From Erythrobasidium yunnanense (Eukaryota > Basidiomycota > Cystobasidiomycetes > Erythrobasidiales > Erythrobasidiaceae): a DNA stretch of 64,000 nucleotides. Each line of letters opens with the position of its first letter. The first letter of the stretch is position 1. The stretch covers positions 248,001 to 312,000 of the forward strand of contig BCJC01000007.1 of assembly GCA_001600175.1 (NCBI GenBank), given 5' to 3'. Under the pieces are notes generated by a model, which saw only the letters and a list, made by a program, of their open reading frames with translations, was not told the DNA's origin and searched no databases. The position numbers and the translations under genes were made by a program. This document shows positions 1 to 64,000 of this stretch, in pieces.

Positions 1-238
1 GATGGAGATGATAATGGGGAGACCATCGCAGGCGCGCATCAACAGCCAATATGTACTCAAAAGTGGAAATCCTGACATTGCCGAAAAGTAATACGCTAAG
101 ATACATCGAATCTGGCTATTTTGTGATAGTTTTTCAAGTAAATCATATTTATGTCCGCCGATCTCCATCTGTTATCACAGGGATCCTTCCCAGGCCTTGT
201 TTCTGTCCATCATACATTCAATACCGGGTGAAAGAACG

Positions 239-1123
239 TCACTTGACGAAAGCGAGCAGGGCATCTGCTACCTCATCAGGATGAGAGAAGCTGAGGAAGT
301 GTTGGCCGTTCTCGACCACCTGCAGCTTCGCGTCTGTCGATTTGAACAGTGGAATTTCTTCTTTCGCGTTAGCGACAGAGTAGACGACATCCGAAGTACC
401 ATGTAGCCATAGTACCTTGCATTTGATGTCTTGGATGCGAGCATGGAGGCTGTCCCGGTCTCTCAAGTTGACTGAGGCCATGTAGATCCTCTGCCGGCCC
501 TCATCTCCTTGATAATTGGCCTCAATTTGCTTCCGCCAGAACTCCCGAACGTCCTGAGCAACGTCCTTGCCGAAACCTATGTCTATGAGAAAGTCCCGAT
601 ACCATAATGGAGGAGAAAAGTCGTGTTGTGGCTCCTTAGACCAGAAGGCCTCGACGCACTGGGACACGTCCTTGAAGCCGTCCCAGCAGCCAAGCTTTAC
701 TGTTCTCTCACACTCCTTATCCATCGATGTGCCAAGAGGAATGATGCCTACCATCACGTCTGGCGCTAGCAGCGCCATTCTAGTGACGATCCAACCTCCC
801 TGGCTGGTTCCCAGGGCGTACGCTTTGTCAATCCCTAGAGTCTGCAATACTTGGAGATTCATGATGGCTGAATCCCAGTAAGTGAATTGCTTGCTCTTTG
901 TGCGAGTCTGCCCATGCCCGAGCGGCTCGATCGAGATCAAGTTCATCTGGTCGGTGAGCTTGACATTGGCATATTGCGCTTTGTAGAGCTCAGAGTCGGT
1001 GGTGAAAGAGTTTACGAGAACTAGAGTTGGCTTGTGCTTGTCGTACGGTCGCGGCATCTGATAGGACGCCTCGATCCCGCCCAGATGATTGACATGAACA
1101 GTCTGCGTGTTCGGATTGCCCAT
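239..1123 (-). CDS. alpha/beta-hydrolase fold protein
   Basis: Single-exon gene of 294 residues. The fold is recognised from a nucleophile elbow GTSQGG (Ser107), an acid in HGTSD (Asp245) and a late histidine in ENGQHF (His275), a complete Ser-Asp-His triad in the usual order. An early PLGHGQ stretch (about 67-72) is also typical. The start at 1123 is the first in-frame ATG. The open frame runs about 42 codons further upstream without an ATG, and that DNA is pyrimidine-rich on the coding strand, as fungal leaders are, so I do not read it as a signal peptide. The substrate cannot be told from the sequence; related fungal proteins are annotated as hydrolases or homoserine acetyltransferase-like proteins. 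No introns are needed, unlike most neighbours. Confidence 0.85.
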   Translation of the reverse strand: MGNPNTQTVHVNHLGGIEASYQMPRPYDKHKPTLVLVNSFTTDSELYKAQYANVKLTDQMNLISIEPLGHGQTRTKSKQFTYWDSAIMNLQVLQTLGIDKAYALGTSQGGWIVTRMALLAPDVMVGIIPLGTSMDKECERTVKLGCWDGFKDVSQCVEAFWSKEPQHDFSPPLWYRDFLIDIGFGKDVAQDVREFWRKQIEANYQGDEGRQRIYMASVNLRDRDSLHARIQDIKCKVLWLHGTSDVVYSVANAKEEIPLFKSTDAKLQVVENGQHFLSFSHPDEVADALLAFVK

Positions 1124-1272
1124 GTTGGATGATACTACTTGTATGCAATATGATATAGAATGGACAGGAGGGGGATATGCGGAAAAGATGCAGAGTATGG
1201 GTAGGAAGGTGTGGAAGAGGAGAAGAAGCAGGCTGGAGGGGGCATACAACCTACGGGAATTACATATCCCTG

Positions 1273-1360
1273 AAGGTCAGCTGTCTTGGCCGCGCGAGGT
1301 GGAGAAGGTCAGAAGGTCAGCTGTCTTGGCCGAGCGAGGTGGAGAAGGTCAGAAGGTCAG
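1273..1360. repeat. 40-bp tandem repeat, about 2.2 copies
   Basis: Two adjacent 40-bp units (1273-1312 and 1313-1352) differ at one base (position 1292 against 1332). They are followed by 8 bases of a third unit. The unit begins AAGGTCAGCTGTCTTGGCCG. It lies about 150-240 bp upstream of the hydrolase start codon. Confidence 0.9.
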
Positions 1361-2172
1361 ATGCAGATCCTTTCGGCTCTTTCGGCACCAGTCAGCTTCT
1401 TGGTCCCGCTCGCACTTTACCTAGTCAACACTGCAAGCATTCGCAGTCTCGTAATCATTCTCTCATCATCAGCGTCCTCGTCATCTTCGAAGAAGCTTAT
1501 ACGAAGCGAGGGAAAGCGTCAGATTCTCGTACGCGAAACAGCTCGCTCAGTCAGCCCAGCTAGAAGACTCGGAAAAAATGGTACGGCCATGACCACACTA
1601 TGACAGCGGCCACTGGAGGTAGCGAAAGGGTGGTAAAGCCACGGAAGCGCAGTGAAGGGCATACGATGGGAAAGAGGGCTAGGCCGCCCCGAGGCTGGGC
1701 TTCGGTGCCTTCGGATTCGACCTCGCTCAGGCAGTCTGCGACAGCAGAACAAGCTACCGCAACTCGATGCGCGTTTCCTCGATTCTACACGCGCGAGCGT
1801 GGCCGGCTCGCTTCCGGCTGCATTGTCTCGGACGCGCAAAGTGCCTTTCAGAAACAACGGGATGGTTCGCTGAGAACCCGTTTTTACAGGACGCAGACTT
1901 TCGTAGCAAGCTGCTTCAGTGAAGAAGCAGCAGCAGTGAAGAAGCAGCCGCAGAGCTGCGGACGAAGCCAACAAAGCAGAAGATGAAGTCGAAGCTGAAG
2001 TCGTCCTGCTGGCCAGACAAAGGGGATCTGCGAGAGCGCTAACAGCTCAACTGTACGCGTGAAGGACCCTCGAATCAACCGGTCTAAGCGACGTGTCACC
2101 GTCGAACGGACGGGATGCGCCTGTCTCAGGATTTTCAGGCTGACTGCCGAGACACCTTTTCTACTGTAAAAC

Positions 2173-2262
2173 TGTCGAACGCACAGGATTTGCACCTTGT
2201 AGAACGGTAAGACAGGCAAGATTCGCCTTGTAGAACGGTCAAACGGCAAGGATTTGCAAGAG
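2173..2262. repeat. imperfect repeats with 31-bp spacing
   Basis: The 14-mer CCTTGTAGAACGGT occurs at 2195-2208 and again at 2226-2239, exactly 31 bp apart. Flanking words (CAGGATTTGCA, CAAGATTCGC, AAGGATTTGCA) also recur with small changes, giving about three degenerate units upstream of the first unnamed paralog. Confidence 0.65.
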
Positions 2263-2761
2263 ATTCGCGGACTCGCACTTCTAGCTCATTCTGTCGCCCT
2301 CCTAATCCCCCCAATCCCCCTTGTCATTCCCCTACCTTTCGTATTTTCGACAGGGTAGAGCTCCGTAAGCTCGCTGACGGCCAGTCACAAGCGCCTCCCC
2401 CAAAAACTCTGGCCTCTTTTGTGACACCTTGAGTGCCGGAAAGCCAAACAAGACTCACGCTTTTATTCAAGATCGCGATTGTACAACAACCGGAACAGCT
2501 TCGCTTCTTCTCAACTAGAACGCAGAGATTTCGTTCCTCCCACCCATTCAGTTGATCGTTGAGCTTGACTCCAAAGCGATTCGCCGGGCGAAATCGTCAA
2601 AAGGTTTCCCTCTCCTCAAACGAGAAGCACCGCTTCTTTCCTCTGCTCTTACCACCTCACGAAATCTTCACGCTCTTACGAACGATCAAAGTCTGCTTAT
2701 CGTCGACATAGGCACTCGACACTTTTAGTGACATCCCCTGTTCCGCTCGCATCTCCATCCC

Positions 2762-4367
2762 ATGGCTGCAAGCTGTCCATACTTCACATCGTCCAACTCT
2801 CCTCTCCCTCAGAACTACCCTACTCCTCAGTCGCAGGTCGTCTTGCCCAGCATGCCTCCTGCTGCTCCTCGAAGAGAGAGCAATCCCGGTACCAATGCCG
2901 CTCCTCTTTCTTCAGAACCTGCCTTCTTTCAGGGTACAGTAGGGTCAAGCTCTCATGATACAGTCTACATCCATGCGCGACCTCCTGCGAATGAGGAGCA
3001 GCCAGTTTGGGTGACCACATCGTGGAGCGGCCTCATGAAGGAGCTTTTGGCGCAAGAAGCTGTATTCCACAGCTTGATGGACCAACTTCGCTCTCCTACC
3101 TATGCGAACCGAAGGATGCAAGCTTTGCGCATCTTGGGCGCCACTGTCTCGCAAGCTTCTATCGGAGGAGCAGCTCTAACTGAAGGAGTGTTCGGAGGCT
3201 TTCCTGGTAGTTCTTCTCCTCCTGCTCCCGACTTCAGAATAGACTCCCCTCTCTTCTCGTCGCTCCCGGAGGATATGAGCATTTGGAGCGCTCATCGAAA
3301 CTCGATAGACTCCTCGCCTATGAGTGCTATACCTGTGAGTAGCATGGTACTGTTCATCGCGCCTGTCTGCGAACCTAGACTGACAAAAGATCTGCAACCC
3401 AGGGCACACCCATGACTTCGGCTTTCAACGACAGCGACTACTATTCCACCTCTCCTCCTGAGCAGGAAGGCGCGCTTTTCAACGGAGATGCACCACGCGT
3501 CCTCACCGCCAGCCAAGATGTCATCGATCCCGTCATCTTGCAAGAGAGAGACTCGAACGAGGAGACTCAAGAATTCATCTGGTCGCCTCTGGAATGTACT
3601 CTATACTCTATGGACAGCATGCGAGCTCAGACTATCCTCAAAGAGCCGGAGGCAGTCAGACTCGTCTTCCCTCCTCAAACTATGATGACCGCGAAGGAGA
3701 AGGACGGAGTCATCTCTACTCCAGCCTATACTCTGACACATCCTCACTCGAATGAATGGTGAGTACTCTCATGACCTGACTTCCTCGAGTTCTTAGCTAA
3801 AGCTTGTGTGCGAACAGGATCAAAGCACAAGTCTGTCACAAGCACTGTGCCTACCGAGCGGGTACAACTTCGCTCAAGCGTCCTAAGACCGTCAGAGAGC
3901 ACTTTCAGAAGTGTGTCTGGCTCGAGTCTACGCATCCTCTCAAAGTCTTGGCCTCTCTTCAGCTTGCTGTTCTCGAGCGAGAGTCGCAAGGTCTTCTTCC
4001 AAGACAGCGTCGTGGACGTGTCTCGGTACCTATCTCCCGCTTGCAACCCTATCAGAACACACGCGGATCAGCAGCTGCTGCCAAGTCTCCTGGCGCTCAG
4101 TTACAGCTCACAAACCCTTTCGTTCGTCATACAAACGAGGTCTTCAAGGAGCCTGCTCACGAGCACCACCAGCACTCGCACCAGCAACAGCGTCCTCACC
4201 CTCTAAGCTATAACTGCTCCCCTGAACAGCAAAGCATAAAGCTTGCACCGCTAGGGATGTACACTGGATCCGCAAGGATACTTCCACAAGCTACGATACA
4301 CACCTCTCCCTCTTCCTCTTCGCTTAGCGGGGTGAGCAGCTTTGAAGCTTCTCCTCGCATGCGATAG
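2762..4367 (+). CDS. unnamed CCHC-core protein, copy 1 (putative DNA-binding regulator)
   Basis: Exons 2762-3334, 3403-3758 and 3818-4367 give 492 residues. I do not recognise the family. Both intron positions match those of the paralog downstream, which supports the model. Three blocks are shared with that paralog: an N-terminal block around residues 60-120 (a YIHA segment, then WVTTSW and a helical stretch), a middle block with EFIWSP and VFPP, and a core at about 305-375. The core follows HPHSNEW and contains Cys316, Cys320, His338 and Cys342 (C-x3-C-x17-H-x3-C), then CAYRAGT, SLKRP, HPLKVL and SQGLLP. The spacing suggests one bound zinc, and the basic RQRRGR tail of the core would suit nucleic-acid binding; both are inference. 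The C-terminus is Gln/His/Ser-rich and probably disordered. Confidence 0.8.
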
Positions 4368-6166
4368 CCTCATACTATGTCACGATAAACGATGCTGGAA
4401 GGCTTGATGATCGATGAAGACAGACAGACACGTACTGGAATACGATTAGGCACGATGTGAGATGCGATATCGGAAGCTCTTGGAAGTAGCTGTAGCGTTT
4501 TAGGGGGAAATCGGCTATGTTATACCCACTTATACAACCACCTCTGTTTCTTTCTATCTTCGCTTGAAGAGCGTGTAGCATAGTTCATGCTCGCTCTCTT
4601 ATAACCTGTCCATAGCTCCATGCGCTCTTGCTCTTGCTAACTTGCTCTCTCGCTCCTATGCCAGATCCTCCACTTTCCGCCCGCGCATCAATCGCGTCGA
4701 TGCTCGTCCAAGTCCGTATCGCCCTGTCTTCTGGCTGCGGGATGCTTTGGGAGGCCTCCGAGAACTGCGAGCGCCGATTTCAGAGTCGCGAAGCGCAAGC
4801 AAGCAAGCTTTTGATACAGGAATCCTTCTATGTGAACCCGGTACTCTATACAATAGCTTAAGGCAATCGCTTCAAGTCCCAGAAGCTAATCGGTACTCGG
4901 CTTGGTCACCTTTCCGCGACTGAACTGCGATTGCACCTGAAGGCCGTGTACGATGAGGAGAAGGGTTGGCCTGGATTCGGTGACCTGGAAGAGCATACTG
5001 TGACAGCAATGCGAAGACGAGCCCGCAGTGACTACAGGCTAGTCGATGGAGCACGAAGGGCTCCTGGGAGTCAAAGCAGCGTAGCTGCGTCGCAGCCCGC
5101 GCAGTCTGCCATACCACTCTCGAAAGAATACTTAGATGCGACCGCGACTGGATGGATGCGACACACCGATACGGCCTGATGCTTCGCTGAAGCGAGGTTC
5201 TAGCCTGGATGTTTGGTACGACCGTTCGCTTGTTAACGCTGAGCCACAGTGTCAATTATACACAATGTAAAGACGTGATTCCAGCCCAGACGCGCTAGCG
5301 CTGTCCGAACTCAACTGCCAAAATTTCAGCAGCCTGCCAGACGACTTCGAAGCTGGAAGATGCCTTGGACAAAAGAGCAGTAGCAGGATGCGAGGGCGAC
5401 AGCTCGAGCGAGGAGCTTTCAACAAGCGAAGGCGCTCTTGCTTCTTTCCTCTGCTTTCCCTCATCCTCACCCTCGTCTTTCTCTACAATCTATCAGCTAC
5501 TCACAACGTACAGCCTACAGTCAAGCGTCATCAACATCCTACAGTCAGACATTGCAGCTATCGTCGCAAAGGTGAGTTGGAGTCGTACTGTCCCGCACTT
5601 CAGGTCGGGGCACCCTCACGTGCTTATTGCGACAACCTCCATCGCGTCTGGCAGCTGTTACGGAGAGCCGAAGCTGATACTCAGCATCCATACTACAGCT
5701 CTCACGACTTGAAGCTCCTCGATCCATCAAAGATCACTCCAAATCTCCCAAGAAGCCCTTTGACGGAAAAATCTCGAAAGGTAGTCAGGCCAGTGCCAAG
5801 ATGGCGATGCCCGCTCGTCGAGTGGTAGGTGGTGTTCGACATTGCTTGTCTCCCTCCCCCGCGCTCCTCTCCAGCTTTGGTTGTCTGTTGGCTCGCCTGT
5901 CAGACGCGACAAGCTCGAGCATCCACTGCGTCTCCGTTCCCCGCCATCTCGTCAGCAGTACCGGCTACAGCTCCGACAAAAGGGAGCGTAGAGCCCCATC
6001 TCCCTGATCGCATCCCGCCCAAAACGAAGACCTGCTATACTGGTCGATAGAAGTGCTGATACTTGGCTCTTTCGTCTAGACTCAGCGAAAGACCTTCAAC
6101 TCTCTATCTTGCGTACCATACGTTGAAAGTCCTTACGCAAAAGGCGAAGCATTCATACCTTCAGTC
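4368..6166. other. 1.8-kb intergenic region with likely long 5' leader
   Basis: Space between the two unnamed paralogs. From about 5430 the + strand is very rich in C and T with several short upstream ATG frames, so the downstream gene may have a leader of some 700 nt with upstream ORFs. No frame here carries a recognisable domain. Nothing is seen in 4370-5250 beyond short random frames. Confidence 0.5.
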
Positions 6167-8764
6167 ATGGAATCTGGCATGTCTTCACCCGATAGCGGAC
6201 GACCTCACTCTCCTGCTCCTACAGTCTGGAGCTCCAGATCTGGTCATTCCTCCGCCTATCCATCTACTCCAGCTACTAGCACCGCTCCTTCGACTACTGG
6301 CTATCACGGTGAAGCCAGACCACAAAAGCCTTTTATCGACACTTCCTTCTTTAGCGGCTCGCCTACTTCGAGCAATGCTCAGCAACTATACATCCATGTC
6401 AATCCTTCTTCCTCCCTACCTGAAGGCATTGAGGCAGCTGGAAGCGGTGCAGGAGGTAGACAGAGCGAGTTCTGGGTGACGGTACCTTGGACGAAGGTAG
6501 CTCCCAAGCTACTCGAACATCGAGACTTGATCTTCGACCTCCTTGGAGACATGAGCAGAGATCCAGAGATGAAAGCGAGAGCGCTGGACATGCTGAACGC
6601 TGGAAACGGTCAGAAAGGACATGATGGGCAGCAGGACTTCTCTCTCTATCCTGGGCATGCTACTTCTCCTACTGGTAATGGTACAATGCCTCTTTTCAAC
6701 GCACCACCTACGATGGAACGGACGCTACCTGACGATGCTCAGCACCATCCTGCGCTAAGCCAGATCCCTGTAAGCTGCTCTTTCTTACAAGTATGGACTC
6801 CTGCTGATGTCTATCGCTAGGCTACTCCAATGACTAGCTTTGGCGGCGATTCAGGCCAGTCCTCAGCTGGATCTCCAGGTTCGATGGGTTGTTCGCCGTG
6901 GACCTTCCCTCCCAGCCAGTTCGACAGTCTTTCCCTAGCACCTACAAGCAGTGTCTATCCTCATCCAGGCTATGGACCTCAGTATGGCCCTCCAGCTACG
7001 CCAAGCATGTCGCCTATGCCTACAGTGACTACCGCAAACATGTTCGGCAATTTCCCTAGTGAGATCACAGCTCCTCAAGGCTGTATCGATGAGTCAATCT
7101 TGCATCAAGTCGAGACGAACATCCATCAGGAGGAGTTCATCTGGTCACCTCAAGACGCTACTCTGTATGAAGTCGGGAATGCTAGAGCTATTCAGGCGCA
7201 GAACATGCAGGGATCTATCAGAATGATCTTTCCTCCTCATACGTACATCCTTGGCTTTGAAAAAGATGGTGCAGTAGCCTCTCCTGCCTTCCGACCGCTT
7301 CATCCTCACTCGAATCAATGGTAAGTCAAAGTAAAGATGCATAGCACTTATTCCACTAACTTCAGTGCTTCCTTCTCATAGGCTGAAAGCTCAAGTCTGT
7401 GATCGAAGATGTGCATACCGAGCAGGTACCAATAGCTTGAAGCGACCTATCACCATCCGAGATCACTTCCGAAAGGTAAGTAGCCTTACTTCAATATGTT
7501 GTCGACTATCTGACTGATAATCTACACAGTGCGTCTATCTGGAGGACCATCATCCTCTTAAGGTACTCTGCACCTTGGAGCTCGCTGCTCACGAAAGACA
7601 GTCTCAAGGATTGTTACCAAACAGAAGAAGATCTCGCGGTGCTAGAGTCAATTCTATCGTCAAAACTGTAAGTGATATACTATCTCTTCACTTCAGCTAT
7701 TTCTGACCTGGACTCTCTGATCAGGAACCTTCTACGCCTGTTTCAAGTGCTCTATCCAGATCCACTCGCTCCTATGGACCTCGCAGCAGCCTGTACTCTG
7801 AAGACAGTGCCGACGAATCTGCTTCTTCAGTCCTAGCAAGAATGTCAGGCCCCGAGCAATCAAAGCCGGTCCAAGCTCCGACGACTCTTCCTCCGATTTC
7901 TCACCAAGCAAAGCACCACGAAGTCTTCGAAAAATCACTACTATCGCAGATGGTGGAAACGGTCATGCCAACAACGTCAACAGCTCTTCGGTACCTTCGA
8001 GCGCTCAGAACTCTGCTCCGTCATCACCGAGAATGCAGCCTGGGTTCATGATGCAGCCTAGAAGACACACCGTTGCAGATATCAGATCACCCTATTCGAA
8101 CGGATTCCACGCTGGTGGAAGCTTGGTAAGTAAAGGTTTTCCTTTTTTCCTACTTCCACCTTCTTCTTCCCTGGCTTCATGTCAGTTACTACGTGACATA
8201 TGCTCAATACTTCGTAAAGAAGCTATAGCAACATGCTTGCCGAAAAGGCTCTTAGCATGCTCCGTCAACTTCCACCACCACGTCTCATTGGCCTATGGGC
8301 GCCATCTGGAGAGAGCAAGAGTTGGGATCCAAAGCCAAGAGTCAAGCTAAACCGATTGATTCTTCTTCTTCTCTACTCCTGCTTCACTTCGCCCTTCTTT
8401 TCCTTCACGATCAACTGACTCTACTAAGATCTCCTACTGATTCCATTCTATCTATTCCTTCTCTCTATTCTTTCCTCCATCACTCTATTTTCTACCTCAC
8501 TATTTCCTTTATGTTCAGTTCGGAGATATGCCTGGCAGCCCCTCTCACTCAACCCTGTTCGGTCAGATGTCATCTGATCTGGACAATGGCCTCTTCTCGA
8601 GCCTCGTAAGTCTGACATAGTTCCATTTGCACATTTTCGGGCTGATTTCTGCTGCTCGATACTAGAATGCACGGTTCGGCAACTCTGATGTCGACACCTC
8701 ACCTTTCGAGTCTTCCATCTCTTCTATGGATTCTCCGGAGTTCCGGCCGTCTAATGAGTTCTGA
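6167..8764 (+). CDS. unnamed CCHC-core protein, copy 2 (putative DNA-binding regulator)
   Basis: Exons 6167-6769, 6821-7320, 7382-7475, 7530-7667, 7725-8125 (split by a very short intron, see below), 8519-8605 and 8666-8764 give about 625 residues. It is the tandem paralog of the gene at 2762. The first two introns sit at identical points, and a third separates the final core Lys and Cys codons. The core has Cys374, Cys378, His396 and Cys400 with the same C-x3-C-x17-H-x3-C spacing, followed by HPLKVL and SQGLLPNRRRSR. Within 7725-8125 the coding frame shifts: the early part reads in one frame and the later part (SDDSSSDFSPSKAPRS onward) in another. An intron from 7793 to 7830 (38 nt) or 7836 (44 nt) restores phase. 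The tail (FGDMPGSPSH, then PFESSISSMDSPEF) is Ser/Asp-rich, like an activation region. Confidence 0.75.
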
Positions 8765-9281
8765 AGTAGGAGAGAAGAGGGAATGCGCGCTTGGTAGCCA
8801 GCCTGATCTGCTGCAGAGAGCTGTAACGTTCTTCACTTCGACACTGTCACGGATGCTCTACTAAAATGTACACTAGTAAGCTCCTCCTGTACTCAGTCTT
8901 GTTGCTCGGGAATGCACACGTATCATAATTACTTGACGGCCTGAATCGCCGAGCTTGAGTTTCGATGACCTTCTCAGCCCAAGAAGCCCGCTTTCAAATG
9001 TCAGTCTGTACATTACTTACATATACAGCTACTTGAAGATGTCCCTCCTATATTGGCTGCGAAAAGCGTATATTGAGCTCGAACGTCGCGCTGTGCCTGA
9101 GAGGCAGTGACCACGAATTGCTAAAGACGATGTGTAGTCACAAGCTGTCGTTAGCGTTATCATCACTCAGATCTCTTGGAAGTTTTGCTATTGCTTCTGG
9201 TTTGACGCGGTCTTTGAGCTCGCTTGACGGCTCTCGTTCAAGACGATTTGAAACGCACAAGTCGCAAGAAACACCGCAATC
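8765..9281. other. intergenic region upstream of clathrin heavy chain
   Basis: 517 bp between the second unnamed paralog and CHC1. It serves as the terminator of one and the promoter and leader of the other. No gene, repeat or RNA was seen. Confidence 0.6.
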
Positions 9282-12200
9282 ATGGCTGACAGGTAAGGCA
9301 GCAGCAAGCAACCAGAACGATACAGATTGCTCACGACGATGAATCTACGCCTACGCTTTCTCCCCTCGCTTGTCCCGTCATGCTACGCCCTCTGGATCCT
9401 GTCGCTGTCGCCCATCTTCCAGGCCTATCCAGTTCACGGAGCACCTTCAGGTGTGTTTTCAAGCTGATGTTACAGCGTACTGGATGGCCGTATTGATGCT
9501 GGGAACCTCTCGCGCAGCTCTCGGCTGTTGGGATACAGCCCACGGCCATAGGGTTCAACACCTTGACCATGGAGTCTGACAGGTTCATCTGTGCAAGAGA
9601 AGACAATCCAGCAAAGAAGGAAGTCGTTATTGTCGATTTGGCGGACGCGAACAACACTATTCGAAGGCCTATATCGGCGGAGAGCGCTATCATGCATCCA
9701 GTAGACAAGATCATCGCTTTACGCGCACAGAGACAGCTACAGATATTCAACATGTAAGCTATAAGTCACCTCATACGAGGTGAAAAGCCCGCTGACGGTG
9801 TCTCCCAACTTCTAGCGAGCTCAAGCAGAAGGTCAAGTCGCATCTGATGCACGAGGTTCGCCGGACTATTTTCATCTGACTTCTGTACAGTACTAAGTCT
9901 GATATGATCCCAGGACATCGCCTTCTGGAAGTGGATCAACAACTCGACTATCGGTATCGTGACGGACACTGCAGTCTATCACTGGTCGGCGACTGGCGAA
10001 GCAGCACCCTCCAAAGTGTTCGACCGACATGCAAACCTAGCAGGACACCAGATCATCAACTATCGTGCATCATCAGATGAGAAGTGGTTGGTCCTCGTGG
10101 GAATCGCTACAAACCCTCAGCCAGACCAGTTCAAAGTCAAGGGATCGCTGCAACTATACTCGAAGGAGAGGGGAGTGTCTCAACCTATTGAAGGACATGC
10201 TGCTTCGTTTGCAAATGTCAAGATGGACGGAGCAGCGCAGGAGACAAAACTGTTCACTTTCTCGAACAGAACGGCTACAGGCGCGAAGGTGGGCTCCAAC
10301 CATTGCTAAAGACATGTATCTATCTCTAACTTCTCTACCTCGCCAGCTCCACATCGTTGAAATCGACCATCAAGCCGGCACGCCAGCCTACGCCAAGAAA
10401 GCAGTCGATGTCTATTTCCCACCCGAAGCTACGAACGACTTCCCCGTAGCCATGCAAGTTTCGAAACGCTACGGAGTAGTCTACCTCATCACAAAGTATG
10501 GCTTCATCCACCTCTACGATCTGGAAACTGGAGCGTGCATCTATATGAACCGTATCTCGGGAGAAACTATCTTCGTCACGTGTGAACATGAAGCTACGAG
10601 CGGTATCATCGGAGTAAACCGAAAGGGACAGGTGAATTACAGCAGAACTCGGATCGCTAGAGAGGCGAGCTGAGCGATGCTTTTCCAAAACAACAGGTCC
10701 TCTCCGTGTCCGTAGACGATCAAACTGTCATCCCATACATCCTACAGACGCTCAACAACACAGACCTAGCCATCAAGCTAGCGTCTCGAGCCAACTTATC
10801 CGGCGCCGACGACCTCTACCAGCGTCAATTTACCCAATTATTCCAACAAGGACAATACAGCGAAGCTGCCAAAGTCGCAGCGAACTCTCCTCGAGGTATA
10901 CTGAGAACACCACAGACTATTGAGCAGTTTAAGCAGGTGCCTGTTCAAGCTGGTCAGATGTCGCCTATCCTGCAATACTTTGGCATACTATTGGAGAGAG
11001 GAAAGCTGAACAAGTACGAATCGCTGGAACTTGCAAGACCTGTCCTCGTTCAGGGAAGAAAGCAGCTGCTGGAGAAGTGGCTTAAGGAAGACAAGGTGGG
11101 CGTATAGCATCTTTTCTCGTCGGTATTACAAGAAGTCTGATAATCAATCTGTTTCAGATCGACTGCTCCGAAGAGCTAGGAGACATCGTCCGAGGCCACG
11201 ACATGACACTCGCTCTTTCCGTCTATCTGCGAGCAAGCGTACCTAATAAGGTAGTAGCATGCTTCGCCGAGACTGGACAATTCGACAAGATCATCATCTA
11301 TGCCAAGCGTGTTGGCTTCTCTCCCGACTATGCAGCTCTCCTGCAGCATATTGTTAGGACAAACCCGGATCAGGGTACCGAGTTCGCTAAGAACCTTATC
11401 AACAATGAAGGAGGAGCATTGGTTGACTTGGAGAGAGTGCGTTTGATACATTCTACGGCATACTGTGAGGGTCCCAGGCTAACTTTTGGGTTCTTCAGGT
11501 CGTCGATATCTTCATGTCACAGAACATGATTCAGCAAGCTACTTCCTTCCTATTGGAAGCGCTGAAAGACAATCAGCCAGAGCAAGGACATCTCCAGACC
11601 CGCTTGCTCGAGATGAACCTCGTCAATGCACCTCAAGTTGCAGACGCCATTCTCGGAAACGAAATGTTCTCGTACTACGATAGACCAAGAATCGCAAACC
11701 TTTGCGAGAAGGCTGGTCTGCTCCAAAGGGTTAGTTGTGCAAGGCGACAAGAATGCAGGATACAAGCTAATTCGTGATGCATAGGCTCTCGAGCACTACG
11801 AAGATCTGGCCGACATCAAGCGTGTCGTCGTACACACCAATCTACTGAATGCTGATGTAAGTCTGCCTGGCTCTAGTAGAGTTCCGCTATTCTGACTGTC
11901 TTCCTGCAGTGGCTCGTCAACTACTTCGGCAAATTGACCGTAGAGAACACTCTCGAGTGCTTCCGAGAGATGCTGCGCGTCAACATCCGCCAGAACTTGC
12001 AGACAGTCGTACAGGCTGCAACCAAGTACTCCGAGCTCATTGGCCCAATCAAGCTCATCGAGCTTTTCGAGTCTTTCAAGACAGCAGAGGGTCTTTATTA
12101 CTACCTCGGCTCCATTGTCAACCTGTCAGAAGACTCTGAAGTCCAATTCAAGTACATCCAAGCTGCGACAAAGACCGGACAAATCCGAGAAGTCGAGAGA

Positions 12201-15200
12201 ATCTGCAGAGAGAGCAATCACTACAACCCTGAGAAGGTCAAGAATTTCCTCAAGGAAGCGAAGCTGCAAGATCAGCTGCCTCTCATCATTGTCTGCGACC
12301 GTTTCGGCTTCGTGCACGACTTGGTCCTCTACCTCTACCAGAACGGACTGCAGAAGTTCATCGAGGTGAGCATCATTCGCCCTACCTTCCTTTCCTTCAA
12401 GTACTGACGATGGGTCATCGAACACAGGTCTACGTACAGCGAGTCAACTCCGCGAGAACGCCTCAAGTTATCGGTGGTCTGCTCGATGTCGACTGCGACG
12501 AAGGCATTATCAAGCAGCTTCTAGGCTCAGTCACTGGACCGCTGTCTGTTGACGAGCTGGTAGACGAGGTCGAGAAGCGCAACAGACTCAAGCTCATCCT
12601 GCCTTTCCTCGAGGCAAAGATCGCAAGCGGAGCTCAAGAACCAGCTCTCTACAATGCTATCGCTAAGATCTACATCGACTCCAACAACAACCCTGAGGCT
12701 TTCCTCAAGGAAAACAATGTAAGTCGATGAGGCCCAGCAATCGTGTACGCCAAGACTTACATAGCTTTCTTCAGATCTACGATCCTTTGGTCGTTGGTAA
12801 ATATTGCGAGAAGCGTGATCCATACCTGGCCTACATCGCATACGCCAAGGGCTTCTGCGATCAAGAGCTTATCTCGATTACGAATGAGAACTCCATGTTC
12901 AAGCACCAAGCACGGTACCTTGTCAAGCGTAGACAAGTCGAGCTCTGGCAGACTGTCCTCAGACCCGACAACATGCACAAGAGACAGCTTATCGATCAGG
13001 TTGTTGCTACGGCTGTTCCAGAATCAAGCGATCCCGAAGACGTATCAGTCACTGTCAAGGCCTTCTTCGCTGCTGACCTACCTGGAGAGCTTATCGAGCT
13101 GCTCGAGAAGATCGTGCTCGAGCCATCTGCTTTCAACGAGAATGCCAATCTCAAGAAACTTTTGCTGCTTACAGCCATCCGAAGTGATAAGGGCAGAGTC
13201 ATGGGATACATCGACAAGGTGGAAGGCTTCGATGTCGCAGAGATTGCCAGCATCGCTATCGAGAATGGTCTTTACGAAGAAGCCTTCACGCTGTACAAAA
13301 AGCACAACATGCATCTCGAGGCCATGAACGTGCTGGTCGAGTACATCGTCAGTATCGATCGTGCATATCAGTATGCAAACAAGGTCAACGAGCCAGTATG
13401 CTGGAGCCGCCTTGGTAAAGCACAACTGGACGGTCTTCGCATCAAAGACGCTATTGGTACGTACAGCTAAATCCGGTCTGTGGTGTTCATACTGACACCG
13501 CTCGTATAGATTCCTACATCAAGGCTAACGATCCCACAAACTATGCTGAGGTTATCGAGACTGCTGAGCGCGCCGGCAAGCACGAAGACCTGGTTCGCTA
13601 TCTGCAGATGGCTCGCCAGACGCTTCGCGAGCCTCAGATCGATACAGAGCTGGTCGTTGCCTACGCAAAGACAGATCGTTTATCCGACATGGAAGAGTTC
13701 CTCGGCATGACCAACGTCGCAGATCTCCTGACTGCTGGTGAACAAGCTTTCGAGGCAAATCTCTACGAGGCCGCGAGAGTTCTCTTCCAAGGCATCTCCA
13801 ACTGGGCTCGATTGGCCACCACCCTCATCTATCTCGGCAAGACACAGGATGCTGTCGATGCAGCTCGCAAAGCTGGAAACACTCAGTATGCAGGGATATT
13901 AGACTATACATTCCTCGTATACTGATAAAAGTTTGTAGGGTCTGGAAGCAAGTCAATGCTGCTTGTATCGACAAGAAGGAGTTTAAGTCTGCGCAAGTCT
14001 GCGGTCTTAACTTGATCGTCCATGCCGAAGAGCTGCAAGCTTTGATCAAGCTGTACGAAACACGAGGCTACTTTGAAGAGTTGATGACACTCCTCGAGAG
14101 CGGTCTTGTTCTCGAAAGAGCACACATGGGGTGAGCGGTGCGTCATGGCTGCAAGCGCGTTTGCTGATATCTGCCTGCAGCATGTTTACCGAGCTATCTA
14201 TTCTATACGCCAAGTACCGACCGGAGGCACTCATGGACCACCTCAAGCTTTACTGGTCCCGTATCAATATCCCAAAGGTCATCAGTGCGACCGAGAAAGC
14301 GCATCTGTGGCCCGAGCTGGTCTTCCTCTACGTCAAGTACGACGAATTCGACAATGCTGCTTTGCAAATGATGGAGCACTCGGCAGATGCCTACGATCAT
14401 AATCAGTTCAAGGAGATCGTGGTTAAGGTTGCCAACATCGAGATCTACTACAAAGCGCTATCTTTCTACATTGAGCAGCAGCCACTGCTTCTCAACGATC
14501 TGTTAGCCGCCCTTACTCCCAGGATAGACCACTCTCGAGTCGTCCGCCTCATCATGAAACATGATCATCTTCCTCTCATCAAGCCATACCTGATCGCTGT
14601 CAAGAAGCACGATCTCGAAGCCGTCAATAACGCGTTCTTCGATCTTCTCATCGAAGAGGAAGATCCTGCCACCCTCCTAGATTCTATCGATACCAACACG
14701 AACTTCGACACACCGGGTCTGGCCTCGCGTCTGCAGAAGCACGAGCTTCTCGAGTTCCGCCGAATCGCAGCACATCTATACAAGAAGGCAGGAAGATGGG
14801 AAGATTCTATCAACCTCAGCAAGTCCGACAAGCTATATAAGGACGCAATGATCACTGCTGCCGAGTCGCTGGCGACCGAGTTGGCGGAAGAGTTGCTGCA
14901 CTACTTTGTCTCATTGGGCAACAAGGAGTGCTTCACTGCGTGCCGTAAGCAGATTCCAGCACACGTAGGCAGAAATCCGACTAATACCGCTTTTTTCAAG
15001 TATACATCTGCTACGATCTATTGCGGCCAGATCTGATATCCGAGCTGTCGTGGCGACATGGTCTGAACGACTTCGCGATGCCGTTCCAGCTGCAAGTGCA
15101 GCGGGAGCAGTACAATCGCTTGTCGTCACTCGAAGCTCTCGTCAAGAAGCTTTCAGCCAAGGATGAGAAGAAAGAGAAGGAAGAAAGCGAGGCGCCGATC

Positions 15201-15314
15201 CTTATGGGCCAAGGTAGACTAATGATCGGAGCAGCTCCAGCGGGAGGACTGAATGGGTTCGCACAACCGCCGATTGTCATGCCACAACAGACGGGCATGC
15301 CAGGCTTTTATTAG
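9282..15314 (+). CDS. CHC1: clathrin heavy chain
   Basis: Seventeen exons: 9282-9292, 9423-9450, 9518-9753, 9816-9855, 9914-10288, 10347-10631, 10697-11095, 11158-11436, 11499-11729, 11785-11856, 11910-12365, 12428-12718, 12775-13456, 13510-13885, 13939-14130, 14181-14944 and 15001-15314. They give 1676 residues, the normal length. All junctions keep phase and match the family. The N-terminal seven-blade propeller opens [13 protein letters not shown] and runs [30 protein letters not shown] and DIAFWKWI. The leg carries the clathrin repeats, with marks such as [43 protein letters not shown] and [19 protein letters not shown]. It forms the triskelion coat of endocytic and trans-Golgi vesicles. 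The first two coding exons are only 11 and 28 nt. It is convergent with an ArfGAP gene, also a vesicle-traffic protein. Confidence 0.98.
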
Positions 15315-15684
15315 TTTAGTGTAACGATGACTGTCGAGCGGTGCTCTTCCAAAAGGCTTTCAGATAGATCGAGGATGAATTTGTCCATGTTTCTGTAGTG
15401 AGTATACGTGTGATGCTCTTTAGCGAGCTGCAACGCGATTAACGATCTTTGATGATAAAGCCGACTACTGCCCGGGCATCCTATGCATGTTTCCCCAATG
15501 GTTCCTACTGGTACAACGACAAGCTGACGATTATAGCTTGCAGCAATTAGGTAAGCGTGCTGAAGAATTCTGCAACTCCACATATAACAGATACGGAAGC
15601 GATGAGTATCCGCCCAAATGAAAGATAAAAGAGACGAAGCTTGCGGAACGGAGCTGAGAGGCGTGTTGCATACTAGTATACTTG
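15315..15684. other. shared 3' region of two convergent genes
   Basis: 370 bp between the stop codons of CHC1 (+) and the BAR-PH-ArfGAP gene (-). It must hold both 3' untranslated regions and terminators. No gene seen. Confidence 0.6.
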
Positions 15685-18600
15685 CTATTGTCGCCAACGC
15701 CGATCGGCGTATTTCATCTTGATGAGTTTGGCAATATTCCTATGCGAGTTTCAGCTAAGTGTATCTCGAGGGGTTTTAGGTGGCGGACTTACTCGCTTGA
15801 ACGCATCTCTGCTGGAAGATCAGGTGGCTCCCATGTCAAGCGTCCAGTTACGTTACCGGTCGCTCTCATGCATGCAAGCTGCTCGTCCGACCAGTCATCC
15901 AAGTCGACGCTGCGGACTTTCGATATGTGCGATCCGAGACCACGATGCAAGCCTGAGCACCGGATACATACGAAGATGCCCAGATTCCACGATGCCCAGC
16001 GGGGATCTAATTGAACCGGATTAGCAAGATGGGCAAGGCGAAGTGGGTATCGTCGTACCAGTTTCATCGCAATCTGCGCATCTACGGTTCTCGGGGAGCC
16101 TTACGAGCTGCTGCAGCTCTCTTGCATTCTGGTCTTTCGATTCCCTGCTTTGTTTGATCGGTTTGGGCGGACCGAATGTGCTATTGACAGCAGCTTCAAT
16201 ACCGTGATCCAGTTCTTCGGCACTTCTTGGCGAAGAAGACAGGTTTGTAGGTCCATGGAAAGATGGAGAATGGGCTTTGGCTGAATCGAGCTGCGCCGAA
16301 GCTGACTTCGGATGTGCAATCGGGTTGGGCTGCTTGCTGTCACCTGAGAAGAAGGACGTAACAGACTGACTGGCTTCCAACAAGGTTGTCAACGGCGTGG
16401 AAGTGCTGGGATCCCGTTCTCTCCGTCTGCCGTTCGCTGCTGCGGCTATATTCGAGACGATGGACGATACAGAGTCCCGTTTACTATGTTTACCAGACGT
16501 CCGCCTCTGCAAAGGTCTGTTCATCTTTGCAAAGACAGCTCTGACACCATCAGCAGCGCTGTTGCCACTATTTGGGGAGTGGAAGTTGGGCTCGGATTGC
16601 CGCTCTCGGCCAGATTCGCTTTGTCGTTGAGGCGTCGCAAATATGCCCAGACCCAGGTCAGAGTGCTGGTGGGTTTCCTGACTGCTACTTGAGCGGACGA
16701 AGTGCCGGACAGACGAGGTTCTGAAACAGCAGAGGTATCAGCTGCAACACAGAGCACGCTTTTCGACCAGCTTACCCGTCAAGCAACGACTCTATGACGT
16801 TGGCGATAGCTTTTAGCCAAGTCTGGGCTTCTTCAGCAGAAGTAGCTTGATATATCCTTCTTAAGGAGGGGGTGATGACTTCGAAGGTGAACCGCCTATC
16901 TTGCATCTTCGCTTCTCGAACAGTTGCAAAGCGCAGATTGATGGGCGTAGTGTTAAGCTCGAGGCGATCGCCCGCATACTCGCACAATTGGCCACCTGCC
17001 AGAACGATCCAGTACCTAATGAGAGTCGGTTTAGCTACTTAAAGTGAGGGTTAAATAGAACTGTCTTCACTTATGCCAATGCCGAACATTGTCTAGACTA
17101 CCTTGATGGGTGATCGGCCTGGAGTTGGCCCAAAGAAAACCCTCCTTCTTTCGCAACTGCGGCTGAGCTGCATCAGGATGTAACGATGTATTCGGAGACA
17201 GGCCAGGTGAAGGAGGTGCTAGCCAATGTGCGGGCGGCACATCGGGAGATGTGCTCATGCCTAACGCTTCCGCGGACCTGTTTCCATTGGGGAAAAGGTG
17301 CATTTGCTGCGTCTCAGGAGACGAAAGGTACTGATTGAGAGCCATAGAGGAATCCAAACTGGCTCGACTCTTATAGAAGAACTGCTGAGCATCAATGACT
17401 TCCGGTCTATGGCTTGCAGATGTCTTCTCCATATTCCGTCTTTGTAGCTCGAGCTCGATTTTCTTCTCCTCTATGTCTGCGCACAAAGTGTCCAGGCGAA
17501 GTTCCAGATCGTTCAGCGCCAGGGTTGAAGAGTCTAGATCCCGACCGGCGGCAACGTTAATATTATGTATGGCGTGAGCGTAGTGCGTCAAGGTAACCAG
17601 AGCAGAGCACTCTTTGAATAATGCCAGATCCCGAAGCGAGTTGAAGTAGTCTAAGCGAGCTACCTGGAAGCGATCTTTGCGCAGCTTATGCTTCTCGTCA
17701 GCCGCTGAAGCTTTCTGTCGCCCTTCTGTACTCGCTGAGTCGTTCTTGACAGCTAGATGCTGGATGCGATCTCGTATTAGCAGAAGCTCGTCACGGAGTA
17801 ACAAGACTAACCTTGTGAACATGATCGTAGAAGCTCTTGCTTTCATGCTCGAACGACTTCTTCTTAGCTTCCGCGATCTTGAGCATCGAGATCAAGCGTC
17901 TCAGAGGCTCAATAACGAGTTCTTCCATCCTCAACATGCTCTCTTTCCTCGCAAAACCCTGCACTTTCCTAGCCATATCGTAGTATCCCGTGTTGAGCGA
18001 TTGGATAGCATTGCTATTTGTACTTGCTAGATCTCGAAGTGATCTATCAAAGACATATTCCGCATCGTCCAGCATGCGCATGGCTGATAAAACTCCTTCG
18101 GCTGATTTGACTAGCCCTTTCAAGCTTCGCCGTAGATCGCTCGCTCTTTCTTCCATCTCCTTCAGATGCGCGCGAAAGAGAGGACCATCGTCTGCTGGCA
18201 TCTCGCCAAATTCGTCCAAAGCCGGCAGAGGTATTGCATCCTGTATCGCAGATGCTGAAGGCACAGGACCAGGCTGTATACTGTTTGCAGCGATGTACGT
18301 TGCGGGATGCGACGCTGATCTGGCATTTATAGGCGAAGCGAAAGCTGGATTGCCTGGCGAAGGTGATAAATTGGGAGATGTTGCTGATCTCTGTGGAGAC
18401 GGGCGCCTTGAGATCGTTGTGTTTGGGTCTTCTGCTCCTAGAGGCAGAAAATGCTGCTGAGGCGAATAATACTGCTGAGCGGAACTCATACCGTCCGACG
18501 AGGGGCCAGGTGAGGCGGATCGCATCGAGCCAACATCGCTCTGGTAGCTTCGCCGCTTGCCCATGCTTGTAGACTCTAGGAAATTTGCACTTGAAAGTCG

Positions 18601-19431
18601 TGAATGTGGTAACGGGTATCTAGGCTGAGGAGACAAATAGCTAGTTGACGCAGGAATGGATGGCGTCCCGAAAGGGGTTACACTGTATGGAGTAGGAAGA
18701 TAGTTTGCTATATCGGCTACCAAGTGCGGTGTCGGCGCAACTTGCTGGCTTTGCGAAGGTACTTGCTCCAGCCAGCAAGACAAGGTACTTAATTCGATAA
18801 ACGAGTCTGAATGCGGCTGGTATGACAGCAGTGACATGCATAGCTTGCCAGAAGAGCTGTTAGGCGATAGATCCGGAGTCCAACTAAAGCTTAGCTGTCC
18901 TGATTGATCGGGCAGTTCTTCGAGTATTGTGATTGCCGGATGCCTCTGGAGCTGTTAGACGGGACGTCAGTCAGATAGAGAACATATCGAATACGCAAAC
19001 AAGCGCACACTGCCTCGTTTCCTCTCTTCAAGGATTCTAGTGAGCTCGTGCATGGACGGCGCGTAAGCCAAGGATAGCTTAGAGGCCTCTTGGACAGCTC
19101 TCTGAGACAGTTGGAATACAAATTGGACGTGTAGTGCCTCGTGCGAACGTATCTGGAGCTTGAGGAGGGCATTGCTGGCGCTCTTCACACGCGCGCCGGG
19201 GTCGCTGATCCAAGCCAGATCATGGGATGAGGACAGATTCGCATCGCTTTCTCTTATTGTCTCGACGACATTGTACGCCAGCTCGCCGTCTTGCTGGCGC
19301 TGGATCTCGAGCACCCATTCAGCACGATCATCTTGCTCTGCTCCGACTTTGGATTTTATCGAGATTCTGGCTGATTGAAGCGTGGCCGCATCTTCCTGAC
19401 TGTTGGCATCTCGCGAACCTGCTGCGCCCAT
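15685..19431 (-). CDS. BAR-PH-ArfGAP protein (ACAP/Csx2-like)
   Basis: Exons in coding order: 19431-19009, 18951-17812, 17759-17071, 17015-16776, 16720-16059, 16006-15793 and 15739-15685, giving 1140 residues. The protein has a Ser/Pro-rich N-terminal half and a coiled BAR-like region (about 385-615). A PH domain follows (about 725-830, with HWHKYWIVLAGG and a final QTWLKAIANVIES helix). The C-terminal ArfGAP zinc finger (about 1035-1140) contains CADC-x16-CIRC, the catalytic arginine in GLHRGLGSH, and ISKVRS. It should stimulate GTP hydrolysis by Arf on curved membranes. The order BAR-PH-ArfGAP matches animal ACAPs and fission yeast Csx2/Cnt6; ankyrin repeats are absent, and the protein ends soon after the ArfGAP domain (KYADRRWRQ). 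The ArfGAP is split by a 52-nt intron between its two cysteine pairs. It shares a 257-bp divergent upstream region (19432-19688) with the dehydrogenase on its right. Confidence 0.92.
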
Positions 19432-19688
19432 TCCTGCCCTCTGGCATCTGGTGCGCCTGTCGATGCCGAATTATCAAAGTTCTGCCAACTCAAACGAGGC
19501 TTCGTAGCAACTTTTCCAGATTTTAGTCGACATTGCCGCTACAGACAGCATCGTAGGCCATTGGTCTATCTCTAATCTGCAAGCAGGCTGATGCTTGCTG
19601 CTACTTTCTGTACCTCTCCGGCTCAGAAGAGCCCGGACCCTCAACGCATAACATCCCCAGCAAGCAGTCAAGAGACCTCTCATACAAC

Positions 19689-21177
19689 ATGAGCCTTGCG
19701 GTACCTCGACTATGTGCGACAGCTGCGATCGGCCGGACTTCTCAGTAATTCTCGGCTAATGGGCGTTTGCCTGAACAGTCGACGTCAAAGGAAAGGTTGC
19801 AGTCGTTACAGGAGGAGGTAGAGATCTCATTCTCCCCAGCAAAGCCTCAGCTAAGCCCTTACATACAGGCAGCGGTCTCGGGACGAGTTCGTCAAGACTC
19901 GATATTAGCCGTCTTTGGCAGGAAAGGCTACAGTACTGAGTTTTGATTCGCAGTGATGGCGACTGCCCTTGCGCAGAATGGCGCGAAAGTCATCATTGCC
20001 TCAAGAAAAGAGAAAGCCCTCAAAGAAGTGGCCGACAAACTCAACGGCCACTCCGAGGGAAGCTGTGAATAGTGCGTCTGACTTATCTTCCTTTCTTAGT
20101 GTAGAGCTAACTACCTTCTTCTATAGCGTTGTGGCCGATCTGGGCGTGCGTACTTCAGACTGGCCCGTATTTCGGCCCATTGACGCATCCGCATCCCTGC
20201 AGACGAAAGCCGGCTGCGACTTCCTCGCTAGCGAAGTCAAGAAGCGCACAGACAAAGTCCACATCCTCATCAAGTGCGTTCTAATAGTACGGGGTACGAA
20301 GTTTGACTGATGCCTCTTCTATCTATCAGTAATTCTGGAGTGTTAGTCTCGCCGGCGTTCGTATATCGAAACGAGGTCTGATGTTTTGAATGCAGAACCT
20401 GGGGAGCGCCCTTCGATAAGGTGCCAGAGAAAGAAGGTGAGCCCTACGTTTCAACTTTGGTGGCTTTGGCTGACGAAAGATCAGGCTGGGATCGCGTTTT
20501 TGCGCTCAACGTCAAGAGCATCTTCTACCTTACTTCCGCACTGACGCCTTTGCTTGCGAAGGGATCTGACAACCTTGGTAAGGCCGTCATCACCTCGACT
20601 AAAGGTCTCAGCTAACAGACCCGACCGAAAGATCCTGGGCGCGTCATCAACATCGCAAGTGTCGCAGGTTTGGATCCTGTCGCAGAGGGTACATCCCTTG
20701 GAGAAGCGAATCACGGTCTATGGTCGTACAATGCGTCGAAAGCATCGGCTATCCATTTATCCAAATCCCTTGCGGCGACTCTTGCAGACAAGTTCATCAC
20801 TGTCAATGCAATCTGTCCGGGTGTATATGCCAGCCGTGAGCAAGTTTTACTACTGTGTTATGGCTTGCGAGTCCTAACGAGATGGGAGACTCCCGACAAT
20901 AGGCATGACTGCATACGGTCTATCGCAGAACAAAGACCACATCACGAATGCTTATCCTATGGGACGGATCGGCACTCCAGAAGATATTGCTGGCCTGGTG
21001 ATCTTCCTATCCTCGCGTGCAGGGGCTCATATCAGTGGCTCATTCATCGAGACGGATGGTAAGTCTGTAAAGTCTCATGAGTGACACTATTTCCTAACAC
21101 TGATCTTGAATCTCGCAGGCGGAGCGCTCAATGCAGGAAGAGGGTATCGTAAGAAGGCTTCAGAGGCTAAGTTGTAG
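19689..21177 (+). CDS. short-chain dehydrogenase/reductase
   Basis: Twelve exons encode only 284 residues: 19689-19713, 19779-19817, 19869-19886, 19954-20071, 20127-20145, 20203-20273, 20330-20341, 20396-20436, 20485-20577, 20632-20835, 20903-21058 and 21119-21177. Joined, they restore a classical SDR: TGGGSGLG (from residue 19) for the dinucleotide, NNSGVTWGAPF, Ser155 in NIASVAG, and Tyr178/Lys182 in YNASK. The late VNAICPGVYASR, PMGRIGTPEDIAGLVIFL and GSFIETDGG are also typical. It is an NAD(P)H oxidoreductase resembling gluconate-5-dehydrogenase and RhlG-like enzymes; the true substrate is unknown. Exons of 18, 19 and 12 nt are exceptional, and several donors are of the GTGCG type. The MSLAVPRLF start is typical of fungal members. 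Confidence 0.9.
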
Positions 21178-21491
21178 GGATGTCATAGCGATGCCACACT
21201 TCTGATGTAAGTAGCTTGCTACGATGCCCCAAATGAGAACCAGCGAACATCGTCGCGTAACGTCGCTGGTGCCCGATTAGTACCCTGCGAGACGGACTTG
21301 GAGTTGCCGGCGCTTGGCCATTGTATGCTTGCCTAACTACTCCTAAACCTTTCCCCCAAGGTCTTGCTTCTCCTACATCTTGCTGAGTGAGCCCGAGACG
21401 TGACGGAGAGATTAGTCAGGCGCCTATCATATCCCATCCTGCTAGGTTCTGTCTGTCTTTCTTTCTTCATCCCATCTGATATCTGCACAAA
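21178..21491. other. intergenic region between two oxidoreductase genes
   Basis: 314 bp between the dehydrogenase stop and the start of the quinone-reductase-type gene on the same strand. The last 130 bp are pyrimidine-rich, consistent with a promoter and leader. No gene seen. Confidence 0.55.
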
Positions 21492-22792
21492 ATGAAGCAG
21501 TGGACAGTACAAGGAACCACCAAAGGCAGCTTCGGTAGGTCGCGCTGCGTTGTTTGGCTGCTGTCGGAGTTCCGTGGCTGATGACGCTGTCTGTCGAAAA
21601 TCATTGTAGACAGCCTCAAGCTGGATGAGAATGCAGCAGTACCTGAAATTAAGGACAACGAGGTGCTCGTGCGATGTCAGTAGCAAGAAAGCCAATGGCG
21701 AATGAAAGAGCAAGAGCCGTGGAGCTGACTTCTCGCAAATTCCAGTCCGCGCTGCCTCGCTGAACTACAGAGATCTTATTATCCCTCAAGGTCTCTACCC
21801 CTTCCCACAGCGAGATGGCGTAGTGCCCTGCTCAGACGGTGCCGGCGAAGTCGAGAAAGTCGGAAAGAGCGTCACGCTATTCAAAAAGGGCGACAAGGTT
21901 CTCACCCTCTTCAACCAAAGCCATCTAGCTGGTCTTATTACTCCACCTGATTTCGGTACTGGCGTAGGAGGTGTAATCGATGGATCGCTTCGTCAATATG
22001 GAGCGTACGACCAGCATGGACTGGTTCACATGCCGAAGAACCTCAACTTCGAAGAAGGCAGCAGTCTGGTGTGCGCTGGTCTGACGGCTTGGAACTCGCT
22101 CTATGGTCTGGAAGGAAGACAAATCAAGCCAGGTCATGTTGTCCTAACCCAGGGCACTGGTGGTGTCTCCATCTTCGCAGTTCAGGTCAGCTGCAAGTAC
22201 CTCAGGCGGCGCGAGGAGAATGCTGACTTGGTGATTTCTATGATAGTTCGCCAAAGCTGCTGGGTGCACTGTCGTCGCGACTACCTCCAGCAACGAGAAG
22301 GCTGAAGAGCTGAAGAAGCTCGGCGCTGACCACATCATCAACTATAAGGAGAACCCTAACTGGGGAGAGAAGGCTAAGGAGCTTACTGGAGGAGCTCATC
22401 ATGTTATCGAGGTCGGCGGTCCCAACACGGTCGCTCAGAGCTTGAAGGCTGTTCGTCCCGAAGGTGTCATCTCCATCATCGGATTCCGTGAGTCTGAGTC
22501 CCCTCTCTCGTCGATACTACGTAGTGATTCACCGTCGACTTTGTTTCCAGTCGGAGGTGGCAAGGGCGAAAAGACACCTACACTCCTCGACTGCTTGATG
22601 AATGTCTGCACAGCTCGCGGCATCCTCGTTGGCTCGAGGCAGCAGTTCGAAGACATGATCGCTGCCGTCGAAGCGAATAACATCAAGCCTGTTGTGGACA
22701 AGAAGACCTTCAAGCTGGAGCAGGCTGTCGATGCTTTCCAGTATATGTGGGATCAGAAGCACTTCGGAAAGCTGTGCATCACAATAGATTAA
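21492..22792 (+). CDS. zinc-free medium-chain reductase (quinone oxidoreductase type)
   Basis: Exons 21492-21534, 21610-21675, 21746-22185, 22247-22487 and 22551-22792 give 343 residues. The N-terminal GroES-like part includes SLNYRDL, then GVVPCSDGAGEV and GDKVLTLF. The Rossmann part carries GTGGVSIFAVQFAKAAG, followed by ATTSSNEKAEELKKLGAD. The end is the usual DAFQYM...HFGKLCI. The structural-zinc cysteine cluster and the GHE zinc motif of true alcohol dehydrogenases are missing, which places it with NADPH-dependent quinone/enone reductases of the MDR superfamily. Substrate unknown. It follows the SDR gene in the same orientation, but separate leaders argue against co-transcription. Confidence 0.92.
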
Positions 22793-23499
22793 ACATCAGC
22801 GTCTTCTCGAAGTGAAATGGCCGACTGATTAGCATAGACAGCGATCCGGCTTGGAGTATGTATCGTATATGATTGATGTATGGCAATCAAAGAAGAGCAT
22901 CACTATTAAAACGGAGGAGCTGGCGTTTGAGCCTTCGAAAAGGCATGGTGTGCGAGCCGGTCTTGCATCTTGAGCATCTAGAATCTAGACCCTTGAAACG
23001 CATAGCTTGCAGAAAAGCCTGGTGTCATATGGCAGCTGCGAAGAAGCTGCTACGTTCTCCTCCCAAAACAAACTGAAAAGAACTGAGGCCTGCATGAACG
23101 GCGCCGAAAGTCTGGCTCTTTCGATTACCCAGCGGGAGGGCACCAGGACAGCAAAGCAAGATGCCCGACTGAGGTGCTGTATGAGATACATCTTTGGACT
23201 AGGCTGTCCGGCTTCCCTTGTCTGCGGGTCGCAGCCAAACCCAACGAACCCGACATCTTCGACCTTCTCGCGACCATACCTGCCCTTTGTCAATATTGCA
23301 AATGCATTTCTTTGTTGAAGACTGGGCTCTTCTCTGTTCTGTTGACTGCTGACGACTGACCGAACCTCGATTGGACCAGTTCACAATCCTCCCTGTTTTC
23401 GCTTGGGGTAATCTTCTGGCTGGCCCAGCTCTGCTTCCTTCCTCTCACACTAAAACTACTCTCACCCTTCTCAAGTGGCCGACGAGCTCACTTTACGCC
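22793..23499. other. intergenic region with pyrimidine-rich leader
   Basis: 707 bp between the reductase and the TM198-like gene. A C/T-rich stretch at about 23430-23475 just before the ATG is a likely leader. Open frames on both strands lack any motif. Confidence 0.55.
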
Positions 23500-26312
23500 A
23501 TGGTGCGAGTCGCCAGACTTGCGGCCGTCCCCTTTGTTCTGCTGTCGGCTATCTTGCTGCCTCAGTGTGCCGGTCAAGCTCCACCCACACTCAGTCACAC
23601 CAATGTACCTACCTCAACAGCTGTACGCCCTCCGGCGACCGCTTCTAATGGTCGACCTAGCTCCGCCATGTCCAGTCCAGCTTCAGCTCAGCACGTCACG
23701 ACCTCGACAGCGGCGACCCTCGTCAGCTCTGTAGCTTCTTCAGTAGCTTTGGCACAGCCTTCGGCTGCACCTGCGGCTGTAAACAATGCAGGAACAGTAT
23801 CGACCGCGCCGACCCTGGACACGAAGCTCGATGCCGCTTTCGGCCTGCTGGGCGCGATCTTGATCTTGACAGGACTTGTCATGGCTCTTGCAGGCTCTGC
23901 ATACAGAAGGTAAGCCATCGGCTGTTCTAATCAGTGGGATCCTGGCTGATTCATCGCATCTCGACAGACTCGCTGTCTTCATCACCCTTCTATACGCTTT
24001 CGCGATCGTCACACTTGTCTTGATTCTGCACTCTGGCGTAGAGCAACAAGTCTCTCAGCCCTCGCAAGGTATACGATGTGCTTTCCTGGTCGCGTGCCTC
24101 GCAGCAGGAGTGATTACCGGCATATGCGGAGTGATCTTCCATCGAGCAGCGAAAATGGTCATACCGCCCGTTGCTGGCTTTCGTGAGTATTATGATTGGT
24201 TGTGTGCTAGAGTCCTTGCTGACAGCAGCCTTGTACAGTTCTTGGCCTGACGATACAATGCCTCAAAAGCAATGGCCTGGTGCACTCGCTAGGACTCAGG
24301 TGAGACAGGTTCGTATAGGTACATACGACAAGCTCACAGTCACTCTAGATACCTGCTTTACCTCGGTCTGACCGGAGCTGCTTTCCTAATGGCTTGCATT
24401 TCAAGGTTCTTCGATGCGACTTTGCTAGCGAGCATTGCTTTTCTAGGCGCGCTAGCTTTCGCGCTGGGTGTCGTGAGTATTATTCATCTACATGTGCCAG
24501 AGCACCCTGCTGACTGCATTGGACAGGACTGTTTCTCTACCGAAAACCTGAAGGAGTTCTACATCTACAATCTCGGCTTCTCTGCCTTGTTTCCCAAGAT
24601 GGCCGGACAATTCAACATCACTTCAGCTATGCAGATCGAGCTGGGCATCATACTCCTGGTCTTCGTCATTGGCCTAGCCGTGCAGATCAGATTCTTCAAT
24701 ATCTTCGAGACTAGGATACAAGCGTTACTCAAGAGACGCTCGAATCGCGAGCGCGTGGAGAATGAGGAAGAGAAAGCTGCACATCGACTGTCATCTGCAG
24801 TCGGCCCAGATATGGAAAAGTTCGAACATCGATACAGCCAAGGCTTCCCATTCGTGGTTCCAGAGCTGCATTCTCAGATGTCGAGTCCTGCTATACCACA
24901 AAGCGTGCTGTCTACACCCAAGTCCGAGTCAGCTCCGCTCCTACCAGAGTTGCAATACGTCTCAACGGCTTATCGTAAGCAATCTACTCGAAACCCTCGT
25001 GATCTATCAATACATACTGGAAGCAATGGACGTGATCATACTGCGACTGAAATGCAGGAACTACTCGATAGACCACAAAGCAATAATGTCACAAACACTC
25101 CGAAAGATTCGCTAGACTTAGTAGACGAGATCAGAGTCAAGGAGCAAGAGCTTCAGGAGATTGCGCGTCTTAGGCAGGGTTTGGGCCAGATTAGAAACAG
25201 TTTGAGACCACCTTCGGCCGGTGGCAGCGATGATACAGCTCATACAGCTCTGACTAGTCCTCGTAGCCCGCCTGTAAGCTGCCATCTCCGAGCACTCAGT
25301 GGACACAAGCTAATTGTGCTACTCTCAGCCGCCCTCTCCACCTCCAAACATGCCCCTTCCACCACCTCCTGCAGTCGGTGCGAAACCAGTAGCACAGCGA
25401 CACAGCGTCTCCTTCAGCGGCATCGGCGAAGCACGGCCACGGAGTGCGGTAGCTACATTCGTAGCACCCAGACCCATTAGCCAATACAGTCAGCTCGTCA
25501 CTGCTTCTCCCTCTTCGGTACAACTCGCTCGCCCACCTGGTCCTCAGCACGCTCAATCCGCTTCGATCCTACCAGTTCATACTCGCAACCTGTCCTCGAA
25601 CTCGATACAACAGCTAGTACAGAACGATGCCGATCCTTCTAGACATCGCAGAAGAAGCTCGTCTACTGCTTTCCTTGGACCATCACAGAATGCCCAGCGG
25701 GTTCAAGCGATTGTCAGCAACAACCGACCGGTATCTGCTGTCCTCAGTAACGAGCCTCAGCGCATAGTCACGGGCTTACTGCCCCGCAGCAACAGCCAAA
25801 TAACCGTGCAGCAAGCTTCACTGCTACCTCGTACTCAGACCATGGATATACGGGATTTAGAAGCGAGACATAGACGACGACTGAGCGAAATGCAAGGTAC
25901 TACGTCAAGACGGGATTCAACGGCATCGGAACAGATAGGCATGGCCAAATCTCCTTCTCAGACCCCTCCTGTCACAACGCAAGGCTCTCCTGCTCGCAAG
26001 CGCAGTAGTACGATCGAAGGCCTTTCATCCTATGCAAGCAACGATCACGCTCGTCGACGTGACAGCAGCATGTCTGGCATGGCAAGTGCCGGACGCATAA
26101 AATCTCGCTTAGACGAGTTCGGGAAGTACGTAGCTGCTCATGCACCCCCCTCGGGAAAACAGGCTGCACAGGCTCCTGCTCCTGCAAACCAGCACAAGCG
26201 AAGGGAGTCAGGCAGTCAGCAGAATGTCCAGGGCAGCACGCATGCTGCAGCGGCTGCTTCCGCTCCATCTGCACCTTTCAAGAAGTCGCCTTCAGACTGG
26301 CTCTCCTACTGA
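23500..26312 (+). CDS. TM7S3/TM198-like 7-TM membrane protein with long cytosolic tail
   Basis: Exons 23500-23909, 23968-24182, 24239-24299, 24349-25273 and 25329-26312 give 864 residues. A signal peptide (about 1-25, ending near CAGQ) precedes a Ser/Thr/Pro/Ala-rich ectodomain (to about 110). Then come about seven hydrophobic segments, including LLGAILILTGLVMALAG, LAVFITLLYAFAIVTLVLIL, CAFLVACLAAGVITGICGVI and IELGIILLVFVIGLAV. A loop with two cysteines (DCIGQDC) lies between the last two. This layout fits the fungal TM7S3/TM198 (formerly DUF4203) family. About 500 C-terminal residues are Ser/Pro/Gln-rich with many basic, phosphorylation-prone RRRSS-like sites. Function is unknown in fungi; the topology also resembles fungal surface sensors with long tails, but that is only a resemblance. 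Confidence 0.8.
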
Positions 26313-26562
26313 GTAGTCCCATACTTTTTCTTCTCCTCTTGTAACATAGCTTGATCTAGATCAGCGTCCTTTCTTGTTTCATTCGCTCTTCCTTCCTTCA
26401 CGCGCGTATAGCTTCAATCACGCACTTTATACGACTTCGTAAGCGCACGCCCCTCCCCAGTGTAACCTAGATCTTGTTCTATAAGCAACGACATCTAGCA
26501 TTCTTCTACGTTAGACTACCTTGCGGGCCATAATATCTGGCGCCAAATCTGTCTGTTCAAGT

Positions 26563-28613
26563 CTAAGGCGCATCCCTTTCTGCCTCCTTGTCTACATGCG
26601 TAAAGCTCGACTCTTTACTAACAGCTTTTGCGAGATCCTCCGCTTTTTCCCTCTCTTCCTGCTCCGCCTTTAATCTGGCTCTCAATTCAGGCGGGATCAT
26701 AGATGGACTCACAAAGTCTTCCATCGTCAATTTCTTTCCCAATGGCGTTCCCTGGTCAGCAGGATCCGGACTTCCTACAGTCGAAGAAGGATGGTGTGCA
26801 GATGAAGTAGGGCGTGGGCGGAACGTATCGACCGCTTCTATGGGTAGTGTGAAACGCGTCTCTTCGCAGCCAAACGCTTTGGGAGTAAGCTTTATAACGG
26901 TGTGGAGCGGGATCTTGATATAGGGTAGCTCGTCTTGGGATAGACCGTGTAGATAGGCATATAAGCATCGGATGACGGCTTGGTGACATACTAAGAGGAT
27001 GTTTTCTTGGCGCTCCAGCTCCATGATGACTGGTTCCAGCCGCACTACTACGTCTCGATAGGATTCGCCCTGAACAACAACATCTCCAATCAGTTTTCTC
27101 CGACGATACAGGTGAAGAGGATGCCGCTTACACCCTGATAGCGATAATTGTATTTATCCTCATCTCTCGCTGCATAGTCTTCAGGGTATGCCTCTTCTAT
27201 CTCTTCATAAGTCATTCCATCACACACACCCGCATCCAATTCATCCAAGCTCTTCCACGTCAATTTCTGATAAGGCAGCATACTAGCCGTCTCTATCGTT
27301 CTCTTTAGCGTAGACGTCCAAACAGTCAATGGTATATCTCCTATGTTCTCTTTGATCAAGTGAGGTAGGGCTGCAGCGTATTTCTTGCCTCGTGGACTTA
27401 GTTCGGAATCGCCCCCGATCGCGCCGGAGACGTTGTATTGGGACTCGCCGTGTCGTGTAAGGAAGATGGAGCGTGGTGCTAGATGGAGGTTCATGAGATA
27501 GAAAGCTACGCGAGACTCGAGGTAGCCGTCTATGCGATTAATGACGACTTGTTTGCCGACGTCGCTGGAGTTAATGATAGGATCAGTAAAGATCACGAAC
27601 GTAAGTGATTGCTTCGGACTGCTCACATGATCTTGCAATAGCTGAGCCTCTCCTCAGCAGCGGTTACGCCCAATTCCTCATAATTCTCCTCGTACGTCTT
27701 TATTCTAGCTCTGAAGTCCCTCTCTGCTTCTTCTTTGGGTACCCCGTCATAGTCCGGATCTCCACTGCTGACTTTCACTGCAATATTAGCAGCAATGACA
27801 TCTGGGTCCGTGCACAGACTCTCCAGAAAAACAATCTTCAACCCCGGCTCCCTTGCAATTCTATCTGATAGCTTCTTGCGTCTTGCAATGTTCGAGTTCG
27901 TAGCATCGTGTATGCCTACATTCCCTCCGCCTTCTTTCAACCACGTTATCAGATTCTCCAGGCATTCTTCTGCTAAGCCTTCGCGGTCTTTAGACGCTTG
28001 CACGTTGTTGTTGTCGAAGAAGGCAGCGTTGTGTTGTGCTTTTATGCCTGTCTCTTTGAGCTTCTGCCGGGCTTTGGCTCGCCGCAACTGCCCCACATTG
28101 AATACCTTGACTTCGTACTCGAGCCAGCGCAGGTAGCGTTGTAGCTTGTTTGACCTAGTTCGTATGATCTATTAGCTTGCGAACGATGAAAGACACGCGA
28201 AATGAGGGGAACTGACAGGCTATCATTTCGAACGGAGTGGGTGAAAGGACAAAGAGAACAAGTCAACGAATACCAACATACGACAAGAATCGACCTGCGA
28301 CCCACTAGCTTTTGCCTCGGGCTGGCAGTCCGACCATAGCGACGACCAATTTGTAGGACGAGTAATCGGGTCTTGCGATAGTAGTACCGCTCATTCCCGC
28401 TCGCGACATACTGCCCGTTCTCGACGGTGCTCTTGAAGTTGTGTATGTGAATGCATGGTCGCTGTTGTCCTCAATGCTCGAACTGCTCGACGGCGTATCT
28501 GCGCCGTGCTGGTGGTAGCTGTTCCGAGGCTGCAAGATGGGAGACATCAAGGGAGGAGAAGTCGCAGGAGGTGTCTTGCTGCGTAACAGATTGGTCAGAT
28601 TCGATGAAGACAT
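26563..28613 (-). CDS. 6-phosphofructo-2-kinase / fructose-2,6-bisphosphatase
   Basis: Exons in coding order: 28613-28306, 28219-28217, 28154-27627, 27564-27132 and 27069-26563, giving 592 residues. The N-terminal kinase has a P-loop GLPARGKS (95-102), then [25 protein letters not shown], and later [20 protein letters not shown]. The bisphosphatase has [10 protein letters not shown] (phospho-acceptor His near 316), the acidic [14 protein letters not shown], and a second catalytic His in LLVCHQAV (about 453). Both active sites look intact, so it should be bifunctional, setting fructose-2,6-bisphosphate and through it glycolytic flux. A Ser-rich 80-residue N-terminal extension and an acidic/basic coiled C-terminus flank the core. 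The conserved Tyr-Leu-Ser after the P-loop can only be built by including a 3-nt exon (28217-28219). It is convergent with the TM198-like gene, 250 bp apart. Confidence 0.95.
28217..28219 (-). other. predicted 3-nt microexon of the PFKFB gene
   Basis: On the coding strand the bases CCT are flanked by GATAG on the left and GTCAGT on the right. The upstream intron (28305-28220, 86 nt) begins GTGGGT. The downstream intron (28216-28155, 62 nt) has a GCTAATA branch site and ends CTAG. Including CCT gives the family sequence GKSYLSNK. Skipping it joins TA to G, making a TAG stop, and reading through exon 1 also meets TAG. Confidence 0.7.
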
Positions 28614-29147
28614 GGCCGAAAGGTCAGGGCGAAAAGAGCAAGGCCACGAAACGTGATAAGTTCACGGGTTGACTCCTGACTTGACAATTTGGCTGATGAT
28701 GAAAATCTGTACTGATGCTGATACTGATGCCGAATATACACGCTAACCTACACCATCTAACCACGAAAGCGCCATTGTAAATGCAAGACTACCATCTCTG
28801 CATCCCCTAGACGAAGAACCACTATGCGAACTTGGGCGTGGCAGTCGCAAAACAGCTACCTGTTGACGTGTAATACTTACTTCCTCCGCCTACCCATCTG
28901 CCCCCATAGTTTTCGCCTGCAGACAAGTGAGCTAGGTAGTGACAAAGGCAGCACATGTATGCTGGGAAGTCAACAAAGGCCATCTAGGACCCTTGATAGC
29001 CTCTCCAGCTACATAAGCAGCTCTGGCAGCCCCTGTTCCAGTCTCCTCTTCGTCGCTACAGATATCGACGTTATACTGCAGGTACGTACAGCTTGCAGCG
29101 TCCCCAGCAGCTTCTGACTTTCACCTCCTCCAGCGCGTATCGCAGAC
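28614..29147. other. divergent promoter region
   Basis: 534 bp between the starts of the PFKFB gene (-) and the small membrane protein gene (+). It must contain both promoters. No gene, repeat or RNA identified. Confidence 0.55.
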
Positions 29148-29975
29148 ATGTCCGCACAGCAAAGCCCAAAGCAAGGAGCAGCAGTCGGTAGAGCGCCCTG
29201 CTACAAGGCACAAGTCGACAAAGCGACTGGCATTTCACGTCGGGCCATAGACTCCGAGCCAAGATGGTGCGAGCCCGCCAGCCTCAGGCAGATCCTCGCG
29301 TCGCTCCACCTCGTCGTCTTGCTCATACAGCAGCAGCAATGGCTCTGCCTCCGGCCCTCCTTTATCTAGACGAGCCTCGATCGAAGCTCTAGCTCAGCAC
29401 TCGCACGGCCTCTCCTGCAGGAATCATCAGCATGCCTGTCTCTCATGCACCAAGAAGGTCGGCAAAGCCTATGCCGAATTTAATCGTACCACTCCTCCTA
29501 AACAGGACAAGCTGCCGTCGAACAAAGCTAGTGAGACAGATCAAGAGTATCTAAAGCATCTCCTGGCGGCACTCCTCGAAGTGGGCGTGACCGCGCCTGC
29601 GATGCCTGCGCCATCTGTGGCATCGCGTTAAGCTTTCCCTTAGTCGCGACTGACTATGTCTGCGTATTAGCAGGAGGCGCCTTAGGTGTCCTCTTCATAC
29701 CCTTCGGAGTCTTGCTCGCCTGTGCCGGAGGATACATGAGCACCACAGGAGAAGTCGACTGGCTCTCGGGTCTCCGGATGGGCCCTGAAACTTTTGGCGG
29801 GCTGATCGGTCTGCTTGGGTATTTCATCCCTACGTCCATACTGGGATCCATTATCGGTCATAAGTCGGCCAATCGACTGCTCGACTCCAAGCGAATATCC
29901 GGCAAGACAGCAGATGCCCTGAAGACATTGCTCAACCCAGGCTTTGCGATTTTGATGAATTCGAAATTCCTATGA
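29148..29975 (+). CDS. small two-pass membrane protein, function unknown
   Basis: Exons 29148-29183, 29251-29626 and 29671-29975 give 238 residues. I do not recognise the family. The first 100 residues are polar and Ser-rich with a cysteine/histidine patch (LSCRNHQHACLSC). The C-terminal third has two hydrophobic glycine-rich segments (GGALGVLFIPFGVLLACAGG and FGGLIGLLGYFIPTSILGSI), suggesting a hairpin in a membrane. The second intron is only 44 nt but is well supported because both sides then read in phase into the first hydrophobic segment. The first intron (67 nt, donor GTCGGT) is less certain, so the N-terminus may differ. Confidence 0.65.
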
Positions 29976-30607
29976 GGCCGGACCATTCCTACATACTAAC
30001 ATTCTCGAACGCCTGAGGAAGTGTACGTGCTACTAGCGCGATCGGGTGGATCGCTTTCTGGGCATCCAAGCGTTGCATGAGCAATCATGAGTGCCACCCA
30101 AGAATAAGTAATGCGAAAGAGACGCTCGATGCTACTTTCGATTTGCCGCTGCACGAAGTATGTCACATGAGGGCGATCCAGTTGAGGGCGGAAAGCACAA
30201 ACCCGCATATGCGCTCGAGGAGGCTGTTTCTAGTGCTTGATGGTCGGGAGAACTACCACCAATAATCCTAGCTAGGCATACTCTGGCCGTGCAGCTAACG
30301 CCCGTCGTGGCGGGCTGTATTCACTCTTGCCGCCCGTCTGGATCGCTGGAAACCCTAAAGACATCCAAGCTTGGCCTTTCTCCATCGCTATTGAACCTCC
30401 GACAAGGCGAAAGACCTTGTGCAGACTGCACAATACGCGATCTTAGTTCTATGTCATAACTTGGGGAACGAACGACTTGACTATTACAAGATGCCCGGTG
30501 ATCTGACTATTCAATGCTTCTGAGCTCACCTTCGGCAACTCGCGTCGGGATGGTAGCAATGGAAGGCCGGCCAACATCCTGGTCAAATGAGGCATTGCAA
30601 ACTAAGC
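29976..30607. other. intergenic region, nothing recognised
   Basis: 632 bp between the convergent 3' ends of the small membrane protein (+) and the first small Cys/His gene (-). Short frames exist on both strands (for example 30077-30265) but have no motif, conserved splice pattern or start context. Confidence 0.5.
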
Positions 30608-31024
30608 TTATGTGTGTTCAACCGCTCTATAGTCGACAAATTCCGGGGGCCGAACTTGTAGCTCGTGCGAACATACTGTGCAGCAGAGTATAGTCTCCTC
30701 GTAGTAGGGCCTTACATTGGCACGTTCTGGGCCATAGGAGTCGACTTCGACGGAGGTATAAGGATGCTTATCGATACTGCGGAAAGCGTATTTCTCGTAA
30801 GACGGATAGCGGCGGTGGGCGACTTGACACTTCCATTTTAGATCTCGATTGCTGAGTATCATGCGGCCCGCACAACGTGGACAGAGTCGGTCCGGCACAT
30901 GTACATTCTCGCCTCTGGACCTGGCAGCTGAATCCGCCTGAGCTCTTGCGCTCGGCTTTTACATTGTGTGCCGTTAGCAGCTGGCCTGTATGTCTACAAG
31001 ATATAAGACGCTTACATTTGGCAT
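30608..31024 (-). CDS. small Cys/His protein, tandem copy A
   Basis: Exons in coding order: 31024-31016 (only MPN) and 30955-30608, giving 118 residues. The frame of the second exon lacks an internal ATG, so the short first exon and its 60-nt intron (GTAAG donor, GCTAAC branch) are needed. The protein contains LCPRC, a W-K-C step within SNRDLKWKC, and a later CCTVCSH, so it may bind zinc. It aligns with the neighbouring gene at 31865-32197: SAAR near the start, a CxxR/P-I/V-L-x-NR stretch, an aromatic W-x-C and a YP/FP-xxx-Y-x-F segment. No known domain is recognised and no signal peptide is present. Confidence 0.6.
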
Positions 31025-31864
31025 GCTTTCGGTCTTGTGGGCAGCAGCAGGAGCAGCAGATGTACGCGACGAGTGCTATGTGACGCTAAGCAGCGAAAGC
31101 AAAGAAAAAAGTCGGCAGATGAGAGTCGAGCAGAGCAGAGGAGGGCCGTGGGATGGGGACAGGAGGACTTCACACACTCGTCAGTCAGTTGAAGCGGCCG
31201 ACAAAAGGCATAGCCCGCCAAAAGGGTAAACCGCATCATGGGAGACTCCTCTTGCATGGTTATTCAGAAAGATAGCATCGTAAAGAGAACGAGAGCTGAA
31301 AGCGTTGGAACATGTATGCCGGCTCCCAAGCCACGCTTAGGTGCTTTTGGTCAGCTTTTTGGACGTTTGCACAGCATGAGCTGCAGTCAGACGCTGCTAG
31401 CGTCCGTTATGAGCATACAAATCAGCGAATACTGCCAGTTGCCAGAAAGTCAAGAGTGACGTGCGGGCTCTCAGCTGGCTTGCCCCTTGCTGACGATTCC
31501 TCGTTCCTTCCACCTCGACGGCGCAACGGTGCAGACCTTTCAGTGCTTCTTGTCTCTGCTCCAAAGGCGTGAGTGAACATCCAGCAGGCCGACTACAAGA
31601 GTATACGGAGATGGCCATGTAAGGGAGACTTTATGGAACCTTATCGCTAATCAGACGAACCGGAGCATTATGCAAGGATCCAGAAAAAACGGAAGCAGAA
31701 GGGAGGTAGGAGGGATGATCTGGAGGAAAGGGCATACAACGTCAACATGAAGCTCACTTGCTCTGTTGAAGCGTTCAAGACATCGGCTGCGCCTAGTCAT
31801 CGACCAGGTCCCAGCGGACTAATCTTTGAGGGTGTGTACATGTTTCATGTTCGCAAATCTTGCA
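31025..31864. other. upstream region of copy A and 3' flank of copy B
   Basis: 840 bp between the two small Cys/His genes. Most of 31128-31563 is duplicated upstream of the second gene (see repeat entries). The remainder, about 31564-31864, shows no gene. Confidence 0.55.
31128..31563. repeat. duplicated upstream segment, copy A
   Basis: Diverged direct duplicate of 32321-32741. The best conserved part starts at about 31332 (CACGCTTAGGTGCTT) and runs through CAGCGAATACT, CCAGTTGCCA and AAGAGTGACGTGCGGGC to CCTTCCACCTCG and TCTGCTCC. The gene-proximal end is GAGCAGAGCAGAGG at 31128. It sits about 100 bp upstream of the copy A start codon. Confidence 0.75.
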
Positions 31865-32197
31865 TCAGTCCCAGATCTCCTCGTAGTATGCAATGGCACC
31901 TAATCGTATGTGACCAGCGTGGTAGCCAGTCGTCATGCGCACGAGGTCGTGCTGTCCCCAATTTTTGCAGAAATAGTCCTTTGGAAACCTTTGGTGCCAG
32001 TTGCCAGGCCGTCGGCAAATCCACTCCCGTGAGCGATTACCCAACACCAGGGGGTGACTGCACTGGGTTCCCTTGAAAGGGCCTCCCTTGAAAACATGAG
32101 TACAGACGCGTTGTTGTATGAAGTCGTTGTTGTCTTTATCCCTCCTTCGAGCAGCGGAGCCTCTCAAGCTTGTTGCATCGTTGGCCACGGAGCTCAT
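31865..32197 (-). CDS. small Cys/His protein, tandem copy B
   Basis: Single-exon frame of 110 residues starting with ATG at 32197. It is basic, with a CTHVFKGG...TQCSHPLVLGNR segment, then EWICRR and DYFCKNW, suggesting metal binding. It resembles the gene at 30608-31024 in the order SAAR, Cys, VLxNR, W-x-C, F/YPxxxYF, and its upstream DNA is also duplicated. The two are therefore probably old tandem duplicates. The family is unknown to me. A tiny upstream exon, as in copy A, cannot be excluded because the ATG is directly preceded by GACAG, a possible acceptor. Confidence 0.6.
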   Translation of the reverse strand: MSSVANDATSLRGSAARRRDKDNNDFIQQRVCTHVFKGGPFKGTQCSHPLVLGNRSREWICRRPGNWHQRFPKDYFCKNWGQHDLVRMTTGYHAGHIRLGAIAYYEEIWD

Positions 32198-32320
32198 CTG
32201 TCAATTATACAGCAACCATCAGCGGATGCTGTTCGGCATCGCATGACCCCCTTCGGAAGATTGCGTCTCCTACATCTTCAGCAGTGGCAGCGCTTGATGA
32301 TGTTGTGGAGAGTGTCTTTT

Positions 32321-32741
32321 GAGCAGAGCAGAGGAGAGGTGAGGCGAGGAGAGATGAGCGGACTTCCACCCTCGAGCCTGGCTGGTCAGTCAGCCCAAAC
32401 CAACAGAAGACACAGCCTGGAGTAGGGGAGGCCGTAACATAGGAAGATTTTGCTCCAGAAGGACTGAGGCTCAAGGAGAGCGTGAGCCGTCAGTGTTCGC
32501 AGACAGCACGTTAGAACGAGGCACGCTTAGGTGCTTCTGGTCAGCTTCCTGGCCGTTTCCACGGTATGGACTGCAGATAGACGCTACCACAGCATGCAAT
32601 CAGTTGTTAATATAGCGAATACTTCCAGTTGCCAAAAGATTAAGAGTGACGTGCGGGCCTGACAGGCCTTGCCACTGCTGACCGTTCCTGTTCCTTCCAC
32701 CTCGTCCTTGCAGGCCTTTGAGTGCTCCTTTGCTCTGCTCC
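32321..32741. repeat. duplicated upstream segment, copy B
   Basis: Diverged direct duplicate of 31128-31563, about 1.19 kb away. It begins GAGCAGAGCAGAGG at 32321, about 120 bp upstream of the copy B start. The conserved core begins at about 32522 (CACGCTTAGGTGCTT) and includes AGCGAATACT, CCAGTTGCCA and AAGAGTGACGTGCGGGC. Confidence 0.75.
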
Positions 32742-33174
32742 ATTCACTGCTTATCCTTGATACTTTTGGTCGCCTTTTGCCTGCGTTTTTCCCCTTGACA
32801 AATCGTCACTCTTGCTTTTCTGCTCTGCTCAAACTTCATCGACTTTCGACCAAAAAACCCAGGATTAATAGACCCTGCGCTCCCTCTCCCTGCCAATCTA
32901 CGAGCAAGGAGAGCATCGAGCACAACATAACATCAAGACGTTCATCTACCTGAGACTCGTTTCTCTCCACGACATCCTTAGGCCTCCCTAACAGGACCAC
33001 TCCCCATCCAAAACCCGCAAACTTCTCTGGGGACACGGGACCAGAGAACAAGCTGCCGCATCAGTCGCACTATAGCTAGATAGATAGAGAGCGCCTCTCC
33101 CTCGTCTCCTCATCCCTCTCCTCGATTTTTCGTCCCTTTTTCCCGCTCCATCGCCGTCAGATCGCTGCAAGGGA
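32742..33174 (+). promoter_or_regulatory. ornithine decarboxylase promoter and leader
   Basis: 433 bp between duplicated segment B and the ODC start codon. It is strongly C/T-rich (for example 33090-33150) as in a fungal leader. No strong upstream ORF was seen. Polyamine-dependent control of ODC is known in fungi, but no element for it can be identified here. Confidence 0.45.
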
Positions 33175-34862
33175 ATGACAACTGTCCTGGCCTATCCTTT
33201 CCACCAGGAAGTACAACACCACCATCAGTATAACAACCATCATCAGCGACTGCCAAACTCCAACAACTCTGTCGGACATCATGGCGGTGCAGCATCAGTC
33301 AGCAGCAATGGTTCGCCAGCAGCGAGCATCCCTCGTTCAATGTCGATAAACACATCAGTATCCAGCGCTGGTTATGCGCCAGCCGTGCTGTCCATCTCGC
33401 CCTCGGCCCACAAGCTACACCAGCGATCCCTTGTCGCTCCGGCACCAGCATCGGCAGTATCACCCATCGTCATGCCACAGATCCACTCTCTGAGCGTGAT
33501 TGACACGTTCAAGAAGGTTCTAGAAGGAGTAGACATGGATGATTGCGAACCAGCAGGAGAAAATGCTTTCCTCGTCTGCGATCTCAAGCGAGTATGGGAT
33601 CGCTACACTTTATGGCAAAGAGAGCTAGGAGAGCGCGTCGAGCCTTTCTTCGCAGTCAAATGCAACCCTGATCCCGTCATTATCCAAATGATGGCTCGCT
33701 TGGGACTAGGCTTCGACTGTGCCTCCCACCAGGAGATCTCCCAAGTCATGAGCTACGGCGTTTCGCCAGATAAGATCATCTATGCGAACCCATGCAAGGC
33801 ATCTTCCTTCATTCGACACGCGGCCAAGCATAATGTCCAAATGATGACATTCGACAATGCCGACGAGCTTGTCAAAGTCAAGAAGTTCCATCCACACGCA
33901 AAGATGGTTCTCCGCATTCTCACGGACGACAGTGGTTCTCTATGCCGATTTGGCCTAAAGTTCGGCGCACCGCTGGGCGAAGTTCGCGGACTTCTAGCAA
34001 AAGCGAAAGAGCTAGATATCGATGTGATTGGCATTTCATTCCACGTAGGAAGCGGATGCACCAACCCCGACCTATTCGACGACGCTATCGAGCGCGCAAA
34101 ATGGGCATTTGACATCGCTCACTCCGAGTTCGGATATAAATTCGACTTCCTAGACTTGGGAGGTGGATTCGGAGGAGACAACTTTGTCCAGATTGCAAGT
34201 GTCCTCAGACCCGCTATCCAAGCGCACTTCCCGAAAGAATCGGGTGTGAGAATCATCGCGGAGCCTGGACGATACTTCGTAGCAGAGGCATTCGAGATGG
34301 CTACAAACATCATTGCTAGAAGAGGCAAGCCTGCAGAAGTCAACGAGCAGGACGAGACCGAGGAAGAAGCTATCGTCATGTGTGAGTGAAGCCGTGTTGG
34401 CTCAATCATCGATTCAGTACTGACTTTCTTAACTGCAGACTACGTCAACGATGGTGTATATGGAGCTTTCAACTGCACCATGTTCGACCACCAAGTCGTT
34501 CATCCCAAAGTACTCAGCATGAACGACACGTTCATTCCTGAGCCTTCCTACGAGACGGACGAAAACAAGTACGAGCCATGCTCCATCTGGGGCCCTACAT
34601 GCGACTCTATCGACGTAGTCAGCAAGCTCTCTTACCTGCCTACGAAAGAGCTGCAAGTCGGAGATTGGCTGAGATGGGAGAACATGGGCGCTTATACTGT
34701 TTGCGCTGCTAGTCAGGTGGGCAGCATACTATCGCACATGTCATAATTGTATGCTGATCTTGATGTGGTCATCAGTTCAACGGCTTCAAGCAGGCCAAGA
34801 TCGTCTACTGCCTCGATGCCGATCCGGTCGTAGAAGCTCAAATCCGTCGCCTACTCATCTAG
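33175..34862 (+). CDS. SPE1: ornithine decarboxylase
   Basis: Exons 33175-34381, 34439-34716 and 34776-34862 give 523 residues. It is a PLP enzyme of alanine-racemase fold that makes putrescine, the first step of polyamine synthesis. The PLP lysine is Lys162 in [10 protein letters not shown]. The glycine-rich phosphate loop is LDLGGGFGG, the substrate loop GRYFVAEAF, and the catalytic cysteine Cys457 in WGPTCDSID, contributed across the dimer. [14 protein letters not shown] is classic for ODC and rejoins across intron 1. An N-terminal extension of about 100 residues is rich in His, Gln, Asn and Ser and precedes the core (DTFKKVLEG); such extensions vary between fungi and may bear on turnover. 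Confidence 0.96.
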
Positions 34863-35592
34863 CGAACCTTTCTCCGCAAAACATACTCGCCGGCTCTCGC
34901 CATGCTGAACGAGCATATTCCGTTACCTCTCTTATTACAGTTCTTCAGCTTGGATTCGTCTCTCATCACCAAAAGTGTATATCACCAATACATGTTATTC
35001 GTTAGTCTATCCGTACGCAAGCAAGCAGGCACGCATGCAGTTACAATGCCACAAAACGAAAGAGACGCTTAGATCTCTACAGCTTCTCTACAAGCCCGCT
35101 TTGAGGTGTCATCGTACTGAGTCCATCCTGCATTGCTCTTACAATAATCGTGTCCTCTGCGTTTAATAAGTACATGTGCGACACTTGTTTTGTGCGTCTA
35201 GCCCGATTGACTAACAGATTTTGCTGGTACTGATTCGTCAAGGAGACCCAATGACAAAGGTATCACGAAGTTAGGACTTGAGGACCAAGCTAACAAGCTA
35301 ATATATGTGAAGAAAAGGGCTGCATGCTTGAGAAAAGACTGCTAAGCGGGAAAGAGGGTAAATGCAAGACTGGGGTAAGAACGGATGAATTGATGCGTAT
35401 AGGTACTGATAGCTGGGTAATAATGAGACAGGCTATACGAGAGTATGCGGAAGGTTGACGAGCGAGAGCGAGTGCGTTGCAGGACGCGTATAAGTCGATG
35501 ATTACGAGGGTTCCGATGAGAGGGAGCGTGAGCGTGGTGCCAACAGCCAATCCATTATCCAAGCCCGATTGTGTTCATGGATAATACTAAGG
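34863..35592. other. shared 3' region of convergent genes
   Basis: 730 bp between the stops of ODC (+) and the RhoGAP gene (-). An open frame on the minus strand (35290-35562) is hydrophobic but has no ATG start, so I treat this as untranslated sequence. Confidence 0.5.
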
Positions 35593-38500
35593 CTAGCTGC
35601 GCCTGGATGAAGGTGTTGCTGAAGGGAAGCCTTCGGTGTGACGGGGACTGGTAGGTAGTCCTGGACTCCGCAAAGGAGCATTGAGGTGACGAGGTGAAGA
35701 TGAGGAAGCAACCGAGGGGCTGTGAGGGACGAGGTCGCTGCGATTGAGACGCTCGTTGACATCGATCATCAGTTTTTGCTTTTGGCGGTCTTTGGCGTGC
35801 TCTTCGTTGCTGTAGGCTGGAGATGCGCTATGGTAATTTCGCATAAGTTCGTTCTCAGAATGCGATTCGCCTTGTTCATCCTCTTCTGGCGCATCTGCGG
35901 CCAATATAATCAGCTTTTGTCATTCATCGAGTTGCTCCGCGTCACGCACCTTCAAGATCGTGCACCATCTCTAGCAGCCTGTCGGCACCACTTTGAGTGA
36001 ACAGCATCGAATTTCGGCTTCTGCGTCTTCCGCCAGCACTGCTCGTACGGCTTCGAGGTTGACTGTCGGTCCTTCCCTGAATGGTAGGTATCTGGTCCTC
36101 AACGGCTTCTTCTGCATCGATCTCCCTAAAGATACGGTCGAACTCGAGTACGAAAAGGCTGAAGAGAGCTATTATATTCACAAGTCAGCAAATAATGACA
36201 AAATAGGGACAAGCTACTTACTGGCAGGAATGGCCAAAGTGGGAGAGAACACGATGCCAAGGTTCTTAACACTCATCTTGTTGATCGTTTCTTTATTGAC
36301 GATCTTAAGCAGATGTGCAGACAAGAATCTTAAGGCGGAGTAATTGGCTACCGGCAATTGCTGAACTAGATTTGTCACTTCGCGGATCTTGGCAGCTCTG
36401 TCCATGATCTCGTTTGCTTTGATGAACTCTTGATTGAGCTCAAGGGTGAAGATGTGGACAGGTAGCTCGCGGAAGTACGTCTTGAGCAGGCCTGCCACGG
36501 CATGGGGATCGAAGTACTCGGTGGTGAGATCAACATCGCCGTCTGTGCATGCAGTGCGTAAGTGTACTCCTTGATGCTGCGGATCAACTAGACGTACCAG
36601 CATTAAAGCGATCTTTGAGCGTCTTAATGACAGCCGAACTACCGGACATCCTATAGATACCTTCCTCGTTTTCAGCTTTGACGTTATCCAGATACTGGAC
36701 ACAGCGGAAGACTACAGCTGGGAGGTCGAGATCCTCTTTGACTCTGGCAATCTCGACCGCCTCCTGGATGGGCACACCGAACACGGGCCGGTGCGGAGCT
36801 GCGTTGGGGCGGTCGGCTGTACATTCCTCAGCCAGTCTGCTCTGTCAGTTGTCTGTATTAAGATGCTCACCGATTCCTCGACGCCCGGCGAAGTCCCAGA
36901 AAGACGATTTGGCTTTAGCCTTCCTCTCAGCGTTGCTTCGCTTGAAGTCGGGTCCGATGGGAGCACCGCCAGACGGTCCAGATATCTTGATCTTCTTTTC
37001 TGGGCTCTTAGGTCTTGATGATCCCTCTTGGCCATCCATGTCCGTTGACGCAACAGGCTTTGCGAACCTATGAGGAGCGCTGGACGAAGCGACTTGAGAC
37101 AGCTCCTCGTCTCTACCTGCCAGCTCCGACAAGTTGGAAGGCAGTGATGAAGAGGGTGCCAAGTCAGACCCGTGAGGGCCACGTCTATACTTGTTCTGCA
37201 TTGGCGGCTGGTAGTCGTCTGGTCCAGACGCTGTTGAGGAATGTCCAGCAGACTGTTCCCGTCGGTGTTGCATATAAGGAGTGTCGGACGACTTCGCAAC
37301 CGGGACTGGGGCATCCTGATTATAATGCTGCTGTCGGCCGAAGATGCGTTGACTGGGTGCAACCTGACTGGACTGATGCTGCGGAGGTTGTTGCATGCTT
37401 CTACCGCCAATGTCAGCTTCCTTGCTGCTCTTGCTACGAGGCTGTTGCTGTCTCAGCCTATCGACCTGCGGAGGTCTCCCGCTTTCTTGCTGAGCAGTTG
37501 TACTCGCTTGTTGTGCGGGAACAGGTGCCGGAATCTGATCAGGGACATATTCACCAGTGACACAGCAAACGAGCATCGTGACCCAATGATCACGCTCTTC
37601 GTCGCTTTCAGCGCAAAGGATGTGATCCGTATCTTCGCCTGTCTTGTCCTTAGCGCGAATCAGGAAGGCGTGTCGGAACTCCTCTGCACTTTGGCTCTTG
37701 GCGTTCTGTCGACCGATACTTGCGCCCTTGATATCTATGGCGCCGAAGTGCTGACCTCCGGGCTGTTCAGACGATCAAATGTTCAGTCTTCTTGTTACCT
37801 ACATGTCACAAAGCCGGCTTACAGTGTCGTAGTACTCGAGAAGACGGCCCTGCAGGACATAGTATCGGGTAGTCCAGCCGCCGAAGTTACGGCCTTTCTT
37901 GGTCTGCATCCGCAAATAAGTCAATACCGCGCGAAGGTCTGACTCGAGCGCGACGTACCAGATACCCAGCCTTATATCCAGGATTGCTGACTGGCGCGGC
38001 TCGATCGGAAACTATATTGCTGGTGAGGAACAGGCAATAATCCTGCAACTCGTGCAGCTTCGAATGGCATAAGCCTTGTAAGAACTTCTGCAGGTCGGTC
38101 TAAGTAGACAGCCAAATTACATATCAGCTTTGTACGCTAGAGAGCGTGAGACAGCGGGCATACCTTCCGTTGATCAACCTTGCTAGGTGCATGGTCTTTG
38201 AACAAGCTCTTGTCTGGCAGACCAGGTACTCTCCTAACATTCGCCTTCGCGTTCTTAGCTTTGATAGCCAGATCAAGATTCTGCAGATCGCTCCAAGCTT
38301 TCTCTATGATCCAAGCTTTCGGTGCATCCGGCGGGAGTAGCGCCAGTCTTGGATCGTTCTGCTCTTGCGGAACAGATACCTTCACGCGTATCAAGAATGA
38401 CACGACTTCCTTTTGCCGATCTGCGATCTTGATGCTGGAATTGATGACTTCGGCATTTGTCAGAGGTAGAAGACCTGGGACGAGCGAGACGCATTTCGCA

Positions 38501-41307
38501 GCTTGACCTGGTACCGGGGCAGAAGAAGAGGAGGAAGCGTTGTTGAGGCCGTAAGAGGGAGCAGCGCCAGCTTTCGGATCGCCATAATCGTCTCGAGATC
38601 GCTGTTGCGGATGATGTTCGCGACGCGGCGGTTGCTGTATATGCGGCTGCCGAGAAGAAGGCTGAGGAGGCCCTTGCTGCCCTTGTTGATACTGCTGCTG
38701 CTGATGCTGATGATGGTTTGAAGAAGGATGGTAAGGCTGATTCTGAGCATGTTGCTGCTGCTGCTGCTGCTGCTCTTGCAGATGTGGCTGCTGATACATC
38801 CGATCAGGATGGGATCGCGAACCAGGATGAGGCGGTAACTGTCTATCAGACGAGCTCCTTCCCGGCAATTCAGGTCTAGCGGTCCTGACAGGCGAAGAAG
38901 CATGCACCGTCTCTTCAGACGCGGTACTCGAATCGCCAGTATAGGCTTCCTGTAGAATTGCGTTGCGGGCTTGCCAGGATCCAACTTGCGATTGCGCTTG
39001 GTCGGCAGGCGAGATGCGGCCGTTTCGATTACGCTGCTGCTGATGATCGTTCTGATGCTGACTCTGGCCAGTCGCGGCGTGTAGAGCTGAAGATAAGCGC
39101 TGTTGCCTTGATTGACCATTATCATCAGCGCCGCCAGCGATTCCGATGCCCAGACCTCCCAGATGCTGATAGACAGGCGTATTAGTGGAACCGCAGCTTG
39201 CAAGAGGAATCGTACACACCTTGCTTGGACTCGCGCCAGACCGTTTGTCTTTCGCATGATACGGGTCCAGCGGACTAGGGATCTGCAGCCCATTATCCTG
39301 TGCTATCATGTATTGCCTCACACCATCCGGAAGCTCCACAAGGGGCGTCGAGAATTGTCCATTCCCACCGCCATTTCCATCTTGATGATAGAAAGCAGGA
39401 TGCGGAGGTGTACGAGGTATGATAGTTGCGTATTGCGTAGGAGATTGAGAACTTGGACTCAAAGCACTTATATCGGCTGGAGGTGTTGCGGACCGAGATG
39501 GAATCGGAGATTTCTCAGTCGTGCTTTTCAAGTCAAGACTCGAGGCGCGCCGCCGCAGAAGCCGACTTTGAGGACCACCGCCCATCATCGATGACGGTAG
39601 ACCAGTGAAGGAGGATGAAGATGGTGCAGAGGGTGTAGTTGCGCTTGTAGGCGGGTTCATGTATGTACTGCCATTTTCGTGTTGCAAAGAATCGAATGTC
39701 CTAGGCGATCTTTGGCTCGATGCCGAAGGACTACTGAGCGGAGGGTAGTTGAGTGAACGAGGGGACGAAGTTGACGGCGCACGTCCTCCTGAGCCTGCAT
39801 TACTTCCTCCAGCACCGCTTCCCGTTCCTGAGAAAGCGGAGGTATGCGATAGCGCTGGTGAGATAGGCACGTTTGACGTCTTTGGCATGCGCAGATGTTC
39901 GCTCGAAGACGTCCCAGAACTCAGCATGCCGCCATCGTTTCTGTAGCCTGTTGAAGAAGAGGTGCCGCTACTGCTACTGTTTATCGAGCCTAGGCCGCTA
40001 AACCTCGTTTGTACGGGCGACGTAGACAAATTGGGTAGTGCCTGCCGCTCATCTTCGTGTTGTGCGTATTGTCCATCTTGCTGATAGGTCATGGGCGTTG
40101 ACGAAACTGTGTTCGATCTCTGGTTTCTTGCTGGCGAAGCTGTGATGTTGCCTGTATAGCTTGGCTGCTGTTCTTGTTGATTTGTCGGCGTGAGTGTACC
40201 TTGCTGCCGCTTCTTCTCTCGATCTCTATCTCTCGCCGACCTCGTCGCGCTCGTAGAAGTAGAAGTATTCGAGGCAGTTGGCGAAGAAGGTGTGAATGAC
40301 AGAACTTGACTCGTAGGTTCACTACTGGCAGTCGCGAAGCTATTCGCACTTGTGCTTGCCGAAAGCGATTCAGTCTCCGTATCGAGCGTCGCTGCTCCAC
40401 GCTGGCTCCTATCGCTTCGCTGTCTCTCGCGATGCTCGCGTTGCTGGTGATCGCGTCGATCATATTGAGAAAGGTTGTTCCCGGATGTCGAAGGGCCTGA
40501 ATCGCTGATGCTCCGTGGACCTGGCGATGGTCTTCTATGGCTACCTAGACTATCGTTTTCTCCGCCTACGGGCGTAGTCTGTCCAGCTCCAATCCCACTA
40601 TTATTCGTCGTGAATGAGTCTGCAGGACTCAATCTATCCTTCGTAGAAGGCGGCAACGCTACACCCGCCAGGTTGAGCGCCGCTTCCAGCTCCATAATCC
40701 GTAGCGCTAGGTTTTTGACTTCCTTATCTCGTGATATGGATTCTTTGATGTCTTTTTGTAAGCTATCGCGCTCTTTCTTGAGGTTCGAAATCCAAGACCA
40801 TAATTTTGTATTCTCGATGCTGAGTTTGTGTCTTTCGGACTTTTCGTATTCGTAGTGGGACGTGTAGAGGGTGTTGTACTGATTCGTCAAGGTCGCAAGC
40901 GCCTTCGAAGAACTGTTTGAATGCGCGTGAAGTAGCTCGTCTAGCGATATGGGACCGTACGGTGGACGAGACTGGCTTGAGGCAGAAGACTGTGATTGCG
41001 AATGCTGCGATGACGATGAAGAAGATGCAGCGTACGTTGTATCGTGAGTGCCTGCAAATAGCGAAAAGCACACGTGCATCAGCCCAATCTCAAAGCCAAG
41101 GTGGAGTAGCGTACCATTCGAGCTTGAGTGCTGTTTCCTAGGCTGATGATGTATATGAGGATGACTGTTCGAGCCAGGCATGTTTATAGAGCCTGAGCCC
41201 GACCGGTCCCTCTCTCGCTGTAGCTGCAATTGCTCGCCGGTGCCATAGATATTCGACACAGGCCTTGCAGCAGACCTTGCTGGCGCAGATGGCGCCGCCA
41301 ATGACAT
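35593..41307 (-). CDS. BEM3: PX-PH-RhoGAP protein (Bem3-like)
   Basis: Exons in coding order: 41307-41115, 41051-38164, 38099-37959, 37903-37823, 37762-36871, 36816-36598, 36542-36222, 36168-35950 and 35894-35593, giving 1751 residues. A coiled segment (about 150-200, KKERDSLQKDIKES) is followed by about 700 low-complexity residues rich in Ser, Gln and Pro, including a poly-Gln run. Next come a PX-like domain (about 920-1075), a PH domain (about 1065-1190: GYLTKKGRNFGGWTTRYYVL, then GAIDIKG and DHWVTML), a Ser/Gln linker, and a RhoGAP domain (about 1405-1600) with the arginine finger in EEGIYRMSG (near 1453) and KNLGIVFSPTL. The order PX-PH-RhoGAP is that of yeast Bem3, a Cdc42 GAP at sites of polarised growth. 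The 63-nt intron at 41114-41052 is a multiple of three and has no stop, so a retained form would add 21 residues. Confidence 0.9.
38755..38772. repeat. (CTG)6 microsatellite coding poly-Gln
   Basis: Six CTG units on the + strand, read as CAG on the coding strand of the Bem3-like gene. They sit in a broader CTG/TTG-rich stretch (38690-38790) that encodes a glutamine-rich tract. Confidence 0.85.
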
Positions 41308-41975
41308 GTTTCTACGCCAGACTTATAGAACTGTACCCATTCGGTGTCTATGCTTGCTGTTGAGATGGGCGCGCGTGTGTAGGTCTGTGCCCTTTGTCGA
41401 CGGGCTGCGAATTTGGGTGGTTCGCCGGTAATGGTTTATGATACGTAGGTATATCCTGATGCTCTAAGCAGTATTAGAGCTGTTCTATCTGGTGAGTATT
41501 GCCCAAGAACAGGAATAGTCCGCCAGAATTGTGCCTATGCCCTGGGAGTTTGGCTTGCGGATATGCAGCGGTCGCCAGCAGCTAGACAGAATAGTGTAGG
41601 TGTGTTGATGGATTTGAGATGATTGCCCAAGCCCGGCGAACGTCTTTGGGACGCTCTTAACGCGGACAAGCTGGCGCGAATTCGGTCGTCGCTGGCTCGA
41701 CCTAGCAAGTCTGAGCGTGGTGGATGTCGAATGTTGATGTATCCTGTCTATCTGCGCTGTCTCGACGCTTCCCAGCTGTCACTTTGTCCCGCAAGTCGGC
41801 AAATAGCAAACAGCGACGACGCGTTGATTTCCAGGCGAGAGCTTAAGACGATATACAATGCTTTAGGGTTTCTTTAATCACTCTGTAACACTCTGTATTA
41901 GACAGACTTAGGCCGGTGTAACACTTTCTGCATTGATGTCCTTTGGCTCTTCACCATCAAGTCAATCTAATCACT
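41308..41975. other. divergent promoter region of RhoGAP and FIS1 genes
   Basis: 668 bp between two divergent starts. A frame at 41623-41877 begins without ATG and has no motif, so no gene is called. Confidence 0.5.
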
Positions 41976-42602
41976 ATGACCACACACCGCTTAACCTCGC
42001 GCGCGTCCAAGAAGGCAGCCGACCCATCGACGTCTCTGCCGTATGCCATCGACGCAACAATGTCGCTCTCACCGCAAGAGCTCAGCGTCCTGCAGGATCA
42101 GTACATCGAAGAACAGGATAAAGGCTTCGTCAGTACTCAGACCAAATTCAACCTGGCGTGGTGCGCAAGATCTCATTCATCAAGAATGGCCGAAAGCTTT
42201 GCTGATGTCGTGTCTCTAGGGGCCTCGTCCGCAGTGAACGGGATGCACAGGTCAAAGATGGGATAAGCCTGCTGATGGGTGAGTGCGACGTCACATTCAA
42301 AGCGTTGTTCAGTACTGATATGTCAGATTGCAGACATCTACGAACACGAACCAGCACGGCGGCGGGAGTGTCTCTACTACTTGGCATTAGGGCACTACAA
42401 GCTCAAGAACTACACTGAAGCGAAGAAGTTTGTAGAGAGATTGCTGGAGAAGGAGCCGAACAACATGCAAGCTAGCTCGCTGAATGGGATGATTGAGAGG
42501 GATGTCAAGAGTGAAGGACTGGTGGGGATGGCTATTGCAGGAACGGCAGTCACGGTCATGGGTGCTATTGCGATAGCAGCGATTACTAGATTGAGGCGGT
42601 AG
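41976..42602 (+). CDS. FIS1: mitochondrial fission protein Fis1
   Basis: Exons 41976-42160, 42220-42278 and 42334-42602 give 170 residues. Fis1 is a tail-anchored outer mitochondrial membrane protein whose TPR-like bundle recruits the fission machinery. Joined exons restore KFNLAWGLVRS, DIYEHEPARRRECLYYLALG, YKLKNYTEAKKFVERLL and NNMQASSL. These are followed by a C-terminal hydrophobic anchor (GLVGMAIAGTAVTVMGAIAI) and a basic end (TRLRR). The start at 41976 is chosen because the family begins 10-30 residues before the LPYAIDA block. ATGs at 41943 and 42060 are also in frame. Confidence 0.93.
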
Positions 42603-42974
42603 TCTCGTCGCTCCCTCCCTCCCTCTTTTCCTTCCCTTCCTTGTTCTAATGTAGCCACGTCACGAATCGCAAGTAATGTCGTTACCGCCTACCCTCCTTA
42701 TTGTAGCCATACAGCCTCCAAGTGGTTATACACGTACATCCGCTCTTCACGGTGTGCTCCTTCTTCCACGCCCACAAACATTCTCTTCAGAAACATCCGG
42801 TTCGTAGATTTCAAACTGTGCTGAATGCTGTCACAGTATACACCTGAAAGATGGCCAACATCCATCTCATATCAAGCGGATTCGTCATGCAGGTGTGGCA
42901 TTCTTCAACCCAAGAAAGACACCTGAACGTTGTCGAGATCGGCACAGAGGAATGATAAGAAAAACCCTCCTCTG
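42603..42974. other. shared 3' region of convergent genes
   Basis: 372 bp between FIS1 (+) and the first deoxyribosyltransferase-like gene (-). No gene seen. Confidence 0.55.
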
Positions 42975-43796
42975 TCATACATATTCATAACTTGTCAATT
43001 CACATGCAGTGGCTTCCATGAGGGACTCCAAGCTGCTGTAAAGCGTGTACTTTCCTTGACAGCGGTCTTCCAGTGTCTTACGCCGTGCATACTCTGGATC
43101 AGCGCCTACTATGACTTCATAGCCCTTTGGTGGCTGTCCGTAGGGCATACCCCACGTTCCAAACTCGAGCAACGAGACCTGTCGGCGTATGCTCAGATCA
43201 GTCGGCCGCAATGATAGTCGGAGAAGGGTGATGAGACAACTTACGACGCATGGCGTATACTTATGGAACCAGAATACTACGATGTGGCTCTTCTCAAACC
43301 CGAACGTCTCCCACTTCGTAAGTGCTCTCTGCATGCCCCTGCTTTCCGCATCGAAGTTTGGATTGATGAGCACCGTATCGCACAGCTTCATGCCAGATCT
43401 GGTCTCCTTCTGAAGATATGAATGAAGTTCTCCACGCCAGTCGACATCACCTCCCATGCCGCCGGCTAGAAAGACGAGCTTCTGCGAGGGGTTTGAACGA
43501 TCGCGGTTCACAGGTCGTAGAGCCGGCAACATATTGTCCCTCTTGATGATTTCAGGGTATCGCATGGTGATGCGGCCCGTCTGACCAGCAGACGGAGTGC
43601 GCGAAAGGCTTAAATTCGAAGAGGAGCGGGACAGAGGGCCAGGTGGCTTGGGTCCTGTGTTGGTGCGAGACCATGCTTGTCGACTCGCTGAAACACGCCT
43701 TGGGAGGTGCGGTGGGCCTGACTGTCGCTCCTGGCGATCGGCACTAGAGCTAGACTCGGAGGGCTTGCTGGTCTTACGTTGGTGTTGGTAGCTCAT
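42975..43796 (-). CDS. nucleoside 2-deoxyribosyltransferase-like protein, paralog 1
   Basis: Exons in coding order: 43796-43245 and 43178-42975, giving 251 residues. A basic Ser/Arg-rich N-terminus (about 1-75) precedes a compact alpha/beta domain. That domain contains KLVFLAGGMG, DWRGELHSYL, VLINPNF, TKWETFGFEKSHIVVFWFH and VSLLEFGTWG, then EVIVGADPEY. The order FLAG / NP / WE / LLE-G / VG is that of the nucleoside 2-deoxyribosyltransferase-like family (PF15891-type). Glu189 in LLEFG matches the glutamate nucleophile of bacterial enzymes, so N-glycosidic chemistry is possible but untested. The 66-nt intron at 43244-43179 is 3n and stop-free; removing it gives PCVVSLLEFG, which fits the family and both paralogs. 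Two further paralogs lie within 5.5 kb. Confidence 0.75.
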   Translation of the reverse strand: MSYQHQRKTSKPSESSSSADRQERQSGPPHLPRRVSASRQAWSRTNTGPKPPGPLSRSSSNLSLSRTPSAGQTGRITMRYPEIIKRDNMLPALRPVNRDRSNPSQKLVFLAGGMGGDVDWRGELHSYLQKETRSGMKLCDTVLINPNFDAESRGMQRALTKWETFGFEKSHIVVFWFHKYTPCVVSCLITLLRLSLRPTDLSIRRQVSLLEFGTWGMPYGQPPKGYEVIVGADPEYARRKTLEDRCQGKYTLYSSLESLMEATACELTSYEYV

Positions 43797-44425
43797 GATT
43801 GATGAGAGAGTGCTGCTGATGAGTCAGGTTTAATATGTGCTTGTGCTGAGTAGAACAGAGAGAAAGAGAGCAGCTCCTGCCTGGCAGCGTGGTACACCCT
43901 GAGCCTGAGTAAAGCTCCTTTGCAATCAGACAGACCTTTGAGCTTATCAGTGGAGACTCGCCGGGCGGTCAAGCGCCGGCCAAAAGGCATTGTAGGGGGT
44001 TGAAAAGGGGAAGTTCAGGTAAAAACCGAGAGCCTGAGCGGAATTTAAGCTGGAGAGGAACTCAGCCAGCTCAAGCAAGGGTCCCTAAGCTTCCAAACAG
44101 AGTGGGGGAACACTCAAAAGCCGGCTCGCAAATCCGAGGGTTGAACGAGTCTGGCCAGAGCCAGCTTGTGCTTGTCGTGGGACAGCCTGCTTATGAACTG
44201 TCCGTAGGGAAGACGAGGATAGGGCCTAGACCGTGCGAATGCGAGACAATGGCTCGTAACAGCCTGAGTCACGCTATAAAGGTATGTCAGACGTTTCGAC
44301 GCTGTGTCAGTTTAGGTTAGGTGGGTGAAGGGAAGGAGGCGTGTTGCCGCTTAGAGGCCAGTCACACTTTCAGACTGCGGACAGTCTGTTTCAATACAGT
44401 ATAGCCGAACACTGCAGTCCTTCCA
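43797..44425 (-). promoter_or_regulatory. upstream region of paralog 1 with two TGAGTCA sites
   Basis: 629 bp between paralogs 1 and 2, both on the minus strand. TGAGTCA, the bZIP (Gcn4/AP-1) core, occurs on the + strand at 43820-43826 (24 bp before the paralog 1 start) and 44265-44271. A frame at 44000-44320 is Arg/Gly/Pro-rich and lacks motifs; no gene is called. Confidence 0.45.
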
Positions 44426-45237
44426 TCACATAGTCCGGAGGCCGTCTGCGGCTGCTTGCGTAAGTGCTTCTACGGTATCATAGAGCTTGTGCCTGCCTGC
44501 GCAGTATGTGGCCAAAGTGGCACGCCGTTCGTATTCTGGGTCGGCTCCTACCAGTACTTGATACTTGCCTTTTGGACGCTGAGCTTGTGGCACGGCCCAC
44601 TGTCCGAACTCGAGAAGAGATATCTACGCAGTATTAGTGTCAGTCTTGCTCAAGCTGTGAGAGCGATGTGTATGCAGAAACTTACCATGCATGGAGAATG
44701 TTTATGGAAGAAGAACACAATCAGATCGCTCTTTGCAAAGTGATCAATCTCCCAATTTGTAAGCTGCTCGGACATATCCAGCCCTTTGACCTTCTTGAAG
44801 TACGGGTTCATCAGGACGACATCTGGCAGGCCAGGGCAGTTAGTCAGATCCTGCAGCAGGGTAGTTCGCCAGGGTACAGTATCTGCAGGAGCTCCGATGC
44901 CGCCTGCTAGAAAGACGAGCTTTTGATTGGTAGATTGTCGATTGACAGGCTTGAGAGTCTTTGAGGGTAGATCGAGCTCAGGGAAGCGCATGGTAACTTT
45001 ATAATGAGCTAGAGCACTATTTGAAGAAGTGCGGGAAAGACTGAGACTAGCGCGAGGAGATCTTGTTACGCCTAGACTGGCTCTAGATGTAGCTCTGGAA
45101 GCGCGTCGAGATCGATGCTGCTGAAGTCGTTTCATACGTTCCTCTGTAGTTTGCGGAGGCTGCGAGGCGGGATCATCGGTCGAACTGACGCTGTTGCGCT
45201 TGAGGGAGCCCATGCTGGGTTTGCGAGGTGCAGACAT
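44426..45237 (-). CDS. nucleoside 2-deoxyribosyltransferase-like protein, paralog 2
   Basis: Exons in coding order: 45237-44686 and 44623-44426, giving 249 residues. The layout is the same as paralog 1, and the first exon has the same length (552 nt) with its intron at the same codon. Blocks: KLVFLAGGIGA, VPWRTTLLQDL, VVLMNPYF, NWEIDHFAKSDLIVFFFHK, HSPCMISLLEFGQWAVP and YQVLVGADPEYERR. The candidate nucleophile is Glu189 in LLEFG. The N-terminus is Arg/Ser-rich (RSRRASRATSRASLG) and may be a targeting or phosphorylated tail. An in-frame upstream extension to 45300 exists; 45237 is chosen because it is an ATG giving an N-terminus like that of paralog 1. The gene is divergent from the Zn2Cys6 regulator. 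Confidence 0.78.
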
Positions 45238-45757
45238 GGCACTTTGGATGTTTGGGGAATCGCGTCTTCTGTGAGTGATTTGTTCACTTGTCGTAAGCAA
45301 AGAGAGCTACGTCCATGCAGCGACCGGAGTTTGCAGCATCCTGTGGTCTAACTGGGAACACAGCCATGACGGCTCTTAACGTGAGTCATCAAAGGGACTC
45401 CGCGATTGGGAGGCAGAAAACGCTTTTGAGCTTCAGTGAGCTTGCACTATGCTTCTCCAGCCAAGAGCATCGCAGAGTCCGAGCCGCTTCGATAATGAGA
45501 CGGCAGGCAGGAGGAAGTTTTTGGAAGCCAGCATTCGCAACGACGACATGCGACTTGAATATGAGGATACTACGATGTTCTACGGTCGCTGCGCCGGTCT
45601 TTGTACTTGAAGATATCGACGGGCCATATTGCATTGCGGGCTTTCTTCAGATCGATTCGAGATTCGCTGGGATAGACGATAGCGACTAGCGACATAACAG
45701 TCACTGGCATCACCAAACTCGTCAGGTTCGTTCTCTGGTGCAAGAGAGTTGCAATCC
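45238..45757. promoter_or_regulatory. bidirectional promoter of paralog 2 and the Zn2Cys6 factor
   Basis: 520 bp between divergent starts. A TGAGTCAT word (bZIP core plus one base) lies at 45382-45389. A frame at 45315-45689 reads open but matches nothing. Confidence 0.5.
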
Positions 45758-48208
45758 ATGCAGTCGGGAGAACGACAAGAGTCGCTTGACCGAGCGCCCA
45801 CAATCGACAGTGAAGATGGCCAAGAACCGCAGAAGAAGAAACAACGTCGCAGTAAAGCAGGCTGCTTAACATGCCGGTGCGCTGTCATGCCTCTGTCGAC
45901 AGTCCCGAACAAAATCTGACCACGTTGATGCATGACACAGAACCTCGAGAAAAGGCTGCGATGAGGCTAAACCACGATGCGGACGCTGCACTCGCCTATC
46001 TTATACGTGTATTTGGCCTGAACCACGCGAGGTGCACCCGTCTCCGAAAAGTCGAATCTCCAAAGAACGCCTGGAAGCAGCCGAGAGAGGGAATCAATTC
46101 TATACGGAAAATCGAGACTTTATAGCTCAAAGCCGAATGTACAGTTCGCCCAGTACATCTTCCTCGGCCCCTGCGACATCTGTCGTTGCCAATGCTTCCG
46201 GAAGAGGGACAGTAATGCCTGCAATAAACCCCGCTCCGCTGTTCCAATCGATACACAATGGTACCAACGTCCTACATAACCCATATGTCGCTCCCTATTC
46301 TGCTCCTCACGATACCGGTAACAGAAGCATCGGGATTCCCGACTCCCTCGTTCGCTCGTTTCCACCTCCGCCAAGTCCAGCATCGCAGCCGGGATCTTCT
46401 GCTCCGAGCTTCAATAGTAGCAACAATGCATTTAGATCAGACGCTATCATGCCTTTTGCAACAGAGTCGCCGTCTAGTGCCATGTCGGCGAACTTCTGGG
46501 ATGATCATCAGCTATACGGATTAGACTACGATTATCGCGAACTAGACTCATTATTGGCACTACTGGGACAGACCACGTCTACATCAGCAGGTACCTCATC
46601 AGATCTACTGTCCGGCACTTCTACATCTTTTGCCGGCCTGACCGGGCAAGCCCAGCACCACTTATTGCCAAATTCGCATCTACAAGACATACGGGATCGG
46701 AATGGTCATAGTCCGCAAAGATCGCAGCCCAGACAAGATCAGCTTGTCCTGCCAAGGGATAAATTGAAAGCGATGTCCAAGTTCATCCCGAAGCGTTGTT
46801 ATGCATTCCTAGAACGCATGATCGAAGAGCAGGATAACGGCAAGGGTGAAGCAACTCTTCCAATTGCCTGTGAGTATATTGTCGCCAAGGTCACATGAAC
46901 AATCTACTGAATTCGACCTCGCGCAGACCTCATCAACCTAGCAATGTGGACACCGCCTACCATCATTGAGGACCTAGTCGCGCAAGCCAAAGAGATCTAT
47001 ATCCAGGGCTCGCCCCTTCGCCATTTCATCGAAGAAATCGATGAAGCCATCTGGCCCATCTTGCTGTCGAAACCTAAAAAAGCGGTAAAGCTGTCTATTA
47101 CGCTGGAACAAATAGTCAACCTGAAGGACGTCAGCTTTCACACGAAAATTTATGCGCTAATGGATATGGCCTACCACAAGGTAAGCTGCTCTGGAATTTC
47201 GACATTAAGGCTTCGTGTTGACAGTATATGCTGCGCAGCTCTACGTGGAAGGAGCTAGCGCGTTCTACACGGACCTTTCCAAGATTGCCGACTTCGTCAA
47301 GAAGTATTTCAAGAAGCCAAATCAAGTTATCGATCTCGCAAAATTGGCCAACAAGAAGGATTTTGGAATTGCGGTCTTTGTGTACGCCGATATATTGGCT
47401 TCTATAGCCCTCGGAAGACCTACCACGTTTCCCGTAACATACACACAAGATGTCAACGACCCCGAGCAGATGCGTGTACGTTCATGCTGATGTAACATGC
47501 GGTCGACATAGACTGATCAGCTGTTACAGTACGTCATCGGCATAGAGCATCTGCTGTGTATAGCTTCAGACATCGCGACGTTCAAGTTTGCACTAGACAG
47601 AGACTATACCAGCCGTATCGGGGATGGCAGCCTCAATTCGCTCTATAAAGCACAAGCCGATCGACTCCTTTGGCGGATCCGGACATCTACCTGCTGTCTG
47701 CCCTTCGAAGAGGAAGATGACAGCGTGCACTACCTCTCGCTTCTGGCCGCACAAGAGTTATACCGCCAGGCGATAATCATCCACTTCTACCAGAGCATAT
47801 ACAAATTGCCTAGCACCGATCCACGGCTTATAAAGTGCATGAAACAGATCATACGCCTCTGGAAGTCGACAATGGAGAGTAATGAAGAACCAGACATGCT
47901 GAAGATGTCAGCTACGTCTGGCGTCCCACTCTTCCTAGCTTGTACAGTCGCGCAGGAGAAGGAGGACATAGAGATTCTTAGAGAATATTACACGGATTCA
48001 GATTCGGATGGCGAATGCTCGGAGAAGGATCCGATTCACGAATTTGTCGAGTACTTCTGGAAAGAGCAGGAGAAGCTGGGTAGACCTCTGGATTGGGTGA
48101 GTGCTGTGAATGTTACCGAGCATAAGTTACTAGACCAGCTAATCACAATCGCAAATGTCTCCGCAGCGGGACTATGCTTCTGAGGAGAGAGGTCCAGCTT
48201 TCCCGTAA
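45758..48208 (+). CDS. Zn(II)2Cys6 transcription factor
   Basis: Exons 45758-45876, 45941-46869, 46927-47180, 47239-47475, 47530-48096 and 48167-48208 give 715 residues. The binuclear zinc cluster is assembled across the first intron: Cys36, 39, 46, 53, 56 and 63, spaced C-x2-C-x6-C-x6-C-x2-C-x6-C, preceded by a basic KKKQRRSK stretch. A low-complexity Ser/Pro region (about 90-280) separates it from an all-helical C-terminal region (about 300-715) resembling the Fungal_trans_2 type, with LPRDKLKAMSKFIPKRCYAF, YALMDMAYHK and ILASIALGRP. It is expected to bind CGG-type sites in the nucleus. Its place between deoxyribosyltransferase-like paralogs 2 and 3, divergent from one and upstream of the other, suggests a local regulator; that is inference. 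Confidence 0.88.
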
Positions 48209-48511
48209 TCTATCACCGCTTGGCTACAACAATGCACTATCTTTATTGCGCGCTTTTAAGGACCTGCTTTGGAAGATATCCGCCGTCCGGAAGCAGTCCA
48301 GCATAACTCCTTTCATTGAACTGTGTGGAACCAAGACCACGACAGGCGCGACCTGTTAACAGGTGTTTCATGGACGACAAGTACTCAGCGATCCTCGGAT
48401 CCATACCTGTTCGCAATAGACTGATACTCTGGTCATTGACATACAACGATCAAATCGGCACCAGCACATCAACAGAATCATCATTCCGACGGCCAGGCAG
48501 ATTGATCGACT
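48209..48511. other. intergenic region upstream of paralog 3
   Basis: 303 bp between the Zn2Cys6 gene and paralog 3 on the same strand. Apart from the 14-bp palindrome listed separately, nothing distinctive was seen. Confidence 0.5.
48351..48364. promoter_or_regulatory. 14-bp perfect palindrome upstream of paralog 3
   Basis: ACCTGTTAACAGGT is its own reverse complement. It lies about 150 bp before the paralog 3 start codon, where a dimeric regulator could bind. A role is inference only. Confidence 0.35.
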
Positions 48512-49214
48512 ATGTCTGCAGCCTCCGGACCAACACAAAGAGGGACTGGAAAAGGCGTGCGCCGGCAGCTCAAGCGTCCCCTGCGGGCTATCGTCAAAGT
48601 CCGAGCAAGCCTACCTAGACAATTGCCATCGTATGGGTCTTCGCCACTCGTGCGAACACAAGTACGAAGATATTATGCCGAGCCCGACGCCTCTGGAAAA
48701 GCGTTTATGCCAGTCAACCTCAAGCCTGGTGAAAAGCTTGTTTTCCTAGCGGGCGGCGTCTATGACGACGCTGATTGGAGAGGCATATTACAAGCTGCTC
48801 TATCGAACGGGCCGGCTCTGCCTGCCCTGGCGCTCATCACACCGGTGGGCAGCCCATCGCCCGGAATGCTTGGTCCGCGAGCCCTGCTGCTCAGATGGCA
48901 AATCTCACATTTTGGCAGAAGCCATCTCGTGATATTTTGGTTTCATCGCTTCACCGGATGTCCTGTATGCCAAGCGTGTGATTTCTATCGCGACCGTGCT
49001 CACGATAGGTCCACAGGGCACGCTCTTAGAGTTCGGGCAGTGGGCTGTGCCCATGGCCAAGAAAGCTAAAGGGCGATATAAAGTCGTCGTTGGAGCTGAT
49101 CCGCAGTACGAGAAACGACAACATCTGATTGTCCATTGCGAGGGGAAGTACAAGCTGCACGATAGTCTCGAGTCACTGGCTCAAGCGGCCGCCGACGAGC
49201 TTCGTGCGATGTGA
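48512..49214 (+). CDS. nucleoside 2-deoxyribosyltransferase-like protein, paralog 3
   Basis: Exons 48512-48964 and 49017-49214 give 216 residues. It shares the blocks of the two paralogs upstream: KLVFLAGGVYDDADWRG, a region ending ALITPVG, RWQISHFGRSHLVIFWFHR, TLLEFGQWAVP, YKVVVGADPQYEKR and a final LESLAQAAADELRAM. The intron lies at the same place as in paralogs 1 and 2. The candidate catalytic Glu156 in LLEFG is kept. Differences: the usual Asn-Pro is Thr-Pro, the WE pair is WQ, and the N-terminal tail is shorter and basic. It is the most diverged of the three and lies on the opposite strand, downstream of the Zn2Cys6 factor. Confidence 0.75.
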
Positions 49215-49709
49215 TTATTCCGGCAGAGGCATTCCTGCTATATACATTTGAAGCGTATCTTACTTCTCCTTCTTTCTATGTCGAAAAAGCTAGAGCAGGC
49301 TCTTTGCATCACTGCTCTGCGAGCAGGATACCTGCTGCTAGACTACTTTGCACACCTCTCGCGACAGATAAAGGCACTGACGTTGCCAAGACGTGAGTCG
49401 CTTGAGAGCGTCGGATACGTAAAAGTCGCTTAGAGCGCAGCCGCTTTTCGTCGGAACCGGGATAAGCGACTCTTGGAGAGCTACCAACTCGCAGGCGGAA
49501 GAAGCAGAGAACGATGGCTTCTCCTTCTTTCTATCTCACTCACTCCATCCTAATCGCCCCTCCGTAGCTTCTGCCATTCTCCCCAGCTCATCTCATCTCA
49601 TCTGGCTGGTACCTTTGCCGAAGCATACGACAGCTTGGCTAATAGTCTAGCAGCCTGCGACAGGACGCAGATCCAGCTTATATCTCTATCTTTGTAATCA
49701 TACTGAAGT
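49215..49709. other. intergenic region upstream of the ABC transporter
   Basis: 495 bp. The word TTCTCCTTCTTTCTAT occurs twice (near 49266 and 49519), and the second half is C/T-rich like a leader. No gene seen. Confidence 0.55.
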
Positions 49710-52700
49710 ATGGGCAAGCGAAAGTCCGACAAAAATGAGAAACCCAAGTCCGCCTCGAGCTCGTCATCCGAGACCGCAGTCGCATTCGAGCAAGACATGT
49801 CGCACTTTACGGACGAGCAGAAGAAGATCATCAGCGACCAGATAGAATCCGAACATGATGCTCGCAAAGTCTCCTATCTCGATATTTACAAGTTCGCAAC
49901 AACGACCGAAATCTGCCTAGATGTTATCGGTCTCATCGCTGCGGCTGCTTCTGGAACGTGTCAGCCTCTCATGATCTTCGTCTTTGGCAACATCATCACA
50001 GCCTTCGTGAATTACGGAAGCGCGGTGCTAAGCGGCCAGAACTTGCAAGAAGTGGAACGCCAGCTGCTTCATGAGGTAGACAAAGGTGCTCTATTTCTTG
50101 TGTACATTGGGATCGGTAAGTCTGGCCCTCGAGCGTGTCCATGCTCCGCTAAAGTCATGCATATCTTGGATCTGCAGCAATGGCTGTTACGACCTATTTG
50201 TACTCCGCAATCTGGATGTACAATGGCGAGAACTGCTCAAGACGTATCAGAGAAGCCTACCTTCGGGCTGCCCTCCGCCAAAACCTCGCCTATTGGGACA
50301 GCAGCAATGCAGCGGGCGAAGTCACTGCTCGCATCACAGGAGACATGGCTGTAGTTCAGCGCGGAATCAGCGAAAAGGTCGCAATTGGTACACAATACAT
50401 CGCACAGTTCTTCGCAGGCTTCGTGGTAGCCTTCATCAAGTGAGTCCATCGTACTTTTCGGCCGACAGTCTAGATCATAGCTGATATACAGTGTTCCACA
50501 GAGACTGGAGACTAGCCCTTGCCCTATCCTCCATTCTGCCCATTATGTTCATTGCTGGCTCACTCATCTCGATCCTCGAGACCAAGTACAAGAATGGCGC
50601 TCTCGAAGCTACCGCCAAAGGAGGCTCGCTAGCAGAAGAAGCCTTCTCTGCAGTACGTACTGTGTATGCCCATAGTACACAGAAGAAGCTTTCGCTTCTG
50701 TACGATGTGCACAATGCACGAGCCATGAACTTTGGCAAGAAGAACGCAGGTAGGTCGACCAGGCACCAGGCAACTTGACCATACTGACGAACTCTGACAG
50801 TATCCATGTCCGTCATCATGGCCATTTTCTATTGGACCCTCTATTCCGGCTACGCTTTGGCAATCTGGCTGGGTACTCGCTTCGTTTACGACGGAAGGGC
50901 CACATCTGGAGACATCATAGCTTGTATAGAAGCAGTAATCAGTGAGTATAGGTACCCCTCCGATGCCAAGCCAGGCTGACACGGCGTATCGCAAGTCGGC
51001 GCACTTTCTATTTCTTCGATCGCACCCAATGTTCAAGCGATTGGAAGTGCGACAGGCGCTGCGAACAAGATCCTTCACACTATTAGGCGTGTGCCTCCGA
51101 TCGACTCGGCGTCCACTGACGGTATCAAGCTTGAGAAGGTAGATCGCGTTAAGAATCAGACCCCAGTGCTCAGCTAAGATGTGCGCAAAATAGGTACAAG
51201 GAAAGATTGAGTTCCGCAACGTCGACTTCTACTACCCTTCGCGTCCCGGTGTCAAGGTACTGGACAACTACAGTCTTGAGATTCCGAGTCTCAAGACCAC
51301 TGCTCTCGTCGGACAGTCTGGAAGCGGCAAGAGCAGTGTGGTAGGGCTTCTGGAGAGATTCTACAGTGAGTGCGAAATGCTTCAGCTTCGAGGTTCTCAG
51401 TCTGATGCGAGGGCACATGAATCAGATATCACTGCAGGCCATATCTTCCTGGACGGCCACGACATGTCCACGCTCAATGTCCGATGGCTTCGTTCTCAGA
51501 TCGGACTCGTCTCGCAAGAGCCTACCCTCTTTGCTGCACAAGTATGGCAGAACGTCGCATTGGGATTGGTCGATACACCTTTTGAACACTCTGATGAAGA
51601 CACAAAGCGAAAAATGGTCGAAGAAGCATGCAAGATTGCTAATGCTCATACCTTCATATCTGCTCTTCCGAATGGCTACGGGACACTAGTTGGTGAACGA
51701 GGACTCACCCTCAGCGGTGGGCAGAAACAACGAATCGCGATCGCTCGTGCAATCATCAGCGACCCTCCTATTCTCCTACTCGACGAGGCTACTAGTGCTT
51801 TAGATGTAGCCTCGGAGCGATTGGTTCAACGCGCTCTCGATCAGGCATCAGCTGGAAGGACCGTCATCGCGATAGCACATCGTCTCAGCACGATCAAGGC
51901 TGCTCATCAGATTGTCGTCATGACATCCGGCCGCATTATCGAGTCTGGAACACACGAAAGCCTGCTCGAGGCGGGCGGCACCTATGCTGGTCTCGTCAAG
52001 AGCCAGACTCTCGCTGCCGAGGCGGCCAGCCATGACTTGGAGGAAGAGAAAGATGATGGATCTGCTATGCTAGAAAAGGATGCACAGCCTTCCGAAAAGC
52101 TCGCACGCCGCAACACAGATTTGTCAGCCAAGAATGCATTGGTCAACGGTGACGCAGAAACGCCAAAGCGAAAAAGAGCAAGTCTTCTGGTCATTGTCAA
52201 ACGCCTCATACAAGCGAATCCCGGCGTATGGAAGTTTTACCTTGCTGGCCTCGTTGGTTCTGGCGTCGTTGGATTGGCCACTCCGGTAGGTGCCTTCACC
52301 GGGATTGGCTTACCTTCGCACTGAACTACTTGACTCGCAGCTGGTCGCCATCATCCTTGGTAGCGTAGTTGATGTGCTGACGCTTCCTGACCGGCAACGA
52401 TGGCAGCCCGGCAATTCTTATAATGCAGGCCTGACATTCGCTCTGTGAGGATACTGGCATCGTCTCGCGAACTGTACTGACTTCATATCCGCAGTGCGTG
52501 TGTGTTGGGGGTCCTAGCAGTTGTCCAGTTCGGCAGCTTCATGTACGCGGCAGGTGAGGAGGCTTCTTCACTATCACACTATCACAGATTGATTTGCTGA
52601 CACTCGGCGCAGAACGCCTATGTCGCCGGCTGCGACTCAGACTCTTCGAAAGTACCCTTCGCCAGGATGTGTCTTTTTACGATGACGCTTCAAATTCGAC

Positions 52701-54545
52701 TGGCGCCTTGTCCAGCAATGTCAGCGAGCTCCCACAGAAAGTCCACGCTGCTTGCGGCATCACGGCCGCTGCCATCACGCAAAGTGTGGTTACGCTTATT
52801 ACCGGTGTTATCATCGGATTAGTTTACGCTTGGAAGATCGCCCTGGTCGGTCTCGCTTGTGTCCCTCTGACCTTTGGAGCCGGTCTTGTTCGTCTCAAGG
52901 TAGTGGAGACGAAGGTAAGCTGTCATCATGCCTCATACGAAGATCGGCACTCATGCACAACATCAGGATCAAAAGACAGAAGCTGTTCACTCCCAAGCGG
53001 CACAGAAGGCCTGCGAAGCTGCAGTTGCTATCCGAACTGTAACTGCCCTATCAACACAAGATACCTTCTGCCGAGAATACTCACGGTCGCTAGGCAAGCT
53101 CGCCTCGCAGTACGCTCAAATGCGGAAGCTGACACCTCTATAGATGAGCCTATGAGATTGGCAAAGCGCGTAGCTTTCATTTCGACTGTATGTCGCATCG
53201 TCGCGCGCTAAATGAATCGGCTGATTGATACGATATTTGCAGGCCTTCTTCAGCATTACGCAAGCTCTATCTTTCTGGATTCTGGCTCTCGTCTTCTGGT
53301 ATGGCTGTCGTCAACTAGTGCAAAGTGGCCTCTCTCCTGGCAACTTCTTCGTAGCCTTGACGGGCGTGATCTTTGGCTCAATAGAAGCGGGCAAGGCTGT
53401 CCGCCAGCGTACCTGCATTTGATTATCGCTGACTAGCTTGGATGTTTACAGGTCAGATATTCGGTTATGTGCCCGATATCAGCGGGTATGTAGCTCTGAC
53501 AGTTTGGAACCGGGACTAGCCTGACGCTACGACATCTCATCAGCGCCAAGACAGGGGCAGCAAAGATCTTCCGCCTGTTGGATCAACAGCCAGAGATTGA
53601 CGCCGATAGCTCTGAGGGAGATAAGCCAGCGAATGTCGGGGGCCACATAGTCTTCAAGAAGTAGGTCTACGCAATATTCGCGAAAGAAGTCGTACTGACA
53701 AATCTCCTTCAGTGTACACTTCCGCTACCCAACCAGACCTGGAGTGCGCGTCCTGAGCGGGCTGGACATCGAAGTCCAGCCAGGACAATTCGTAGCGCTA
53801 GTCGGTCCATCGGGCTCCGGCAAGAGCACTATCGTCCAAGTGAGCTGTTTCATGTTCTACACCAAGTCACTCCGATGTTGACATGGCTGCCCAGCTCATG
53901 GAACGCTTTTACGATCCTTGGTCTGGCTCGATCACCCTTGACGGCCAAGACATCCGCAACATCAATCTCCAAAGCCTGCGAGCGAACATTTCCTTAGTCT
54001 CTCAGGAGCCTACGCTCTTCGAGGGAACAGTCCGACACAACATCGTTATCGGCGCCCTGAACGAGCCTACTCAAGAAGAAATCGAGGCTGCTTGCCGGTC
54101 CGCGAACATCCATGACTTCGTGATGAGCCTTCCGCAAGGATATGATACTCCAGTTGGAGGCAAAGGAAGTCAGCTGTCTGGCGGTCAGAAGCAAAGAGTA
54201 GCCATTGCACGAGCGCTCATCCGGAACCCGAAGATCTTACTTCTAGACGAGGCTACCTCTGCACTAGACTCGTAAGTACAGCGTGTGTAGCTTTATACCT
54301 GTACTGACTGCCGATGTGTCTGCAGTAATTCCGAAAAGGTAGTACAAGAAGCGCTTGACGCGGCTGCAAAGAACCGGACGACACTGGCTATAGCGCATCG
54401 ACTGAGCACTATCCAGCGTGCTGACCTGATCTGCGTTCTTCGGGATGGAAGGATTGCGGAGAAGGGAACTCACCAAGAACTGCTGCAGAAGCGGGGTCTA
54501 TACTACGAGCTGGTCATGGAAGAGTCGCTGAATCCGACTGGGTAG
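49710..54545 (+). CDS. full-length ABC exporter, MDR/ABCB type
   Basis: Eighteen exons: 49710-50115, 50178-50439, 50502-50749, 50801-50941, 50996-51138, 51194-51365, 51426-52285, 52341-52444, 52495-52553, 52613-52914, 52967-53109, 53157-53187, 53243-53408, 53452-53485, 53544-53660, 53713-53839, 53895-54271 and 54326-54545, giving 1303 residues. The order is TMD-NBD-TMD-NBD. NBD1 has Walker [10 protein letters not shown], signature [14 protein letters not shown], Walker [13 protein letters not shown] and IAHRLST. NBD2 has [35 protein letters not shown] and IAHRLST. Both ATP sites look intact, unlike many fungal drug pumps with a degenerate site. It should export lipophilic compounds or peptides across the plasma membrane; pheromone export (Ste6-like) is an alternative. 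One intron (53110-53156, 47 nt) overlaps a tempting alternative acceptor ending at 53144. Confidence 0.95.
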
Positions 54546-54860
54546 TATAGAGGGTATTACGAAACACCATATGTAGCGAGTACCGCATATTCATAGATGA
54601 GACTACAGCACCATTCATCATCCGGCGAAAGACTTGGCATCTCTTTCGATTCCAAGTTGACGAGCCGAGGCCTACCGATAGACGAGCAACACCTGATCGG
54701 GAAGGTTTCAGCTCGTCTGATTTGCATATCGCTCTTGAACGCTGATGCATCTGATTAGGGGTAGTTCACGCCGAAACACAGGTCCCGCAGCTTGGTTCTT
54801 GACAATCAAACCTGGATGATCGCATAACACCAACTTGACGCTTACACCTGAACGAACAGG
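54546..54860. other. intergenic region
   Basis: 315 bp between the ABC transporter stop and the TBC gene start on the same strand. No gene, repeat or RNA identified. Confidence 0.5.
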
Positions 54861-57800
54861 ATGGCGCTACGCCGCAGCCAGGCTGCCGTCTACTTCAAGG
54901 CGCCCAGCAAGGAGGTGCGATTTAGCATTGGACACTTGCAATATCGAATCAATACTCAAGACAGCCTATCTCCCATCTATCCATTCTGTGTGATGTCCCC
55001 AGTCTGCATTTAGGGCCTTCTTCAGCTTGCCAGAGAGCGAAGTCGCAGTCTCCGAGCTTCACGCGATACTCTCGCTTGTTGGAAAGGCCGAAGTCTACGT
55101 GCGCCGTTGATAAAGTAGGACCTACAGACCAAGCTAAGATAGCGTCTACAGACCGGCAAAGTCTACCTGACGACCTCCTTCATCTGCTTCACCTCGCTTG
55201 ATAGGCGATCATGCCGGACCTCTTTGGCACTATGTACCGTCAGAAGAGTCGAGAAGCTACCTCCAGGTGTAGGCGGAGGAGCTGTCGCGCTCTCTATTGG
55301 GCTGTGGGACGGAGGCAAGATCATACTCGGCCTGAACGGGTTGCGAGGTAGCTGCGACCAGGTCTGTCGAGCTTCGCATCCGGGCGTTATACTAGCGAAG
55401 CATACTAAGATGCTTCGTGACTGCCCTCCAGTTCTGCTCCCTACTGCGCGTACACCTCAAAGCGTCCATGCCGCTCATCAAGTCGATTAAGCCATTCGTC
55501 TCGACTTTCTTCAGCGAACGGATTGTAGCAGACAATGCAGGACCAGATGGAGGTGCTATGACTCCTGCGAACGAAAAGGTAACGTTCAATCTATCCTCTG
55601 GCTTTGGCATGACAAGCGCTTCGCAACATGTCATAGGAGGAGAAACGCCCACGGAAGAGAAGCTCATAGACTTTGGGAGTACATCGGCGTCACAAGGAGA
55701 CGAAGGCGGGTTTCAGGTGGATTCGGAAAGGCAATTTCAAATGGACGGATCGCAGAAGCAGGATACTGCAGGGAATCGTTTCACAACTCGCGAAGGTGTC
55801 AACAATGGCTATCAAGGTGGTCTAGGTCTGATATTCAAGTATCCTGGAGATCCGCGAAAGCTTAGGGAAAAGAGCAAGATGAAATTATGGCGGGACTACT
55901 TTCGCCAAAATGGCAAGAACCTTACACTCCTGCGTTACCCTTCTTTCAATCGCTTGGTACAAGTTGGCTTACCCAGTCGGTTACGTGGAGAGATCTGGGA
56001 AATCACGTCTGGTTCTGGATTCTCGAGGCTTCAGAACCCTGGAGAATATGCTCGAATATTGCAGGAGTGCGAAGGAAAGAAGACATTAGCAACAGATGAG
56101 ATTGAGAAGGATCTGAACAGGTCGCTGCCTGAGTATCCTGCGTACCAGGACAAAGAGGGAATAAGCACTTTACGGAGGGTCCTTACTGCGTATGCCTGGA
56201 AGAACCCGGTATGTTGGCAGATTAAATTAGGTGATACTGTGCTAAGGAGCTTCTCACAGGAACTCGGCTACTGTCAAGCCATGAATATTGTCGTTGCGGC
56301 CTTCCTGATGTAAGAAGACAAGGCATTGCGCAAGGCGAACAGCTCGCTGATACATCAGAGTTAGCTATCTCTCCGAGGAACAATGCTTCTGGCTACTCTC
56401 TGTCCTGTGCGACCGCATGGTACCTGGCTACTACACGTAGGTCGCCGTATCAAGCTTTGAAGTACGATGATCTAACTTCTTTCTAGTCCTTCCATGTTTG
56501 GCACAGTGTTAGATCAGAAAGTCTTTGAGGCGCTGGTTCTACGCAGTCAGTCCACCTCGCTTCGAACATGTAGCCATGCGACTGACAATGCCCAATCTAG
56601 CAATTCCTGTCATCCATGAACATTTCGCAAGTGTGGATGTACAGCTTTCAATGGCTTCTCTACCTTGGTTCCTCTCCCTCTATATCAACTCGATGCCCCT
56701 CGTCTTCGCCTTCAGGGTCGTAGACTGCTTCTTCCTCAGTACGTCACGATGCTCAGTACTCAAGTACACATACTGAGACACCTTGTGACTGTCAGTGGGA
56801 CCTAAAGTCCTCTTCCAAATAGGCCTGGCTATCCTGAAAATCAATGGCGAAGAGCTGCTAGAATGCTCAGATGATGGCCAATTCATCTCGTAAGCGGCAT
56901 TCAGCCACCGACTTGACATGGCTTCGCTAAGAACGATCAACAGCTGCATGCGCCAATACTTCGCATCGCTAGGCGACTCTGCACATCCACATTCAAACGA
57001 CCCGCAAACACGGCAAATAACCAAGTTTCAGGAGCTTCTAGTCGTAGCTTTCCGAGAATTTGGCATCATCACCGATGAGCTCATCACAAATGAACGCAAG
57101 CGCTTTAAATCGGATGTAGTCGATTCTATCGAGACATTCGCTAAACGCGCTCATTTGCGGAACCTGAAGTTCACGGGTCAATTCGACAAAGTCCAGCTGT
57201 CTAGGATCTTTGACAACTATCAACTAGCCATCGTGAAGGAGCGCGAACAACAAGCGATATTGGCCGAGAAAGCTGCATCTCCGGTTAGTGCTGGAGTGTT
57301 GAAAACGCCCAGTACGGCAGGCAGTCATCATCATCAGCAGCATCAGCATGTAGATGACGACAACCGGCCGGAAACACGTCTGGATAGGTCGACTTTCGGA
57401 ATCTTCCTGGCTGAAGTAGCTACGTGGGCGGGAGATACTTTCGTCGTCAAGACTGGCTTTCATGAGTCCAAGCAGATCAGAGTCGCGGATCACGATCTCA
57501 TAGGTAGGCTCAAGCCAGATGCTACTTCTGCTGTCTAAATGACGATTTGGATCAGATCGCCTCTTCTACGCTTGGGATTACGACAACAAAGGTGCTCTGT
57601 CCTTCCAAGATATAGTCAAAGGGCTGGACAAGGCAATGTTCAATGACTTGATGGGCAATATCAACTGGCTATTCACGCTGCACGATAACAACAAGGATGG
57701 CTTTCTTACCAAGGATGAGGTCCTCAAACTGTCAGAGTCACTACTGGTAAGTGTGTGTCTCAATATAGCCCGACTGTCACTGAAACGATTGTAGTTCGTG

Positions 57801-58956
57801 TTCAGGAACGAGCCTGGCGATCAATATCTGGCGGCTGTCTCCCGGCTCCTTCAAAATGCCTTCGAGTTCGCAGACGAGGATCAATCAGCCTCGCAACTTC
57901 CTCCTGATGCAGCTGCAGCTGTCAAGGCTGTACAGGAAGCCGAAGCAACGGGCCGGGACCCGCTTGCTGGAGCATCTCGGAACCTCATAGACGTCGATGT
58001 CTCCGCCGATTCACCTTCGAGCAGGAGGAGCACGATAATGGAACAGCCTACCACGAAGCCTTTCTTGTCTCTGGCTATCTTCCGTATGGTCGTCATGGCC
58101 GACGAGCTGCTCGAGTCCTTCTTCTCCGAGGATCTGACAAAAGCATGGCATCTCGAGCCTCTGACAGAGGATATACCTGTTCCGCAAGCGAAAGGTGCCA
58201 AAGGGATGTTCGCGAATCTGGTCAGCTCGCTCATGACAGAGGAGAACAAAGAATTCCTAGGCAAGCTTGCGGACGACATTGGCAAGCGGCTGGATATACA
58301 GCACGTCGAGCAAAAACCGTCCCTCGGTCGCCTGACGGGAGCAGCAGCTCTGCAAGAACCGCAAGAGCGAGCGACCTTGTTCTCGACAAGCAAGGCTAGG
58401 GGCTCCTTATCGCCCGCTCTCGGTGCCACATCACCCATGTCTGCCTCCAGCATGCGACATAGCGCGCAGATGATCTCGGTGCCTTCGCATTCACCTCTGC
58501 CTTCGCCTAATCTCTCTCCGAACACAGCTCAGAATGCCAACCCACTCGAGAGCGCGGTAGCAGCAGCCGAGAAAGCAGTGATGGACAAGGTCCTCCCTGA
58601 CGCACCGAAAGATAAAGTGCTAGGACTAGGCATCATGGATGAACGGCCGAAGTTCGCTATCGATGATGCAGTGGATGATGAGAGTTTTGAGGATGACGAT
58701 GCTGCTATTGACGACGATACTGCTCTTCTGAATGGTAAGCTTGACTTCGAGCACGCCAGCATACGACTGACTGGCTACCACTCCGATAGATGTCGATGCA
58801 TTCTTGTCGTCCGTTGAGGGCTCAAGCGACTCGGCCGATGCCAGTAAAGCCACAGGTAGGTCTGTCTACTGACCTTACCAAGCCAGCATTGCTGACTATA
58901 CGGTTTCAGGCTTACAAGCCGCAGCGAAAGCATCGGGCGAAGACCTACTGAGCTGA
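54861..58956 (+). CDS. GRAM-TBC-EF-hand Rab GTPase-activating protein
   Basis: Exons 54861-54914, 55003-55098, 55152-55361, 55432-56208, 56260-56309, 56365-56436, 56487-56545, 56601-56738, 56796-56889, 56932-57503, 57556-57746, 57795-58734, 58790-58855 and 58910-58956 give 1121 residues. A GRAM domain (about 19-125) shows [39 protein letters not shown] and ILGLNGLR. The TBC domain (about 290-520) has the arginine finger in [12 protein letters not shown] and the glutamine finger in LGYCQAMN, then [16 protein letters not shown]-hand-like loops follow (about 708-771; [12 protein letters not shown] is complete). The C-terminus is acidic and Ser-rich. The layout matches yeast Gyp2 and animal TBC1D8/9. 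The first exon (18 residues, 88-nt intron) is the weakest part. The 51-nt intron at 56209-56259 is 3n and stop-free. Confidence 0.9.
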
Positions 58957-59283
58957 CCTTCTGCATAACCCTGTACTGTACAACCAATCCATATCAAGAC
59001 TCCCTTGGATCCCTTTCGTGCTTGTAGCGACTTAGAAGCTTTCTCAGAGCAGTTTCAACTTTCCTGAGGTATTTCTCCCAATATGCCCAGGTGGTATGCT
59101 AAAGTGGGACATATTTTGCCCATTGTTCCGCGTACTGGTCTGTGTCTGCAAAGTGATATGATGTCTCTTACGCATGAGACGGCCGAGGAATACCCGGTCC
59201 CCTAATTTGGCCTGCAATCTGAATCATCATGATATAGCTTTTGCTTCTTTACATCAAAGATTCGTTCTTCTGACGATACTACG
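58957..59283. other. intergenic region upstream of RIB3
   Basis: 327 bp between the TBC gene and RIB3 on the same strand. No riboswitch-like or other conserved structure could be recognised by eye, and no gene is seen. Confidence 0.5.
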
Positions 59284-60172
59284 ATGCCAGAAGCCTCTAC
59301 ATCTACGCCGTCTTCGCAGACAGTTGCGATGGCCAAGCTGAATGGTCAGCACGTCGAAGTGCAGCTGGACAGCATCGAAGAAGCTCTTGAAGCTTTCGCA
59401 AACGGCGAATGCCTCGTAGTCGTCGACGATATGGACAGGGAAAACGAAGGGGATCTCATCATGGCTGCCTCGAAATGCACGACAGAGAAGATGGCCTGGA
59501 TCATTCGGCATTCAAGGTCAGCTGGAAACAAGAAAGCTTAACATTTCAAGACATTAACAAGTTCATTTGCTTCTGTCTATACTGTAGCGGCTACATCTGC
59601 GTTGCGGTAGAACCGGAAAGACTGGACGAGCTTGAAATTCCCTTGATGATAGAAAACAATACCGAAAAGCACAAGACGGCATATACACATACGGTAGACT
59701 TTCGGGAAGGTGCGCCTGCCTGCATACGACTAAAGAAAGCTCGTCTGACTTTACTCTATACTGGCAGGCGTTACAACCGGTATATCGGCGCATGACAGAG
59801 CACTTACGGCGCGCAAGCTGGCGGATCCATCAGTGCAAGGGAGTCAATTCAATAGGCCTGGTCATCTAGTGCCTCTACGAGCGCGGCCGAATGGCGTACT
59901 AGAAAGGCGGGGGCATACAGAAGCAGCTGTCGGTAGGTGCTCTTCACTCTCGTTCTCTTCTGCTCACCTAATGCTTCTCATGTCTAGATCTTGTTCGGCT
60001 ATCTGGAATACCTGGGCCTGCAGTAGGCGTGATATGCGAACTTCTGAAGCCCGATGATCCAGAAGGAGGTATGGCAAGACGAGACGACTGCTTCGCTTTT
60101 GCACAACAATGGAAGTGCAAGATGATCTCCATCGAGCAACTAGCGGAGTACAGACAACGGAAAGGCGTGTGA
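59284..60172 (+). CDS. RIB3: 3,4-dihydroxy-2-butanone-4-phosphate synthase
   Basis: Exons 59284-59516, 59588-59709, 59768-59932 and 59988-60172 give 234 residues, the size of a stand-alone fungal Rib3. It converts ribulose 5-phosphate to 3,4-dihydroxy-2-butanone 4-phosphate plus formate for riboflavin synthesis. The metal and substrate motif [15 protein letters not shown] is intact. It is followed by [28 protein letters not shown], a [20 protein letters not shown] loop, HTEAAVDLVRLSG, and the C-terminal ICELL with DDPEGGMAR. No GTP cyclohydrolase II domain is fused. The protein has a short N-terminal extension of about 20 residues. Confidence 0.96.
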
Positions 60173-60357
60173 ACTCGATCTGGCCTCAATCATGTAATTG
60201 GTTCACACTTGACCATCGCAACGCACAACAGCATTCAAGAGCTACAATACAGTCAAATTTACCGCATACAGTCTAGTCGGGTGTTGTAGGAAAAGGCAAA
60301 TCCTCTTTCTCCACGAAGTCAGACAATTTCTTGCGTCGAGTAGGGCTAGCCTCACGC

Positions 60358-61996
60358 TTACGGCCTGTAAGTCTTCGAGTAGGACTGAGGGCTGCTGCTG
60401 CTGCTGCTCTGGAATGGTTGCTGTCCACTAAGCCAGTCCGTTATGCGGCTGTCGCCTGTCGAGATTCTCGATACACGTCTAGGGTCTCGGCGTCGCAGAG
60501 GCGAGTGGCCCTGCACACCCGTTCCTTCCAGTGTCCCAAAAGTAGGACTCGAAAGCGACATCGGCATCGAATGCGAAGAGCCACCAAGAGAAGAGGATAG
60601 ACCGCCAGCCCAATCCGGATCAAAGGCAGGCGAGCTGAAGCTGTTCCCAGAACGAGCTGTCGAAGGTTGCGCAGGCCGTCTGGATGCACTGCCTCCGCTG
60701 CCACTGCTATATGACAATGGCGGCATACCGTAGAGCGTGCTTGTCGACACAGGGCTGGTATTGGACTGACCGCCTCGGTATCCCATTCCAGCATCGATAG
60801 TGGGTGTCCCACTTCGTCTCTGAGGCATCGTGGGCGTATCGAACGGATCCGCGAAACTCGTACTGCCAGCCGATGCACTATGGCCGAAGAAGCCGGAAGT
60901 GTTGGTCGCTGATTGAGGTGTGGTAGGCCAGGCTGAGAGATCTGGTAGAGCAGAGCCACTCGTACTCGAACGACGGGTCCTTTGCGATCTTGAAGGCAGT
61001 CCACTCAGATCGTAAGAACCCGATCTGTCTCGTGCGAGTTTTGAGTGACACCGGCCGCAGCTAATTGCCACACTAACATGTCAATACTGTATCTGCAATA
61101 GCTGGCGCAACATGCTTACTATACAGGCCCCATCGATAGCTGGCTGCGCAGGTGTTCGATCGGGTGGATGTCTTTACAGCCTGCACAGCGAGCGTATCCA
61201 GGAGGACAAGCTCCCTGTACACGTCTGAGTTTCAGCGCTGAACCGTATTTGATAGCAGCTGGGGCCGCACCATCGATCTCACGGCTGTTCTTTCCTCAGC
61301 GAACAGAGGCTCAGGCAACCAAGGCAGCCCGTCTGGTGACGAGGTACTCTGTGAAGATATGCCGAATATCTCAAGGGGCGGCCGACCCAGTTCGTCCATG
61401 CCCGAAAGGAAGTCGGCATTACCAGTGGGTGAAAAATCAGTTGGCGTCCTGCTTGAAGCCAGGTCTGAAAGCGATGGAAGCTCGAAGTTGTCCCGCCTAC
61501 GGATAGTCCGAGCTGGAGTACCAGTAAGGGTGCTTTGTCGAGGAGACGGAGGAGCTCCACCTAGAAGCGAAGAAGCTCGCAGGGATGCAGGAGTTGCGGG
61601 TGAGAGTGTTGGAGGACGAGGTACTCGAAACTCGTCGATATCGGGCGGAGCAGACAGCACACTGGGTGGTTCCATCGCATCAAGGGAAGTTCTTCGAAGT
61701 CTCTGTGGGCTCGAGCGTCTAAGACCAGACTGCTCAGGTTGCAGTTCTCTACTTCTGCTTGGACGGCTTGATCCTGGAGTTCCTCTACTTCCACCAGCGC
61801 TGGAAGAAAGATCGAGAGGCGGCATAGCGGGTGAGAAGGGAGGAAGAGCTGAGCTGGAAAACCCAGGACGAAACGTAGGTAAAGGAGGGAGATGGCGTGA
61901 TACATCTGGGATGGAAGGGAGAGGAGGAAGAGGTATATTGGGAGGTGGACCAGGTGGATCTCGGAGATTGTTTCGAGAACTTCGTCGGTACGCCAT
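60358..61996 (-). CDS. Ser/Pro-rich protein with a paired CxxC module (possibly Stc1-like)
   Basis: Exons in coding order: 61996-61271, 61214-61120 and 61072-60358, giving 511 residues. Both introns (56 and 47 nt) keep phase. The first 240 residues are Pro/Ser-rich and probably disordered. At about 243-285 sits a compact module with Cys252-x2-Cys255 and Cys279-x2-Cys282 (RCAGCKDIHP ... VAISCGRCHSKLA), split by the second intron. The rest is Ser/Gly-rich ending in a poly-Ser region. The spacing, with a QL motif between the pairs, recalls the Stc1 domain that links RNAi to heterochromatin in fission yeast, but a generic zinc ribbon is equally possible. The 3' end lies 185 bp from the convergent RIB3 stop. 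Confidence 0.7.
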
Positions 61997-62621
61997 GATT
62001 CTCTTTCTAGATTAGTGCGTATGGTTAAGCAAGGCAGATGTCAGGAGAGATGAAAGACAAGCAGCAGCCTAAGAACCTTGCTTTTCAGGGTTTAGATCCT
62101 GGAACCTTCGATCCGGAACAGCACGTCGTGCCTCGGCGCCCGTTAAACTGTATCACCAGCATGGCAGGTCAGCCGAAAGCCGGGAAGAGAGCACATGGAA
62201 TAGGTGTTGAGTTGAAAGAACGTCACAAGCATAGGGATGGGCTGAGAAGCTGTCTGGCAGTGGCGCAGCGGGCTGTCAGGAGGGTTAAGCTTGCGCCGCA
62301 GTCTGACAACTTCTGTCGATCTCGCGAATCTTCTGTGCTTCCGAGCTGATGGATAAGCCGGGGCACTGCGATGTCCTCACGGGACATGATACCTGGTACC
62401 TAAAATTGAACGAGCGTGGCACAACTCCTAATTTGCAACACAGAGACAGATTACGTATAGTGAGGTTGAACGAGATGATATAGATTCAATGATGATCGAT
62501 ACCTGATACTCCTTGTTGCTTGGTCTTGCTTGTTGTGAAGGATTGTAACAATTGCATAACGAATCGTCGAAGTAGGCTGACTGTCCAGCAGTCGTGCCTT
62601 ATGTCTTGTAAACGGTGCTGG
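61997..62621. other. intergenic region
   Basis: 625 bp between the start of the CxxC protein (-) and the stop of the next gene (-). An ATG-initiated frame on the + strand (62038-62349, 103 residues, basic) is open, but no motif or splice support was seen, so it is not called. Confidence 0.45.
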
Positions 62622-64000
62622 CTAAGTCGGGACTCTTCGGCTGATAGAGATGCCGCGCCATATGATGCTGTACACAAATACAGATCAGCGAATGCTCAGA
62701 TCTGACAGCTTTTATCGCGCAAAAACTCACCGTTCCAACCAGAACGACAGGCTCTCCTTCCATCCCCCACTCGCCGCGTTCGCGCCATGTACGTCCAGCA
62801 TATTATACGCCTTCCAACTCGCGAACGAATCGTAGGAAGTAACATGATGATAATGCCTAGCAGGCATCAGCGTACCTCCCGACAGGACGCCAGAGAGGTA
62901 GACTACTAATGTGTAGATGAGGAAACCGCTTGTTGTGTTTAGTAATAAGTTGAGCGAGGAACGCGTGTCGTGTGGTAGGAAGTTGGCGAGTGAGGGAGCA
63001 TATGGCTGGATCGCACGATGCCAGTTCGGAGTGTTCGTCTGGATGTACGGAGGGGGCGCCGTGTCTGGCACTTAATGCCACACTCACACTATCAGCTTCT
63101 CACACTATATCTTCTCGAGCATGATCACGCACCAACAGCCTGTAATCTCGCCCTCTCCTCCTTTGCGCGCACATACTCCTCTACAGCACGCAAGTCCACC
63201 TCCAATTCTCTCGCCAACTGATTCCTTTTCGCAAGCGGTGACATCTCCGGCTCAGCCTCCATCTGTACGCTCATATCTTCTCTGAAAAGAGATGGCATGT
63301 CGCATTGAATAGATACGTCTACGACGTCTATTGAGATTGTTTGTTGAGCAGGAGAGGCGTTGATGTCGCTGTTGGGGTTGTTTGATGCGTCGACGGCTGG
63401 CTTCTTGACGGGGCGTTTCTGCAGAGACCAAATTCAGATTAATACCCGTCAGCAGATGAGACAGCAGCCAATCTGTCGGCCAGACATACCAAACGCCGCC
63501 TCGTAGTGACGATCTCCTCTTCATAACTCTCATCCGGGTTCTGTCCTTTCCCTTCATCTCCTCCCTCTCCTTCATCCATACTTGCATCCTGCAATTTCCT
63601 CATCAACTCCCTGCCTAAATTCCTACTAATCGTCCCAGGTAAACCATCACTTCCACTCGCGCTCCTCTTCAGTCCCCCACTAGTACCATTCTCAAACTCC
63701 GACAATTTAGCTTGTGCGCGCAACTCATCTAGATCTAAGCGTAGGCGATCGATAGTTTCTTTTAGTGCCAAGTTCTCGGATCTTTGTTCTTCGAGCTCCG
63801 AGATGGATAATCGCGCTTCGGATAACTCTTCTTCCAAACGAGTAATGGTGCTTTGTAGGAAGTCGCGCTCACGGGTGATCTGCGCACACACCAAAGAGAG
63901 GTCAGCTGAATTGTTGAGATGCATAGGTGGATGAAGTGGGCATACCTTCGCTAAATCACTGTTACCATTTTGTACATTCTCGTCCGCCAGACGGAGTTCT
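62622..64000 (-). CDS. coiled-coil protein with C-terminal membrane segment (5' end outside window)
   Basis: Exons in coding order: from beyond 64000 to 63946, 63879-63490, 63418-63133, 63070-62731 and 62667-62622. The visible part is about 372 residues; the start lies past the right edge. A heptad-like coil spans the first exons (ITRERDFLQSTITRLEEELS, then LKETIDRLRLDLDELRAQ). It is followed by a polar Ser/Asp/Glu linker, a basic KRPVKKPA patch and a hydrophobic stretch (LLLNTTSGFLIYTLVVYLSG) near the C-terminus, which suggests a single-pass or tail-anchored protein. All four introns keep phase. I do not recognise the family. Confidence 0.7.

What the first reader, a model, noticed from the sequence alone, without database searches (positions are those of the whole stretch)
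42975..49214. Cluster of three deoxyribosyltransferase-like paralogs around one Zn(II)2Cys6 regulator
Within 6.2 kb, three homologous genes share an intron at the same codon, a FLAGG start, a (K/R)SH/D-aliphatic-V/I-F-W/F-FH block and LLEFG with a candidate catalytic glutamate. They surround a zinc-cluster factor that is divergent from one and upstream of another. Fungal PF15891-type proteins have no established role that I know of, so a locally amplified set beside a regulator looks like a dedicated nucleoside- or base-modifying or defence system.
Basis: partly seen in the sequence, partly recalled or inferred. Interest (0 to 1): 0.8.

Follow-up and report, generated by a model that had tools for sequence, protein, structure and literature searches.

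The report
Fungal cluster of NDT-fold glycosidase paralogs
A fungus carries three neighbouring copies, and a fourth copy elsewhere with a stop codon in its reading frame, of a gene for a small enzyme that probably cuts the bond between a base and its sugar; in about a fifth of the cases checked, relatives of this enzyme in microbes and phages sit beside genes that make or recycle the coenzyme NAD, so its textbook name may point to the wrong substrate.

Summary
Three paralogs (A, B on minus; C on plus) related to Pfam PF15891 lie at 42975-49214 around a real Zn2Cys6 gene. All three carry a phase-0 intron at the same codon, as does a fourth paralog on another contig, which has an in-frame stop. 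Structure models match the only PF15891 structure found (4MCJ), then YtoQ, human DNPH1, MilB and 2'-deoxyribosyltransferases, so the NDT-like fold and the LLEFG glutamate are supported. The 'dedicated system' reading is not: no zinc-cluster site is shared by the promoters, and no domain match to such a regulator was found in the 3.2 kb read around the fourth copy. The new lead is the family's context: 26 of 118 dereplicated prokaryote and viral loci have a NAD-metabolism gene within three genes. One phage has the gene last in a run of NAD-salvage genes; another fuses it to an ADP-ribosyltransferase. The family has Phe where deoxyribo-specific enzymes have Tyr, a change linked in print to ribo-substrates. 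Best reading: a divergent, tandemly amplified fungal branch of a ribosyl N-glycosidase family, part of whose prokaryotic kin serve NAD salvage. Fungal substrate unproven; its 'NPRR' motif is lost.

The parts
42975..43796 (-). Paralog A, PF15891, 251 aa spliced; intron 43244-43179
43179..43244 (-). Phase-0 intron of A, 66 nt, no stop in frame
44426..45237 (-). Paralog B, PF15891, 249 aa spliced; intron 44685-44624
44624..44685 (-). Phase-0 intron of B, 62 nt, same codon as in A
45758..48207 (+). Zn2Cys6 / Fungal_trans_2 regulator gene, six exons, about 715 aa; neighbour, link to A-C not shown
48512..49214 (+). Paralog C, PF15891 below the cut-off, 216 aa spliced; intron 48965-49016
48965..49016 (+). 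Phase-0 intron of C, 52 nt, same codon as in A and B

Best explanation
A, B and C are a fungal, locally amplified branch of the PF15891 family: single-domain N-glycosidases of the NDT/DNPH1 fold behind a Ser/Arg-rich tail that the model leaves without structure. The LLEFG glutamate attacks C1' of a ribosyl N-glycoside, the base leaves, and water (or another base) resolves the glycosyl-enzyme. The Phe of FLAGG, where 2'-deoxyribosyltransferases have Tyr, favours ribo- over deoxyribo-substrates. In prokaryotes and phages a sizeable minority of the family sits with NAD genes, so the ancestral substrate may be an NAD precursor or breakdown product (nicotinamide or nicotinate ribonucleotide or riboside). 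The fungal branch has lost the NPRR motif and so probably has a changed substrate. Shown: fold (by model), paralogy, shared intron, context of kin. Inferred: catalysis, ribo preference, substrate. The Zn2Cys6 gene is most likely an incidental neighbour.
Against: 92 of 118 loci show no such gene within three genes, and the viral rate at 7-9 genes (7 of 288) is not far below that at 1-3 (16 of 355). 6 of 9 phage regions read, of 34 records found, show no annotated NAD gene. None of the 11 other window frames scanned is NAD-related; 7 of them got a name. The four fungal copies lack NPRR; C has Gln and the A-relative P0002 has Lys at the second acid. A Y7F/D72N change in LlNDT-2 gave poorer catalysis than wild type (passages of PMC11647913). 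The fungal stem is long (1.76 changes per site). The Phe is partly built in, because loci were fetched by FLAGG-containing patterns. The NAD families were chosen after seeing the neighbours.
Confidence: 0.45

Rival explanations
1. A DNPH1-like pool-cleaning set: the paralogs hydrolyse odd (deoxy)nucleoside monophosphates, each with its own base, without any NAD link.
For: Same fold as DNPH1 and MilB. D92 of LlNDT, six before the nucleophile, binds the 5'-OH (passage); six before the Glu A-D have Cys, which could leave room for a 5'-phosphate; that equivalence is by spacing only.
Against: Phe in place of Tyr speaks against deoxy-substrates; kin are enriched beside NAD genes while PF05014 in the same genomes is not.
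Confidence: 0.25
2. Sensors or decaying copies: after losing pocket residues the fungal proteins bind a nucleotide but no longer cut it, and some copies are on the way out.
For: NPRR lost in all four; second acid lost in C and in P0002; D has an in-frame stop.
Against: Nucleophile Glu kept in all four; B is 76% identical over 86% of its length to a relative, and exon 2 of A is 64 of 67 identical to that of P0002, so sequence is held.
Confidence: 0.2
3. One reading: a dedicated nucleoside- or base-modifying or defence cassette under the Zn2Cys6 factor.
For: Compact placement; DrHyd-type enzymes act on NAD in immunity (passages of PMC9503650).
Against: No shared site; D lies apart from the cluster with no zinc-cluster match in its 3.2-kb locus; no PADLOC match.
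Confidence: 0.07

Closest known systems
PF15891 Nuc_deoxyri_tr2; the one structure found is 4MCJ (Parabacteroides distasonis)
   Same: Fold, FLAGG-type first strand, W-E, E-x-G, G-x-D-x-x-Y-x-R
   Different: NPRR and the D and Q that follow Y-x-R-R are replaced in the fungal copies; Ser/Arg-rich tail and introns added
PF05014 enzymes: 2'-deoxyribosyltransferases (CtNDT, TbNDT), DNPH1, MilB
   Same: Fold; spacing of the two catalytic acids as in CtNDT
   Different: PF05014 does not match A-C at E up to 1; Phe instead of Tyr in the first strand motif; second acid Glu instead of Asp. That these enzymes are PF05014 is stated for NDTs and (d)NMP glycosidases in passages of PMC7308715
AvNRT, N-ribosyltransferase of Archaeoglobus veneficus
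   Same: Phe at position 7 and ribo-substrate preference (passages)
   Different: Described there as a third type of NDT; PF15891 does not appear in the passages read
DrHyd superfamily NADases and ADP-ribosyl cyclases
   Same: N-glycosidase chemistry on NAD; NDTs and ADP-ribosyl cyclases share a Pfam clan. That NDTs belong to DrHyd is recalled, from no call
   Different: That survey says viruses carry only cyclase-type DrHyd domains; PF15891 genes beside phage NAD genes are not in the passages read

Membership tests
PF15891 (Nuc_deoxyri_tr2) | Score over Pfam's cut-off of 30 bits | tested here: met
   A 38.2 and B 42.6 bits; C only 23.1, below; D exon 25.2, below. C and D join by paralogy
PF15891 (Nuc_deoxyri_tr2) | Fold of 4MCJ | tested here: met
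PF15891 (Nuc_deoxyri_tr2) | NPRR motif (the two R in 117 and 110 of 118 loci) | tested here: not met
   A NPNF, B NPYF, C TPVG, D RPKL; sequence-profile membership still holds for A and B
PF05014 2'-deoxyribosyltransferase | PF05014 match and Tyr in the first motif | tested here: not met
   No PF05014 match of A-C at E up to 1; Phe in A-D
PF05014 2'-deoxyribosyltransferase | Glu nucleophile | tested here: met
   By alignment and spacing only
NAD salvage enzyme | Gene context with NAD genes | tested here: inconclusive
   Seen at 26 of 118 prokaryote or viral loci; not seen among the fungal window frames scanned
NAD salvage enzyme | Activity on a nicotinamide riboside or ribotide | not testable with these tools
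   Needs an assay
Anti-phage or antiviral defence system | Match to a described defence family | tested here: not met
   No PADLOC hit for 3 of 3 proteins, B core and two relatives; the library holds anti-phage systems only

The most novel reading that the evidence does not exclude
PF15891 is a misnamed family of NAD-cycle ribosyl N-glycosidases (or transglycosidases) used by archaea, bacteria and phages beside NAD salvage genes, and fungi have turned it into an amplified, fast-changing set of NAD- or nucleotide-cutting enzymes with new specificity, possibly for signalling or defence as TIR enzymes do.
Probability: 0.12. Interest if true: 0.8.

Novelty: new variant of a known kind. Interest (0 to 1): 0.5.

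Why it matters
PF15891 carries a name taken from deoxyribosyltransferases; one structure turned up, and no paper for the accession, the short name or that structure was found in the held library. Its repeated place beside NAD salvage genes of archaea, bacteria and phages gives a concrete substrate list to assay, and adds a possible NAD-cycle enzyme to phage and host NAD conflict. The fungal copies then offer natural variants of the pocket.

Tried and rejected
A shared zinc-cluster site (CGG/CCG pairs, spacings 0-18, upstream of A, B/regulator, C and D): best sharing 2 of 4, reached by 140 of 200 shuffles, so rejected. NCBIfam and PADLOC: no hits; PHROGs gave only phrog_30579 of unknown function. 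Protein search with B alone found 2 relatives; with the alignment of A-D, 211, of which 120 were listed. Pfam scan of neighbours as a free count: near sample 150 of 578 gave NUDIX 4, AAA_28 3, NrtR winged helix 2, isochorismatase 2, CTP_transf_like 2, NAD_synthase 1; far sample 150 of 758 gave NAPRTase 1, NadA 1, NAD_kinase_C 1; only the top 25 of 88 and of 66 families are shown, so this is weak by itself. A first neighbour census lost 28 of 150 loci whose target was not called; redone with forced targets on 150 loci, 118 after dereplication at 70% identity and coverage. The PF05014 control: 18 matches in 49 genomes, 5 of them below Pfam's cut-off, and 1 of the 18 (L183) proved to be a PF15891 gene itself, so 17 are true controls. 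Motif counts for the D and Q after Y-x-R-R are misaligned and not used. A six-frame pattern scan for zinc clusters missed the known, intron-split one in the window, so its blank on L003 says nothing; Pfam on five frames of L003 was used instead. Zn2Cys6 gene density in this genome, and PF05014 in it, could not be counted because the machine was busy. Of 18 plasmid records with a relative one was read; it names no NAD gene nearby.

Full report
What is there. The three genes are real and correctly placed. A lies on the minus strand at 43796-42975, B on the minus strand at 45237-44426, C on the plus strand at 48512-49214; each has one short intron (66, 62, 52 nt), phase 0, at the same alignment column just before the LLEFG block. 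A fourth copy, D, lies on contig C2; it has two introns, the second at the same codon, and an in-frame TAG soon after the GADPEY block. Searching the 20.9-Mb genome with B at E up to 10 returned nine matches, all exons of these four genes; seven candidates were scored. The Zn2Cys6 gene between B and C is sound: six exons, 715 codons without a stop, zinc-cluster and Fungal_trans_2 domains.

Surroundings. Upstream lies a FIS1 gene, downstream an ABC transporter; also in the window are a decarboxylase of the ornithine/arginine type, a RabGAP, a BAR-domain, a PH-domain and a TM7S3/TM198-type protein. I scanned 11 window frames outside the cluster, of some 34 long ones listed; 7 got a name, none a NAD or nucleotide enzyme. 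D has an SRR1-domain neighbour, and no zinc-cluster match in five frames of its 3.2-kb locus.

Relatives in fungi. The closest proteins are unnamed metagenome predictions; I call them fungal because they group with A-D and two of them read through an insert where the introns lie. P0001 is the B ortholog and P0002 the A ortholog; P0003, P0004 and P0007 are further copies. P0003-P0005 share a longest contig of 12175 bases, and P0001 and P0007 one of 4693, which suggests clusters there too. The nine rows form one group with 100/100 support and a long stem; the bootstrap had not fully settled. So A and B are older than the split from that relative, and copy number seems to keep changing. Other fungal groups are not in the collections, so how the family entered fungi is open.

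Fold and active site. The relative P0008 gave pLDDT 94. Both match 4MCJ best, then YtoQ, DNPH1, MilB and deoxyribosyltransferases; TIR domains and, for the A model, Rab GTPases follow at lower Z. The two acids of P0008 (E69, E95) have the spacing of D62 and E88 in CtNDT (numbers from PDB titles), so LLEFG carries the expected nucleophile; this rests on alignment and spacing. The Phe of FLAGG falls where CtNDT has Tyr7, two before Ala9. A paper on AvNRT says that Phe or Tyr near the catalytic Glu is thought to divide NMP from dNMP glycosidases, and that Phe7 goes with ribonucleosides (passages of PMC7308715). Another shows that a Y7F/D72N change in LlNDT-2 gave poorer catalysis than wild type (passages of PMC11647913), so Phe alone is no proof. 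The fungal copies lost NPRR; C has Gln and P0002 has Lys at the second acid.

Family context. I fetched 70 prokaryote and 80 viral loci, called neighbours and clustered them. Twelve recurrent neighbour clusters that looked NAD-related were picked by eye and named by one representative each with Pfam: NUDIX, NAPRTase, NAMPT, isochorismatase, NAD synthase, NADAR, PRPP-synthetase-like, two CTP_transf_like, AAA_28, NMN transporter, ADP-ribosylglycohydrolase. 'Nicotinamidase', 'NMNAT', 'NadD' and 'NadR' are my reading of isochorismatase, CTP_transf_like and AAA_28. Leaving out NUDIX and PRPP synthetase, 26 of 118 dereplicated loci have such a gene within three genes (13 of 55 genome loci, 13 of 63 viral), and the rate per gene falls from 6.3% (40 of 639) to 2.6% (14 of 543), 2.4% (10 of 415) and 1.7% (5 of 301) with distance. 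Near against all farther genes gives Fisher p = 4e-5; genes of one locus are not independent, and the families were chosen after looking. As a control I took PF05014 in 49 of the same genomes: 18 have a match, 5 of them below the cut-off. Around these, 1 of 99 near genes is of this kind (1 locus), against 11 of 99 (6 loci) around PF15891 in the same 18 genomes; one of the 18 control matches is itself a PF15891 gene, leaving 17. On the tree the label needs at least 16 changes, so it recurs in many lines: several archaeal groups, Clostridiales, Lachnospiraceae, Deinococcales, Pirellulales, Saprospiraceae, a myxobacterial record and viral contigs. None of the loci titled as actinobacteria is among the 26.

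Phages. In Sinorhizobium phage Phosso the deposited names give, on one strand with unknown genes between, NAD synthetase, nicotinate phosphoribosyltransferase, a NUDIX enzyme, nicotinamide-nucleotide adenylyltransferase, a hydrolase (isochorismatase fold by Pfam), a 148-aa unknown, then PF15891. Tunturiibacter phage Tunturi_5 has PF15891 fused to an ADP-ribosyltransferase domain. Lactobacillus phage 3-521 has an NMN transporter about 4 kb away. The other six regions read, of 34 records found, show no annotated NAD gene, though many genes there are unnamed.

Prior work. No paper in the held library holds 'PF15891', 'Nuc_deoxyri_tr2' or '4MCJ', and none holds NADAR with nucleoside 2-deoxyribosyltransferase. 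The survey of NAD-ADPr systems in viruses (PMC9503650, passages) places DrHyd domains in NAD biology and says viral ones are only of cyclase type; that NDTs belong to DrHyd is recalled. The HEPN survey suggests deoxyribosyltransferase domains may attack DNA as toxins (passages of PMC3710099). A Lactobacillus phage paper mentions a deoxyribosyltransferase and, in the next sentence, a nicotinamide riboside transporter (passages of PMC6669764). The library lacks most subscription journals.

Judgement. The fungal locus is a genuine, divergent tandem set, not a demonstrated system. What it led to, a NAD context for a family without a tested function that I could find, is the part worth a bench test. 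Transfer of that function to the fungal branch is an inference across a long branch with altered pocket residues.

Noticed in passing
L003 about 1091-1980 (genome contig C2): Fourth paralog D has an in-frame TAG after ...GADPEYAKVQ, so it ends early or is decaying; an extra intron lies just after FLAGG.
   Followed up: partly
window 43179-43244 (-): The A intron is 66 nt, stop-free, and its reading is 21 of 22 identical to that of P0002, as well kept as exon 2 (64 of 67) and better than exon 1 (80 of 96); intron retention or a mosaic gene is possible. Protein sets favour open introns, so this is only a lead.
   Followed up: partly
L014 3959-7747 (phage Tunturi_5): 1262-aa protein annotated as MutT/NUDIX hydrolase; Pfam finds PF15891 and ART-PolyVal but no NUDIX at E up to 0.001.
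   Followed up: partly
L012 5552-5998 (phage Phosso): 148-aa protein without Pfam match sits between the isochorismatase-fold hydrolase and PF15891.
   Followed up: no
L025, L030, L032, L033, L040, L043, L044: Seven cyanobacterial PF15891 loci share an unnamed neighbour (169 aa in L033) one gene away, and six of them a gene on the other side that looks by eye like an esterase.
   Followed up: no
L024, L029, L031: Three archaeal loci share a neighbour that looks by eye like a Bud32-type kinase; not tested.
   Followed up: no
L020 7165-8001: Neighbour found in four archaeal loci, with a weak, below cut-off NAD kinase match.
   Followed up: no
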